Source: Nematopogon swammerdamellus (lineage: Eukaryota; Arthropoda; Insecta; Lepidoptera; Adelidae). From it: a stretch of 64,000 nucleotides of DNA. The DNA is taken from positions 2,456,754-2,520,753 of the forward strand of contig OX336343.1 of assembly GCA_946902875.1 (NCBI GenBank), written 5' to 3'. The position numbers and the translations under genes are program-made. Under the pieces are notes generated by a model, which did no database searches, was not told the origin of the DNA, and was given only the letters and a program-made list of their open reading frames with translations. Each line of letters begins with the position of its first letter. Within the stretch, counting starts at the first letter, position 1. Shown here piece after piece: positions 1 through 64,000 of this stretch.

Positions 1-357
1 TATATTTTTAAATCTGCTAATTATAGAACGATGCTAAGTGGGAACAGCATAGTTAAATTTAAAGATTATTTTATATTAAGTAGAAATTTCAAAATAGTGT
101 ATTTTAAGGTTTTCATAATTTTTCCAATAAATATTTTCATGTTTTGTCAGTCCGTGAGCTTGGCGGATAAAATGTATAATTTCGCCGCTTCTGCATCATA
201 GATGTCAGACCAAAGTTAAGTTGTCCTACTTGTCTATAGATGGCATGCCTATTTCTTATTATATTTTTAGTTGCCAAATAGCAAAGACATTAAACTCACC
301 CTCTTCCATATAGACCGGACAACAAGAACAAAATCGTAATCTACTACTTAGATCCTA
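1..357. other. AT-rich flank, part of an older repeat
   Basis: No gene seen. Positions 283-357 belong to an interspersed repeat; a copy without the large insertion lies in reverse orientation at about 10230-10345. The last three bases, CTA (355-357), are the left target-site duplication of the 7.5-kb inverted-repeat element that follows. A motif of this repeat (CAAAGACATTAAACTCACCC) recurs near 8104. Confidence 0.6.
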
Positions 358-2002
358 TACACTAGTCAACCAGGAGTTTTGATGTATGGAGACCCATACA
401 TTAATTCCTCAGTCAATGAAACTTTGATAATATCTTGGAGTAATGTTCGGAATTACGACTGACAAATAATCCAACATTTTTTTTTACGGGAAGTTGGGTA
501 TATTCAAAGAAAAGTGAAAATTTAATATAACTCCTATAGACAAATTGCTCCGTCCAAAGTTACTTCGCCATAGGGTAGGTATTATTTATATGAATAAGTA
601 CGTAAATAAATCCAACATTTTTTGTATATGGAAATAGTGAATTAAAAACAAAATGTGTTTTTTTACTATATTTTTCTCGGCAAAATTGCTCAGTCGGTTC
701 TTTAATCGGAATATACCTTAGTATTATTACGTACATCAATAAGCATAAGAATCCAACAACTTTTTTATATGCAACATTTTTTTTCAAGGTGACGACCGAA
801 ACTCTGTTCCGCAAAATTCCTCCGTCCGTTTTTATTGTACAATTATGATTAAGAATTTTGAAGAAAATTATTTGCAAAAGAATCCAACAAAAAATCCATC
901 GGCAAGTTTAAAAAACAAGCGGGCCAAGACGGGCGCGGTGCGCAGAGGAGCGGCCGGCCGCGGGAGGCGAGAGACGCGGCATTTTCCCCTCCTCTGCGTC
1001 CATGCTGCGCCGCGCCGCCCCTGGCGCGCCGCTGAAGTTGGCGTGCGGTGTGTGCTAACCAGGGACTGAAAACCGGTTCGAAATGGGGTTCGGGTTCTCC
1101 GAACCGGTTCGAAGAACCTTTTTAACGAGCGAACCAGTTTGGTCGCGAACCGGTTCAAAAAAACCCGAACCTGAAGCCTAAAAGCCGGTTCAGAACCGGT
1201 TTGGACCTCTAATATTAACCGGTTCGCAGCAGGGTACGAAATGGGGTGGAAACCTATATACATTTTTTTTGGACTTTGGGCTTCTTTTTTAATGTAAAAT
1301 ATTGTTGTTTTATGTATTTAATAAAATAAAAAAATAGGTGGTTCATTTTTATAGCCTAATCGATTCAGTTTCATAACAGTAACAAAAAAGTCTTAATTAT
1401 CATTATGACATAACACGTGTAAGTTGGTAAAAAAAATCAAATTCTTTCTATTCCATACTAATAAAACTAAAATTGTGGTTTTCACAATTTCTGAAAGAAA
1501 GGGATCTATGTGTTGGAAGACTTTTTTGTTCCTGGCATGAAACTGAAATGATTAAGAAATTATTTTTTTACATTTTACATAGAAAAAATGTTTTTGTGCG
1601 AACAAAAATTATTTGTTCTTCAAAAGTGATCTATTTCCGATACAGAACCCTCTCTTAGCGTACTATTAACTAATTTTGAAAGACATTATATAAGGTGCTT
1701 CGTTATTCATCTCAAGTAAACACGTTACGCAAAAAAAAAATTATATGTTTTTAGCATAACTTTTCGAGAAAATTTCAAACGCAGAACAGCTGTTTATAGT
1801 AAGTAAGTCACAAGGTCACTAGACCTGTGTGTAACAGTAGGTAGCTTGCATTGTACGGGGTCAATGACCGTTGTATGTCCAAACGCAGAACAGCTGTTTG
1901 TTGTAAGTAAGTCACAAGGTCACTAGGCCGCCGCCGCTCTAAAACTAGCTACCTACCTACCTACCTACCTACGTGTGCGGTGTGTGTGCCTACGTTTCTT
2001 GT
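358..2002 (+). repeat. Left arm of the giant inverted repeat
   Basis: This arm is the reverse complement of 6140-7874 apart from scattered substitutions and small indels. It contains an ordinary AT-rich part, a GC-rich block (about 920-1060), a cluster of AACCGGTT-like palindromes (1068-1245), and about one and a half copies of a roughly 105-bp unit containing AACAGCTGTT (about 1775-1925), ending in a CTAC tetranucleotide run (1951-1972). Open frames inside it are mirrored in the other arm and show no protein features, so I do not call them genes. Confidence 0.85.
1068..1245. repeat. Cluster of GAACCGGTTC palindromes
   Basis: About seven full or near matches to GAACCGGTTC lie within 180 bp, some alternating with GAAATGGGG. 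The mirror cluster is at about 6995-7175. Such spaced palindromes resemble subterminal transposase-binding repeats of DNA transposons; that role is inference. Confidence 0.6.
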
Positions 2003-2039
2003 TTCTTGTTTCTTGTTTCTTCGCCGACTTCCTGCATGG

Positions 2040-3112
2040 GCGTAGCATTCATTCAGCAACCGTGCACTACGGTTGCTCGTCGGACATGTCAGTGAACGCC
2101 GGCATACCCCAAGGATCTGTGTTGTCACCCACGCTGTTTCTTCTGCATATCAATGATATGCTGTCTCTGGACAACATACATTGATGACAGTACGGCACAC
2201 GGATCCTACACCAGTCACCCTTCAGCCAGTCGGGATGTTGTGGATGAGAAGAGGCGAAGACTTATGTCTGAGCTCGAACACACACTCGACTCTATTTCCG
2301 AATAGGGCCGTAGTAATTTGGTCGAGTTCAACGCTTCCAAGACACAAGTTCGCGTGTTCAGTGCGAAGAGAGCGGCGTTCACACCGGTTCCTTCATTCCA
2401 AGGCACGTCGCTTAAATTAAGTGAACACCTCGGGGTCCTCGGAGTCGAACTGTCGCACGACCTGAACTTTCGTCGCCATATCGAGGGGAAGGCCAAGCTG
2501 GCTTCTAAAAAGCTGGGCGTACTCAATAAGGTGCGACGGTACTTCACACCAAAAGCTGCTTCTCTATAAATCGCAGATCAGGTCCTGCTTGGAGTACTGC
2601 TCGCACCTGTGGGATGGCTCTGCCAAATACCAGCTTGCGCCTCTGGAATCAATCCAGCGTCGAACCGTGCGACTAGTAGGTGACCCCGAAGTGTCCTGCG
2701 ATCTAGAACCACTGCAACACCGTAGGGATGTCGGCTCCCTAAGTGTATTCTATCGCTTATTCCGTGAGGAGTACTCGGAGGGGCCGTTTAATGTGATCCC
2801 GCCGTCCCCTTTCCACCTTCGCACCACGCGCACTGGGCAGGGATTGCATTCCTACACGCTGGACTTACCGCGGATGCGTACCAATCGATTCTGCAGATCT
2901 TTCCTCTACAGAACCGGTAAACTCTGGAACGCTCTCCCTGCACATATATTTCCCCCCAAGTACAGTCTCGGGTCCTTCAAGAGGGCCGTGAATGGGCACC
3001 ATAAGCAATGCTCGGCATGGTATTCGGAACCCCCGCATACGACCGAATGTCCATGGGCGTCGTTAGACACCTTATGGGTGGCTCGGCGCCATACGACGCG
3101 CTGTCAATAAAA
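2040..3112 (+). pseudogene. LINE 3' part: reverse transcriptase C-terminal half, Jockey/CR1-like
   Basis: Three overlapping frames give the end of a LINE polyprotein: an RT palm motif GIPQGSVLSPTLF (about 2098), a YIDD-type catalytic motif (about 2189) in another frame, then a long C-terminal tail (2589-3110) with the conserved blocks YCSHLWDG, RRDVGSLSVFYRLF and GKLWNALPAHIFP typical of Jockey/CR1-related elements in Lepidoptera. Frame changes near 2180-2320 and 2570 show it is dead. It is 5'-truncated at the edge of the left inverted arm and ends in a short A-run at about 3109-3116. Homologous tails occur at 27465, 34250, 42270, 52330, 53620 and 58150. Confidence 0.85.
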
Positions 3113-3116
3113 AAAA

Positions 3117-4990
3117 CCTTTTTGGGGTCCGCTTGCACAAACGCAGATTTCCAGACCGCCGGCACACAGCCATTGGAGTAGGAGATACGGAATAGGCGCG
3201 TCAGCACTGGAGCCAGCTCGGGAGCACACTATTTTAACACCAATGCAGGAATCCATTCCGGCCCACACGCTTTCCTGACGTATAGGGAGAGAAACTCCGC
3301 CAGTACAGTCTGTTATCGAAACTGTACTTCCGGCATGGAGTTCTCACACCTAGGTATGGCTGGGGGAGTGGCACCCCCATCGTCCAGGTTGAAGTTCCCC
3401 GCAAAGAGAGATACCAGTAAGTCGGCTTTCTCCTTTGCGGAGTGGGCAAGTGAGCCTCCAGGACACTGCAGAGGTGGAAGAGAGGAGCGGCAGAAATTCG
3501 ACTCGACAGATTTGGCGAGAGACCAGAACTCACAGCTCCCAGTTGGGTGCTGGTTCAGTCTGTCGCCGATGTAGTCAAATTTGGCCCTGGCAATAACCCT
3601 TTTGCAGGATCTGGAGAGGCGGTTGTATTCCATCGTCTGTTCGGATACGTTTGATTCACGTCCGGCACGGGCACGCGACCATGCCCGATAAGCTGTGCAT
3701 TTAGCTGCGACAGCATCAGCACAGTCGCGGCTGTACGATGGTTGGCTTTTACCACCGAGGTGGACAGAGGCGCTGGGAATAAACATTTCCTTTGCCCCCA
3801 GAACCACATCGGCAACGGTATTACCGCATTTTGACGGATCGTCCGAACTGAAGCAGATCTCTCTCCAAGGGTAGGATGCGAAGTGTTCTCGCATCTCATC
3901 TTAATCTGCTGACGCGTAGTGCCAAATTCGACGCGTTCCTCCAGTACGGGACTGAGGAGGCGAAGATGACACCGTGGACCCCACTAAACAATGATCAGAA
4001 GAACCCGGCGGGGCTCTCACTGAGACTTTATATCCAGTGGGGTTTGTCGTCAGCGGAAGATCCAGCAGAGAGGGTCCATGACCGTCTATATCTGGCAGCC
4101 TGGTGGGCTGGTCCACCAGTTGAGACAGGTCATGCGTCAGGGCGAAGTCGTAGGCGGCTCTCCCCGCAAAGTCAGTTCTCCTGGAGCCTAGCCATGCCTT
4201 GTGATGGGCATTGAAGTCTCCAAGGAAACCCAAATCCGCGGTGGGGAACCGCTCTTGGACTTTGTCTACCGCTCCACTCAGGTACTCGAATAACCGAGCT
4301 GTCTCCGCATTGCCAGAGTGCGACCTATTGGGACCCCCGACACCGTTCCCAGATCCACGTGGGGCCAGAGTATTGAGAGCTCGGAGTCCTCAATGCAGCG
4401 CAGGCGACGACAGGAAATATCAGCCCTGACAAACAGGCAGACTCCGGCTCGCCCGCGGAAGGCTTCATCCAGGGTGTAGCCGGGGTGGTGCAGGTAAGAA
4501 GTGTCGGCAGGGCGAGATATTTGCGTTTTCGTCGAGAAAGCAAGGCCGGCTTCATCCTCTTCACGTGGTGATTGACGGCATTAAGATTGGTGTGCAACCC
4601 CCGCACGTTGGTCAAGTCAACGCTTAATAGTGGTGTAGGGGCGTGCACAGCTGATTGAAAGTTGTTCTTTCTTTGTACTGCCATGGTTGTAGTAAGAGGG
4701 GGGGAAAGAGCGTGAAGGGTGGCTGTGGTGATTCACGTGCAAAGCGTGGACCATCGCTTACTGCTCAGGTTAGTGGTGCGCCGACACGGAAGACGGAAGG
4801 GCCCCCGGCCCCCCCCTCCCCCCTCCCCTCCCCCCGGAAGTGGCCGCCGGGACCCCTACTCCGTTCACCAACCGGCACGACGGACCACTCCGGGATTATG
4901 CGCCGGTTTACCAGGGCAGCCTCTCGCGTTGGTTAGACGCGATTGGGCCCCTGTACCACCGGCGGGCGGCCAGCGGAATAACCGTCTCAC
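3117..4990 (-). pseudogene. LINE 5' part: endonuclease and start of reverse transcriptase
   Basis: On the minus strand this reads 5' leader (to about 4690), an apurinic-like endonuclease with GDFNAHH (about 4205-4220) and SSDHCLVGS (about 4000), a linker (3313-3894, several frames), and the first RT block CVPAVWKSAFVQADPKK, which stops abruptly at 3117. Endonuclease of this class nicks target DNA to prime reverse transcription. The frame is interrupted several times (about 4325, 3900, 3555), so no full protein is possible. It belongs to the same broad family as the LINE at 37906-39195, whose leader and endonuclease align with it. It abuts the oppositely oriented LINE tail, so two insertions or a recombination joined them. 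Confidence 0.8.
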
Positions 4991-5216
4991 CGAGTCTCCC
5001 TGTCAACCGTGTCGATGCATCACGTCGGAACAGCGAATCCGCGTCGGGATTACTGACCTACTCCTCACCACAGCCATCCCCACCTGCTTTTGGGTCCCCG
5101 GGAGGTGCACCGGAACACAGTGAACTGTTATGGCGGTATAATAGTACTGAGCTTGCATCGGTCGGCGACGGACGCGCACACGATGCACTCTAGACGCACC
5201 TGCGAAGTAAGCGAAA

Positions 5217-5599
5217 ATGGCGTGCGATAAATGCAATATGGTTGTGAACGAAGTACTAGCCTTCACCGAAGATCAGCCTTCAGCATCATCCGGATTTGTG
5301 AGTCCGCCTTCACCGAAGATGACGTTGAGACCGCGAGAGTTCTGCTTTGTGCGTGCATTCCGTCAAGAAGGCCGACTCGCAAGGGAGAAAATCGGAAGAA
5401 GAAGACTATCCAGGACATCATCACCATCTTAAAGCAGACAGACCCCGACGACGTGCCAAGGTTCGTGGCGTACGACCTCAATAAGTTGCCGCCTGTGTCC
5501 TTCGACCACGTCTACGTTACGGCCTTCCTGAAAGATTTGGTGATCATAAAAGCGGACATAGCTCAACTGAAGGGAAACTGTGGAGCGACAGCGGCGTAG
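5217..5599 (+). pseudogene. LINE ORF1-like or repeat-associated protein fragment, frameshifted
   Basis: Two overlapping plus frames (5217-5432 and 5231-5599) form one protein with a frameshift near 5290. The start has a CDKCNMVVNEVLAF stretch; the rest includes RKKKTIQDIITILKQ and LNKLPPVSFDHVYVTAFLKD. I associate this LPPV..DHVDVT..LKD pattern with proteins found in many copies in lepidopteran and aphid genomes, commonly linked to LINEs, of unknown biochemical role. It sits just after the 5' end of the minus-strand LINE, oriented away from it. An A-rich stretch follows at 5645-5670. Family assignment is from memory of the pattern, so moderate. Confidence 0.5.
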
Positions 5600-6139
5600 G
5601 GGCCAACATCTCAACATATCAACATATGGCCCTAGTTGGCTGAAATAAAAATAAAATAAAAATTAAACAAATAATTGATTCTCCCAGGGTGTGGTCGTGA
5701 ACCCAGTCGATCCGAAGATCTCCCACACGCTAACTGCTGTTCATTTGGCACCACCCAGGAGGCACGTGTGACTTAAGGACCATGAGGTGTCACAGACGCG
5801 AACAGCTTTAACTCCCTATATAAGGTGCTTCGTTATTTATGTCAATAACTTCGGGAGGGTTACATACGCGCTCAAACAAACAGATTCAGATTCAGATATT
5901 TATTTCGCCATAAAGAACACACAACAATAACAATATTTCATTGAGACATATGCATATTCAGTATGGTTCGTCATTATCATTATCATTATTATTATTTTTT
6001 TTTGTCATGTCCCGTTCAGCTCAACACTTTACGCAAAAAAAAACATGTTTATAGGAGCATTGTTTCTCCTAACATCTCCTAACAAAAAAATTAAATCAAA
6101 TAGCTGTAAAAACCAATCAAGGCTATAGACCCTTGCAAA
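5600..6139. other. Inner spacer of the giant element
   Basis: No gene. It includes a partial extra copy of an arm sequence (TATATAAGGTGCTTCGTTAT at 5818, also at about 1690 and, reversed, near 6535), suggesting an internal duplication of arm sequence. Confidence 0.5.
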
Positions 6140-7874
6140 CAAGAAACGTAGGCACACACACCGCACACGTAGGTAGGTAGGTAGGTAGGAAGCTAGTTTT
6201 AGAGCGGCGGCGGCCTACTGACCTTGTGACTTACTTACAACAATAGCTGTTCTGCGTTTGAACATAGTACGGTCATTGACCCCGTACAATGCAAGCTACC
6301 TACTGTTACACACAGGTCTAGTTACCTTGTGACTTACTTACAACAAACAGCTGTTCTGCGTTTGGACATACAACGGTCATTGACCCCGTACAATGCAAGC
6401 TACCTACTGTTACACACAGGTCTAGTGACCTTGTGACTTACTTACAATAAACAGCTGTTCTGCGTTTGAAAATTTCTCGAAAAGTTATGCTAAAAACATA
6501 TAATTTTTTTTTTGCGTAACGTGTTTACTTGAGATGAATAACGAAGCACCTTATATAATTTCTTTCAAAATTAGTTAATAGTACGCTAAGAGAGGGTTCT
6601 GTATCGGAAATAGATCACTTTTGAAGAACAAATAATTTTTGTTCGCACAAAAACATTTTTTCTATGTAAAATGTAAAAAAAAAATTCTTAATCATTTCAG
6701 TTTCATGCCAGGAACAAAAAAGTCTTCCAACACATAGATCCCTTTCTTTCAGAAATTGTGAAAAACCACAATTTTAGTTTTATTAGTATGGAATAGAAAG
6801 AATTTGATTTTTTTTACCAACTTACACGTGTTATGTCATAATGATAATTAAGACTTTTTTGTTACTGTTATGAAACTGAATCGATTAGGCTATAAAAATG
6901 AACCACCTATTTTTTTATTTTATTAAATACATAAAACAACAATATTTTACATTAAAAAAGAAGCCCAAAGTCCAAAAAAATGTATATAGGTTTCCACCCC
7001 ATTTCGTACCCTGCTGCGAACCGGTTAATATTAGAGGTCCAAACCGGTTCTGAACCGGTTTTTAGGCTTCAGGTTCGGTTTTTTTTGAACCGGTTCGCGA
7101 CCAAACTGGTTCGCTCGTTAAAAAGGTTCTTCGAACCGGTTCGGAGAACCCGAACCCCATTTCGAACCGGTTTTCAGTCCCTGGTTAGCACACACCGCAC
7201 GCCAACTTCAGCGGCGCGCCAGGGGCGGCGCGGCGCAGCATGGACGCAGAGGAGGGGAAAATGCCGCGTCTCTCGCCTCCCGCGGCCGGCCGCTCCTCTG
7301 CGCACCGCGCCCGTCTTGGCCCGCTTGTTTTTTAAACTTGCCGATGGATTTTTTGTTGGATTCTTTTGCAAATAATTTTCTTCAAAATTCTTAATCATAA
7401 TTGTACAATAAAAACGGACGGAGGAATTTTGCGGAACAGAGTTTCGGTCGTCACCTTGAAAAAAAATGATGCATATAAAAAAGTTGTTGGATTCTTATGC
7501 TTATTGATGTACGTAATAATACTAAGGTATATTCCGATTAAAGAACCGACTGAGCAATTTTGCCGAGAAAAATATAGTAAAAAAACACATTTGGTTTTTA
7601 ATTCACTATTTCCATATACAAAAAATGTTGGATTTATTTACGTACTTATTCATATAAATAATACCTACCCTATGGCGAAGTAACTTTGGACGGAGCAATT
7701 TGTCTATAGGAGTTATATTAAATTTTCACTTTTCTTTGAATATACCCAACTTCCCGTAAAAAAAAATGTTGGATTATTTGTCAGTCGTAATTCCGAACAT
7801 TACTCCAAGATATTATCAAAGTTTCATTGACTGAGGAATTAATGTATGGGTCCAACTCCTCGTTGACTACATTA
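6140..7874 (-). repeat. Right arm of the giant inverted repeat
   Basis: Reverse complement of 358-2002. It is about 90 bp longer because it holds about one more copy of the roughly 105-bp unit (AACAGCTGTTCTGCGTTTG, near 6240, 6350 and 6450). Sequence identity with the left arm is high throughout, seen by eye over hundreds of bases, so the arms are either young or kept alike by gene conversion. Confidence 0.85.
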
Positions 7875-7877
7875 CTA

Positions 7878-8585
7878 GTGGTACAAAGTCGTTCAGTCTA
7901 GCGCCAGCAGTCCGCATGTGAGGTCGTATTCGTGTGCTAGAGAAAGAAGAAAATCTAAGAAAATATGCCGAGTTGCGCATTGCGGTATTGCAAATCTCGA
8001 TATAAAAATACGACTGAACATGTAATCAGTTTATTTTCATAAGTATTGTGTATATTTATTCAATATTTGAATATAATACATAATTTCCATAGATGATTCT
8101 AGAACAAAGACATTAAACTCACCCTCTTTGCCACCAACCAAACCTGCGTGCAATTCAAAAAGTGGAGATACCTTCTTTAAAATTATATTTTTTTACCTCA
8201 CCACCTTTGAAAACGGAAACAAACACGATGGATTAAATATAATAATAATAATAAAAATCGTTAGCCATTTATAAGAAAATCGACCTCATCGAAATAATTT
8301 GTATGACAGCTACCCTTATTTTTTTTAATTAAAAAAAACTAAAAAAGGTACCCCTAGATAATCGTTTCAAACTACTAAATATGAATTTTCAACGAAATCG
8401 GTTGAGCGGTTGAGGCGCAACGTCGCTGGACACATTGCCATAGACAAATTTGTATGACGGCTACCCTTATTTTTTCGAATTTTGAAAAAGTAAAAAAATT
8501 TACCCCTAGATTATCATTTCAAACTACTAAATACGAATTTTGAACGAAATCGGTTGAGCAGTTTAGGCACAAGGTCGCTGGATGG

Positions 8586-8616
<31 letters not shown>

Positions 8617-8670
8617 TGTTTCTCAAAACCACTTTTTTGGGATCGTTGACAGATATATAGCCCAAATCTG
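7878..8670. other. Intergenic, with a tandem duplication and CA microsatellite
   Basis: No gene. The start continues the flanking repeat. An approximately 150-bp unit is present twice in tandem (8297-8446 and 8447-8590), each starting AATTTGTATGAC and ending near CGGTTGAGC...GTCGCTGGA. A CA microsatellite runs 8587-8612. Confidence 0.7.
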
Positions 8671-8999
8671 TACTGTGTCGGGCCGGTACTTTAAAAGAAT
8701 AGCCCCACTGCATCTCTCCCCGTGTATGTCGTAAAAGGCGACTAAGGGATATTACCCCCTTCTTATATTACTAGGTGGTAGGGTTTAACCCGCCCGGGTT
8801 GGTACCACCGCACTGAATGAAAGGTCGGTCCAAACGGCTATGTAAATAGTTTGTGTTTTCCGTCCAGTTCAGTGTAGTCGGCACGACCGAAGGGAAGCAC
8901 TGACGTGGCACCAAGTTCACCCGGTGTTATGGGCTGACATCACGGATGTTGTAGGTGATGTAGCCAACCGTGTCAGTTTCAATAAAAAAAATAAAAAAA
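8671..8999 (+). mobile_element. SINE-A copy, nearly full body
   Basis: Runs from a GGGCCGGTACTTTAAAAGAATAGCCCCACTG-type start through the ACTAGGTGGTAGGG block and the GGGCTGACATCACGGATGTTG block to an A-rich tail at 8980-8999. Other copies: 10028, 14200, 16428, 39245, 41021, 41310, 45379, 48345 and 57608. Confidence 0.8.
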
Positions 9000-9640
9000 T
9001 TAGTCGCATTCTCAACTTCGACATTTTGGACGATCACAATACTTCCTTTCTCCTTACAGTCGCTCGAAAGTAAAAAGCCACCTCCATAGTTTTTAGCCGT
9101 TGCGGCAATTTATCGATCGACGCGCGACGTTCGCTTGTTTTGGAACACGCAAATGTTTGCGTGGAGCGTGCAGGCAAGCGATACGGGTTACTGCGCGTGG
9201 AAAAAGCATGACACAATATCGATGCGATCTCTTGAGACGGTCGGTTCTGTATTCACGCGATACGCACACTACCATAATCGCGGTGTCTCGTTTGAGTAAT
9301 AGTTGAAGTATGAACAAAATGTCTTTGAGTATGAAGTACGGAGTCCAGGCACCGAATTAAAAAAAGTTGAGTCCAGGGCTATTTTTTCCATCTACGATGC
9401 TGCTGGTGGTGTTATACCAAAGAGATTAAAAGAGGGTGGGTTTAATGTATTTGTGATAAACTTTACAGAATATATAAGTCAATGATATTTTATATAAAAT
9501 TGTAAAATTGTAGATTTTACCGACGACGACACGACGACGAATAAAATAAAAAAATAGTAAATCTGATTTAAATGCAAAATTGATAATAAACCCAATGACG
9601 TATAATCAATAAACCATCGCTTCTCTTATATTCTCTATCT
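9000..9640. other. No gene recognised
   Basis: Short open frames on both strands (9034-9485) have no recognisable motifs. The motif TTAAAAGAGGGTGGGTTTAATG near 9427 resembles part of the repeat that flanks the giant element. Confidence 0.5.
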
Positions 9641-10035
9641 TTTTCGGGAGGAAGGAAGGGATTCCTTCCTCGCCCATCTCTCACTCACCTCTCTCCCGGT
9701 CTTCTCTCCTCGATCCCGCCTTCCTCCCCTCCTTCCCCTCACCCTTCACGGACCCCCTCTTTGCCACCTTCCCTTTCGCCCATTCCCTCCCTCTCTCCCT
9801 ATTTCCCTTCCTCCCCTCATGCCGCCCCTCCTTCCCATCACCCTCGCATTCCATTCCTCCCCTACTACCCCTCATCCTGTCCGCAACCCCCTCTTACCCC
9901 GCCCCTTCCCACTTTCAACCTCTCACTCCCTCGATATCCATTCCTCCTCGTTCCCTCTACTACCTCCCTCCCCCACACCTACCCTCATTCACTACCCCTT
10001 CCTCCCTCCATACCTCTCCTCCTCTTCTTCTTTTT
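9640..10035 (+). repeat. Pyrimidine-rich tract of about 400 bp
   Basis: Almost all C and T on the plus strand for about 400 bp without a strict repeating unit. Open frames there are low-complexity and not genes. A shorter purine-rich tract of similar composition is at 50280-50390. Confidence 0.8.
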
Positions 10036-10215
10036 TTTATGGAAACTGACATGGTTGGATACATCACCTACAACATCCGTGATGTCGGACATGTCGTGCC
10101 GGCTATACTGAACTGGACGGAAAAAAACGAAAAAACTATTTACATCAAATCTCTTTAATTTACATAGCCGTTTCGACATACATTTTATTCAGTGCGGTGG
10201 TACCAACCCTAGTAA
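10028..10215 (-). mobile_element. SINE-A copy, 5' truncated
   Basis: T-rich tail at 10028-10037, then the reversed SINE-A blocks (TACATCACCTACAACATCCG) up to ACCAACCCTAGTAAGG, next to the uninterrupted copy of the flanking repeat. Confidence 0.75.
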
Positions 10216-10229
10216 GGTAAGAATGGAAA

Positions 10230-10345
10230 GGGACTGGTGGCGCTAGACTGAACGACTTTGTACCACTAGGATCTAAGTAGTAGATTACGATTTTGTTCTT
10301 GATGTCCGGTCTATATGGAAGAGGGTGGGTTTAATGTCTTTGGCC
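10230..10345 (-). repeat. Uninterrupted copy of the repeat hit by the 7.5-kb element
   Basis: Reversed, this reads CCCACCCTCTTCCATATAG ... TTAGATCCTAGTGGTACAAA ... CTAGCGCCA. It joins, without a break, the sequences found at 299-357 and 7875-7903 on either side of the giant element. It therefore shows the pre-insertion site and the CTA duplication. Confidence 0.85.
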
Positions 10346-10437
10346 AAAAGCCTAGATAATAAATTTTCATATCCTTACCTAGAGAAATCATGGATTCCCC
10401 ATACAAAAACTTTCACCCCTATTTCACCCCTTATTTT

Positions 10438-10600
10438 TAGGTTTCCGTATCCCTGTACGGAAGCCTATTACTAAGCCTCCGCAGTCTGTCTGTCCGTCCG
10501 TCCGTTTGTCTGTCCGAGGGCTGTATCTCTTGAACCGTAATAGGTAGCCCGTTGAAATTTTCACAGAATATGTGTTACTATAGCGGATATAACAACAAAT
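10438..10600 (-). repeat. GACG repeat copy
   Basis: AGGTTTCCGTATCC start, TCTGTCTGTCCG run, and the conserved GGCTGTATCTCTTGAACCGTAATAGGTAGCCCGTTGAAATTTTCACAG block. Confidence 0.8.
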
Positions 10601-10690
10601 AAGCGGAGCTAGGTACAACCCAAGTACAACCAAAGAGTTTGTAAACTCTTTGGACCGGAGTAAAACCGCAAACAGGAAATTACAATCTTA

Positions 10691-11994
10691 CACGTTCAAC
10701 GCCACATGAAAAATCCAGTATTTCCGTTTGGGCCACGGGGCTCACCGCTCACCGGTGAGCCTTTCCTTACTGAACCATTCAGGTCATGGGGGTCACCGGT
10801 GAGCCGCGTGAGAGGGCCTACGTAAACGCTTCCTACAAGCCACAGAGCGCAGCTACAAAGCCAATATGGAAGTGAGCCGCATGGCCTTGTAGTCGAAGCG
10901 GACGGCGTGGTTTTCAAATCCAATAGAAACTTGTAGTTTTTTATTAAGTTAATTGTAACGATGCTAGGGCTGCTCTTAACGATAAGGTAGAAAATAATAT
11001 TTGTATTAATAGAATTAATAAAACCAGAAAATAATAAGAGTTTATTCGTCAAAATAAAAATGAACATAAAATTTTCTTCATTGCCAAATAAGAAGACATT
11101 ATTTATTACGAAAATAATTTATGAAATTGAACAAAAGAAAATATTTATGAAATTGAACAATCACAACATTATGACACTTCATTATTTAAAATAATCAATC
11201 ATCTTAACCCCAAAGGGTTTAACCATAAACAATAAAGAATTATCCGTGAGTCATGTTAAAACAAGGCAAACAAAGGAATGGTTTAGTTGGGCTGCTTTGG
11301 CAATAAGTGGATACTTTTTTCGACTTGGTTTTAGCCTGTTTGCTACCCATTATTGGTACGTTCTTTGCATAACATTGGTGACATGTTCTTCTCACTTTTC
11401 TGGCCAATCCCTCTTTCCTTTCCAGAGTGTGTTTCATTCTCTTCCGTCTTTCTATACGCATTTCATAGTCGCTATCCTCACTCTCCGACAAAATAATTCG
11501 ACAGCATCTTCTTTTCGTTGGTTGAACTACGTCTTCATAGAATCTATTCCGAAACTACGGTTCAGAAGATCTATCTCGATGTTTTCTAACTGCGTTAGCG
11601 CTTCTTGTGTTAACTCGAAATCTTCAAAATAATAATTTTTGGCGAGAAAAGCGTAAAACATCCTCAATTGTCGACGCAGCCGGACCGGGATTGATCGCTG
11701 CGTCCGCGGCGTGCGCGCAACGGGTGGGCCGCGGCGTGACCCCGCGGCCCCAGCCAACAGAAAAATACAAATCCTTCATATGAGGCCACACGATCCACCC
11801 GTGAGCCTTCTGCTATATCTCGAAAATTAGACGGTAAAAGTCGCAAATTTTTATTTTCCTTACAAATTACCGCATTTTATAAACTTTGTGATGAAAATCT
11901 CAAGTTAATGAAAATTACGGATATAATGAGTTTGGCTTGGCCCGAACGGAAAAGTACGCTAGGCCCACCGGTGGGTCGTATGGCGTTCAACGTG
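10691..11994 (-). mobile_element. Decayed piggyBac-type element, 1.3 kb
   Basis: Terminal inverted repeats: left CACGTTCAACGCCAC, right (reversed) CACGTTGAACGCCATA. The right end is followed by TTAA (11995-11998), the target that piggyBac elements duplicate; the left flank is CTTA (10687-10690), one change from TTAA. The flank CAAACAGGAAATTACAATC just left of it also occurs, uninterrupted, at about 13210. Subterminal CACCGGTGAG palindromes occur near 10747 and 10794. The element keeps only the last part of a transposase (minus strand), so it is non-autonomous. Confidence 0.75.
11240..11757 (-). pseudogene. piggyBac transposase remnant with C-terminal cysteine-rich domain
   Basis: The downstream frame (11240-11491) has CHQCYAKN, then STYC, then PFLCLPCFNMTH, the Cys/His zinc-binding C-terminal domain that binds piggyBac ends. 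Before it are an acidic SESEDSDYE stretch and a basic stretch. The upstream frame (11527-11757) ends with a stop (TAG near 11531) in a different frame, so a frameshift separates them. The large central catalytic DDD region is missing; about 170 residues remain of roughly 550-600 usual for the family. Identity as piggyBac rests on the CRD pattern plus TTAA and inverted repeats. Confidence 0.65.
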
Positions 11995-11999
11995 TTAAT

Positions 12000-12892
12000 T
12001 GTGGGCTGATTTTGAAAATTCTTTTTTTGTTTGGTAGGTCATACTTCAGAGGTGCTCCCATTGAAATTTTATTGAAATTGATTGAGCGGTTTATGAAAAA
12101 GCAACAAAATACTATTGGTGTGTGGTCACCTTCAGCAAAACTTTTGTGATGTGGACTTTTTCAGCAATTTGCAGTTTGACACATGGCGAATAATTCTGTA
12201 CCACTTCAACCGATTTCGATTATTGTTTTTTATGTAATATTGTTTTAAAAATATAAAACCGACTTAAAAAAAAATAAACTAGAACTAAAAAGTATTAAAT
12301 AGGTACCTAATATTTTGAAATTTTCTCTGTCATTGTATTGAAATACATGAATCGATATTGTCATTCATATTCGGACCCTTGTTTCATGAATATTCTAAAT
12401 TTGAAATCTTTTCCGACCGGCCAGATGCGCTTAATATATTATAATACGAGTACGAGTACCATCGAGCTGGTCTGATGATGGAGACGGAAGGTGGCCATAG
12501 GAACTCCTAAACTACACATGATAAACCCATCGTGTTTGGGCTCGTTGAATTTGTCTTCACGAGCAATTTACTTTAGACCTAGGAGATTCTCAATTTGACG
12601 GTATGTTTTCTTTTTTTGGATGTTTGTTACGCGATTACTCCGTCAATTATTGTGGGCCGATTTTGAAAATTCTTTTTTTTTGTTTGAAAGGGGATAACCA
12701 TGACGTGGTTCCATTTTAATTTGGTCGAGATCAGATTGGAAAGCGAGGCGGAATCGCGAGGCCGAAGGTCGAGCGATTCCGCCGAGTACATTAATAGCAA
12801 AAAATTCCAAAAAAAACTGTGAAATAAAAAACTATTTAAAAAAATATATAAAAACCTCCTTCAAAAATGTATGAAATAAAAAAAATCGAACC
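12000..12892. other. AT-rich repeat debris
   Basis: No gene. Two copies of a block with GGGC(T/C)GATTTTGAAAATTCTTTTTTT (about 12002 and 12656) and a segment with AAAACCGACTTAAAAAAAA (about 12255), both parts of interspersed repeats. GAGGCCGAAGGTCGAGCG near 12760 recalls the Helitron minisatellite unit. Confidence 0.5.
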
Positions 12893-13015
12893 CTAGAGTT
12901 GAAGGCGGTGCTAAAGCAAGCAAAAATGATACATGAAAGAAAACATGCGTGGATGATATCCTTTGTGATTTGTGTAGCCTTCTTTAGCACCGCCTTAAAC
13001 TCTAGGGTTCGATTT
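12893..13015. repeat. Hairpin repeat, about 30-bp arms
   Basis: GAACCCTAGAGTTGAAGGCGGTGCTAAAG at 12893 is inverted at about 12984-13013. A related copy, with the same inverted motif, is at 62350-62420. The surrounding sequence (12780-13060 and 62280-62560) is also alike, so this is one interspersed palindromic family. Confidence 0.75.
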
Positions 13016-13137
13016 TTTTAATTTCATAAATTTTTTAAGGCAGTTTTCATATTTTTTTTTTTACATACAATGCTGACATTATTAGAATGAAGAGTGACGA
13101 GTATTTGTTTAACTGTTCAACTAAATAAATACGTTCT

Positions 13138-13196
13138 ATCCACAGAGCACGGAATACCGCGCGCGCGCGCGGGGGGGTATTCCGTGCTCTGTGGAT
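13138..13196. repeat. Perfect 21-bp palindrome with CG-alternating loop
   Basis: Left arm 13138-13158 (ATCCACAGAGCACGGAATAC C) is exactly inverted at 13176-13196. The 17-nt loop is alternating GC followed by a G-run. Confidence 0.9.
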
Positions 13197-13229
13197 CTAT
13201 CTATTAAAAGCGCACAAACAGGAAATTAC

Positions 13230-13732
13230 AATCATAATAATATTTTGTTCCGTATACCAAATTATTTTCAAAACATTTTTTTATTTTATTTAATTTGATA
13301 AGAAGTGTTAGTTTAATTGTAAATTGTCATAATTTTATTATTCAAATATAATTAAAAATTTTGGAATTTACATAAATAATGTTCTTTATAAATATAAATG
13401 AAAGCGCCATCTTTTGTCTAGTAGCAGTAATTCTACAGCCTAGTGACAATTAAAGGTACCTAGATACATGTTGTATTTCAACTAGATAGCGCCCTTAGTA
13501 TAGAAGTATTAACAAACATTAACGCCACCTGTTTGTTTTACGACAACATCAAGAAAAATTATTAACGCCCCCTGTTGGTTTTACGATTTACAACGTTACC
13601 AAATTTTTTATATGGAGTGGTCTATCTGTCCCGACAGGGTTATAAAATCAATGGTACTAAGTAATGTTTCTTGTGTAGTATAGGTGTATATAGGTCGTCA
13701 AATTTAATATCATTGTAACATTGTCACAAAGC
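13230..13732. other. AT-rich, no gene recognised
   Basis: Only simple AT-rich sequence and short non-coding frames. It contains the motif GCGCC(A)TC...TTTGTCTAG seen in many insect intergenic regions; nothing callable. Confidence 0.4.
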
Positions 13733-14139
13733 GACGACGGGTGGCGGAGTGGTTTGGGCACCGGCTTCTCATGCGAGAGGTCCGAGGTTCGAATCCGGTC
13801 GGCGTGTACCAATGAGTTTTTTCTGACGAAAAAATTTACGTGCATACCTACACCTGCTGCTTCACCGTTCGGAACCGGTGTAAAACTGTAGGTCCCTTCT
13901 CTTGCCCCTTACTAGATGGTAGGCTCAAATTGTAGCCGTCTGGGTTGGTACCACCGTACTGGATGTAAGATGGCCGCATAGCGACCTCGGTTGTGTTCTC
14001 CTCTAGTCCAGTATAGCCAGCAATCCAGGGAAGACTCCGGTATGGCCCTTATACCTTCTCGGAGGTGATATTGGCTAGTCAGAGCATGTGCTTTGGCCCC
14101 TCTGAATCAGCCACCCATACCGGATTACATAAAAAAAAA
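13733..14139 (+). mobile_element. SINE-B, full length, tRNA-derived head
   Basis: The head (13737-13802) keeps RNA polymerase III boxes: A-box-like TGGCGGAGTGG and B-box GGTTCGAATCC. The middle (GTAAAACTGTAGGTCCCTT, TGGTACCACCGTACTGGATG, GTCCAGTATAGCC) parallels SINE-A. It ends CCACCCATACCGGATTACAT plus A-run (14130-14139). It does not fold as a usable tRNA by eye: no matching acceptor stem. Other copies: 17355, 44061 (minus), tails at 50135, 52205 and 60090. Confidence 0.85.
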
Positions 14140-14199
14140 CGGTAGACATTGCCTTTATTTCGAGAGGCTTTTTGGTTCGAAATTATGGAATTGCACCAG

Positions 14200-14443
14200 G
14201 TAGGTCTGCAGTAACTGTAGGTTCATTCCCTTCTTAACTTACTAGGCGATAGGGTTGGTACCACGGCACTAAATGGAAGGCCGGTTGAAACAGGAATAGT
14301 TCGTGTTTTTCGTCCAGTTCAGTGTAGCCGGCACGATCGAAGGGAAGCAATGACATGGCACCTAGTTCACCGAGGTGTTATGGGCTGACATCACGGATGT
14401 TGTAGGTGATGTAGCAATCCGTGTCAGTTTCCATAAAAAAAAA
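14200..14443 (+). mobile_element. SINE-A copy
   Basis: Starts within the GTAGGTTCATTCCCTTCTTAAC block and ends TCAGTTTCCATAAAAAAAAA. Confidence 0.8.
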
Positions 14444-15267
14444 GGTTTTCCAAAGGTTTACAAGTATTTTAGTGGCTAGCCACATAATAACATCGCCTAC
14501 AGTCTATCGAAAACACAGCTTAAGTGAAAGCAAGATTAACAATTTTACTGAGAGTTCTGACTACAAAGACTGTGTAAAGAGCATTTGACTTACATAATGT
14601 TTCTAACCGAAATCTTTTCTTTCGTTTCAGGTAATAATAATTAATTATCGACAATGAATTCCTGAACTCTTCAAAGCTGCTGTCACTACTGCCTTCGCAG
14701 GGCAGAAAGGGGTATGTCATAAAAAAAACCGCCCAAAGGCGAGACTCTTACGGATAAAATTACGGTCAGTTAACGCATCCTTAACAGTGTAATTAGCTTA
14801 TTCCGTCGTTTAAAATTATTATCATCTAATTATTTTATGTTAGAAGACAGTTTATTATAAAATCTAACACTATTACAAATAAAGCTTTTTGAGGTTTTAC
14901 AATAATCTATGTTTTATTAAGTGTACACTCGATTGTACATTATTCTTACACCGTGTATATTAGATAGCGTTATGTTGGCTGTAGGAAATTTCATTCTTTA
15001 GTAAACTCGCATTCTTCACGTCGGAAAGTAACTGACGTGAAAAAACCCGGTTTTCATTGGATGTAACCTTATCAAGTTACACTTGATAGTAACCGTGCAT
15101 ACCGTGACCCAAATACGTCGATTCAATATGGCGCGGGATCTCATCATAGTAGTATGTAGTGTTTGAATAGAGATTGCATTGTAAATGCATGTTGTTGAGT
15201 AATGCAGTCACTAGAATACTGTGGGACTCCACTTTGACGATACATAAGTTACGAACGAACGGTACTT
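14444..15267. other. No gene recognised
   Basis: AT-rich. Small open frames (14520-14720 and 15077-15367 minus) show no motifs. Confidence 0.4.
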
Positions 15268-15530
15268 CAAAATAATAGCCCCACTGTATCTCTCCCCGTG
15301 CATGTCGTAAAAGGCCTAAGGGATATGGACAAGAAGCCACGAATAAGGGCGAGAGGCTAGCCACCACTCACCTCGGCACGGGCCTTCCACCGAGTCGTGT
15401 AGCAGGTGGGTCTTCGGTGCCTTGCTTGCTGCTTGATAGTTGTCTTTGCTAAACGTGGTGGTCGGTGTTGTGCTGTAATTTGCAAGAGTAACTAGGTACT
15501 TGCAGACCAACACCGACTACTCTGCTTTTT
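15268..15530 (+). mobile_element. SINE-C copy
   Basis: Runs from AATAGCCCCACTGTATCTC through GCTAGCCACCACTCACCTC, CAGGTGGGTCTTC and GTGGTCGGTGTTGTGCTGT to ACCGACTACTCTGC. The start resembles that of SINE-A. Other copies: 32595, 49160 (minus), 53190 (minus), 60470, 62160 and 63410. Confidence 0.75.
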
Positions 15531-15539
15531 TTATGATTT

Positions 15540-16427
15540 TTTTTATGGAAATTGACACGGTTGGCTACGTCACACTATGTGGCTTTAGAGAAATTAAGTC
15601 CATTTAACAAAGTTCGTGATATATAGTAGATATATATATAATAATAACTATATAAACACTTCATTGGAATCCTGACTATGGTTATGTTTTGACACATACT
15701 TTTTTTTCTACAGAGTCGCAAAGTCAGGGAAGGCCGTTGTTGCGCAACTGATTGCATTCACGTGCAAGAAAATGCCAATTTTTATTTTCAGGATCCGTTG
15801 TCTATATATCTATGGTAATTTTTTTTCTCAAAGCAAATGTTATGCTCAATAAATACACGTAAATCAAATATGAATATAATTGTTGAGTTTTCAAAAATAA
15901 TTTTTTTTTGTTACATAGTCGAAATTCCATATGTTTTTTAGAACTCTTGGACGTATATTTTTGCCTCCATTTGCCTCCAAGTGCTCATGCATACTGACGT
16001 TATCCTGAGTATGTACTTTAATAGATAAAAGCAAATCCAGCTGCAAATACCTGCAAATGCATCATTTACAACACTTCAAACTTACACATTCCGCTAATTA
16101 CTTACTAATGGGAATCATTAACGATACCGCGATTAAGCGATATTCTTATGACTAGAATTTGTTGACAAGGTCTCAGTTTGAGGCCGCTTTTTTTTTTTGA
16201 GATAAATGTGTTATTTTTACAACACATATTATCTACAAAATGCATTAAGTGGAATCGAACGCTCTTGACTGAAGTCAATTTTCATGTATATTTTCAGTTT
16301 TCTGTGGCAACACCGTATTTGAGCGGCTATAGGAAACATTAATTTCACGGAAAAAAAATTTGAATATCTCAAATACTTTAGAAGTTATGGACTTTTTTCC
16401 GCGCTTCCATACAAGAAGCCCCATAGT
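15540..16427. other. No gene recognised
   Basis: Starts with a remnant TTTTATGGAAATTGACACGGTTGGCTACG of a SINE-A tail (minus). The rest is AT-rich without recognisable features. Confidence 0.4.
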
Positions 16428-16720
16428 GCGTCACCTGCAACATCCGTGATTTAAGCCCATAACACCGGGTGAACTTGGTGCCACGTCAGTGCTTCCCTTC
16501 GGTCGTGCCGGCTACACTGAACTGGACGGAAAACACAAACTATTTACATAGCCGTTTCGACCGACCTTTCATTCAGTGCAGTTGTATCAACCCGGGCGGG
16601 TTAAACCCTACCACCTAGTAATATAAGAAGGGAGTCATATCCCTTAGTCGCCTTTTACGACATACACGGGGAGAGATGCAGTGGGGCTATTCTTTTAAAG
16701 TACCGTCCCCACACGGTTTT
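16428..16720 (-). mobile_element. SINE-A copy
   Basis: Reversed SINE-A from the GTCACCTGCAACATCCGTG block to CAGTGGGGCTATTCTTTTAAAGTACCG. Lacks the tail. Confidence 0.8.
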
Positions 16721-16862
16721 TATTGAAAAGGAAAAAAAATCCGATTGAAAAATTTGAGTATTTGGTTTCGAAAATTATTCTAACAAATGGCACATAATAT
16801 ATTATGCCAAAACGCTCATTGATCTTATGTTTTGCATGGGCGGAATAGGGCCTTAAAGCTGA

Positions 16863-16978
16863 GTTGAAGTTAAAAATATATTTATTCCGATAGGAAACAA
16901 CGTAACACGTTTTTATTTAAAAACTGTAAAAAAATATAAAATAACTTGTTTCCAATCGGAATAAATTTATTTTCAACT
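16863..16978. repeat. Small hairpin element
   Basis: Imperfect arms of about 32-38 bp: TTTATTCCGATAGGAAACAA (16880-16900) against TTGTTTCCAATCGGAATAAA (16947-16966). Probably a small MITE; no clear target duplication. Confidence 0.6.
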
Positions 16979-17354
16979 TTTTAGTTAATGTTTATCAATA
17001 TAAACGCTTGTTTTTAAATATTTTTTTACGTTTATTAATTTAAAGTGCGAAAAATTGCCTGACGAGACGCCCATGAGTATTCGGGTCGTATGCATAATGG
17101 TTTTTTTTCTTCTCTATTTCACGTTAGGCAGTTTACCATTGGTTAAAATTTATTACCTATCAACGACGCTATAAAAGCAGGTTAGGTGTAAAAGTAAACT
17201 ACGTTTAGCGTAAAGTGTAATAACGAGATAAACTTTTGCGAAAGTGCACATAAAACTGTTTATTACTAAATGTAATATCGCTCGTTGCACTTAAATGAAA
17301 TGGATTAAGAGAAAGTTATGAAGAATAGGACGGAAGTGTACTTAGTAGTTACTT

Positions 17355-17480
17355 AGCGGCGGCGGTGGCCGAGTGGTCTGGACGTTGTCGGCTTCTCTTG
17401 CGAGAGGTCCGAGGTTCGAATCCGGTCGGCGTGTATATTGGCTGGTCGGAGCATGTGCTTTGGCCCCTCTGACTGAGTTT
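17355..17480 (+). mobile_element. SINE-B, internally deleted
   Basis: tRNA-like head with GGTGGCCGAGTGG and GGTTCGAATCCGGTCGGCGTG joined directly to the tail block ATTGGCTGGTCGGAGCATGTGCTTTGGCCCCTCTGACT. The middle present at 13803-14070 is missing. Confidence 0.75.
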
Positions 17481-17544
17481 TTAGGATTCCTTTAGATATT
17501 TTTTTTTTTTTTAATAAAATATGTACTTTATTACTCGAAGAAAA

Positions 17545-17640
17545 ATTCAGTAAAGTACAGTCTCAGGTCCTTCCAGAGGGGAACCTGTGAGGCCGGCGTG
17601 CATAACATCGCACAGTACACTCTCAGAATCTTAACAGGTC
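17545..17640 (+). pseudogene. Degenerate LINE 3' fragment
   Basis: GTACAGTCTCAGGTCCTTCC ... GGCCGGCGTGCATAACATCGC resembles the end of the Jockey/CR1-like LINE (compare 2961-3030 and 27728-27800). This matters because it places LINE debris, not an obvious U2 promoter, about 100 bp upstream of the U2 fragment. Confidence 0.4.
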
Positions 17641-17737
17641 TAAAGGTACTAGATTTAAGTTAGCTGACAAAAGTCCAGCAGGCGGACCTAAACCACTGCT
17701 GGCCAAAATATAAATGTCTGTGTAATGTCTGGTAAAA

Positions 17738-17768
17738 ATCGCTTCTCGGCCTTTTGGCTAAGATCAAA
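17738..17768 (+). pseudogene. U2 snRNA 5' end, nucleotides 1 to 30/31 only
   Basis: The sequence ATCGCTTCTCGGCCTTTTGG CTAAGATCAA(A) matches the start of the conserved U2 spliceosomal RNA from its first nucleotide. It stops just before the GTGTAGTA region, which in U2 pairs with the intron branch site, so this copy cannot be a working U2. The remainder of U2 is not seen anywhere in the window. It is followed directly by the GC-rich 5' untranslated region of the retrotransposon in the same orientation. Confidence 0.92.
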
Positions 17769-18313
17769 ATCTCTCGCGCGACTCACTGCGAGGTCGGCGG
17801 AGCCCCACGAAACTCAACAAAGCGCGCCGCGGCAGGCACCGCAGGCCGCGGAGCCGTCCAGGTCGACCTTCGGGCCGCCAACTACCACTTCACTGGGCGG
17901 AGGCGGAGGCCGGCACAACACACTATCTTCGCTCGGAGCTGGGGCTCGGGCTGCTTGAGTCGGCGGCGGCGGGTTAGCCGCGTGCGGGTGCTCGCCCGAG
18001 CGCTCGGAGCTAAGCTGAGTCGGCGGGGAGCCGCGGGTGCCGCTGTCAAGTGAGAGAGTCTGCCGGGACCGAGGGGGCGGTCAACTTGGGGGGTCGCCAC
18101 TGCTGCTGCACTTACTCGGAGAACCGGAGCTGGGACGACGCGGCCGCGGCGGGACCATCCGCGGCGCTTCTGGGCGCCTGCCTGGGTGGTGGCTGCGGCG
18201 ACGGACGGCGCGTCAGTAAGGTTCACCGGGGAGTTGAGTAAGATAAGTTGTTGATTCTTGTGTGGCGTCCTCTTACTTTGGTGTGGGTATTCTGGCCTGT
18301 AGTAGGTAGGGTG

Positions 18314-18353
18314 CCCGGCTGCTGTCGGCTGCGTGCAGCCGACAGCAGCCGGG
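18314..18353 (+). promoter_or_regulatory. Perfect 19-bp stem, 2-nt loop, in the 5' UTR
   Basis: CCCGGCTGCTGTCGGCTGC (18314-18332), loop GT, then its exact reverse complement (18335-18353), ending 35 nt before the ATG. In RNA it would be a very stable hairpin. Role unknown; candidates are control of translation or of RT binding. Confidence 0.7.
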
Positions 18354-18388
18354 CCTTCTGTCGCTTCCGGTGAGTGGGGGGAAGTGGC

Positions 18389-21300
18389 ATGCCTGGAGAA
18401 GTGGCCAATGTGGTCACGATCGACTTCCCCGTCCCGACACCGATTAGGTGTCCGGTTTGCGGCCATCCGCCAGGGGAGTCCGGGTATGCTGCTGTCCAGG
18501 GCCTCTATCGCCACCTGTTGTCCAAACACAAGGCACGACACAACTTCAAATGTGTAAACTGTGGCCTGGTTTTGGATGACGGGCGGAGATGTGCGGCCCA
18601 TGCACCACGTTGTCCGGCGCAACCGACTCCGGCTGCTGGGCGGGGCGCGGGAGGTGGTGGAGATCCCCCCGTGGATCACCCTACTGCCTCTTCAAGCCGC
18701 GCCGCAGTGGATGTCGGTCCGCTAGGTGTGCCCGTGGATCCTCTAGATCATGCGGGCCCACCTCAGTCACCGCCGGCCGGTGCCGGCTTGGGGGGTGGCG
18801 ATAGTGGGGCTACCTCGCATTCGCCCCAGACTGTTCCGTCTCCTCCTTGTCTGGTGCCGGTTGCTGTTGCGAGGGGTGACAACCCTCGCGTCCTTCCGCC
18901 CCCCGCTCCGATTCCGGATTCGGGTGGAGGCGCGCGGGTGGTGGCACCCATCGCTTCTGCAAGCAACCCTCCCGGAAGTGACGTCGTAGCCGCTCGACCT
19001 GCCAGCCACGCCACCGCCGCTCAGCCCGTAGACAGAGCGAGAAGCGCTTTCCAGGATCATTGGATTCGCAGTATTCAGGCGGCAGAGGAGTGGTCCGAAT
19101 TTGAGAGCATAGTGGGGGAGCTCACGGCGGAATTTGTTCCCGCCCAGCGTCGCCGGGAAGTAGCAACGCCCGGTCCGGGTCGTGCTCGACAGCTCACGGT
19201 CGATCCGGTCAGGGCGGCCCGTGATCTGCAGCGCTTTTATCGCGTCAACCGCGTAAAGGCGTTCCGCAAGGTCACGGGGCAAGCTGCAGTGTACTGCAAC
19301 ATTCCCGGGGCGCCGCTGAGGGAACACTTTGCGAGCATATTTGCTCGCAATGACAACTTCGCCGTGGGCCCTCCCCCCCTAGAGGTTCCTCCTCCACTCC
19401 CACCACCGGAGGAGTGCTCGTCGGATCACCTAATGCGGCCGATTACTGCGGACGAGATCCTGGACAAGCTGAAGTGCTCCAGCAACACGGCCCCGGGTCC
19501 TGACAGCGTTTTCTACGCAGATTTGCGTAGAAAGGACCCGGGATGCTTGCTGCTGAGCGAAATCTTCTCGTTCTGCTGGCGAGAACGGCGGGTGCCGGCG
19601 GCGTGGAAAGTATCAAACACGGTTTTGATATTTAAAAAAGGTGATCGAGCGGCGCCCGATAACTGGAGGCCGATCGCGCTGAGCAACACCATGGCGAAAC
19701 TCTACTGCCGGTGTATCGCGGGCCGCCTCTCTAAATGGGCGGTGGCCAACAAGCGGATCTCCCGGTCGCAGAAAGGTTTTATGGAGCACGAGGGCTGCCT
19801 CGAACATAATTTTGTGCTCCAGTCTGCGATCGAGGAAGCAACTGGCAGTGGTTCGGAGCTATGTGTTGCCTGGCTCGATCTGGCAAATGCTTTCGGGTCT
19901 GTGCCGCATGCCACTCTCCTCAGCTCTTTGAGCAGGGCGGGAGTCCCGGAGGGCCTGGTAGCGGTGATCGAAGATCTGTATCGGGACTCGACCACCGCTA
20001 TTCGGGCTCCCGAGGGCTACACGGACCCGATCGACATTGGATCGGGGGTCAGACAGGGCTGCCCGTTGTCCCCGATTGTCTTCAACTTGGCAATTGAGGC
20101 TCTGTTGAGGGCAGTCGAGGGCCAGCCTGGTGGAATTAGTCTCGCGGGGGTCCCGTTCCCCATTCTCGCCTATGCCGATGATCTGGCGATCTTAGCGGAT
20201 TCTCCCGGCAGCCTCCAGCGTCTTCTGGACACTGCAGTCCGGGTGGGCGATTGGCTGGGGCTAAAATTCAACCCGCGTAAGTGTGCAACGTTGCACATTC
20301 GGGCCAAGCAAGCCCAGCCAACCGTCTTTTCCCTGGATGGTGTACGGTTGAAGTCGTTGGAGGCCGGGGGCGTCTACGAACATCTAGGCGTCCCCACCGG
20401 GTTTCGGATCTCCAGATCGCCGGAGGAGGATGTGGAGCGTGTCCTACGTGATTTGGAGATGGTTAGCGCGTCATTTCTTGCCCCCTGGCAGAAGATTGAC
20501 GCGCTGAACACCTTTATCATCTCCAGACTTGACTTCTTGCTAAGGGGCACCACCGTCTTGAAGGAGCCACTAATTAAGGCTGATAAAATTATCAAAAAAA
20601 CAGTCAAAACGTGGCTCCACCTCCCTCAGCGGGCCAGTGCGGACTACCTAGTCCTGCCGTACTGCATGGGAGGCACGGCGGTGACGCCCCTTAGCGAAAA
20701 GGCCGATCTTCTGACGGTCGTTCAGGCGTTCAGGATGCTCTCTTGCCGCGACGACGCAGTCGCCCGCCTCGCCCATTTAACCCTCGAGGCGGCGGTGCGT
20801 CGTGGCTTACGGAGACAGCCTGAGGGTGCGGACCTGGCGTCCTTCCTGTCGGGGGACCGCGAAGCGGTGTTGGGCCGTGGCCGAGAGCGAACTTCGTTCT
20901 GGTCGAGAGCGAGAGTGGCCTCTCGCCGGCTGCGTGCCCACCTGGACCTCCGATGGACGTTCTGTCAAGAACGTGACGAGCTCGCCGTGTCCGCGCCCAT
21001 GCCGGGCCGGCTGTGTGGACGTGTTATCGTTCCCCCGTCGGCCCGAACGGCCGTTCAGAGATCGCTCCACCTGGCACTCCGTTTGGCCCATGCCTCCAAA
21101 CTGTTGGCCAAACCCAGCCAGGGTAAGGTCATGGAGTGTGTTATTGCCTCTCCGAGGTCTAGCCACTTCATGGCCACGGGGCGCCACACGAGGTTCTGTG
21201 ACTGGCGTTTCGTCCACCGAGCCCGCCTCAATTGCCTTCCCCTTAAGGGAGCCACCCGCTTTGGGCGGACTGGCATTGCCTTTTGCCGGGGGTGCGGCTC

Positions 21301-21844
21301 GGCGGACGAAACCCTTCCCCACGTCCTTAATCACTGCACCCGGCACTCGGCCGCGTGGCAGTTGAGGCACAATTCGGTGCTGGACCGGTTGGTGGAAGCG
21401 ACTCGCAATCTGGGGGTCGTTTCCGTCAACCGGACCATCCCCGAATTGCAGTCCTCCCTTCGGCCCGATCTTGTGCTCCGTACTAATACGGATGTATTCG
21501 TTATAGATGTGGCGGTTCCATTTGATAACCGGATGGAGGCGCTGGTGGATTCTCGGCAGCGGAAGCTCGTCAAGTACGAGCCCCTGGCGCAGCAGCTTCG
21601 TGCCCTGGGACGCTCAGTCACCGTCGACGCCATCATTGTCGGCGCACTGGGCTCCTGGGACCCCGCCAATGAAAAGCTGCTGCATCGCTTGGGTCTGCGG
21701 CCGAGAGACATCCGCGCCTTCGCCAACGCGGCGGTATCCGACGTGATCAAGTGGAACCGTGACATTTACACGGAGCACGTGACGGGCTGGAGGCAGTACG
21801 GGCCTAGGGACGTGGGGATATCTCACGGGCCGGTAGTGCTGTGA
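18389..21844 (+). CDS. Retrotransposon protein: zinc fingers, reverse transcriptase, restriction-like endonuclease
   Basis: Intact frame of 1151 residues. I start at the ATG at 18389; the frame is open only five codons further up, to a stop at 18371. Residues 21-47 form a C2H2 finger (C21, C24, H42, H47) and 55-75 a second Cys/His finger (C55, C58, H71, C75), expected to bind target DNA. Residues about 80-230 are Pro/Gly/Ala-rich and probably disordered. RT spans about 340-660: SNTAPGPDSV, WRPIALSNTMAKLY, catalytic D497 in AWLDLANAFG, RQGCPLSPIVFNLAIE and YADD at 595-598. A CCHC knuckle (C966, C969, H978, C983) precedes the endonuclease, with PD at 1026-1027 and D1040 in VIDVAVP and a downstream K. 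This order is that of R2/NeSL/Utopia-type elements, which nick the target and copy their RNA there. All catalytic residues I can check are present, so it may be active. Confidence 0.93.
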   Translation: MPGEVANVVTIDFPVPTPIRCPVCGHPPGESGYAAVQGLYRHLLSKHKARHNFKCVNCGLVLDDGRRCAAHAPRCPAQPTPAAGRGAGGGGDPPVDHPTASSSRAAVDVGPLGVPVDPLDHAGPPQSPPAGAGLGGGDSGATSHSPQTVPSPPCLVPVAVARGDNPRVLPPPAPIPDSGGGARVVAPIASASNPPGSDVVAARPASHATAAQPVDRARSAFQDHWIRSIQAAEEWSEFESIVGELTAEFVPAQRRREVATPGPGRARQLTVDPVRAARDLQRFYRVNRVKAFRKVTGQAAVYCNIPGAPLREHFASIFARNDNFAVGPPPLEVPPPLPPPEECSSDHLMRPITADEILDKLKCSSNTAPGPDSVFYADLRRKDPGCLLLSEIFSFCWRERRVPAAWKVSNTVLIFKKGDRAAPDNWRPIALSNTMAKLYCRCIAGRLSKWAVANKRISRSQKGFMEHEGCLEHNFVLQSAIEEATGSGSELCVAWLDLANAFGSVPHATLLSSLSRAGVPEGLVAVIEDLYRDSTTAIRAPEGYTDPIDIGSGVRQGCPLSPIVFNLAIEALLRAVEGQPGGISLAGVPFPILAYADDLAILADSPGSLQRLLDTAVRVGDWLGLKFNPRKCATLHIRAKQAQPTVFSLDGVRLKSLEAGGVYEHLGVPTGFRISRSPEEDVERVLRDLEMVSASFLAPWQKIDALNTFIISRLDFLLRGTTVLKEPLIKADKIIKKTVKTWLHLPQRASADYLVLPYCMGGTAVTPLSEKADLLTVVQAFRMLSCRDDAVARLAHLTLEAAVRRGLRRQPEGADLASFLSGDREAVLGRGRERTSFWSRARVASRRLRAHLDLRWTFCQERDELAVSAPMPGRLCGRVIVPPSARTAVQRSLHLALRLAHASKLLAKPSQGKVMECVIASPRSSHFMATGRHTRFCDWRFVHRARLNCLPLKGATRFGRTGIAFCRGCGSADETLPHVLNHCTRHSAAWQLRHNSVLDRLVEATRNLGVVSVNRTIPELQSSLRPDLVLRTNTDVFVIDVAVPFDNRMEALVDSRQRKLVKYEPLAQQLRALGRSVTVDAIIVGALGSWDPANEKLLHRLGLRPRDIRAFANAAVSDVIKWNRDIYTEHVTGWRQYGPRDVGISHGPVVL

Positions 21845-22022
21845 CCCCCCCGGCTTTACCTATATTTTCTTCATTGTTACGATTACTAATTTGTTAATTG
21901 CGTAGGTGGGCCTGCGATTCATATATGTATTTTTTTTTATTGTCTCATTCATTGTAGTCTCACTCGTTAGTCACTTCACTGTAATCACATTTTTGCCCAC
22001 CTATTGTCTTATTTATTTTTAA
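21845..22022 (+). other. 3' UTR of the retrotransposon (visible part)
   Basis: AT-richer, C-run right after the stop, no open frame. It ends at the Helitron terminus. No U2 3' flank and no poly(A) are visible at this junction. Confidence 0.6.
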
Positions 22023-22054
22023 CTAGCTGTTGCCCGCGGCTTCGCTCGCGTGAA

Positions 22055-22310
22055 ATTCGTATTCCAAAGAAGAATGTAAGTAACTAAGGGCGAGGCCGAA
22101 GGCCAAGCTGCGTTCAGGTAATCGATAAACCTCCTCAAGGAAAGTAACTAACTGAGGGCGAGGCCGAAGGCCGAGCTGCGTTCAGGAAGACGATAAACCT
22201 TCCGGAAGAAAGGAAGGAACTAAGTGCGAGGCCGAAGGCCGAGCTGCGTTCAGGGAAACCAAAAACCCTCTTCCGCCTTCGGCCCTCGCCCTTAAAGACT
22301 TCCTTTCTTC
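22055..22310 (+). repeat. Helitron minisatellite, short arm
   Basis: Three to four units of about 65-70 bp with core GGGCGAGGCCGAAGGCCGAG and spacer AAGAAAGTAAGTAACTAA. The orientation is opposite to that of the array at 25310-25985. Confidence 0.85.
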
Positions 22311-22743
22311 TATAGAATATAATAACGTTTACTCAATCTATTTATTTCATAAAAATAAAAAAGTAATATTAATAACTAAAGGATTAAAACCTAGCTAGCA
22401 AACATTAAAATAACTATCAAAACGGGCATTTTCAAATGTTCTTAGAGCACTTGCGGCATTACACCGCTGTATGGCAAGGCTTACCCTTTGAATGAAGTAC
22501 ATAAGCCCTTGATGGCGGGACACCGGTTGCGTCAACCAGCAGAGGCCCAAGCCTCTTTTGGCTTCACTGCTCCACGGACCGAGGGTTTCAACCGCAAACG
22601 CAACAAATTCGAAATATTGAATTATATTTCTATATTTGATGCGTTTGAGGCTCTCCGCCCCAGCCTCGGCCGCGCCAGCCTCTCTTGAAGATGTCCTAAC
22701 GTGACTTGGAGCCAATGTGAGAACACAAGTGGCGTCCCACATC

Positions 22744-25123
22744 TAGGGCATGGATACCGGTGCCCATTTTCAATACCGGTATTTTTTTCGGGATTGAATG
22801 CTTAATACCGGGATCCCGGTATTTCCGGGATCCCGGAAAAAAATTCATAAACTTTAAGAATTGTGGTGAAATTGTGTATGGTAAGTTTATGCAAGCTTAT
22901 TTAAATATTTTGAAACTTGAAGATTTACTGTTTAATATGCACATAGAAGACAAAAACAGTTTTAATTAATTTATAAATGGATAATGAATGAATTTTAATT
23001 GATAAATTATTGACAGTAAATGTTCATTTTTTTAAAATGTATGAAGCGAGGTTAGAAATAAAACAGAATATAGTTTGGTTTATTTAATTATTCAAACATA
23101 CAAAAAAGTAGTGTTATATCAGTTTACATAATAACAAAACAGTAGTAATTCCCAATGATATTCTATAATTAACATTTTACACTAATCACTTAGAAAACCA
23201 GCTTTGGCTTAGACATAGACACATAATTATTTGGTATGAATTGGTTTTGTAAACTATGGTATAGTAATAACAAATAGTTAAAATATAAAACATATAAAAA
23301 AAAGAATACACAAAATTACCTCAGAAAACAATACTAGAATTTGGCTCATTAAAATAATTAAACAAAAGAGAGCAAAACAAGTTAAAGTTTATTAGCACGT
23401 TCGGTTTGAAAGTGGGACCGCAGAAAACATAGCATTTCTAGTGTTTGGTCAGCTAGAGAAGAGCGGATCTTGCTGCACAAATAGCCAGCACTAGAGAATG
23501 CTCTCTCGGAATCGACGCTTGTAGGTCGCATTGTCTTCAGGGCATTAAATACTTTTGACAAATGCTTGCCCCTGTCGCCTCCATTTTCAAAAAGTGCTAT
23601 CTCCACGCGTTCTATTCTCTTTATGTCTGATGATGAGATCGCTTCATTGTCGATACCAGCCATACCGGAAGGGTCTGCTGTCGCGCTCATCATTGCTGTG
23701 GACAATGAAAGGTTGAGCTCATCTTCAAGACTCATCGGTTCAGTTCCTGTAGCGACGAAGGCATCACCTGTAGATTCACGTCGCGCTATTTGAGTCGTTA
23801 GCTGCTCATCATCGTACAACAGTTTGTACATTTTCACAATTTCCTCTACAATAGTTTCATTTTCTGCAAGTGGAAAGATTTCTTCTTCGTTTTGAATTTT
23901 GTCATAGTAAGTTTTATGATTATTCAGTAAAGTAAGTAGTACCCCAGTCATCGGATGAATCCTTTCTTTTAGCCGTCTTTTTAGAGCCTCCATCAATTTT
24001 AAGGATATACCACTATTTTGGGCACTCAGTTTTCTTATCATAAAGGTACTTGCTGCTTCCGCCGTCAGGAGATTTGCATCTCGGCGGCAGAGTGCCTCTA
24101 CAGTGGCTTTCACAATTTTGAGGGCGTTTTAAATTTCTTGCAACGTGTCTAACTCTTTGTCCGTGAATTTTTTCTTTGATTTCAGATCTATCAAAGCTTT
24201 CATTACGGAACTCTTGATTTTCAGAAATCGCTTGAGCATATCCGCCATGCTGCTCCAACGAGTCTTGCAGTCGACCTGCAGACCCAATTCTTTGCCATGT
24301 TCATCTTTGACGTATCTCTGGAGGACGTCGGCGTTTATCGTTGGCGAGTTTCGAAATAATTTCACGACTTTCCTCACCTTGTCTATCAATGGCTTGAACT
24401 CTTCTTGTAAGACTGTTACAGGCAGGTCTTCTACAATATTGAAGCAACGTTCTTCTGTACCAAATTCTTCTTCAGAAGATTCACCATCGTTGTCGGATGA
24501 CATTTCTTTTTCCTCAGTAGGCTGCTGCTGTCGCCGTTTCGGTGTCTCTTTATACAGCGTGTCTACAACGGCCAGCTGGATTCCATGGGCCAGGCATACC
24601 TGATGATGTATGGGGAGGCTTCTCCCTATTTTCCCCATTTAGCGATTGTGTCAGCCGGGCGCTAGGGCTGGCTGTTGCGTTGTGCTCACGGGAAAGATAC
24701 TCCGCACCGCCCGTCCCCCCGCACCTCAAGCAGAGCGGCAACACACATACATGCAAGCGCGCGGGTCGCTACATGTATTCAATCGTGTCGCAGGCCTGAC
24801 GTGGTGCTGTGTGACGTGACGACGCTTTAACTGCAGCAATATGATATGATTCTTTCTACTAGATGTTTTTTTATTAAACATTGCACTGTAGGGGCATGAC
24901 ACTGCGATACCAATGCATTGAGCGGCGTGTCGTGATAAGTTTTATACAAAATTGTAGAATTACTTTCAGCCGCAACGCTGCAGTACCTTTAATTATGCGC
25001 TTTGATTGAACGTAATACCGAAATCCCGGTATTCGATTACCAACACCGGTACTGACAATACCGCAAAATATCATCCGGGATCCCGGTGTTTCGGGATCCC
25101 GGGATCCCGGTATCCATGCCCTA
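22744..25123 (-). mobile_element. hAT DNA transposon, 2.38 kb, perfect 8-bp target duplication
   Basis: Inverted termini TAGGGCATGGATACCGG (22744) and CCGGTATCCATGCCCTA (25123) are exact. The target duplication CCCACATC is at 22736-22743 and 25124-25131. Subterminal regions on both sides are rich in CGGGATCCCGG palindromes, likely transposase-binding sites (inference). Carries a truncated transposase on the minus strand. Confidence 0.93.
23382..24638 (-). pseudogene. hAT transposase, N-terminally deleted with one in-frame stop
   Basis: Two open stretches (24129-24638 and 23382-24128) are in the same frame, separated by a single TAA at 24129-24131. The first has VCLAHGIQLAVVD and CKTRWSSMADMLKRF, the middle hAT motifs around the catalytic region and the RW block. 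The second ends with TSVDSERAFSSAGYLCSKIR and LEMLCFLRSHF, the hATC dimerisation domain. About 420 residues remain of some 600-700; the BED zinc finger and the first catalytic aspartate region are missing, replaced by non-coding sequence at 24640-25000. So it is defective, although termini and target duplication are fresh. Confidence 0.9.
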
Positions 25124-25309
25124 CCCACATCAAAGAACTACCCTTATTCCATGGCACTAAGGTGATAGCATCGGGCCTCTTGCCATCCAGCCGGGAATAA
25201 CCGCGAGGTTCTAGGATGCACGGTATATTTGCCGTCAGAAGCGTGGACTTTATAATAAAATTTAAATTAAATTAACTCAATCTTAATGTTAATTAACTTT
25301 ATTCGAGAT

Positions 25310-25985
25310 GGTTTAGCTTCTTCCTGAACGCAGCTCGGCCTTCGGCCTCGCCCTTAGTTACTTGCTTTCTTCGAGATGGTTTATCATTTGTCAGAACGTA
25401 GCTCGGCCTTCGGCCTCGCCTTAGTTACTTACTTTCTTCAAAAATGTTTACCTTCTTCCTCAACGCAGCTCGGCCTACGGCCTCGCCCTTAGTTACTTGC
25501 TTTCTTCAAGATGTTTTATGGTCTTCCCGAATAGAGCACGGCCTTCGGCCTCGCCTTAGTTACTTACTTTCTTCAAGATGGTTTAGCTTCTTTCTGAACG
25601 CAGCTCGGCCTTCGGCTTCGCCCTTAGTTGCTTGCTTTCTTCGAGATGGTTTTTCAATTATTCGAACGTAGCTCAGCCTTCGGCGTCGCCTTAGTTACTT
25701 ACTTTCTTCAAGATAGTTTAGCTTCTTCCTGAACGCAGCTCGGCCTGCGGCCTCGCCCATAGTTACTTACTTTCTTCGAGAAGGTTTATGGTCTTCCAGA
25801 ATAGAGCTCGGCCTTCGACCTCGCCCTTAGTTACTTACTTTCTTCAAGAATGCTTTTCTTCTTCCTGAACTCAGCTCCGCCTTCCGCCTCGCCCTTAGTT
25901 ACTATCATCGAGAAAGAATATCGTTTACGTGAGCGCAGATCCGCCTTCGGGCCCCCCTTCAGTTACTTACTTTCTTTTTTTGAAA
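25310..25985 (-). repeat. Helitron minisatellite, long arm
   Basis: About ten units of about 65 bp: CTGAACGCAGCTCGGCCTTC GGCCTCGCCCTTAGTTACTT plus TTTCTTCGAGATGGTTTA. Each unit has the small palindrome GGCC TTC GGCC. Confidence 0.85.
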
Positions 25986-26783
25986 TACGAATTTCACGCG
26001 AGCGAAGCCGCGGGCAACAGATATATAAATTTTTATTGCACCAATGACAGCGACATAACTTCGACTTTCAATAATTTGTTTTATTTATCAAACAATTTGT
26101 CACCGGCCAGCTCACGTCGAGATGACAGTTCTCCGTTGTCAACATGAAAATTAAAATTGTTTTTTACCATTACTTCGGATTGCGTGATTTTTATTATATT
26201 TTTTTATTATTATGTTAATCCGGGATATACACTGTCACTATAAAAAGTTTCGTCAAATTCCGTTCAGAGGTTTTTGCGAGATGCGCGTACAAATAGACAT
26301 TTTTGCATTTACGATTTTACTGTATGTATAGAAAGAATAGATATGTTATAGACTATTGTGTTCAAGTTATAAAAAAGAAGAACTTGTCATTTTCGTTGTA
26401 TCTACTTATTTTTAAATTTCGAATGAATATTTTATTCAAATTGTATTTGCTGCCAGTTCTCAAGATATAATTATGTACTTTGGACTACGTGATTTTAAAC
26501 GCGCAATAATGTTTGTAATTGTTTAATTTTTTTTTATTTTTGTTAATTTTTTTTACGTATTATGTTAACCCGGCATATAAACTGCCACCATACAAAGTTT
26601 CGTCTAATTCCGTTCAGTGGTTTTTGCGTGATGCGCGTACAGACAAACAAACAAACAAACAAAAATTTTAAAAACTGTTCTAAAATGTTCAGTATCTCAT
26701 TCTAAGCCACCCTGGTTAGTTTTTTTCCGAATACATTCAATGTACAGACTTTCTTACCTTTACGATTTTATTATATGTATAGA

Positions 26784-26872
26784 TTATGAATTATAAATTT
26801 TTTTAAGGTGTTTAAGTCAAATAAAGTATTTTATACAAACTAGGAAAATAAATTCTTCTGATTCTGATTCTG
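26784..26872 (+). other. Possible continuation of the retrotransposon 3' UTR
   Basis: Right flank of Helitron 1. It contains TCAAATAAAGT and AAAATAAATTC and ends in GATTCTGATTCTGATTCTGATG. If Helitron 1 inserted in the 3' UTR, this is the displaced end. Inference only. Confidence 0.3.
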
Positions 26873-26970
26873 ATGGCATTCGCAACCCCCGCATGCGACC
26901 GAATGTCAATGGGCGTCGTTAGTCACCTTATGGGTGGCTCGGCGACATATGTCGCGCTGGCAATAAAAAA
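26873..26970 (+). repeat. LINE 3' UTR fragment
   Basis: GGCATTCGCAACCCCCGCAT ... GGGTGGCTCGGCGACATATG ... GGCAATAAAAAAAAAC matches the end of the LINE at 3040-3116. Confidence 0.8.
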
Positions 26971-27039
26971 AAACATTTTATAGTAATAAATACATTAGAA
27001 CATATACATGGTTGCTAGAATGTACCTTCAGAATGGGAC

Positions 27040-27076
27040 ATAGGCTACGCGAGCGAAGCCGCGGTCAAAAGCTAGT
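27040..27076 (+). repeat. Helitron 3' end remnant
   Basis: ACGCGAGCGAAGCCGCGGTC AAAAGCTAGT: the GC hairpin and CTAG/T terminus of the same Helitron family, without an identified 5' end. Confidence 0.6.
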
Positions 27077-27464
27077 ATATATAAAAAAGGTAAGGAGTGC
27101 ACTTTATGTAAAATCGTGGTCAAATCTGAAATTAAGGTCACGAACCTCCAATATTTCATAACTTTGGGTCTGCTGCTATAAAAAATAAAGATTAACCGTT
27201 GTTGGTGTAAGGGGTCGGCAGAGTGGGCGGTACTACACACGTTTCTATTTGAATTTGCCTACAGCGCGTGCGCCGCGGCCGTGGAATATCGGAACTTACC
27301 TGATTACAAGGCACCGTTCTCCGAAACCCTATCATCACACCATCACGGAGCCGGCGCGGCGCGGCGCTCTCGCTTAGGAGGCGGCGGACCTGGAGTTAGG
27401 ACTGACTGCGAATGTAATTTCGTTTCAGTTAATTATTTTATTTATAGAAAGTATTGTATTTGTG
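27077..27464. other. No gene recognised
   Basis: The open frame 27281-27493 has no recognised domain. The block near 27258-27400 is GC-rich, the rest AT-rich. Confidence 0.4.
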
Positions 27465-27890
27465 ACTTATACAGAACCACTGCAACTCAGTAGGGACGTC
27501 GGCTCCCTAAGTGTGTTCTATCGTCTATTTCATGGGGAGTGTTCGGAGGAGCTGTTTAACGCGATTCCGGCGTCCCCATTCCACCTCCGCACTACGCGTA
27601 CTAGGCAGGGGATGCACCCCTTTTCAATCGATCTACCACGGATGCGCACCAACCGGTTCTGTAGATCTTTTATTCACAGAACCGGGAAAATGTGGTACGC
27701 ACTCCTTGCCCATCTATTTCCTCCCAAGTACCAGCCTGGGGTTCTTCAAAATGGGCGTGAAAAGGCTCCTGCGAGGGCTCCTGTCAGGCCGGCATGGCAT
27801 TCGCAATCCCCGTGCATTACAGAATGTCCATGGGCACCGTTAGACACCTACTTGTAGGTGAAACGATGCCACATGTCACGATATACATTA
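27465..27890 (+). pseudogene. LINE 3' fragment, Jockey/CR1-like
   Basis: Encodes RRDVGSLSVFYRLFHGECSE, then PFHLRTTRTRQGM, RMRTNRFCRSFIHRTGKMW and FPPKYQPG, followed by the short 3' UTR. Frame is damaged at about 27480 and 27740. Confidence 0.85.
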
Positions 27891-27949
27891 AAAATATGGT
27901 ATTTATTTTTCATTGTACACCATTTTGCTATAAAATAAGGTACAATTAA

Positions 27950-28128
27950 AAAACCGCGGACCCTTAAAAAGTAAAAAATAATTTCCGTTTACTTACTTAA
28001 AGGAGTCGGGAACCGCTAAGTAAATTCCCGCGCAGCACTGAGTTTTTATATTTTATTTTACTTAACGGTCCCCCGACTCCTTTAAGTAAGCGAAATTTTT
28101 TTTCGACTTTTTAAGGGTCGTGAATTTT
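27950..28128. mobile_element. Palindromic MITE, family copy 1
   Basis: GACCCTTAAAAAGTAAAAAA ... ACTTAAAGGAGTCGGG on the left is inverted on the right (CCCGACTCCTTTAAGTAAG ... CTTTTTAAGGGTC). Copies 2 and 3 are at 46548 and 60815. Confidence 0.8.
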
Positions 28129-28129
28129 T

Positions 28130-28390
28130 AAAATTTGTAACTTAACTGTAAATTTAAAAAAACGTCCCCAGATATTGAGTCAATCTAAAATATAAAAATA
28201 TAAAAATTTAAAATACATATTTAGAAATATGTTTAAAAGTGCTTTTTAAATTATTATTTTTTCACCATCTTGTAGGCCTTGTCGATGTGCGTCATTTGAC
28301 ACCCTAAATATTCGCGTAGTCTTAAAACTCACGACACCAGGGCGAATCGAACTCTCGCTGGAAATCGGGTCGAAACGATATTTTCAATGT
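28130..28390 (+). repeat. Interspersed repeat of unknown class
   Basis: CCCCAGATATTGAGTCAATCT ... GTCATTTGACACCCTAAATA ... TTTTCAATGTCAAAAT recurs at about 37250-37570 (the same order, with about 60 bp extra). Confidence 0.7.
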
Positions 28391-28739
28391 CAAAATTTCA
28401 AACTCAGTTCATCCATACTATCTTTAACTCCAAAATCGGCTGTGTCCATTTCGAAATGTTCGTCTCTTGGGCCGTGTTGCGGCACAGGCCTCATCGAGTC
28501 GAATCGTGACGTGACTGAGGCGACGAGTTCGTGAGCTAAGCTAGGCACGCTTGCAACAGACCCGCTGTAAATGGGCAGAACTGCAGGTATGAGCATTCTA
28601 GATTCTGTGACCTGCTATGCTAGCGAGGTGCGCGCGCATGTGACACCTATTTGCATGTGTCCAGCCAGCCCAGCCACTAAACAAACAATTCATACATACA
28701 TACATTCAACACCATCGCATTGGACCGATTTGCATGCGG
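28391..28739. other. No gene recognised
   Basis: Possibly single-copy. Contains a short CATACATACATTCA run. No coding evidence. Confidence 0.4.
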
Positions 28740-28930
28740 TTTTTAGGATTCCGTATCCGTCGTACGGGACCCTATTACTAAGCCTTCGCCATCTGTCTGT
28801 CTGTCTGTCTGTCCGTCTGTCCGAGGGCTGTATCTCTTGAATCGTAATAAGTAGCCCGTTGAAATTTTCACAGTTAAGTGTTATTTATTATACTATGGCC
28901 GTTATAACAACAAATAATAAAAATAAGAAA
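28740..28930 (-). repeat. GACG repeat copy
   Basis: TTTTTAGGATTCCGTATCC start, CTGT run at 28793-28820, GGCTGTATCTCTTGAATCG block. Confidence 0.8.
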
Positions 28931-30304
28931 AAGTTAAATTAGTAATCAATCAATACTAATCTATACATATAATAAAATCGTAGAGGTAAGAAAGTCTGTA
29001 CATTGAATGTATTCGGAAAAAAACTAACCAGGGTGGCTTAAAATGAGATACTGAACATGTTAGAACAGTTTTTAAAATTTTTGTTTGTTTGTTTGTCTGT
29101 ACGCGCATCACGCAAAAACCACTGAACTGTATTTGACGAAACTTGTATAGTGACAGTTTATATCCCGGAGTAACATCTATACATCTATACATCTATACAT
29201 ATAATAAAATCGTAAAGGTAAGAAAGTCTGTACATTGAATGTATTCGGAAAAAAACTAACCAGGGTGCCTTAAAATGAGATACTGAACATGTTAGAACAG
29301 TTTTTAAAATTTTTGTTTGTTTGTTTGTCTGTACGCGCATCACGCAAAAACCACTGAACTGTATTTGACGAAACTTTGTATAGTGACAGTTTATATCCCG
29401 GAGTAACATAATAAATAAAAAAAAATATCAAAAGTCAAAATAAATATAAAAATTATTGTGCATTTAAAATCACGTAGTCCAAAGTAAAGGTTTCTTGACA
29501 GTTGTTTTTTGCGTCAGCTGGCCGGTGACGAATATTTGATTCATGAAATGCAAAAAAATTAAAAATGTCAAGTTGCCAACGGAGACCTGTCATCTTTACC
29601 TCTTAGAGCTGGCCGGTGACAAATTATTTTATTAATAAAAAAAAATTGAAAGTTGACGTTTGACGTTTTGTCGATGTCATTGATGCAATTTATGCTTCTG
29701 TTGCCCACGGCATCGCTCGCGTGAAATTCGTATTTCAAAAGAAAAAAGTATGTAACTGAAGGCGGGACCGAAGGCGTTCAGGAAGAAGAAAAACATTCTT
29801 GATGAAAATAAGTAACTTCTTTTTAAGGGCGAGGGCGGACGCAGAACTGCACTCTGGAAGACCATAAACCTTCTTGAAGAAAGTAAGTAACTATGGGCGA
29901 GGCCGCAGGCCGAGCTGCGTTCAGGAAGATAAACCTTCTTGAAGAAAGTCAGCTAAACAAATAAAGTAACTAAAGCGAAGCCGAAGGCCGAGCTACGTTC
30001 AGATAAATCATAAACCATCTCGAAGAAAGTAATTACCTAAAGCGAGGCCAAATGCCGAATTACGTATAGATAAATAATAAAAAATCACCTCGAAGAAAGT
30101 AAGTAACTAAGTAAGTAAACTGCGTTAAGGAAGAAGCTAAACCTTCTTGAAGAAAGTAAGTAACTAAGGCGAGGCCGAAGGTCAAGCTTTCTTTCTGATA
30201 TTAATAAACTATCTCGAAGAAAGTAAGTAACTAAGGGCGAGGCCGAAGGCCGAGCTGTATACTGAAAGACGATAAACCTTCTCGAATAAAGTAAGTAACT
30301 ATGG

Positions 30305-30536
30305 AAAATATGGAACGGTCTTCCGGCGAGTGTGTTCCCCACCACCTATAACCTGGGAATCTTCAAAAGGCGTGTTAATAAATTAGACAACAACCTCTTT
30401 GTCCGCCTTGTAGCTGGCATGGCGCCTCTCTGAGCGTGGTTTCGCGAGGAGTGGGGTTATTGGCTGTGTCTTAATCGTTCTTTGAACTTTTGGGCACAGA
30501 CACCCGTGCCGGTAGTCTATAAAAAAAATAAAAAAA
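30305..30536 (+). mobile_element. LINE 3' fragment inserted in minisatellite
   Basis: TGGAACGGTCTTCCGGCGAG ... CTGGCATGGCGCCTCTCTGAG ... TCTATAAAAAAAATAAAAAA is a 5'-truncated LINE tail related to 34150 and 58130. The flanks AACTATGG (left, ending 30304; right 30537-30544) form an 8-bp target duplication. Confidence 0.8.
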
Positions 30537-30828
30537 AACTATGGGCGAGGCCGGAGGCCGAGCTGCGTTCAGGAAGAAGATAAACCTTTTTAAAGAAAGT
30601 AAGTAACTAAGGGCGAGGCCGAAGGCCGAGCTGTATTCTGTAAGACGATAAAAGTCTCAAAGAAAGTAACTAATTAGGGGCGAGGCCGAAGGCCGAGCTG
30701 CGTTCAGGAAGACTATAAACCTTTTCGAAGAAAGTATGTAACTAATGGCGAGGCTGAAGGCCGAGTTGCATTCAGGAAGGCGATAAACCATCTCGAAGAA
30801 AGGAAGTAACTAAGTGCGAAACCTTCTT

Positions 30829-30911
30829 TTTTTTATTGAAACTGACACGGTTGGCTACATCACCTACAACATCCGTGATGTCAGCCCATAACACCGGGTG
30901 AACTTGGTCCC
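30829..30911 (-). mobile_element. SINE-A fragment inserted in minisatellite
   Basis: TTTTTTTTATTGAAACTGAC ACGGTTGGCTACATCACC to GGGTGAACTTGGTCCC; only the 3' part of SINE-A. Confidence 0.75.
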
Positions 30912-31761
30912 GGTTCTTGAAGAAAGTAAGAAATAAAGCGAGGACGATGCGATGACCGAGCTACGCTCAGATAAATAATAAACTATCTCGAAGAAAGTAA
31001 GTAACTAAGGGCGAGGCCGAAGGCCGAGCTCCGATCAAGTAAACGATATTATTCCCGAAGAAATTAACTAAAGGCGACGCCGCCGATGGACGAGCTGCGT
31101 ATAGCTAAACCATATACTTTCTCAAACAATCTCGAAGAAATGAAGCGACTAATGCCGAGCTTCGATCGCGTAAATGATATTATATTATATCGAAAAAAAG
31201 CAAGTCATTAAGGGCGAGACCCGAGGACGGAAGAGGGTTTATTGTTTACCTGAATGCAGCTCGGCCTTCGGCTTCGCACTATGTTACTTCCTTTTTCTTT
31301 GGGAAGTTTTAATATTTACATGAACGGAGCTCGGCCTTCGGCCTCGCACTTTGTTACTTTCTTTCTTCGAGATGGTTTATCGTTTTCCTGAACGCAGCTC
31401 GGCCTTCAGCCTCGCCATTAGTTACATACTTTCTTCGAGAAGGTTTATAGTCTTCCTGAACGCAGCTCGGCCTACGGCCTCGCCCATAATTAGTTACTTT
31501 CTTTGAGAACGTTTATCGTCTTACAGAATACAGATCGGCCTTCGGCATCGCCCTTAGTTACTTACTTTCTTTAAAAAGGTTTATCTTGTTCCTGAACGCA
31601 GCTCGGCCTTCGGCCTCGCCCTTAGTTACTTACTTTCATCGAGAAGGTTTATTGTCTTCCAGGATGCAGCCCGGCCTTCGGCCTCGCCCGTAGTTGCCTA
31701 CCTACATTCTTCGTTGAAATGCGAATTTCACGCGAGCGAAGTCGCGGGCAACAGCTAGTAC

Positions 31762-32060
31762 TAATAATAAATCTGTAAGGGATGGTCATGGAGTCATTGA
31801 CTTATCACTGCATGGAGTATGTTACTTTGTTTTGTGAGATACTGTGTTTGTAGACTCTATGTATGACACTAAAGTAGAATTGAAGATTTTTAGAAATATT
31901 TTCTGTATGTATGTATGCTCCTCCATAACTCTTAAATTGATTATCAGAATTCGATGAAACTTAGTACAAGCAAATTTTACTATACGGGATACAGGATAGG
32001 CTAAAATCTAAAATAAAATTCAGCTCCGGTGACGCTATGATGTGGCTCTCATACAAACCG
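31762..32060 (+). repeat. Repeat E copy
   Basis: AATAATAAATCTGTAAGGGA ... CTCCATAACTCTTAAATTGA ... GCTCCGGTGACGCTATGATG TGGCTCTCATACAAACCG. Other copies: 42890-43015 (minus, partial) and 56637-56920. Confidence 0.75.
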
Positions 32061-32104
32061 AATTGTTCCGCGCGCTGAAATAAAGGTAAGGTAGCGGGCT
32101 TACT

Positions 32105-32415
32105 TTTTTTGTTTATTGTTATTTATGGAAACTTATACGGTTGGATACATCGCCTACAACATCCGTGATGTCAGCCCATAACACCGTAAAGGTTAAACCC
32201 ATAAAGGTTGACTGGAAGAAATCGCTTAAAGTGATAAGTCCGCCTTTGCACGCTACTGTTCTCTCGTTTCTGTGTGAATTATTGTTAGCTTCTATTCCTC
32301 TTCTGTATGTTATCTTCTGTCTTGTGTATCTCTGTGTTTTTGTGTGCAATAAAGAATTTCTATTCTATTTCTATTCAACAACTGGTGAACTAGGCGCCAT
32401 GTCAGTGCTTCCCTT
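32105..32415 (-). mobile_element. SINE-A fragment interrupted by a CR1-type tail
   Basis: 3' part at 32118-32188 (TATGGAAACTTATACGGTTG ... CCCATAACACCG), continuing at about 32387-32415 (GGTGAACTAGGCGCCATGTC AGTGCTTCCC). The 200 bp between are a LINE tail. Confidence 0.7.
32205..32383 (+). mobile_element. CR1-type LINE 3' end
   Basis: AAAGGTTGACTGGAAGAAATCGC ... ATAAGTCCGCCTTTGCACG ... GTGCAATAAAGAATTTCTATTCTATTTCTATTC: the conserved 3' end with an (ATTCT)n tail instead of poly(A). Copies at 50750 and at the end of the window. Confidence 0.75.
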
Positions 32416-32594
32416 CGGTTTTACTTACTTTCTTCTGTTTAAATATGAATTTCACGCAAGCGAAGCCGCGGGCAAAAGCCATAAAGTAATTATGAAGTAA
32501 TAAAAAAATACGTCTCAATTCATATTTTTTAAGTGCGTGGAGACTGCACTCTGCTACCTACCTCAGTGGTAGGTACTGAATTTAATCTGAATAT

Positions 32595-32900
32595 AGTAAG
32601 CCCACTGCATCTCTCCCCGTGCATGTCGTAAGAGGCGACTAAGGGATAAGGACAAGATACTGCGCTAAAGGGCGACAGGCTAGCCACTTCTCACCTTGGC
32701 GCAGTCCTTTCACCTAGTCATGCAGCAGGTGGGTTCTTCGTGTCTTACTTGCTGCTTGATAGTTGTCTTGTCCGTATACTGTGCTAAACGTGGTGGTCGG
32801 TGTTGTGCTGTAATTTACCAGAGTCCTTATAGCACAACACCGATTACTCTGCTTACCCTGATTGTCGGGATACAGCGTGTGTTATGTTATGTATATAGTA
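32595..32900 (+). mobile_element. SINE-C copy
   Basis: From CCCACTGCATCTCTCCCCGTG to GATTGTCGGGATACAGCGTG; complete body. Confidence 0.8.
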
Positions 32901-33167
32901 AGTATTGCAAGTAGTGGCTATAGGCAAGGAAGGTGCGGCTTGTGTTACCAGTGCGAGGAGCAACCCTGACATCCTTAGAGCCCTACGCATTCAACGGACA
33001 AGTCTGATAGGTCAAACCAGAGCGATATAATAATAACTGGCTATTTACCTAGCTTGGACAGTCAATATTGTATATTGTTTATAGAGCATTCATATGGTCT
33101 GCTCCTGTGGTCTGCTCTGTCGTATGGTAGTTCAATAACTACTCTCGAACTTGCCACAATTTGTTTT

Positions 33168-33640
33168 CAGGGTTCCGTACCTTACGGGACCCTATCACTA
33201 AGCCTACGCCGTCTGTCTGTATGTCTGTCGTACCTTTAAAGGGCTGTATTCTTTGAACATGTGTGAATATGACATGTGTTATTATGGCGGATTCCTAACA
33301 AGAAATAAAAAGAAACAAAAATAAAAAAAAAACCGGCCAAGTGCGAGTCGGACTCGCGCACCGAGGTTCCCGCACCACAAAAAAAAACATTGAAAAAAAC
33401 ACGTTTCTTGTATGGGAACCCCCCCCCTTAATTTTTTTCACTGTTTTAAATTTTTTATTATTTGTTGTTATATCCGCCATAATAACACATATTCTGTGAA
33501 AATTTCAAAGGGCTACCTATTACGGTTCAAGAGATACAGCCCTCGGACAGATAGACGGACGGACGGACGGACGGACGGACAGACAGACGGCGTAGGCTTA
33601 GTAATAGGCTTCCGTACGGGATACGGAAACCTAAAAATTA
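33168..33640. repeat. Two GACG repeats in opposite orientation
   Basis: A minus copy (33168-33300, GGGTTCCGTACCTTACGGGAC...) followed by a plus copy (33325-33640, starting AACCGGCCAAGTGCGAGTCGG and ending GGATACGGAAACCTAAAAA) with a GACG run at 33553-33588. Confidence 0.8.
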
Positions 33641-34149
33641 AGGGGTGTATGCAAGAACGTGTTTTGTTTTCAAAGTTTTTTTTACTCTACTTATCGTAGA
33701 AACCGTAATATGTCAAACTTGGTGTGTTTATAGTGCGAACTCTAAAATAAAACAACTAATAATATCTAATAAAAACCTGCAAAATTTTATTCGTGCTCGC
33801 GCTAAGGATCTCTAAGTGAATGAAAGAAAACACCTTTTTTTGTAAATACATAACAGAAATGTATTGTATGGCGGTACGGAACCCTCGGTGCGCGAGGCTG
33901 ACGCATACTTGACCGCTTTTTTATTTTCAAGAGCAGCGCTAACAGAGCATTCTATTCAGATTTTTTTTATGGGAGTTTCAAGTGTCGAGGTATTTGTCTA
34001 TGTTTTTTAGGGTTCCGTACCTCAAAAGAGGAAATGTCCCTGTCTGTCTATCTGACTTTCAAAGAATTTTAATATAGGGCCTCTCATATAGTTTACAGGA
34101 AAGCCTAAACTAAAATCCTAAGTCTTAAAGTTCTCACGGAAAACGGGGT

Positions 34150-34470
34150 TTTTTTTTTTTGCATGTAAACCAGCATGGGTGGCTGTGCCGAGAAACCAAT
34201 GGTGCAGTCGACAGAGCCAAAATCGCCTCTCCTCGCGAAACCACGCTCAGTTAGATACCATGCCAGCAGATTTGCGGACTATTGCTAGGCTGTCTAGCCC
34301 GTTAATACGACGCTTGAAGACACCCAGGTTAAATGATTCAGGAAATACACTCGCCGGAAGACAGTTCCGCACTCTAGCGGTGCGACAAAGAAACGATTTA
34401 GAGAACCGATGGGTTCTCAAAAGCCCAATGTCAACAACAAAAGGGTGCTGAGTCTCTCTGCGACGAGTCA
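34150..34470 (-). pseudogene. LINE 3' fragment inside GACG repeat debris
   Basis: The minus strand encodes HPFVVDIGLLRTHRFSKSFLC and FNLGVFKRRINGL, then the 3' UTR ends at a T-run (34148-34160). GACG repeat sequence (GGTACGGAACCCTC...) lies on both sides. Confidence 0.8.
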
Positions 34471-34573
34471 TGGTACGGAATGGTACGGAACCCTCTCCAC
34501 GCGAGTTCGACTCGCACTTGACCGTTTTTTTTTTTATTATTCCTCATTGAGTCACGGACTTGTCCCTTATTAG

Positions 34574-34866
34574 GCCCACTTGCACCAACACGAGTTTAAA
34601 GTTAAGTAGCGAGTTATGGATTTAAACGCGGTTCCCACAGTCAAAGGGTGCTAGCTTAGGCCCACTTGCACCAACACGAGTTTAGAGTTAAGTAGCGAGT
34701 TATGGATTTAAACACGGTTTAAACGCGGTTCCCACAGTCAACGGGAGCTAGCTTAACGAGTTAAACTGGTTTATAGTTAAATTCGTGTTGGTGCAAGTGG
34801 GCCTTAAACTGGTTTAGCGAGTTAAACTGGTTTATATATTAAATTTGTGTTGGTGCAAGTGGGCCT
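34574..34866. mobile_element. Nested MITE, Harbinger-like, TTA duplication
   Basis: GGCCCACTTGCACCAACACG (34574) and its inverse GGTGCAAGTGGGCC (ending 34864) are flanked by TTA on both sides. A second pair of the same termini lies inside (about 34661 and 34802), so one copy sits within another or the ends were duplicated. Confidence 0.75.
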
Positions 34867-35085
34867 TATTCTCAGCCTCATTTGACGTAAATTAGCTTAT
34901 TATTATTAAGAGACCAGGAAACCTAGATATTCCCACTGGTCGTTGTTCGCATAGTGAGTGAAACATGCCGTGATTGACTACAATGGATCTCATACTATTG
35001 TCGCAGTGTGGACTTCCTGAGTGTGAAGCAACTGACTCGTCAATTTGTACTAGTAAAGTAACTGTAAAATGCATCCTTACCTTTA

Positions 35086-35287
35086 ATAAAATCCAACGTC
35101 TGCTTTCTGTCTGTCTGCCTGTCCGCTTATAACTCGAGAACCACTGAACCGATTTTAATACAGTTTGCTTCTACGGATAGCTTGGTTCTTCCCATCAATT
35201 ATAGGCTACTTTTCATCACGTTAAATGGCTTATGAGGTTAGCAGAGAAGTCAAATATGAGAGCGGGCGGAGTCGCGGGCACAGCTAG
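35086..35287 (+). mobile_element. Short Helitron-like repeat
   Basis: CCTTTAATAAAATCCAACGTC ... GGGCGGAGTCGCGGGCACAGCTAG followed by T. A second copy is at 61237-61449. Different family from Helitrons 1 and 2 but with the same style of 3' end. Confidence 0.65.
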
Positions 35288-35289
35288 TC

Positions 35290-36029
35290 AAGTACAAATA
35301 TTGATCTATAGGATGTTTAAGAGAATCGGGAAGTCCGCTCTCCTCCATACACCAGAGGAAGTCTCTTTTCAACCCTTAAATCTTGCACTACCATTTTCAA
35401 ATTTTTATGTCTAAAAGATATTATCAATATCTATGCCCCTGTGTTGTCCTTTTTTCGTTATTTAATTTTAAATAAAATATATTTGATTATAAAAATGTCA
35501 AAATATAGCCTAACTTTCATATTTTTTATATGGAAAACTATTAAAAAAATAATTAAAATTAAAACATAGAGGCATCCAGTAGGCTTTTGTTGATAGCGAA
35601 AAAATATATCACTTAAATTGAGGAAGAATAAAGACATGAAAACAGACTTCGCCTGAATGATGATTCACAAATATTTTGTAGGCAGTTAGCTTCTGAGCTG
35701 CAATTGTCCTTTTCACACAATTCGGGGTGTGAGGGGGGAAGTACTCATGGACAGCCCACTAATACAGAAACATATTACGTGATGTAATAGTGAAGTTCAT
35801 TTCATTATCGATATATTTTCTGTAGGGCTGGGATGGATTTTATCGATGTAATATAAGCATCTACGAGTATGTAAGTCTACTTACTACTAGTCAAAGAACA
35901 AAAGATATTTAATTAGGTGGTGGGCCATATCAAAATTTCTTTTTGTAATATAACAGAAAAATTCAGCTTTTTTGCTGAATTTTAATAAGATACTTTTTTA
36001 ATAATTTGAAAAGGTCTATTTTCTGAAAT
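35290..36029. other. No gene recognised
   Basis: AT-rich sequence with no coding evidence. Confidence 0.4.
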
Positions 36030-36105
36030 ATCATCATCATCATCATCAGCCTGTATCGGTCCACTGCTGGACATAGGCCTCTCCCAAGGCACGCCACCAC
36101 ATAAG
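36030..36105 (-). repeat. RTE-type LINE 3' end
   Basis: ATCATCATCATCAGCCTGTATCGGTCCACTGCTGGACATAGGCC... shown here in parts: the CAT run (36031-36048) then GGTCCACTGCTGGACATAGG. This is the reverse complement of an RTE-like 3' end, compare 43985-44030 and 50893-50985. Confidence 0.7.
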
Positions 36106-36119
36106 TATTAAATTTGAAC

Positions 36120-36345
36120 CTTCAGAAAACTACTACACAATTCGCAGCTCATGAAGTACCTGGAGACGAATGGTCTCGTCAGCGATCGGCAATACGGCTT
36201 CCGGCCAAAACGATCAGCTGGTGATCTCCTAGCGTACATCACTCGTCTTTGGGGTGAATCGCTTGAAGATCATGGTGAATCCTTGGCAATTGGCCTTGAT
36301 ATTGCCAAGGCATTTGACCGGGTTTGGCACAAGTCGCTCTTATTA
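36120..36345 (+). pseudogene. RT fragment of a LINE
   Basis: Open frame 36151-36345 encodes NGLVSDRQYGFRPKRSAGDL and LAIGLDIAKAFDRVWHKSLL: the RT fingers block and the catalytic aspartate motif A (D in GLDIAKAFD). Cut off at about 36345. Confidence 0.85.
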
Positions 36346-37636
36346 ATTTATTTTTATTTTTTCGCTTTAATTTTTTTTTCTCTTAAACCAAGTCGCATTA
36401 GCATACAATTATTATATAACAAAGAACCCCAGACCATGCCTAACGTATGCCAGAAACACCGAAAGATAATCTCGCTTGGTATAGAAATTACAGCTAGGTA
36501 CGTAAGTATTTTCGTTAGGGTTGTCACAAATGTTCGGGCTAAGTTTGGCCGAACATTTTTAACAACTAAATCAAATGAAATGAAATTTTATGAACAAAAA
36601 AATTATTATGCATGAGTTGACAAACAAAAACAAATACGAAAAACATCAGTACACTATATTATATTATAATATCTAAGAATCTATTAATATAAACTGTGAA
36701 AGTGATAGACTATACAAATTTATCTATGTTTAAAGTAACCAAGAGCTCAAATAGATAAAGAAAATGACTTTGAGGTACGTATTCAAATATAAGCGTATAG
36801 TGACTCGCCGACTGTGAGCGTGCTGACTGTGAGCTATAAGAAGCGATTAGTCGGCCTCAGGTCAGTGAGCTAAATGAGCATATGTATTGTGTAATTACAT
36901 TGTAACGTAGTAGTCTGCGGTAGCCAGAGAGAGCGAAACTGACTAGCGGCTTAGTTTCCAAGTATAGCCGTTTTAATTTTGGCAGCTGTCATTAGAAATG
37001 AAGATCTTGACGAGATCTATCATTTATCCCATCACACTAGTAGTCTAGATTTTTTTTACAAAAATAAAAAATAAATAAAAATATTAAATTATAAAAATTT
37101 TTATTTTTATTTTCAAGTATGTATATGCATACACGAAACCCATTTTAACTATTCACACTGCAAGATAAAGACGACTCGTAACTCGCGTAAAGAAAAATAA
37201 AAAAAAATCATAACTCCCAAATTTTTCACTTTATTTAAACAATAAAAAAAACATCCCCAGATATTGAATCAATCTACAATATAAAAATATAGAAGTTTAA
37301 AATATATAGTATTTAGAAATATGTTAAAAAGTGCCCTTTTTAAACCCCCTAAAAACGGCTATTTTAAGCGGTTTTTTGCGATTTTCTCAAAAACTCCTAA
37401 ACTTTTTAAATTGTTTTTTCCACCATCTGTAGCCCTAATCGATACGCGTCATTTGACACCCTAAATATTTACGTATCCGTAAAACTCACAACACCACGGC
37501 GAATTCGCACTCTCGGTGGAAATCGGGTACTATACTGAAGCGATTGAAAAGACATTTTCAATGTCAAAATAAAATGTGTTGGAACATTTCACACACCACG
37601 ACTATTATCGAATTTCGGAGATTTCATAGTTCGTTG

Positions 37637-37905
37637 TCGGAACTGTACTTCCGGCATGGAGTTATTACACCTAGTTATGGATGGATGGATGGCACCCCCA
37701 TCGTCCATGTTAGAGTTCCCCGCAAAGAGAGACACCAGTAAGTCGGCCTTCTTTTTTGCGGAGTGAGCAAGTGAGCCCCCAGGACATTGCAGAGGCGGAA
37801 GTGAGGAGGGGCAGAAATTCGACTCGACAGATTTGGCGAGAGACCAAAACTCACGGCTCCCAGTTGGGGGCTGGTTCAGCCTGTCGCCAACTCTGTCGAC
37901 AACAC
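37637..37905 (-). pseudogene. LINE linker segment, inverted relative to its neighbour
   Basis: The minus strand gives GDRLNQPPTGSREFWSLAKS and PPLQCPGGSLAHSAKKKADL, the part between endonuclease and RT (compare 3313-3560). It lies head to head with the endonuclease part at 37906-39195, of which it is the direct continuation. Confidence 0.8.
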
Positions 37906-39195
37906 GGCCACTTCCAGGGAGGACCGGGGGCCCTTCCGTCTTCCGCGTCGGTGCACCACCAACCTGAACAGATGGTGATGAAGATAGGAGCTGCGCTTTG
38001 CCCGCAAATTGTCGTGACCGCTCTTCATGCTTATCTTCACCTCTCAAAAAGACACATGGCAACACAAAGGAATAGGAATAAAGTAAGTACAGCGGTGCCC
38101 ACCCCCACCAATTTTTGCGTCGACCAACGTGCGGGCGTTGCACTCAAACCTATATGCCGTCTACCATCACCTAGAGACGGCGAAGCCGGCTTTACTTTTC
38201 CCGACAGAAACAAAAATATCTTGCCCTGCCGATACTTCTTACTTGCATTACTCTGGCTACACACTGGAAGAAGCCTTCCGACCTCGAGCTGGGCTTTGCA
38301 TGTTTGCTAGGGCAGATATTTGCTGTCGTCGCCTGCGCTGCCTGGAGGACCCCGAGCTTTCAGTGCTGTGGGTTCATGTGGACTTGGGGACGGTGTCGCG
38401 AGTGTACGCCTGTCTTTACAGGTCGCACTCTGGCGACGCGGGGACAGATCGATTATTCGAGCACTTGAGTAGAGCGACAGACGAAGTGCAAGTGCGGTTT
38501 CCCTCCGCGAATATGGTTCTGCCTGCTCGGAGATTTTAATGCCCACCACGAGGTGTGGCTAGGCTCCGGGAGAACTGACTTGGCGGGGAGAGTCGCCTAC
38601 GACTTCGCCCTGAGCCATGACCTGTCTCAACTGGTAAACCACCCGACAAGAATACTAGATATAGACGGTCATGAACCCCCTCTGCTGGATCTTCTGCTGA
38701 CAACGAACCCTGCTGGATGTAAAGTCACATTGAGCGCTCCTCTTGGCTCCTCTGACCACTGTCTAGTGGGGTCCACGGTGCCATTTTCGCCTCCTCAGTT
38801 CAGTACTGGAGGAACGCGTCGAATTTGGCACTACCCGTCAGCAAATTGGGATGGAATGCGAGAACACTTCGCATCCTACCCATGCAGAGAGCTATGCTTC
38901 AGTTCGGGTGATCCGTCAGAATGCGCCAATGCCGTCGCCGAGGTGGTTCTGGGGAGAATGGACATGTTCATTCCCAGTGCCGTTGTCCGCCTTGGTGGTA
39001 AGAGCCAGCCCTGGTACAGCCGCGACTGTGCCGATGCTGTCGCAGCTAATGGTGCAGCTTATCGTGCATGGTCGTGCGCTCGTGCCAGAGGTGATCCTGA
39101 CATCTCCGAACTGAAGAAAGAATACAACCGCCTCTCCAGAGCCTGCAAGAGGGCTATAGCCAGGGCAAAATTCGAGCATATCGGCAGAGTTGGCG
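37906..39195 (+). pseudogene. LINE 5' leader and endonuclease
   Basis: Leader to about 38126, then frames 38129-38539 and 38553-39239 with ALLFPTETKIS, RAGLCMFARADICCRR, GSGRTDLAGRVAYDFALSHD, APLGSSDHCLVGS and GGKSQPWYSRDCADAVA: the endonuclease (SSDH motif near 38750) and linker. A frameshift at about 38540 interrupts the GDFN block. Ends at about 39195, exactly where the inverted segment (37905) takes over in element coordinates. Confidence 0.85.
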
Positions 39196-39244
39196 ACATC
39201 GGATTTATCACGCCCGAGTTGATACCACAAAATGAATAAAACAT

Positions 39245-39405
39245 CGGTCGAAACGGCCATGTAAATAGTTAGTGTTTTCTGTCCAGTTCAGTGTAGTCGA
39301 CACGAAATGAAGGGAAGCACTGACATGGAAGCTAGTTCACGCGGTGTTATGGGCTGACATCACGGATGTTGTAGGTGATGTAGCGAACCGTGTCAGTTTC
39401 CATAA
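39245..39405 (+). mobile_element. SINE-A copy, 5' truncated
   Basis: GGTCGAAACGGCCATGTAAATAG to GTCAGTTTCCATAA. Confidence 0.75.
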
Positions 39406-39409
39406 TTAT

Positions 39410-40194
39410 TGATCGGTAATGGTAGCTCTATATAACAATAAAACTCTTGATGAAGGTAACAATAGATCCTCTAAGTTAATAAAGAAGAATGATGTATTTT
39501 TTTTTTCAACCGATCAAGATAACATTGAATTTATTATTAAAATTTACCTACATAATGAAATTATCAATGTAATTAATTAATAATAATACCTTGGAGGCTT
39601 GTCTCCCGCCGCCGGCGGTATTACTCTTTTTAATTTTTGTATAAATTTTGTGTATTTTTATTACTTTTGTATAAATATGTAAAATTATTATAAATTTAAA
39701 AAATGTGAAATAAAGGATATAAATGAAATCACACTTTCGGCCAAACAAATAAAATTAATTTACAATTCGAAAAGTGACAACCCTGACTGTAAAATTTTCG
39801 GCCAATGCATTAAAACTTCTATACCAAGCGAGTTTATATTTCGGTTTTTCTAACATACGTTAGGCATGGTCTGGGGTTATTTGTTAAATAATAATTATAT
39901 GCTAATGAGACATTAACATAAAATTTGACACACAATGAGAGTGAAAAAAAAATTACTCGTATTGAAGTTTTTTGCCCAAAAGAAAAGTCAGTTTTTTTTA
40001 TGTATTACTTTGAAATTGTGTATAATTGGCACACGGGAGTTCTACTCTACCTTTTTAAATACTCAAAACTAACTAATTTTGGAGTAAAAGGACCTTGTAC
40101 GAAAATAAGGTCAAATTCCACACTGTGCGCCACTCACGCCGTCTATGTATTAGTTAAAATGCTTCATACTCTTTTCGCCAGATGGCGCGCATAC
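39410..40194. other. AT-rich; no gene
   Basis: Includes the right inverted end of the 36398-39907 element (39715-39907); nothing else recognised. Confidence 0.4.
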
Positions 40195-40412
40195 ACTTTT
40201 TAGTTTCTTGTATGGGGTCCCCGTTAATTTTTAACGTTATCTTATTTTTATTATTTGTTGTTATATCGGACATAATATTAACACATATTCTGTGAAAATT
40301 TCAACCGGTTACCTATTACGGTTCAAGAGATACAGCCTTCGGACAGACAGACAGACAGACAGACGGCGTAGGCTTAGTAATAGGTCCCGTACGACGGATA
40401 CGGAACCCTAAA
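40195..40412 (+). repeat. GACG repeat copy
   Basis: From TTTTTAGTTTCTTGTATGGG through GACAGACAGACAGACAGACGG (40343-40366) to CGGAACCCTAAAAA. Confidence 0.8.
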
Positions 40413-41020
40413 AAGTTTCACCATCAAACAGGTAGGTATCTATAGAATTCTCCCATTTCAGATTGTACTAAATGTTTTGAAATACCAGGGTGTAAAAGAA
40501 AACGCTCATGAAAATGTTCAATACATGTTCTCATTTTCTTGGATCGACTATCTCTGGCAAAAGAGAAGAATTATATAATATTTCCAATTTCGGTTCAATT
40601 TTTTCTTTCCAAAACTTGTCTCTTTCTTTTTTTTCCCACAGTAATCCCTTCCTCGTTCAAAGAATGAAATAGGCAAATTTATTTTCAGCCACATGCATCT
40701 GTCCTTGAACTTGATAATAATAATTAGCATTCCTCTTTAAAAATACGCGGCGCTACTCAATCCAAAAAATGAATGATGCGAAAAAGCATCAGACCTCGCA
40801 ATCTGCTGCGCTGCGATCGTCATAGTGTCCGCCGAGTGCGTGTGTGTGCGTGCGCCACGTAGACGCACGCACACAGAGACAAGTGAGCTCGGGCGGCTGG
40901 TATGTTTGTGTGCGTGACCAGCGGCGCCGCCCACAGCGACAGCAATAAGATGAAGGAAATCCTAAATTTGAAAACGGTTCGCAGTACACGATGCTCTTAA
41001 ACTTCACGAATATAAAGTTT

Positions 41021-41290
41021 TTTTTTTTATGAAAACTGACACGGTTGGCTACAACACCCACAACATCCGTGATGTCAGCCCATAACACCGGGTGAACTAG
41101 GTGCCGTGTCAGTGCTTCCCTTTATTTCATGTCGGCTACACTCCACTGGACGGAAAACACGAAATATTTACATAGCCGTTTCGAACGACGTTTCGCTCAG
41201 TGCGTTGGTACCAACCCTGGCGGGATAAACCCTACCACCTAGTAAAGGTAAGAAGGGAAGGGACCTACAGTTTAACGTGGCATCCGAACC
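41021..41290 (-). mobile_element. SINE-A, left half of a head-to-head pair
   Basis: T-run (41021-41030), reversed SINE-A body to ACCACCTAGTAAAGGTAAGAAG. Confidence 0.8.
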
Positions 41291-41309
41291 AGGGCACGGT
41301 CTGAGGCTG

Positions 41310-41550
41310 ACAAGGTCCCTTCCCTTCTCACCTTACTAGGTGGTAGGGTTTAATGCGGCTCGATACCTCCACACTGAATGAAAGGTCGGTTGTAGCGACT
41401 ATGTAAATAGTTCGTGTTTTCCGTTCAGTTCAGTGTAGCCAGCACGACCGCAGGGAAGCACTGGCATGGCATATAGCTCACTATGGTGTTATGAGATGAC
41501 ATCACGGATGTAGTAGGTGATGTAGCCAACCGTGTCAGTTTCCATAAAAA
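41310..41550 (+). mobile_element. SINE-A, right half of a head-to-head pair
   Basis: AAGGTCCCTTCCCTTCTCACC to GTCAGTTTCCATAAAAAATAAA. With the copy at 41021 it makes a 530-bp foldback. Confidence 0.8.
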
Positions 41551-41559
41551 ATAAATATG

Positions 41560-41914
41560 TAAAGACTTGTACATAGCGGTCCATCTTCTGTCGTGCGAAC
41601 TGTACTGTTAATTGGTTTGCTCTTGTAGCTCATTTTGCCAGCAATTACCAGCAAAAACGCCTAACTAGCTGCGTTGCTCTGTATCGAAGGCAATGGGGCG
41701 CCAAGGTCGACGGCGCGGCAGCGCGGAGCGGCGGCAATTCGCACGATAGCTGCTAACATCACGCCATGCACTGTTCGAAAGTACTAGAGGAGCCTTTCTC
41801 ATACATCACTCCTGAAAAAACATGTCACTTACGAAATCAGCTTATATATAAGCTAGCTGAGTTCACAATGACTGATGCTTGTGTCGTACGGCTCACATAA
41901 TCGTCTCATTTTTT
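41560..41914. other. No gene recognised
   Basis: Contains a GC-rich block at about 41695-41740 (GGCGCGGCAGCGCGGAGCGG). No open frame of note. Confidence 0.4.
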
Positions 41915-42470
41915 TATAGTAAGCGCGACATGTGACGCTGAGCCACCTATAAGGTGTCTAGCGACGCCCGTGGACATTCGTTCGCATGCGGGGGCTGCGA
42001 ATGCCATGCCGGCCTGAGAGGTGCCCATTCACGCCTCAATATATGGAATCGCGTTAAACAGCTCCTCCGAGCACTCCCCGTGGAATAAGCGATAGGACAC
42101 ACTTAGGGCGCCGACATCCCTCCGAAGTTGCAGTGGTTCGTTAGCGCATTCAGCATGAGATGACTTTTAATGTGACAGTTTCATCGCGCGCGGTCTGACT
42201 GAGTGAGACACACAAAAACCAGCGATACAGTGGCTTGGACTGGCACTGTTATTTTTAAGAACTCGACAGGCACTGTTGCGCCGCCGCCCGTCCCCTTTCG
42301 GCCTCCGCACCACGCACGGGATTGCATTAGACTTACGGCGGATGTGTACCAATCGGTTCTGCAGAACTTTCCTCCACAGAAATGGTAAACTCTGGAACGC
42401 TCTCCCTGCCTACATATTCCCCCCCAAGAACAACCTCGGGTCCTTCAAGTGAAGCTTGAATGGGTATGGC
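41915..42470. pseudogene. Two LINE 3' fragments, opposite strands
   Basis: 41920-42140 is a minus copy (CGACATGTGACGCTGAGCC ... GCGCCGACATCCCTCCG). 42270-42470 is a plus copy (CCTCCGCACCACGCACGGG ... GTACCAATCGGTTCTGCAG ... CCTCGGGTCCTTCAAG). Both belong to the Jockey/CR1-like LINE seen at 2589-3110; all frames are broken. Confidence 0.8.
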
Positions 42471-42889
42471 ATTCGAAAACGGAGTATTCTTTGCTACAGA
42501 AACACTTGAAATTAATATTCTATATCTTGCGTGACCTTTGCCGCCAAAATGTCCGTACCTTATACTCTTGCTTCCTGAACCAAATCTCGCAGTCTCCAAG
42601 GGTATTGGTTGGTACCGAATAATTGGACGATACAAAAAAGTTTAACCAGCACAAAAAAAAAACTATGTAATTTGAAGCACGCAAAAACTAGCATCATTAT
42701 ATTGTCAAAGACACTGAGCGATTTGGTGTTGTCGAACATACAATGATCCACTGATCGTAAGCTCGTAATAGATAACTAGCTTATGCCCACGGCTCTGCTC
42801 GAGTGAAATTCGTATTTAAAAAGAAGAAAGTAAGTAAGAAGGAAGGCCGAGCTGCGTTCCTGCGTTCCCTTAATTTCGGCACGGAATAA

Positions 42890-43015
42890 TTCAGTTTGTA
42901 TGAGAGCCACATCTTAGCGTAACCGGAACTGAATTTAATGTAGCCTATTCTGTGTCACGTATAGTTAAATGTGCTTGTACTAAGTTCCATCGAATTCGGA
43001 TCAACAGTTGAGTTG
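42890..43015 (-). repeat. Repeat E, partial
   Basis: TTGTATGAGAGCCACATCTTAGC ... CTAAGTTCCATCGAATTCGG. Immediately precedes the RTE remnant. Confidence 0.7.
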
Positions 43016-43084
43016 GCTTGGCGTCCTTTAAATTTTGTATGTATTTTGGAAGTTTTTTTATTACGACTAAACAGTTTAGTAGTA

Positions 43085-44040
43085 ATGAAAATACCCAACC
43101 CATCCTCCTTGGTAAAGGCGTAAGGCAGTGGCATGTGATCTCACCCAAGCTCTTCGCAAACGCATTAGAAGATGTGTTCAAGACGCTTGAGTGGGACAAC
43201 ATGGGTATCAGCGTGAATGGAGATCTTCTCAGTCATCTGCGTTTCGCCGATGACATTGCTCTTCTGTCAAATTCTCGAGTTCAGCTTCAGATCATGATAG
43301 AAGACCTTTATACAGCGTCGATGAAGGTCGGTCTGAAGATGAACCGGGACAACACCAAGGTCATGGCGACCGAGGATATGACAGGAGGACAAATTGCTAT
43401 TGACGGAGAAGTGATGGAACAGGTTGAAGAGTACGTATATCTCGATCAAATTCGACGGCTTGGTAGACAAGGTCTGCTTAAGAAGAGGTCGAGAGACGAT
43501 TCAACTGGGTTGGGCTGCCTTCGGAAAGTTAAAATTCGCCCTGAGGTCTGACCTTCCGCAAAATTTAAAGATCTGTATACATGACCATTGTGTCCTCCCG
43601 GTTATGACGTAAGGGTGTGAAACGTGGACTCTGACGGTTGCTGTTGCACAAAGATTGAAAGTTACCCAGCGAGCAATGGAGCGAGCCATGCTGGGAATAT
43701 CGCTACGTCATACGGTGCGTAACGAGGCACTCCGCCGACGCACCAAAGTAGTCGATATTGGACACCGGGTTGCTAAGGTCAAGTGGCAGTGGGCTGGGCA
43801 CGTTAGCCAAAGAGACGACGACCATTGGAGCAACCGTGTTCTACGCTAGCGACCGTGGACAGGAAAACGGAGTGTGGGAAGACCATACACCAGGTGGAAT
43901 GACGACATCAAGTAGGTACTTCGGCGGCGGAAAACAGTGGTTCCGTACCGCTGAAGGCCGGGAGGACTGGAGGAAAATTGGAGAGGCGTATGTCCAGCAG
44001 TGGACGCTTACACGCTGACTGACTGGCCGAAACAGTTTAG
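43085..44040 (+). pseudogene. RTE-type LINE, RT C-terminal half and 3' end
   Basis: Frame 43018-43551 has VRQWHVISPKLFANALEDVF, FADDIALLS (the FADD catalytic motif) and VGLKMNRDNTKVM. Later frames give GCETWTLTVAVAQRLKVTQRAMERAMLGIS, in pieces, and KVKWQWAGHVSQRDD, then GRPYTRWNDDIK. The QG expected before VISP is QW. Frameshifts at about 43550, 43615 and 43850 kill it. The 3' end carries a TGAC-like tail (CGCTGACTGACTGG at 44016). Related 3' ends: 36030, 50893 and 52083. Confidence 0.85.
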
Positions 44041-44060
44041 TTGAATAAGAATCGGTCGTG

Positions 44061-44500
44061 TTTTTTTTATTTTTATTTTTTTATATAATCCGGTATGAGT
44101 GGCTGAATCGGAGGGCCCAAAGCGCATGCTCCGACCAGCCAATATCACCTCCGAGAAGATAGGTGCCATACTATTTTGCTGCTGCTACACTTGCTGATTG
44201 CTGGCTACACTGGACTAGATGAGAACCTCGATGAGAACACAACCGAGGCTGGTATGCGGCCATTTTACATCCAGTACGGTGGTATCAACCCAGTCGGCTA
44301 CAATTTGAGCCTACCACCTAGTAAGGGGCAAGTGAAGGGCCCTACAGTTTTACACCGGTTCCGAACGGTGAAGCAGCAGGTGTAGGTATGCACGTAAATT
44401 TTTTCGTCAGAACAAACTCATTGGTACCCGCCGACCGGATTCGAACCGAGGACCTCTCGCATGAGAAGCCGATGCCCAAACCACTCGGCCACCCACCGCT
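44061..44500 (-). mobile_element. SINE-B, full length, tRNA-derived head
   Basis: T-run (44061-44068), TAATCCGGTATGAGTGGCTG, body, and at the right the reversed head with B-box GGATTCGAACC (44438) and A-box CCACTCGGCCACC (44481). Confidence 0.85.
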
Positions 44501-44940
44501 TGTGCCGGGGCTGTTATTGTTCGAATTCGCACATGTTCGAATTGCGCGCAAATCCGTAGCAAGCTAACTTCATTCATCCGTAGCCAACTTCACACCGGCA
44601 ACTTGGCTAGCGACAATTGCGCCAATGCCGTCTTGTCTCTGCTCTCGATCGCGTTGTGGTCAGCTCGGTGACATCCAAGGTCTAACGGAGGCTGCGACCC
44701 ACACGCCCTGACGGAGGCAGCTGTGGGAACTGACCACAGAGCATAGCGGCGAGTAGAAGTGTCAAGAAGACCTTATTCAACACTCTTTTTTTTTAAAGCT
44801 TTTATTTAACTTTTCCTGTTAATAATATGTGGTCAAATCTTGCAACTGAATTTTAAACCACTTTCATCCAACAGAAGAAATTTTGCACACACACACACCT
44901 TTATTGCTGGTGACAATACAATTTAGTAAATAATCTAAAA
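44501..44940. other. No gene recognised
   Basis: GC-moderate, possibly single-copy block 44600-44780, then AT-rich with a short CA run (44886-44902). Confidence 0.4.
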
Positions 44941-44949
44941 TTGTAAAAA

Positions 44950-45315
44950 AAAAATTTGTTAAGTGCGAGTTTTACTCGCGCACGGAGGTTTCCGTATCTA
45001 TCCGCAATTATCCGCCTATCTTTTGTCTTTCAAAAATGCAATGTATAAAAGCCTGTGGCGCCATCTATTATTCAGTAGTGTGACTAATCGATTTTTCGGA
45101 AGTTTATTGTATGGGAGCCCCCCTTAATTTTTAACATTTTCTTTTTTTTTATTATTATTTGTTGTTATATCCGCCATAGTAACACATTCTGTGAAAATTT
45201 CAACGGGCTACCTATTACGGTTCAAGAGATACAGACAGCCCTCGGACGGACGGACGGATGGACGGACGGCGGAGGCTTAGTAATAGGCTTCCGTACGGGA
45301 TACGGAAACCTAAAA
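44950..45315 (+). repeat. GACG repeat copy
   Basis: AAGTGCGAGTTTTACTCGCG start, GACGGACGG run at 45244-45270, GGATACGGAAACCTAAAAA end. A variant with the same internal segment (GCCTGTGGCGCCATCTATTA) is at 54135-54632. Confidence 0.8.
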
Positions 45316-45378
45316 AATAATAAATATAAGAAGAGGTCTAATTATAAGAAAAACATGCGTGCGCAGAACTACGCTTAC

Positions 45379-45772
45379 TAGCTACGATTGTCAGCCTCGG
45401 TAGGTCAGCGGTCGGTCAACTGTTGTTAAGCAGCCCTGAGCGCGGTCAGTACTTGGATGGGTGACAGCTCGACCGTTGGAGGCTGAGCGTGGTTCGGATT
45501 CCACGTAAAACTGTAGGTCCCTTCCCTTCTTACATTACTAGGTGGTATAGGGTTTATCCCGCTCGGGTTGATACCACCGCCACAAAAAGAAACGTCGGTC
45601 GAAACGGCTATGTAAATAGTTCGTGTTTTCCGTCCGTTCAGTGTATTATATTGAAGCCGATATTAAAATGAAGGAAAGCACTAACACGGCACCTAGTTCA
45701 TCCGGTGTCATGGGCTGACATCACGGATGTTGCAGGTGATGTAGCCAAGCGTGTCAGTTTCCATAAAAAAAA
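45379..45772 (+). mobile_element. SINE-A with 5S-rRNA-derived head, flanked by a 20-bp duplication
   Basis: The head (about 45391-45486) matches 5S rRNA: 45424-45464 reads GTTAAGCAGCCCTGAGCGCG then GTCAGTACTTGGATGGGTGAC, which covers the internal polymerase III promoter. It then passes into the SINE-A body (GTAAAACTGTAGGTCCCTTC) and ends TCAGTTTCCATAAAAAAAA. Target duplication: 45359-45378 and 45773-45792 agree at 18 of 20 bases. Not a 5S gene: the 5' third is unlike 5S and the 3' end is SINE. Confidence 0.88.
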
Positions 45773-46104
45773 GTGCGCGGAACTACGCGTACATCGCGAT
45801 GCTTCTATTCTCAAATCAAATCAAAATATACCTCATTGTACACCATAAAAAGGAACACAACAGGCGAGTTTAATGCAAATTAGCATTCTTTACAAACTAA
45901 CCTTTGGGATGTGGAGAAGCCGATATGCAGTGCAAAAGAGAAGCGTGAAAAATAAAACAATAAATGGACACAATATTCTCCTCGTGTTTTATGTTCTAAG
46001 GAACTGAGACGCCTCTATAAAACGTAATGGCGCTCTTGAAAGACCATTAGCTGACTTTGTAATGTCACGTTTGTAAACAGAGTAATTGAAGCGGATTCTT
46101 TTTT

Positions 46105-46290
46105 TTCTTTTTTGTTAACGTACTCACCGCATTGAATGAAGGTCGGTCGAAACGGAGTCGAGACCGAATCGAGTCCAGTTCAGTGTAGCCGCCGCGACCA
46201 ATGCGGAAGCACTGGCATGGTGCCTAGTTCACCAAGGTGTGATGGGAGCGTAGTAGGTGATGTAGTCAACCATACTAGTTTTTAACCCCC
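46105..46290 (+). mobile_element. SINE-A copy, degenerate
   Basis: CACCGCATTGAATGAAGGTCGG ... GTTCACCAAGGTGTGATGGG ... TGATGTAGTCAACC, with internal deletions. Confidence 0.7.
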
Positions 46291-46400
46291 GACGCAAAAA
46301 GAGGGGTGTTATTAGTTTAACGTGTGTGTGCATGGGTGTGCTGTCTGTGGCATCGTAGCTCCCAAACGGATGGACCGATTTGGATGCAGTTAATTTTTTT
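46284..46400 (+). repeat. CCCCCGACGC repeat
   Basis: TTTAACCCCCGACGCAAAAAG ... GGCATCGTAGCTCCCAAACGG; the second copy is at 51640-51750 in reverse. Confidence 0.7.
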
Positions 46401-46547
46401 TATTAGAAAGCTGGTTTAATCGGGATGGTTCTTAGCTATGTTTGTAATCAAGTAATCAAAAAATTTATTATCTTAAAAAGTGGACCGATTTTTTGTGGTT
46501 TTTTTTTACAAAAGCTTGAAATAAAAGTTAAATTACCTACAGAACCA

Positions 46548-46692
46548 CCGACCCTTAAAAAGTCACAAATAATTTCCGTTTGCTTACTGAAAGGAGGAGA
46601 GCTGCGCGGGAATTTACTTAGTGGCCCCCCGACTCCTTTAAGTAAGTAAACGGAAATTATTTTTCACTTTTTAAGGGTCGGGGTTTTTTTTA
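46548..46692. mobile_element. Palindromic MITE, family copy 2
   Basis: CGACCCTTAAAAAGTCACAAA on the left, CACTTTTTAAGGGTCGG on the right, with AAGGAG(T) CGGG blocks inverted inside. Confidence 0.8.
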
Positions 46693-46813
46693 AATTTGTA
46701 ATCATGAAATGTGAAAAGTGTGTTCTATCGCTTATTCCTTGGGGAGAAGAATGTTAAGAAGAACTGACAAACAAACTTCGCAAGTCACAATGTGTTTTTT
46801 AGTACCTTATAAG

Positions 46814-47359
46814 CAGGGGTCGGAATAGGTATAGTATAAATACCTAATGTCTGTGAGAAGACATAACATGGAGTGGTTAAAACCACCTCTTCCGGGAATT
46901 TCTCAATTTGAAAAATATATCCTGGTAATGATATAATTAGTGACTTTTGTCACTTGTAACATGCTGTAATGTTTTTTTCAATTATTCGCATTTTTTAAAA
47001 ACCCACAAACTATTTAGAAAAAAAATTATTGGGATGGAAGTGATTTAGATTAGAAATTTTTATTTTTTTATTTTTAATAACGTATTCATACATGCATACA
47101 TGCATACAAACAGCATGTTAAAAGTGTCAAAAGTCGTTTGTTACCAACGGACCACATAATCCATCCACCTAGTTGGTCGGTTAGGAATTTTATTCTTATC
47201 AAACCACTTACTGTCCACCTGGGTGGTCAGTTAGAAATATATCATTACCAGGAAATATTTTTAAAATTCCGGAATTCCCGGAAGAGGTGGTTTTAACCAC
47301 TCCATATTATGTCTTCTCGCTAACATTAGGTATTTATACTCTACCTATTCCGATTCCTG
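46814..47359. mobile_element. hAT-type MITE, 546 bp, 8-bp duplication
   Basis: Ends CAGGGGTCGGAATAGGTA and TACCTATTCCGATTCCTG; arms of about 110 bp include AGGTGGTTTTAACCACTCC. Target duplication CTTATAAG (46806-46813) and GTTATAAG (47360-47367), 7 of 8. No coding. Confidence 0.85.
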
Positions 47360-47699
47360 GTTATAAGTGTTATATAATAATTAATTACAAATAATTAACT
47401 TATACTACAGCTCACAAGAACATTTGTATATTTTATAAGAACATTGTAATAATAAAAAATTGTACCATTTTTGTCCTTGAAAGCCCGGCACAATATTCTC
47501 AAAACCATACATTTTGTTATAACCAGTGATTCTATTCTATTGTATGGCGTCCGGGTCAGGCAGGTAACGTATCATACAAATAATTTGAAGAATAGAACGG
47601 GCATTGCCATATCAAAAATAACACGCGTGTTGATAAAGACATCGTCAACAAAAAATTTGTACACAAGTATGGCAGAAGACTTATATTGTAAATCCAAAA

Positions 47700-48030
47700 T
47701 ATATATTCTGGCTGCTATTACTAAGCCTACGCCGTCTGGCTGTCTGTCCGTCCATCCGTCTGTCTGTCCGAGGACTGTATGTCTTGAACCGTAATAGGTA
47801 GCCCGTTGAAATTTTCACAGAATGTCTTATTTTGGCCGATATAACAACAAATAATAATAATAAGAAAAAGTAAAAAATTCACGTGGGTACCATAGAAGAA
47901 ACTAAAAAGTGTATCTTTGTAAGGATATCCACCATAATCACACACGTTCAGCCCTTTAAAGGTAGGATAGACGGACAGACAGACGGCGGGGGCTCAGTAA
48001 TAGGGTCCCGCATGGTACGGAACCCTAAAA
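47700..48030. repeat. GACG repeat pieces in both orientations
   Basis: Minus piece 47714-47900 (CTATTACTAAGCCTACGCCG ...) and plus piece 47935-48030 ending CATGGTACGGAACCCTAAAAA. Confidence 0.75.
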
Positions 48031-48344
48031 ATTAATTCAGCTTCTCGACGACTTCATACCGCTTCTATCCGCTTGAACTCTCCGATCTCGGAACAATGTC
48101 CAGGCCGGTCACAATACCAGAGTATCCATGTCAAGAACATTTCTTTCAATATTTTTTTCGCCGCCCCGAGCCGTGACGGATTCTATCATTTCTTTGCTGC
48201 ATTCATGTTTTATGGTACACTGAGCAGATGGCTGCTTTTGTAAATGGTAGATCGTAAATGGTAAATGTCATGGCATCAGCCGCGGTAACGCGGTACATTG
48301 GCGCTCGTCTGGCGAAGTTTTTAACACACACGGCCGCGGCACGA
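48031..48344. other. No gene recognised
   Basis: No repeat or coding sequence identified here. Confidence 0.4.
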
Positions 48345-48637
48345 ACTTAATGGGTCACCGTCCGACCGCTGAGGCTGGCCGTGGTGCGGATTCCACGTAA
48401 AACTGCAGGTCCGTTCCCCTACCTTGCTAGGTGGCACCCGACCGGTTTGGTACCAGCGCCCTGAATGAAGTTCAGTCGAGGCGGCTATGAAAATGTGTTT
48501 CGTGTTTTCCGTCCAGTCGAGTGTAGCCGGCGTGACCGAAGGGAAGCACTGACATGGCACCTAGTTCCCCAAGGTGTTATGGGCTGACATAACCGATATT
48601 GTAGGTGATGTAGCCAACCGTGTCAGTTTCCATAAAA
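48345..48637 (+). mobile_element. SINE-A with eroded 5S-type head
   Basis: AATGGGTCACCGTCCGACCG CTGAGGCTGGCCGTGGTGCG at the start lines up with the end of the 5S head at 45457-45495; then GATTCCACGTAAAACTGCAGG and the SINE-A body to TCAGTTTCCATAAAAAA. Confidence 0.75.
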
Positions 48638-49033
48638 AACCGGCCAAGTGCGAGTCGAACTCGCGCACCGAGGATTCCTTATCGCCTTAATCATGGTTAG
48701 CGCTGTGGTTAGCGCCAATGGCGTGTTATAAAATGCTTCATATTAGTTAAATGTCTTATGTAATGATTGCGCGCGCGCATATACTTTTTGGTTTCTTCCA
48801 CAGAACAACGATCGGGCCACACCGCCAGCACAAGACCGAACTTTTTTGCTCTGTGGTTTCTTCTATGGGAACGCCCCGTGAATTTTTTAGTTTTTCTTAT
48901 TTTTATTATTTGTTGTTATATCGGCCATAATAAATAACACATATTCTGTGAAACAACGGGCTACCTATTACGGTTCAAGAGATACAGCCCTCGGACATAC
49001 AGACAGACGGACGGACGGACGGATGGACGGACG

Positions 49034-49065
<32 letters not shown>

Positions 49066-49112
49066 GCGTAGGCTTAGTAATAGGGTCCCGTACCGGATAC
49101 GGAACCCTAAAA
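48638..49112 (+). repeat. GACG repeat copy with long microsatellite
   Basis: AACCGGCCAAGTGCGAGTCG start; GACG/GACA run 49001-49066; end GGATACGGAACCCTAAAAA. A segment near 48798-48850 is an extra insertion. Confidence 0.8.
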
Positions 49113-49159
49113 AAATGCATTTGTCGGCTGATGTTAATTGTTATGATATGACTAGTGTA

Positions 49160-49525
49160 CAATACCTAATACAATCACACCCTGCGATTGTTATAACTTA
49201 TATTATGACATATCGCTGTAAGCACCACCCGCCGTATCCCGACAATCGGGGTAAGCAGAGTAATCGGTGTTGTGCTGCAAGTACTCTGGTGAATTACAGC
49301 ACAACAGCGACCACCACGTTTAGCAAAGAATTCGGACAAGATAACTATCAAGCAGCAAGTAAGGCACGAAGGCCCACCTGCTGTATGACTCGGTGGAAAA
49401 ACCGTGGTGCCAAGGTGAGAGGTGGCTAGCTTGTCGCCCTTATGCACGGCACCATGTCCTTATCCTTTAGTCGCCTTTTTACGACATGCACGAGGAGAGA
49501 TGCAGTGGGGCTATTCATAAGTACC
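49160..49525 (-). mobile_element. SINE-C copy
   Basis: Reversed body from GTATCCCGACAATCGGGG to GATGCAGTGGGGCTATTC. Confidence 0.8.
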
Positions 49526-49566
49526 GGCCACACACAGGATTAGTGCACATTTATGCCACAACCATA

Positions 49567-49799
49567 TGTAGAGTGTTTTAATTTTACGAAGGCGCGAGGG
49601 GTATGAGGTAGGAAGTGGTGTGAGACCGCGCGGAGTTCAGTTGGGAACAACTCGGTTCGACGGAGCGACACGGAGACGTGTAGAACGTGTGTACAGACCG
49701 GGCACCGAGTTCGTTCTCTACTGAGCTCCGCGCGGTCGCCTCTCGCACCACTTCCTACCTCGTACCCCGCGTGCCTTCGTAAAATGAAAACACTCTACT
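49567..49799. mobile_element. MITE, 233 bp, arms of about 75 bp
   Basis: GTAGAGTGTTTTAATTTTACG AAGGC at the left is inverted at the right (GCCTTCGTAAAATGAAAACACTCTAC); arms also share GAGGTAGGAAGTGGTG and GACCGCGCGGAG. No clear duplication. Confidence 0.85.
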
Positions 49800-50134
49800 A
49801 AATGCGCATTGTGTCAAATACTAGAAAGGTGTACTTAGGACATCGTAAAGATAATCAAAGGTCTGGTGGAATATGTGGAAACTCCGACGGAACTGAGGCG
49901 TGTCTCCTGACTCACGGCTTGTGTGACATCCTTCCTCGGCCGCCCGGTTTCTATGTCAGCACTTCCCCGAGATATCACAACGGCACGGACAGTGCTTCTA
50001 CTCTCTTACTTCTTATAAAACGGAACGTCTGTCTGTACGTATGTTTGAGGTAAACTCCAAAACCACTGAACATATTTTGATGCAACAATGTAAAGTGTAG
50101 TTCTTGAGGCTCACCATCACGCTAAATATGCATA

Positions 50135-50235
50135 CGCTCCGGTATGGCACCTACCTTCTCGGAGGTGATATTGGCTGGTCGGAGCATGCGCTTTGGCTCC
50201 TCCGACTCAGCCACACATACCGGATTACATTAAAA
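50135..50235 (+). mobile_element. SINE-B tail fragment
   Basis: CTCCGGTATGGCACCTACCTTC ... CACACATACCGGATTACATT plus A-run. Confidence 0.75.
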
Positions 50236-50279
50236 AAAAATTAAAGAAAGTATAGTATGAAAGGAATTTAGTGTCGAAT

Positions 50280-50390
50280 GATAGTGCCGGATGAAAAGGG
50301 GTGAGAGGGACGGAAGGGAGGGGTTAGGAGGGGAGGAGTCGAGGGAGGGAAGGAGGGTGAGGGAGAGAGAGAGAGAGAGAGAGTATATAA
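50280..50390 (+). repeat. Purine-rich tract with GA microsatellite
   Basis: G/A-rich for about 110 bp, ending in GAGAGAGAGAGAGAGAG (50363-50381). Followed by a Helitron 3' remnant GAGCGAAGTCGCGGGCAAAAG at 50455. Confidence 0.75.
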
Positions 50391-50749
50391 GAGAAGAGTT
50401 TATTATCATATTATTTGCGTTTAAATCGAATTTACTATTAAACCGAATTTACAGCGAGCGAAGTCGCGGGCAAAAGTTAGTTTTTTTATCATTAACTTTA
50501 GCCTTTTTGAGACATTTGGCCAGTGTCATGTATAGTTAGGATTCATGTGTGTTCTATACATGTGCGTTGTGTATGTATATTTGTATGTATGTATGTGCGT
50601 GTGTAATTTATGTATTGTAGGTATAAATAGGTATGCTTGTTATGCAAATATATATGTAGGTGGTGTATTTATAAAATAAATCATGTATTCCTCCTCCCTT
50701 TCACTTGCACTACCCATACTTCTATAATTTCATTTCTCATCCATCACCC

Positions 50750-50882
50750 AAAAGGTTGACTGGAAGAAATCACTTGCAGTCATAAGTCCGCCTTTGAGCA
50801 CTCCCGTATTTCATGTTTCTTTTTCGTGAACTGTTCTTTCAACTGTGGGCAATAAATGTTCCTATTCTATTCTATTCTACGT
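50750..50882 (+). mobile_element. CR1-type LINE 3' end
   Basis: AAAGGTTGACTGGAAGAAATC ... ATAAGTCCGCCTTTGAGC ... CAATAAATGTTCCTATTCTATTCTATTC. Confidence 0.75.
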
Positions 50883-50892
50883 ACATCACACA

Positions 50893-50985
50893 TACAGTTA
50901 GTCAGTCAGTAAGTCAGTCAGTTAGCGTGTAAGCGTCCACTGCTGGACAATTTTCCTCCAGTCCTCCCGGCCTTCGCAATTGCGA
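50893..50985 (-). repeat. RTE-type LINE 3' end
   Basis: GTCAGTCAGTAAGTCAGTCAG then GCGTGTAAGCGTCCACTGCTGG and CCTCCAGTCCTCCCGGCC: reverse complement of the RTE end at 43960-44030. A shorter one is at 52083-52135. Confidence 0.75.
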
Positions 50986-51639
50986 AAGTAAACAAGAGAT
51001 TCTGCTGCAGAATTTCTTCAAATCCACATATAAGCGTGTTATGTATAAAATTACATCATAATGAAAGCACGCATTACGCAATTCGCATAACTCTGTAACT
51101 CGATCAGCAGCGTCACAAAAGGCGAAATTTGCGTTAGAAAGTTATTTAAAACTCTACTCCACTCATTTTGCTTGAAATTATCATAAAATTACGTACAAGC
51201 GACTCCGAACGCGGAGATACAGTTGAAGAACTCTGTCGTATTTACCAGCTTAGTGATTCCAAATTTCAAATTCTTGATCATGTAGGTTAGTAACAATTTT
51301 CGTTTTCTTAAGTCTGCGTTAGTATCACAAAAGGTTTAGAAAAGAAAGAGGTCTCTACTCTTCAGACACAGAAAACTAAAGCACATTTGATAAATGTCCC
51401 GAGTGCACCGCTGGGCTATCGCCTATGTCGATGCACTCAGGTTTATCGAAAACAAAACTAAAACGTAAATTTGATAAATACGCACGCATACAATGTTGAA
51501 CAATTATTACTCAATAAAATTATATGAACAATTAAATTCATCTAATTAAATGAACCCATATTATCCAAATTAAAAGCAAACTAAAATTCGGTGCTAAATT
51601 ATAATAAAATACCTATGTAAAAAAACCGCATCCAAATCT
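50986..51639. other. No gene recognised
   Basis: AT-rich, possibly single-copy; no open frame with features. Confidence 0.4.
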
Positions 51640-51814
51640 TTCCAGCCGTTTGGGAGCTACGATGCCACATACAGACTAAACCATACACACATACACACAC
51701 AAGTTAAACTTATAACTACCCTCCGTTTGCGTCGTCGGGGGCTAAAAATACTAGTGCCATGGTTCAGATTCCACGTAAAACTGTACAAGGTGCTTTAAAG
51801 TGTTTTTTTATTTT

Positions 51815-51935
51815 TTATTTTTTATGAAAAGCACGACATATTATGGCGCGCCAGACTAACGCACAGCTGTAGTCCGACGGGCATTCGGATATTTACGGGG
51901 GCTGCGAATACCATGTCGGCCGGCTAGGTGCACCT
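51815..51935 (-). repeat. LINE 3' UTR fragment
   Basis: TTTTTTATGAAAAGCACGACATATT ... GGGGGCTGCGAATACCATG. Confidence 0.65.
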
Positions 51936-52204
51936 TCACATTATGTTTGAAGCAGGGGCGCCGACTTTTAGAAATCTTCGTGGGTGCTCATGCAAATTTT
52001 TTCTTTTACTTTATCCACTTGTTTTTAATGATATAGAAGAGAAGAAAAGAAGATAGATAAGCATAAAATCCTAGATTGAACAATAATCATCATCATCAGC
52101 GTGTTGCTGTCCACTGTTGGACATACGCTTCTCTAATTTTTCTCTAATTCTCCCGGCACCCAGCAGCATGGATTCGCAAAACATTCGCACAATGTTTTGC
52201 ATTT

Positions 52205-52308
52205 CACGCCGAATTTACACCTACCTTCTCGGAGGTGATATTGGCTGGTCGGAGCATGTGCTTTGGCCCCTCCGACTCAGCCAACTATACTGGATTGCAT
52301 AAAAAAAA
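52205..52308 (+). mobile_element. SINE-B tail fragment
   Basis: CTACCTTCTCGGAGGTGATATTGGC ... GCCAACTATACTGGATTGCATAAAAAAAA. Confidence 0.75.
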
Positions 52309-52319
52309 TCTATCGTCGT

Positions 52320-52700
52320 GGGTCCTCCGTACTCATGACTCACCGCTCGTGGGGACTGAAGCCCCCGAGCACCCACGGAGTCGGCGCCTATGGTTTGAAG
52401 GACCCCACAGACTGTACATTGGAGGAAAGGATGCAGGTTGGAGTGCATTCCACATGTTGGCAACCCTGTAAATAAAGGATTTATAGGATCGATTTGTCCT
52501 AAGTGGGGGGATGACGACAGTGTGTCCAACCTGTTGCGCCTGGAACGATGGTAGAATGGGGATGGAGGGATCGCATCGTGCAGCTCCTTGGAACACTCTC
52601 CGTGGTACAGGCGATAGAACGCACACAAAGATCCAACGTCCCTGCGGAGTTGTAAGGTCTCTAAGTTCCGAGATACCTCGGGGTCGTTGACGAGGTATTT
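52320..52700 (-). pseudogene. LINE 3' fragment, Jockey/CR1-like
   Basis: The minus strand encodes LRRDVGSLCAFYRLYHGECSK, then DAIPPSPFYH and, in another frame, NRSYKSFIYRVANMWNALQPASFPP. At least one frameshift near 52500. Confidence 0.8.
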
Positions 52701-52734
52701 CCACTTTATATCGTGACTGTACCTACACATGCGC

Positions 52735-53189
52735 TGTTTTGAAGATGCTACACTAAGAGATATTATCGTTATATGTTATGAAATGTTGCTCTCTGTAAAA
52801 TAAATTAACGTGTCTTAAAATTATTTTTTATTAGACATACATATACAGGATGTTGTGACGGCGAGTACATTAATTTCGCCAGCGCAATCCTCATGTTTTT
52901 CTGAGAGAAAAAAGTAAGCAAAGTTTTTCTCTAAAGTTTCTAGTTCTGGAGATATACATTTTTTATGTTTTCGTCATTCTACACTCGTCCTTGCTCGCTC
53001 ACTCACCGCGCGCGTTTCATTCTCATGTTCGTGCGGAACATTAGATCCTTTTACACTAAATAAATCAATTAGTTTGTATGAAAACTGTAACTTTTTATTT
53101 GAAAGTAATTCAGAAAAAAGTTATTTGACTTTTTTGTTACTCTTGATCCCAATAATCATTTCCTAAATTTAATGTACTCGCCGTTTTAC
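52735..53189. other. No gene recognised
   Basis: AT-rich, a few ORFs without features. Confidence 0.4.
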
Positions 53190-53545
53190 ACCCTGTATAC
53201 GCTACGCTGTATCCCGACAATCGAGGTAAGCAGAGTGATCAGTGTTGCGCTGCAAGGACTCTGGTAAATTACAGCACAACACCTTTTTTCTATGGAAAGC
53301 GCAACATGTGGCATCGTTTGCTTGCGATGCCCATGGACATTCTGTGATGCACGGGGATTGCAAATGTCATGCCGGCCTGACAGGAGCCTTTTAACGCCCC
53401 CTTTGAAAAACCCCAGCCTGTACTTAATACACGTACCATCATGTTTCGCTAAGTATTCGGACAAGATAACTATCACGCAGCAAGTAGGGCACGAAAACCC
53501 ATCTGCTGCATGACTTGTTCCAAATTGAGTGGTAGTTAGCCTGTA
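53190..53545 (-). mobile_element. SINE-C interrupted by a LINE 3' fragment
   Basis: SINE-C pieces at 53190-53284 and 53440-53545. Between them, 53285-53437 (TTTTTTCTATGGAAAGCGCAA ... CCCAGCCTGTACTT) is a minus LINE tail like that at 59875. Confidence 0.75.
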
Positions 53546-53549
53546 GCTT

Positions 53550-54000
53550 TTTTTTTTTTTTTATTGCTACCGATCTGGGTGGCTCTGTCCGAGGTCGCAA
53601 CCTCAGGCGCAGCCAATTTCACCCCCGAGGAGGTACCAGTCCGGCTTGGAGGTGGACTAATGTTGCTGGGGAAAGGCTATTAACCCACGATTTGAAGATC
53701 TGTGGATTGTAGGAGTGGGGGAAGATATTTCCTGGGAGCCCGTTCCACACCTTTGCAGTGCGGCACAAGAACGATTTAGAGAATCGTGCAGTTCGAAGAA
53801 CTCTTCTGTCGACTACAAACGGGTGTTCCGCGAGAGTATGGCGGGTTTGGCGAAGGCGAACAGGAGGAGGGAGGAGTGATAAGGGAAGCAAGATCGTCAG
53901 AGCAGCGGGCATAGTAGTACCGATAAAACAGGCTCAATGACCCAACGATACGTCTGTGCTTTAGAGGTTGAAGGTCCTTTGTGAGTACGTAGCTCATTAC
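53550..54000 (-). pseudogene. LINE 3' fragment
   Basis: The minus strand encodes HPFVVDRRVLRTARFSKSFLC, KVWNGLPGNIFPHSYNPQ, and upstream, in another frame, LKHRRIVGSLSLFYRYY. T-run at 53550-53562 is the poly(A) tail. Related to 34150 and 58130. Confidence 0.85.
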
Positions 54001-54134
54001 ATCTCGTTATATTTTAAATATACATAGCGTCACGCCTTTTTCCCGGTGGGATAAGCAGCTATACTATTTTAAATAAGTTTTTATTTAATTTGAATCCTTG
54101 TTTATTATTAGAACCTGTTTTAATATCAGGAATA

Positions 54135-54632
54135 AAAAAATCTGTCAAGTGTGAGTTTTACTCGCGCACGGAGGTTTCCGTATCTATCCGCTAACAATAA
54201 TATCCGCCTATCCGCTCAGGTGGCATGGACTTAGAATTTTAATTTCGAAGATAATATGTAGGACGATCGGAGAGAAGCCTCAACGAGGTCGATGGCAATT
54301 GACGATGGGAAAATGACAGCACCTCAATGAGGTCGTTGGCAATTGAGCGGCTATCTTTTGTCTTTCAACAATGCAATTTATAAAAGCCTGTGGCGCCATC
54401 TATTATTCAGTAGCGTGACTAATTAATTTTTCGCACGTTTGTTGTATGAGAGTTTTTTTATTATTTGTTGTTATATCCGCCATAGTAACACATATTCTGT
54501 GAAAATTTCAACGGGCTACGCTATTACGGTTCAAGAGATACAGCCCTCGGACAGACGGACGGACGGACGGACAGACAGACGGCGGAGGCTTAGTAATAGG
54601 CTTCCGTACGGGATACGGAAACCTAAGAATAA
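54135..54632 (+). repeat. GACG repeat copy with a 130-bp insertion
   Basis: Like 44950-45315 but carrying extra sequence at about 54215-54345 that includes a duplicated CAA(C/T)GAGGTCG(A/T)TGGCAATTGA motif. Confidence 0.75.
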
Positions 54633-54820
54633 AACTATTTCGTTCTGTTTTTATAAATGATATAATCAGAGGAGGCAAAGCTGCTCGCGAAAGACATCGG
54701 GATGTCCCTGCATGTACACTGCTTCAGCCTTCAGGAGAACAAGGTTCGCTCGAGTTCCTGAGGCAGCGTATCAGTGTGGCCATCCAGCGAGGCAACGCCG
54801 TTAGCGTCCTCGGAACAGCA

Positions 54821-54944
54821 GGTCTATTCTTGTAAATTCTGACAGCGGAATCAGCGCTGATGTGGCGCTGAGAGCCGCTTTGGTAAGTGGCTCTCAGCGC
54901 CACAACAGCGCTGATTCCGCTGTCAGAATTTACAAGAATAGACC
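54821..54944. repeat. Hairpin, 56-bp arms with one mismatch
   Basis: Arms 54821-54876 and 54889-54944 are inverse apart from one base (T/A); loop of 12 nt. Starts GGTCTATTCTTGTAAATTC. Confidence 0.9.
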
Positions 54945-55620
54945 CTCAGTACCCACATCGTCCCACCTGGAGGAAGGTATTAATATTATATTAGGTTTGG
55001 TATAGATTATAGTTTTTTTTTTTATCTCACAATATGGTTAATTTGAATAATAAAGATGGATTAGTAGTTTAATTATAGAGAAAGTAAGGGGAAATATATT
55101 TCAAGTTTTTTATGGAAACTGACATGTTGACTACGGAATCATAAAACGCATTAAATTAAATTAAACACAATACTCAGCTCATGATCTAAATTCTGTTACG
55201 CAAAGAAGAAAGTTCGTACCTACGTCTGGGGTATTAATTTATGTCATTACGCGCGTAAGCCGAGTAAATCGTGTTTGTTTGTTCTGGTGGCAATTGCAAA
55301 AGTTATATTCGCCCCAAGACGACGCGTCGCGTGTTCGCGACGCGTCGTAGTACTCGCCAAGTTTTACCTATTTCGTTAACGAGTAGCGCACGGGCCTATG
55401 AGAATTTCGGGCTAAATGTTACATAGATTAAAAATACTTATTGCTCTAAAAAAAACATTGAACCGACTTCAAAAAACAACCAGAACTTAAAAGTGTTAAA
55501 TATTAATATATTGATTCATATTCGGATCCTTGAGTTGAAGGCGGTACAAAAGCACAAAAGGGATCCATCTATATATTTTCACGTGTGTAAATTTTCAAAC
55601 AGCTAGTTAGAAACGAATAC
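54945..55620. other. No gene recognised
   Basis: Includes a perfect short palindrome GACGCGTCGCGTGTTCGCGACGCGTC-type motif at 55321-55346 and repeat debris with ACCGACTTCAAAAAAC at 55462. Confidence 0.45.
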
Positions 55621-55629
55621 TCACCTACC

Positions 55630-56065
55630 GACTCCGGAATGCAGCACTGGATAAGATTCAATCAGGTGAAAATTTTGTCCACTGAAAAACGACTCTTTCA
55701 ACGCATCATCCGTGAGTCCATCGACATCTCGAAGCATGCCAACTTCAACAGAGAAGACTCCTACAGGCTGTCTCCGGTATGGAATCCCGCACTCGCCCCT
55801 CTGAAGAGCGGCAGGTCTGGCAGTGTGCACCAGCAGCAGCTGGAAGACACTGTCAGTACATTCTGTTCCTCGGCGGAGATGCGGAACGCAGCCCAAGCCG
55901 AATTGGTGCCTACCCACAGCTGTTAATACAATCTTCGCAGCCGCTCGTGTTTTACAGGCTGTGCTCTGCTAACCGCGGGCCCGATCGCAGCCAGGCACTC
56001 GCCCTGAGGATGGACTGCACGCGACGACAGTCCGAAACGTCGTCAACCATAGTGCCCGCGAATTT
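55630..56065 (+). pseudogene. Penelope-like element remnant
   Basis: Frame 55639-55806 gives STEKRLFQRIIRESIDISK, NFNREDSYRLSPVWNPAL, the end of the GIY-YIG endonuclease region of Penelope-like elements. Further on (about 55980-56045) GATGGACTGCACGCGACGAC AGTCCGAAACGTCG matches the conserved piece that usually follows in these elements. The RT is missing. Confidence 0.65.
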
Positions 56066-56636
56066 CAATTCAACCATGGTAAGGCAAAAACCAACCATAT
56101 GAATATCCATGGTAGACTAAAAGTATACTCACCTACTGCCTGACTCGGTGGAAGAACCGTGCCAAGATGAGAGGTGGCTAGCAGATAAATTCTCTATCTA
56201 CATATAGCATGATTACTAGACCGAGCCGATTATATTCAGTAAAGCAGCTTTGTGCTGTCTTAATAGTGCTTAGAAGTCGTCGCTTAGTGATAATAAGCAT
56301 AGCTTCTATAACTGCCAGTCAGGTCTAGATTCGGCCTGAACTTGGCGGGATATCTAACGGCTAAACCCAACATAGATTAAGTCGTTCGGTCGGAGCATGT
56401 TGTGGCCGCGGGCCAGGTCGCGTCGCCGTGGATCCATGAATCTTCCGTGGACGTGCATTAGCAGATCTGTACCCTTATCACGAGATTTAACCTACACTGT
56501 GTACTACTCTACGCCGTGTTCGCAAATCTATCACTAGAGGCGCTGCTCCATACAAAATGATGCGGGGTACTGTTTGTTCCGTACGTACAGTACGTACGTT
56601 CTGTTTTTTAAACCGTAATAGCCGTATCAATCAAAA
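56066..56636. other. No gene recognised
   Basis: A SINE-C scrap (CTCGGTGGAAGAACCGTGCC at 56145) and otherwise unassigned sequence. Confidence 0.4.
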
Positions 56637-57365
56637 CTAATAATAAATCTGTAAGGGATTATCATGGAGTAAGTTACTTTGTTTTATGAGATACTGAGTT
56701 TGTAGACTCTATATTATATGATACTAAAACTAAATTGGCTATTTTTTCAGAAATCTTTTCTGTATGTGTGTATGTTCCTCCATAACTCTTAAGCCGATCA
56801 TCCGAATTCGATTAAACTTAGCACAAGCACATTTAGCTATACGAGACACAGGATAGGCTGAATAAAATTCAGTTCCGGTTACGCTAGGATGTGGCTCTCA
56901 TACAAAACGCCATCTATGGCGCGTTTATGAAATAATGCTTCATATTAGTTAAAATTCATGATTAGTTAAAATGCTTCATACTCTATTCTTTTTGGTTTCT
57001 TCTATGGGAATCACCGTGAATTTTTTACTTTTTATTATTTTTTATTTGTTGTTATATCGGCCATAATAACACATGTCATAATAACATTTCAACGGGCTAC
57101 CTATTACGGTTTAAGACATACAGCAAACTTCTCTGATCTGTGCATACAGCCCTCGGACAGATGGACGGACAGAGAGACGGACAGTCAGACAGACAGACAG
57201 ACAGACGGCGTAGGTTTAGTAATGGTTTATTGTTTATTGTATAATTTCATCCATTGGTAGGTAACCTACGCTTGGACATGTCGAAAATCCGCCAGTTCTA
57301 AATTCAATGCGAAGAAGAACTGACAAACAAATAATAGCGTCCCGTACCGGATACGGAACCCTAAA
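56637..57365 (+). repeat. Repeat E joined to a GACG repeat
   Basis: Repeat E at 56637-56910, GACG repeat at 56912-57365 with microsatellite 57158-57207 and an insertion of about 95 bp at 57225-57330. Confidence 0.75.
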
Positions 57366-57607
57366 AACGTATTTCATTGCTTGTTTACTCCACGGTGAGT
57401 CGTGTCTGCGACGGACAGGGGAGTCGGCGGCGGGTCACTCGATTAGCCCTCGGGCAGGAGTGCCTTTCGTGTCAGCACTCACCGCCCCTCCCCGCCCCTT
57501 CCGCCCCTTCCCGGACTACCTTTGGTAAACATGTAGAGGGATCGTTGCGAAGAAACTCTATAGGTACGGCTAAAACTGCGAGAAACGTTGCGCTGTAATT
57601 TACCTGG

Positions 57608-58085
57608 AGGTCTACTTTTTTTTTTTTTTTTATGGAAACTGACACGGTGATCAGATCACCCTAGATCTGTGATGTCAGCCCATAACACCGGGTGAACTTG
57701 GTGCCACGTCAGTGCATCCCTTCGGTCGTGCCGGCCACACTGAACTGGGCAGGCATTCTCTAACGTCCTACCGTCAACGTCGGTGACGCTGACTAGTTAT
57801 ATCTCTGTCTAGTTCATATAATTAGACAGAGACATAACTAGTCAGCGTCGCCGACGTTGACGGTAGGACGTTAGAGAATGCCTGCCCTGGACGGAAAACA
57901 CAAACTATTTACATAGCCGTTTCGACCGACCTTTCATTCAGTGCGGTGGTACCAACCCGGGTGGTTTAAACCCTACCACCTAGTAATATAAGAAGGGAGT
58001 AATATCCCTTAGTCGCCTTTTACGACATACACGGGCAGAGATGCAGTGGGGCTAATCTTTTAAGGTACCGGCCCCACACGGTACT
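57608..58085 (-). mobile_element. SINE-A, full body, split by a hairpin element
   Basis: T-run (57613-57631), reversed SINE-A to GTACCGGCCCCACACGG. Interrupted at 57748-57886. Confidence 0.85.
57748..57886. mobile_element. Hairpin element, 139 bp, CTG duplication
   Basis: Arms of about 64 bp (2 mismatches), loop of 11 nt. Comparison with uninterrupted SINE-A (CTGAACTGGACGG, 16529) gives a 3-bp duplication CTG (57745-57747 and 57887-57889). Confidence 0.85.
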
Positions 58086-58129
58086 CTTTCCATTCGTCCA
58101 ACTAGCATCCCCTATTCCCTGCCACCCGT

Positions 58130-58432
58130 CCTATCTCCGCACGACTAGTCGCAGAGAGACTCAGCACCCTTTTGTTGTTGACATCGGGCTTTTGAGAACC
58201 TATCGGTTCTCTAAATCGTTTCTTTGTCGCACCGCTAGCGTGTGGAACTTTCTTCCGGCGAGTGTATTTACCGAATCCTTTAACTTGGGTGTCTTCAAAC
58301 GTCAGCCTAGCAACAGTCCGCAAATCTGCTGGCATGGCACCTAAATGAGCGTGGTTTCGCAGATGATTTTGGCTCTGTCGACTGCACAGTTGGTGTCTCG
58401 GCACAGCCACCCATGTTGGTTTACATAAAAAA
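58130..58432 (+). pseudogene. LINE 3' fragment
   Basis: GAGACTCAGCACCCTTTTGTT ... TTCTTCCGGCGAGTGTATTT ... CACCCATGTTGGTTTACATAAAAAAATA; the same family as 34150, opposite strand. Confidence 0.8.
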
Positions 58433-58524
58433 ATACCGCATCAAAATCTGTTTCGTGGTTCCGGAACATACATACAGACACACAGACAGACAGACCTTCC
58501 CTTTTATAAGAACGCTACTTGATG

Positions 58525-58640
58525 TAAGGTCGCTTGAAACGGATATGTAAATAGTTCATGTTTTCCGCCCAGTTCAGTGTAGCCGGCACGACCGAAGGGA
58601 AGCACTGACATGGCACCTAACTCACCAAGGTGTTAGCGAT
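58525..58640 (+). mobile_element. SINE-A fragment
   Basis: TAAGGTCGCTTGAAACGGATATG ... CCTAACTCACCAAGGTGTTA. Confidence 0.75.
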
Positions 58641-59870
58641 TACGCGTCCTCTATGCTTCGTTATCCCATAAAGCCTTCCCCCTCCCCCTCCCCCCGCCCC
58701 GAAGGTAGGCACAGCCTTCAACCGGAGCCTCCGTCCGGTCCCGCCGCCTAATCCGATCGCAAATTACGTGTCGTGCCTCGTTGATACCAGCTTATAATGG
58801 AAAGTATTAAAATTACTGAAAAATTTCGGGTATTTTAGGCAAAGACCGTACCAAACAAAATACTCTCAGTGCGCACGTTCGTGGCCTCTGCGGGCCGAGG
58901 CACGGGCGAGTGCGGGTGGGGTGTCTAGACTCTAGACCCTCGGCTCGCGTCTCCCCACCCCCGCGCGCCTACACATTTAGTGTCGCCAGGCCTCACGCAC
59001 TCTATGTACTTGCGCGCGCTAACTACCTACCGCCCGACGACGGGCCGCCGGAGATCTATTTCAGTGGAAATTCGTCAGCCGCGCGAAGTATACATAGACG
59101 CTCGCCCACGCAACTGCGCGCAGCTACAAAGCAATAACCACTTTACACTCGAGATTTGGTGGACGGTTAACGTCCGTCTTTATTAAATAAAAATAAAATG
59201 ACTAACTTGCATGTTTACCTAGTAGAATTGAACTGCATGTAGGGTAAATTCCAAACCCTTAAATTTTAATGACATCAAAAGAAAAAGGGGACTGGAGTAG
59301 GTCATTTCACTCCCTAGACCTAGACAGCACTATAATTGCCAAATCTCCCCATACTCACTGTCCATGGAGTTTTTATTACAATTTTAAATTTTTGTATGAA
59401 AAAAAAAATAGCGAATTTCGATTTGAGTGATAAGGATTTTTTTCTTCTAATAATGAGTACTTTCCTGAAGTTTCTCAAGCCTATTCTGAAACACCCTGTA
59501 TAATACGCTGGCGCCTCCACGATCTCCATCCTTTCTGCGAATCTCTAAAAACCTATCAATTTTCGCCCTTTCATTCCTTTCACGACCCATCGAATCCGTC
59601 CATCATAGTAATCTGCGAAGCCACGAACAGCCTCCGTTGTCGAACGCCTTAAGGCGCGTCTAGTATTAAAATGGATGATTAATATCCGTAAGTAATACCC
59701 TTAAGCTCTCACGTCCGCCCGGCTCGAGGGAGGAGCGCCTTAATTGAGTCCTCTGGTGACAGTGGCAGAGAATACGAACCACAGAAGCAGCAGTGCGACT
59801 GTGTATAAGTTTTGTATATGTTTGTGTCTAACGACGCTCATGGAGTTGCGAATGCCATGCTGACCTATAT
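58641..59870. other. GC-rich block then AT-rich, possibly single-copy
   Basis: 58640-59110 is GC-rich with C-runs (58676-58702) and many CpGs, unlike the rest of the window apart from the U2 element. Open frames (58910-59137) lack recognised motifs. Could be an old promoter region; no evidence of a gene. Confidence 0.35.
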
Positions 59871-59874
59871 ATAT

Positions 59875-60085
59875 ATAATTTTCTATTGAAAGCGCGGCAT
59901 ATGGCGCCGAACCACCCATAAGGTGTCTACCGACGCCCATGGACGTTCCGTCGTACGCGGGGGTTACGAATGCCACGCCGACCTGACAGGTCCCTATTCA
60001 CGCCTTTCTTGAAGGACCCGAGACTGTACTTGGGGGGAAATATGTGAGCAGGGACAGCGTTCCAGAGTTTACCAGTTATGTGGAT
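59875..60085 (-). pseudogene. LINE 3' fragment
   Basis: TATTGAAAGCGCGGCATATGG ... CGAACCACCCATAAGGTGTC ... GACCCGAGACTGTACTTGGG ... GTTCCAGAGTTTACCAG. Confidence 0.8.
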
Positions 60086-60089
60086 GAAA

Positions 60090-60340
60090 GATTTTTTTTA
60101 TTGTAATCCGGTATGGGTGGCAGAGTCAGAGGTGCCAAAGCACATACTCTCGATGCCGACCTCGAGCACAGTCACCCAGTTTAGGTGCTTTAAAAATTCA
60201 GAGGAAATCTGTGGAACGTTTCTTTTCCACCTCCTCTCTGCTTGCGGTGTGATGCCTGGCCTGTACAACAAAGAGTGCTGTATCCAGCACTCTTCGGTCC
60301 CGCGGTAATTTTCTATTGGAGCTGATGACGTCATCGAGTG
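60090..60340 (-). repeat. SINE-B tail and unassigned LINE-like piece
   Basis: 60091-60165 is a reversed SINE-B tail (GTAATCCGGTATGGGTGGC). 60166-60334 has a minus frame without a clear motif; it may be another LINE tail. Confidence 0.5.
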
Positions 60341-60469
60341 CTCTCTTTCTGCTGAATCAGTGGAACTTGCTTGGTTCGTTAGATGTCCTCTCTAAAGATT
60401 TTCCAATTTGTATAATTTATCGTTTAAATTGTCGTTCAATTGAATTAATAATTACTTGGGTTTTAAGAG

Positions 60470-60775
60470 AATTAAATGTCTAGGAAGGATATGGTGCCGT
60501 TCATAAGGGCGACAGGCTAGCCACTTCTCACCTTGGCACGGTCCTTCCACCGAGTAATGTAGCAGGCTAGAACGATGAAAAAGTGTTCTTTGTAGCAGGT
60601 GGGTCTTCGTGCCTTACTTGCTGTTTGATATTTATCTTTTCCTAAGACTTTGCTGGTCTGTGGTGGTCGGTGTTGTGCTGTAATTTACAAGAGTACTTGG
60701 AGCGTAACATCGACTACTCTGGTTACCCCGATCGTCGGGATACAGCGTGCGTTATTACGATACAGGGTTACCACG
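60470..60775 (+). mobile_element. SINE-C copy
   Basis: AAGGGCGACAGGCTAGCCACT to CGATCGTCGGGATACAGCGTG, with a 30-bp internal duplication near 60565-60605 (GTAGCAGG twice). Confidence 0.8.
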
Positions 60776-60814
60776 ATACAGTCGTAAATTAATGTTTTAA
60801 ATTATATATAAAAA

Positions 60815-60985
60815 AAAACCCGACGCTGAAAAAGTCAAAAATAATTTCCGTTTACTTAAAGGAGTCGGGGGACCGCTAAGTAAATACGCGCGCAGCTCTG
60901 AGTTTTTTTATTTTATTTGCTTAGCTTTCCCCGACTCCTTTAAGTAAAAGGACATTATTTTTTGACTTTTTAAGGGTCGAGGGTT
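60815..60985. mobile_element. Palindromic MITE, family copy 3
   Basis: AAAAAGTCAAAAATAATTTCC ... CTTAAAGGAGTCGGGG on the left, inverted on the right to GACTTTTTAAGGGTCGAGGG. Confidence 0.8.
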
Positions 60986-61236
60986 TTTCAAATTTGAAAT
61001 TTAAATTTTTATTTCAAATTTTAAAAACAAAAACGGTCCGGTACGACGGATACGGAACCCTAATACGAAATACAACACAAACACTAATCAGCATTCTACC
61101 ATTTCCAACAACAAGGCATTCTTCAGCTGTATTATTTTAATAATTGCAAAGTGCAAATGCAATGCGCATTTTCATAAATTCAGCTGGTCGGGACTCGGGA
61201 CTCGGGAGTAGTCGAGGAATCCTTCCTTCCTTACCT

Positions 61237-61449
61237 ATAATAAAATCCAACGTCTGGCTTTCTGTCTGTCTGAGTGTCTGTCTGTCCGCTTATAACTCGA
61301 GAACCACTGAACCGATTTTAATAAAACAAAATTCTACGGATAGCTTGATTCTTCCCATCAACTATAGGCTACTTACTATCACGCTAAATGGCTTATGAGG
61401 TTAGCAGTGACGTGAAATATGAGAGCGGGCGGAGCCGCGGGCACAGCTT
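61237..61449 (+). mobile_element. Short Helitron-like repeat, second copy
   Basis: CCTATAATAAAATCCAACGTC ... GGGCGGAGCCGCGGGCACAGCTTGT; the CTAG end is changed to CTTG. Confidence 0.6.
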
Positions 61450-61835
61450 GTATATAAAGGGTGACTGGAAATTCGATCTATTCCTTGAAAGGGGTTATAC
61501 TAGAGGTTATTTGGAACAATTTAACCCCCATCAACTGGGGGTCGGAAATGAGCTGTGTTTGAGATATCAGGGTTTTAAATTTTTTTTTCTGACGACTAAT
61601 AAAATGAAAGTTGTAAAACAATATCCTTATTTTTGGGCACTCCATTGATATTTTTCTGAAAGAATTTCCAGTCACCTTTGTGTAAGTATATAGTGAAAGC
61701 TACACAAAAACTAGATTTATTTTGTAGACCGTACCTACAGAATGAAATATGAAGTACCGTTTGCAAATTCACTGCATATTTTACGAACATAACGCCCGAC
61801 GCTGTTTTAACGTAAATGCATTTAATATTTTATTT

Positions 61836-62250
61836 AAAAACCGGCCAAGTGCGAGTCGAACTCGCGCACCGAGGGTTCCGTATCGCCACGCCATGGTCAG
61901 CGCCACTCACGCCATCTATGGCGTGTTTTATGAAATGTTTCATATTAGTTAAAATTCATGATTAGTTAAAATGCTTCATACTGTCTTCGGTAGATGGGGC
62001 GCCTACACTATTTAGTTTCTTGTATGGGGACTCCGTGATTTTTTACTTTTCCTTATTTTTATTATTTGGTGTTATATCTGCCATAATAACACATATTCTG
62101 TGAAAATTTCAAGGGGCCACCTATTACGGTTCAAGAGATACAGCCCTTAGACGTCGCCTTAATACTTTGGCAAATGTGGTGGCCACATAACACTGATTAC
62201 TCTGCTTACCCCGATTGTTGGGATGCAGCGTGTGGTATGTTATGTAGGTA
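61836..62250 (+). repeat. GACG repeat followed by SINE-C scrap
   Basis: AACCGGCCAAGTGCGAGTCG (61839) to GAGATACAGCCCTTAGACG (62150); then SINE-C 3' end CACTGATTACTCTGCTTACCC (62190). Confidence 0.75.
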
Positions 62251-62279
62251 ACCGTCCTGCCACTCCGGCCAACTTAATC

Positions 62280-62600
62280 GATCAATGAAACCGAAAAAAC
62301 TATTTAAAAAAATATAAAAACCGAATTCAAAAATGTATGAAATAAAAAAAAATGGAACCCTGGTTGCAGACGGTCGGTTATTTTTGCTTGCTTTAGCACC
62401 GCCTTCAACTCTAGGGTTAGATTTTTTTCATTTCATACATTTTTAAAAGGCGGTTTTTATATTTTTTTAAATAGTTTTTTATTTCACAGTTTTTTTTAGT
62501 AATTTTTTGCTATTAATGTACTCGCTTTCCAATCCGATCTTGACCAAATTAAAATGGGACCACACGGGAAGCACCAACTTTCAAATAAAAAAAGAATTTT
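62280..62600. repeat. Palindromic AT-rich repeat
   Basis: Same family as 12640-13060: inverted AAAAATATAAAAACCG/CGGTTTTTATATTTTTT and CACCGCCTTCAACTCTAGGG. Confidence 0.7.
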
Positions 62601-63409
62601 CAAAATCGGTTTACCCAGTCGAAAGTTCTGAGGTAGGTAGGTAGGTAGGTAAAAAAAAAAATACAGTCGAATTGGAAAGCTCCTCCTTTTTTGTCGTCGG
62701 TTAAAAAAATAAATAAATAAACTTTAGCGTGTGCATAATTTGCCTGCAACTGCAACACATCCAAACCGCGTACCATCAAGCACATCACGCAACAGGGAGC
62801 GGCGCAGTCGGCAGCGGAAATAGTGTTTAAAATTTGCATAGTTTGACCGCGCGCGCGGCGACTTGAGTCGCACAGGTGTAATGAGAATTTACAACGTGCT
62901 CGGTCTGGGCTGTAAGCGCGCTTGTCCATTGTACAATATCACCTACCGGCGGCGCCTCAAGCATGTGATGCAAATTGAGACGTTCGCGAGTTCGTCACGA
63001 CATGTCACATCGCATTGGGTAAAATTTTATTAGAACGAGGTTCCTTATCTCACGTTACACTCCAGACGCTTGGCTAGAGAGCTAGGCTGAAAAAAGTGTA
63101 AGACTTCTACCGTCACGGCATTTGAACACGTTGGGCCTTCCTTTATAATTTTTGTTTTTTTAATTGTTTTGTTATCATCCGCCATAATAACACATATTTT
63201 GTTAAATTCAGCAGAGAATATCGAGGGCATCAAGCTGAAAGGTCGTATGTACGGAATTTTCGAACATGACTTTTTGGGGTGAATCGCCATATTTTAACTA
63301 GTTCTACAACATACTGAAATGGCGTAAACATTGTTTTCCGATTTTTATTCTCCAAACAGTTCTGGTATTCTTTTTTTTGTGTCTATGAATGTATGTATAT
63401 CTTATGAAC
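62601..63409. other. No gene recognised
   Basis: AGGT tetranucleotide run at 62633-62650; the GC-richer part 62750-62960 has no coding features. A short GACG repeat scrap lies at 63160-63200. Confidence 0.4.
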
Positions 63410-63670
63410 TTAAGGCAACTAAGGGGTATGGACAAGATGTCTTATTAAAGGGCGAAAAGGTAGTCACCTCTCACCCTTGACACGGTCGTTCGACAGTCAT
63501 ACAGTACAGTAGGTAACTTTATTTGCCGTTAGACGTCTTGTCCTAGCCTAACATATAATATAAACATGGTGTTCGGTGTTGTGCTGTAAATCACCTACAC
63601 TAGTTCTTGCAGCACAACATCAATTACTCTGTTTACCCCGATGGTCGGGATACAGAGCGATGGTATGTAT
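63410..63670 (+). mobile_element. SINE-C copy, degenerate
   Basis: AAGGGCGAAAAGGTAGTCACC ... GGTGTTCGGTGTTGTGCTG ... GATGGTCGGGATACAGAG. Confidence 0.7.
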
Positions 63671-63952
63671 GCATGTATGTTTTCATAAGTAGTAAATCAC
63701 GTTTAAATCTAAAAAGCTTTCCGTTAATTTTAGTTTCGACGCCGTCAAATGGACAATGGCCCCCAAAACACAGAGATTTCGTCGGACATCATCCCCCTGG
63801 GGGATGCACCGGAGTGTGGCCGACAGAGCAGCGGTATTGCGTAAACTTTTAGAGAGCGACCGGAAGAAATCCAAGTTACTGCTGGTTGCTGTCAAACTAT
63901 GAAACAAAATAAAGATCCTTTTGGAACCACGGTGAGAACACCTGTACCGTAA

Positions 63953-64000
63953 ATAAAGGGTTGACTAGAAGAAAACTCATTTAAGGGGCGAGTGAGTAGC
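63953..64000 (+). mobile_element. CR1-type LINE 3' end, cut by window edge
   Basis: AATAAAGGGTTGACTAGAAG AAAACTC resembles the start of the tails at 32205 and 50750. The 63700-63900 frames before it have no recognised motif. Confidence 0.5.

What the first reader, a model, noticed from the sequence alone, without database searches (positions are those of the whole stretch)
17738..21844. Intact U2-linked retrotransposon with restriction-like endonuclease
The first 30-31 nt of U2 snRNA are followed by an uninterrupted 1151-codon ORF holding two Cys/His fingers, RT with YADD, CCHC knuckle and PD...D endonuclease. It is the only apparently complete protein in 64 kb of dead elements. U2-targeting elements of this type (Utopia) are known from a few lineages including wasps; a lepidopteran member, if that is what this is, may be undescribed.
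Basis: partly seen in the sequence, partly recalled or inferred. Interest (0 to 1): 0.88.

Follow-up and report, generated by a model that had tools for sequence, protein, structure and literature searches.

The report
Moth retrotransposon carrying U2 gene head
A jumping element in a moth or butterfly genome settles inside genes for the splicing RNA U2, appears to be copied from the U2 gene's own start, and so carries the first letters of U2 along when it lands elsewhere, as it has here.

Summary
The U2 head (17738-17768) and the open 1151-codon ORF (18389-21844) are real. The element is a lepidopteran member of the U2-targeting Utopia group. But the window copy is not in a U2 gene: its empty site is readable in related repeats. 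A 4.76-kb Helitron-like insert splits its 3' tail, which resumes at 26784-26833.

Of 36 3' ends examined, 4 join U2 at the known Utopia site; 32 lie elsewhere, at sites resembling U2 (146 matches to TATCTGTTCT versus 85 expected; 0 of 20000 draws). Two interrupted U2 genes keep the presumed U2 promoter block. The 9 stray copies found with a 5' end begin with U2 (8 at nucleotide 1, one at nucleotide 2) behind unrelated DNA; none of 10 stray 5'-truncated copies has a head. At least three distinct U2/element boundaries exist. One copy carries a loop variant found in only one U2 gene.

Best reading: the RNA is made from the U2 promoter, starts at U2 +1 and is inserted by target-primed reverse transcription; stray copies record the U2 start. 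Utopia, including a Heliconius host, was published in 2015: a new member of a known kind with unusually clear promoter evidence.

The parts
17600..17717 (.). host repeat in which the copy landed (left side of the target site)
   Evidence: 97-98% identical repeats at C3, C1, C2; they continue as the empty site
17718..17737 (+). 20-nt filler at the 5' junction, absent from the empty site
   Evidence: comparison with L056-L058
17738..17768 (+). U2 snRNA nt 1-31 carried as the 5' end of the element
17769..18388 (+). rest of the 5' leader, GC-rich; no ATG in the 651 nt from head to ORF start
18303..18365 (+). strong RNA hairpin just before the start codon (core 18313-18354); kept in copies of two subfamilies, lost in the two leaders of L018
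   Evidence: z -5.45, 0 of 200 shuffles as stable; five copies folded; L018 lacks it
18389..21844 (+). ORF, 1151 aa: N-terminal zinc fingers, RT, C-terminal CCHC and restriction-like endonuclease
18446..18619 (+). two N-terminal Cys/His fingers
   Evidence: sequence; weak alignment to the R2 fingers
19634..20311 (+). reverse transcriptase (RVT_1), YADD
21284..21337 (+). C-terminal CCHC knuckle
   Evidence: sequence; alignment to R2
21185..21703 (+). knuckle plus restriction-like endonuclease region (PD...D)
   Evidence: aligned to R2, i-Evalue 6.2e-12
21845..22022 (+). 3' UTR, first part
22023..26783 (-). later 4761-bp Helitron-like insert (TC...CTAG, between A and T) splitting the 3' UTR
   Evidence: hAT fragment inside; Helitron end rules recalled
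26784..26833 (+). 3' UTR, last 50 nt, ending AAATAAAGTATTTTA
   Evidence: 98% match to L004 tail positions 173-223
26834..26860 (.). right side of the target site (TACAAACTAGG...), continuous with the left side in empty repeats

Best explanation
The element is a Utopia-type non-LTR retrotransposon. Source copies sit in U2 snRNA genes, replacing a few nucleotides after U2 nt 31 (shown for two genes). Transcription from the U2 promoter starts at U2 +1 and reads through the element (inferred from the 5' boundary of 9 stray copies). The ORF protein nicks DNA and copies the RNA from its 3' end at the nick (target-primed reverse transcription; inferred from homology to R2 and from the junctions). 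The preferred site is U2 at about nt 38, but most copies found landed at U2-like sites elsewhere, and those with a complete 5' end carry U2 nt 1 to 31-36 as their first letters. The window copy is such a stray: no U2 promoter, and its 3' tail was later split by a Helitron-like insert.
For: (1) Census of the U2 5' end: 20 places = 7 uninterrupted U2 genes, 2 interrupted U2 genes, 9 stray element copies, 2 heads with no element behind them. (2) The two interrupted genes (L004, L011) match an intact U2 gene at 95 and 98 upstream positions of 100; each of the 9 stray copies scores below the best of its 100 shuffles. (3) 8 of the 9 start exactly at U2 nt 1, L005 at nt 2; 0 of 10 stray truncated copies with a mapped 5' break has a head. 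(4) At least three clearly different U2/element boundaries: main type, L008, and the L017/L018/L027 type, as expected from several insertions into U2. (5) L008 carries the TTCGGG loop shared, among the 20 places, only with the C13 U2 gene. (6) 3' ends: 4 join U2; the flanks of 32 others match TATCTGTTCT 146 times versus 85.2 expected, 0 of 20000 draws; the 15 fetched later alone 75 versus 39.8, 0 of 20000. Leaving out TAT: 75 versus 56.9, 67 of 20000. (7) Empty site of the window copy: 4-nt deletion, no duplication. (8) R2 target-priming complexes are the top fold matches. (9) ORF dN 0.067, dS 0.44 between two subfamilies.
Against: No RNA data: the start at U2 +1 is read from DNA copies. Only 4 of 36 3' ends are in U2, so strict targeting is not shown. 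Three of the nine headed strays (L017, L018, L027) are fragments, not full-length, and strays were recognised by similarity, so a copy with a strongly changed head could have been missed. L002 and L006 differ from the main boundary by one base each, which could be point changes (L002 could also stem from the two-A U2 type of the C12 genes). Heads L043 and L053 have no element behind them, so short U2 5' pieces can disperse some other way too. TAT after the element could partly belong to its tail; the test without it is weaker. Utopia membership by tree could not be tested: no named Utopia sequence was at hand.
Confidence: 0.85

Rival explanations
1. Template switching: element RNA made from another promoter is copied to its 5' end, and the enzyme then jumps onto free U2 snRNA and copies it to nt 1, giving U2-headed copies without U2-promoter transcription.
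For: Would also yield heads starting at U2 nt 1; two heads without the element exist; chimeric snRNA retrocopies are known from other LINEs (recalled).
Against: The same boundary GATCAAA|ATCTCTCG is shared by an element inside a U2 gene (L004) and by stray copies L001, L003, L005, so it was inherited from DNA. Jumps could land anywhere in the roughly 190-nt U2, yet the element heads end at nt 31-36, the edge of the known target site. The 10 truncated copies have no heads, which does not count against jumps made only at the template end.
Confidence: 0.08
2. The U2 head is now a fixed part of the element, kept for its own use (for example stem-loop I in the RNA), and dispersed copies propagate it without needing residence in U2.
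For: By eye the head is the best conserved stretch of the 5' leader across subfamilies.
Against: The boundary and the U2 loop variant differ among copies, which fits renewal from U2 genes. No promoter search of the element itself was made.
Confidence: 0.12
3. The copies spread as DNA (segmental duplication or gene conversion of an interrupted U2 gene).
For: None beyond the shared head.
Against: The boundary is U2 +1 with no upstream U2 DNA; the 3' flanks differ from site to site and resemble U2; the window's empty site shows a clean insertion.
Confidence: 0.01

Closest known systems
Utopia non-LTR retrotransposons (Kojima and Jurka 2015, PMC4640811; parts 1-3 of 5 read)
   Same: One ORF with N-terminal fingers, RT, C-terminal finger and RLE, no RNase H outside oomycetes; inserts in U2 with the downstream U2 starting near nt 39; no target duplication in arthropods; some families often outside U2, at U2-like short sequences
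   Different: Here stray copies carry U2 nt 1 to 31-36. The text I read (parts 1-3 of 5 and a term search: promoter 0 hits) does not report this; its figures and supplements were not seen
NeSL-1 (spliced-leader gene element of nematodes)
   Different: Target is SL1, and nematode NeSL families carry a cysteine protease domain (PMC4640811), which the Pfam scan of this ORF does not show
R2 (28S rRNA gene element)
   Same: Same protein plan and fold; co-transcribed with its target gene, no R2-specific promoter detected (passage in PMC12203849)
   Different: R2 matures by an HDV-like ribozyme; no ribozyme family matched here, and the host leader stays on the copies
Keno (U2-targeting element)
   Same: Same U2 3' junction (PMC4640811)
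   Different: Keno has an apurinic-type endonuclease; the Pfam scan found none here
SINEs with snRNA-derived heads (Kojima 2015; title seen in a reference list; paper not held)
   Same: Retroelement whose 5' end is snRNA sequence (by its title)
   Different: Short and non-coding (recalled); here the head is on a coding element and tied to residence in U2 genes

Membership tests
Utopia | Non-LTR RT with restriction-like endonuclease in one ORF | tested here: met
   RVT_1; R2 endonuclease region aligned, i-Evalue 6.2e-12; fold
Utopia | 1-3 N-terminal zinc fingers and one C-terminal finger | tested here: met
   Cys/His motifs in the sequence, aligned with those of R2, only weakly at the N terminus
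Utopia | Insertion in U2 with downstream U2 from about nt 39 | tested here: met
   L004, L011, L018/L036, L040; 4 of 36 3' ends examined; exact base ambiguous by 2
Utopia | Arthropod families make no target-site duplication | tested here: met
   U2 loses GTGTAG(TA) in L004 and L011; window site loses 4 nt
Utopia | No RNase H outside oomycetes | tested here: met
   Pfam scan, only RVT_1 above cut-off
Utopia | RT groups with named Utopia families | not testable with these tools
   No Repbase sequences at hand; the tree shows it outside three R2 proteins (99) with arthropod and nematode relatives
R2 | Target in 28S rRNA gene | tested here: not met
   The 36 3' junctions examined are in U2 or at U2-like or other sites, none recognised as 28S (no 28S search was made)
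NeSL-1 | Spliced-leader target and cysteine protease domain | tested here: not met
   No protease domain; junctions in U2
Keno | Apurinic-type endonuclease | tested here: not met
   No such domain; RLE region present

The most novel reading that the evidence does not exclude
A protein-coding retrotransposon that depends wholly on a Pol II snRNA promoter: its 4.3-kb mRNA begins as U2 snRNA (stem-loop I included), escapes snRNA-type 3' processing, and is translated from an snRNA-type capped leader with few or no upstream ATGs and, in most copies compared, a hairpin before the start codon. Stray copies are dead ends that record which U2 gene their parent occupied.
Probability: 0.35. Interest if true: 0.75.

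Novelty: new member of a known kind. Interest (0 to 1): 0.55.

Why it matters
How elements that live in short snRNA genes are expressed was not addressed in the papers I could read. Here the genome itself marks the likely RNA start: copies outside U2 keep the U2 leader to its first base, and a variant leader names the parent gene. That makes testable whether a snRNA promoter, which normally yields a short unpolyadenylated RNA (recalled), can drive a 4-kb translated message, and how an element persists with only about seven uninterrupted U2 genes to live in.

Tried and rejected
Rfam scan for a self-cleaving ribozyme: nothing at gathering score in the window, no ribozyme among the 11 matches up to E 10 for 17700-18400. 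Upstream ATGs: 0 in the main subfamily (6 of 6 copies), but only marginal against a Markov control (P 0.043-0.078; related copies, not independent); 1 to 3 in the other four copies. Hairpin: five copies fold it, but both leaders of L018 lack it, so it is not indispensable to every copy. Relatives in viral contigs: none. Idea that the orphan head L053 begins a second U2-headed family: what follows matches repeats only from position 30 on, so no family starts at the head. Segmental duplication rejected. L041 was in the input but gave no row. No paper in the library holds Utopia together with Lepidoptera, LINE and retrotransposon; the listings of searches show no report of U2-headed Utopia copies (titles and abstract starts only). 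The 2015 Utopia paper was read in parts 1-3 of 5 plus a term search; PMC8190105, PMC7650587 and PMC12203849 were seen as passages only.
Full report
Observation. The window (G000:C11:2456754-2520753 of a 699-Mb, 39-contig genome) holds U2 nt 1-31 at 17738-17768 and an open ORF from ATG 18389 to stop 21844, 1151 aa. Pfam finds a reverse transcriptase (E 6.9e-30). The best sequence relatives among solved structures are R2 proteins, with the RT and, separately, the C-terminal knuckle-endonuclease region aligned (i-Evalue 6.2e-12). A predicted model (mean pLDDT 78.9, 16-row alignment) matches R2 target-priming complexes best (the large rmsd of the top rows means domain positions differ). The host is lepidopteran by COX1: the 120 relatives listed are almost all named Lepidoptera, identity up to 93%.

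Where the window copy really is. The element tail seen in other copies is missing after 22022 but resumes at 26784 and ends at 26833. The 4761 bp between read as a Helitron-like insert on the minus strand (TC at one end, CTAG at the other, between A and T; these end rules are recalled), with a hAT dimerisation fragment inside. The two flanks of the element meet in related repeats: AAATGT-AACA-TACAAACTAGG at C3, with one base changed at C1 and C2 (L056-L058). So the copy landed in an unrelated repeat, removed 4 nt, made no duplication, and has a 20-nt filler before the U2 head. It is not in a U2 gene.

U2 genes and the element. The U2 family search gave 27 matches, 12 over cut-off. Seven have an uninterrupted 5' end: five full-length ones (175-180 bits; two of these have GATCAAGTG where the others have GATCAAAGTG), one diverged (C13) and one with an internal deletion (C12). 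Upstream of them lies a shared block, the presumed promoter. L004 (C2) and L011 (C1) have the same upstream block (95 and 98 of 100 positions as in L031), U2 nt 1-31, the element (full length in L004, 5'-truncated in L011), then U2 from TATCTGTTC on. GTGTAG(TA) of U2 is lost. L018/L036 (C31) and L040 (C32, one base changed) also join the element tail to U2 at this place; their 5' sides were not shown to be U2 genes. This is the Utopia site of PMC4640811.

Copies elsewhere. Genome-wide, the U2 5' 30-mer with up to 2 mismatches is found 20 times, the reversed control 0 times: 7 uninterrupted U2 genes, 2 interrupted ones, 9 stray element copies and 2 heads without element. The 9 strays are the window, L002, L003, L005, L006, L008, which have both ends, and the 5' fragments L017, L018 (position 2763) and L027. 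Eight start exactly at U2 nt 1; L005 starts at nt 2. Their upstream DNA is no more like the U2 upstream block than shuffled sequence. Ten stray truncated copies with a mapped 5' break have no head; other fragments in the list were not assessable. The U2/element boundary is GATCAAA|ATCTCTCG in the window, L003, L004 and L005. L002 is one A shorter (a changed boundary, or the two-A U2 type) and L006 has G for one A (possibly a point change). Clearly different are L008 (GATCAAAGTG|TCTCTCC, with a shorter leader) and L017, L018, L027 (GTGTA or GTGT before CTCGCGCG). L008 also has the TTCGGG loop that among the 20 places is shared only with the C13 U2 gene. I read this as several source copies in different U2 genes, each transcribed from U2 +1.

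Target choice. For 32 stray 3' ends (17 from the first list, 15 fetched later) the next 10 bases match TATCTGTTCT at 146 positions versus 85.2 for random places in the same flanks, 0 of 20000 draws; the 15 later ones alone give 75 versus 39.8, 0 of 20000. Leaving out the first three bases: 75 versus 56.9, 67 of 20000; for the 18 flanks starting TAT, 55 versus 35.1, 1 of 20000. So the enzyme prefers U2-like sequence but is not strict: 4 of 36 3' ends are in U2. A few 3' ends (L003, L008, L013, L014, L070, L071) are shortened or divergent and their register is less sure. L008 is followed by another copy of the element. The tail search scored 36 of 36 candidates but missed at least L008 and L040, so 36 is not a full census.

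Activity. Open full-length ORFs are in four copies: window, C9, C2 and, 88% identical, C23. Between the window and C23 ORFs dN is 0.067 and dS 0.44 over 1139 codons, so the protein was under selection while they diverged. L004, in a U2 gene with its upstream block, is about 99% identical to the window copy.

5' leader. It is 651 nt, 67% GC, without ATG in the main subfamily. A hairpin just before the start codon is far more stable than shuffles (z -5.45). It is kept in the five copies folded, from two subfamilies with different outer strands; one core pair is C-G in one subfamily and U-A in the other. Against its being essential: both leaders in L018 lack it. Its role is unknown; help in translation start is a guess.

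Relatives and placement. The ORF search gave 72 relatives, best 45% identical. For an RT tree I tried 63 of the 72; 6 were dropped for partial alignment. With the window, L008 and 3 R2 outgroup rows the tree has 62 rows; the window and L008 form one pair outside R2 (SH-aLRT 99, quick method), loosely with Daphnia and others. No named Utopia protein was available, so the Utopia label rests on domain plan plus U2 site.

Verdict. Same mechanism class as NeSL-1 and R2 (expression from the target gene, as those papers state it) and same family as Utopia by site and domain plan. New here, as far as the searches named under Tried and rejected show: the U2 leader on stray copies, which points to U2 +1 as the RNA start. 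RNA evidence is missing.

Noticed in passing
window 22023-26783: Helitron-like insert (minus strand TC...CTAG, between A and T) with 68-nt tandem repeats in inverted arms and a hAT dimerisation fragment at 23382-24128
   Followed up: partly
L053 (C1:6120783), L043 (C13:11684360), L041 (C21:6739661): U2 5' pieces (about nt 1-31, 1-37, 4-38) with neither U2 nor this element behind them; L053 and L043 begin at U2 nt 1
   Followed up: partly
L039 (C23:14335238): U2 from about nt 40 on, preceded by sequence that is not this element, about 2.4 kb from an intact U2 gene
   Followed up: no
L018 (C31:7516000-7525900): Tandem or nested copies of the element ending in an interrupted U2, about 33 kb from an intact U2 gene
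   Followed up: partly
L002 5' junction: 12 extra nt (CATCGCTCAGGC) before the head, resembling a partial second head; the neighbouring repeat unit shows the empty site
   Followed up: partly
window 17718-17737: 20-nt filler at the 5' junction with a loose likeness to U2 just downstream of the head; may be chance
   Followed up: no
L034 (C13:19201453): Diverged U2 gene with TTCGGG loop and upstream block; possibly a variant or decaying U2
   Followed up: no
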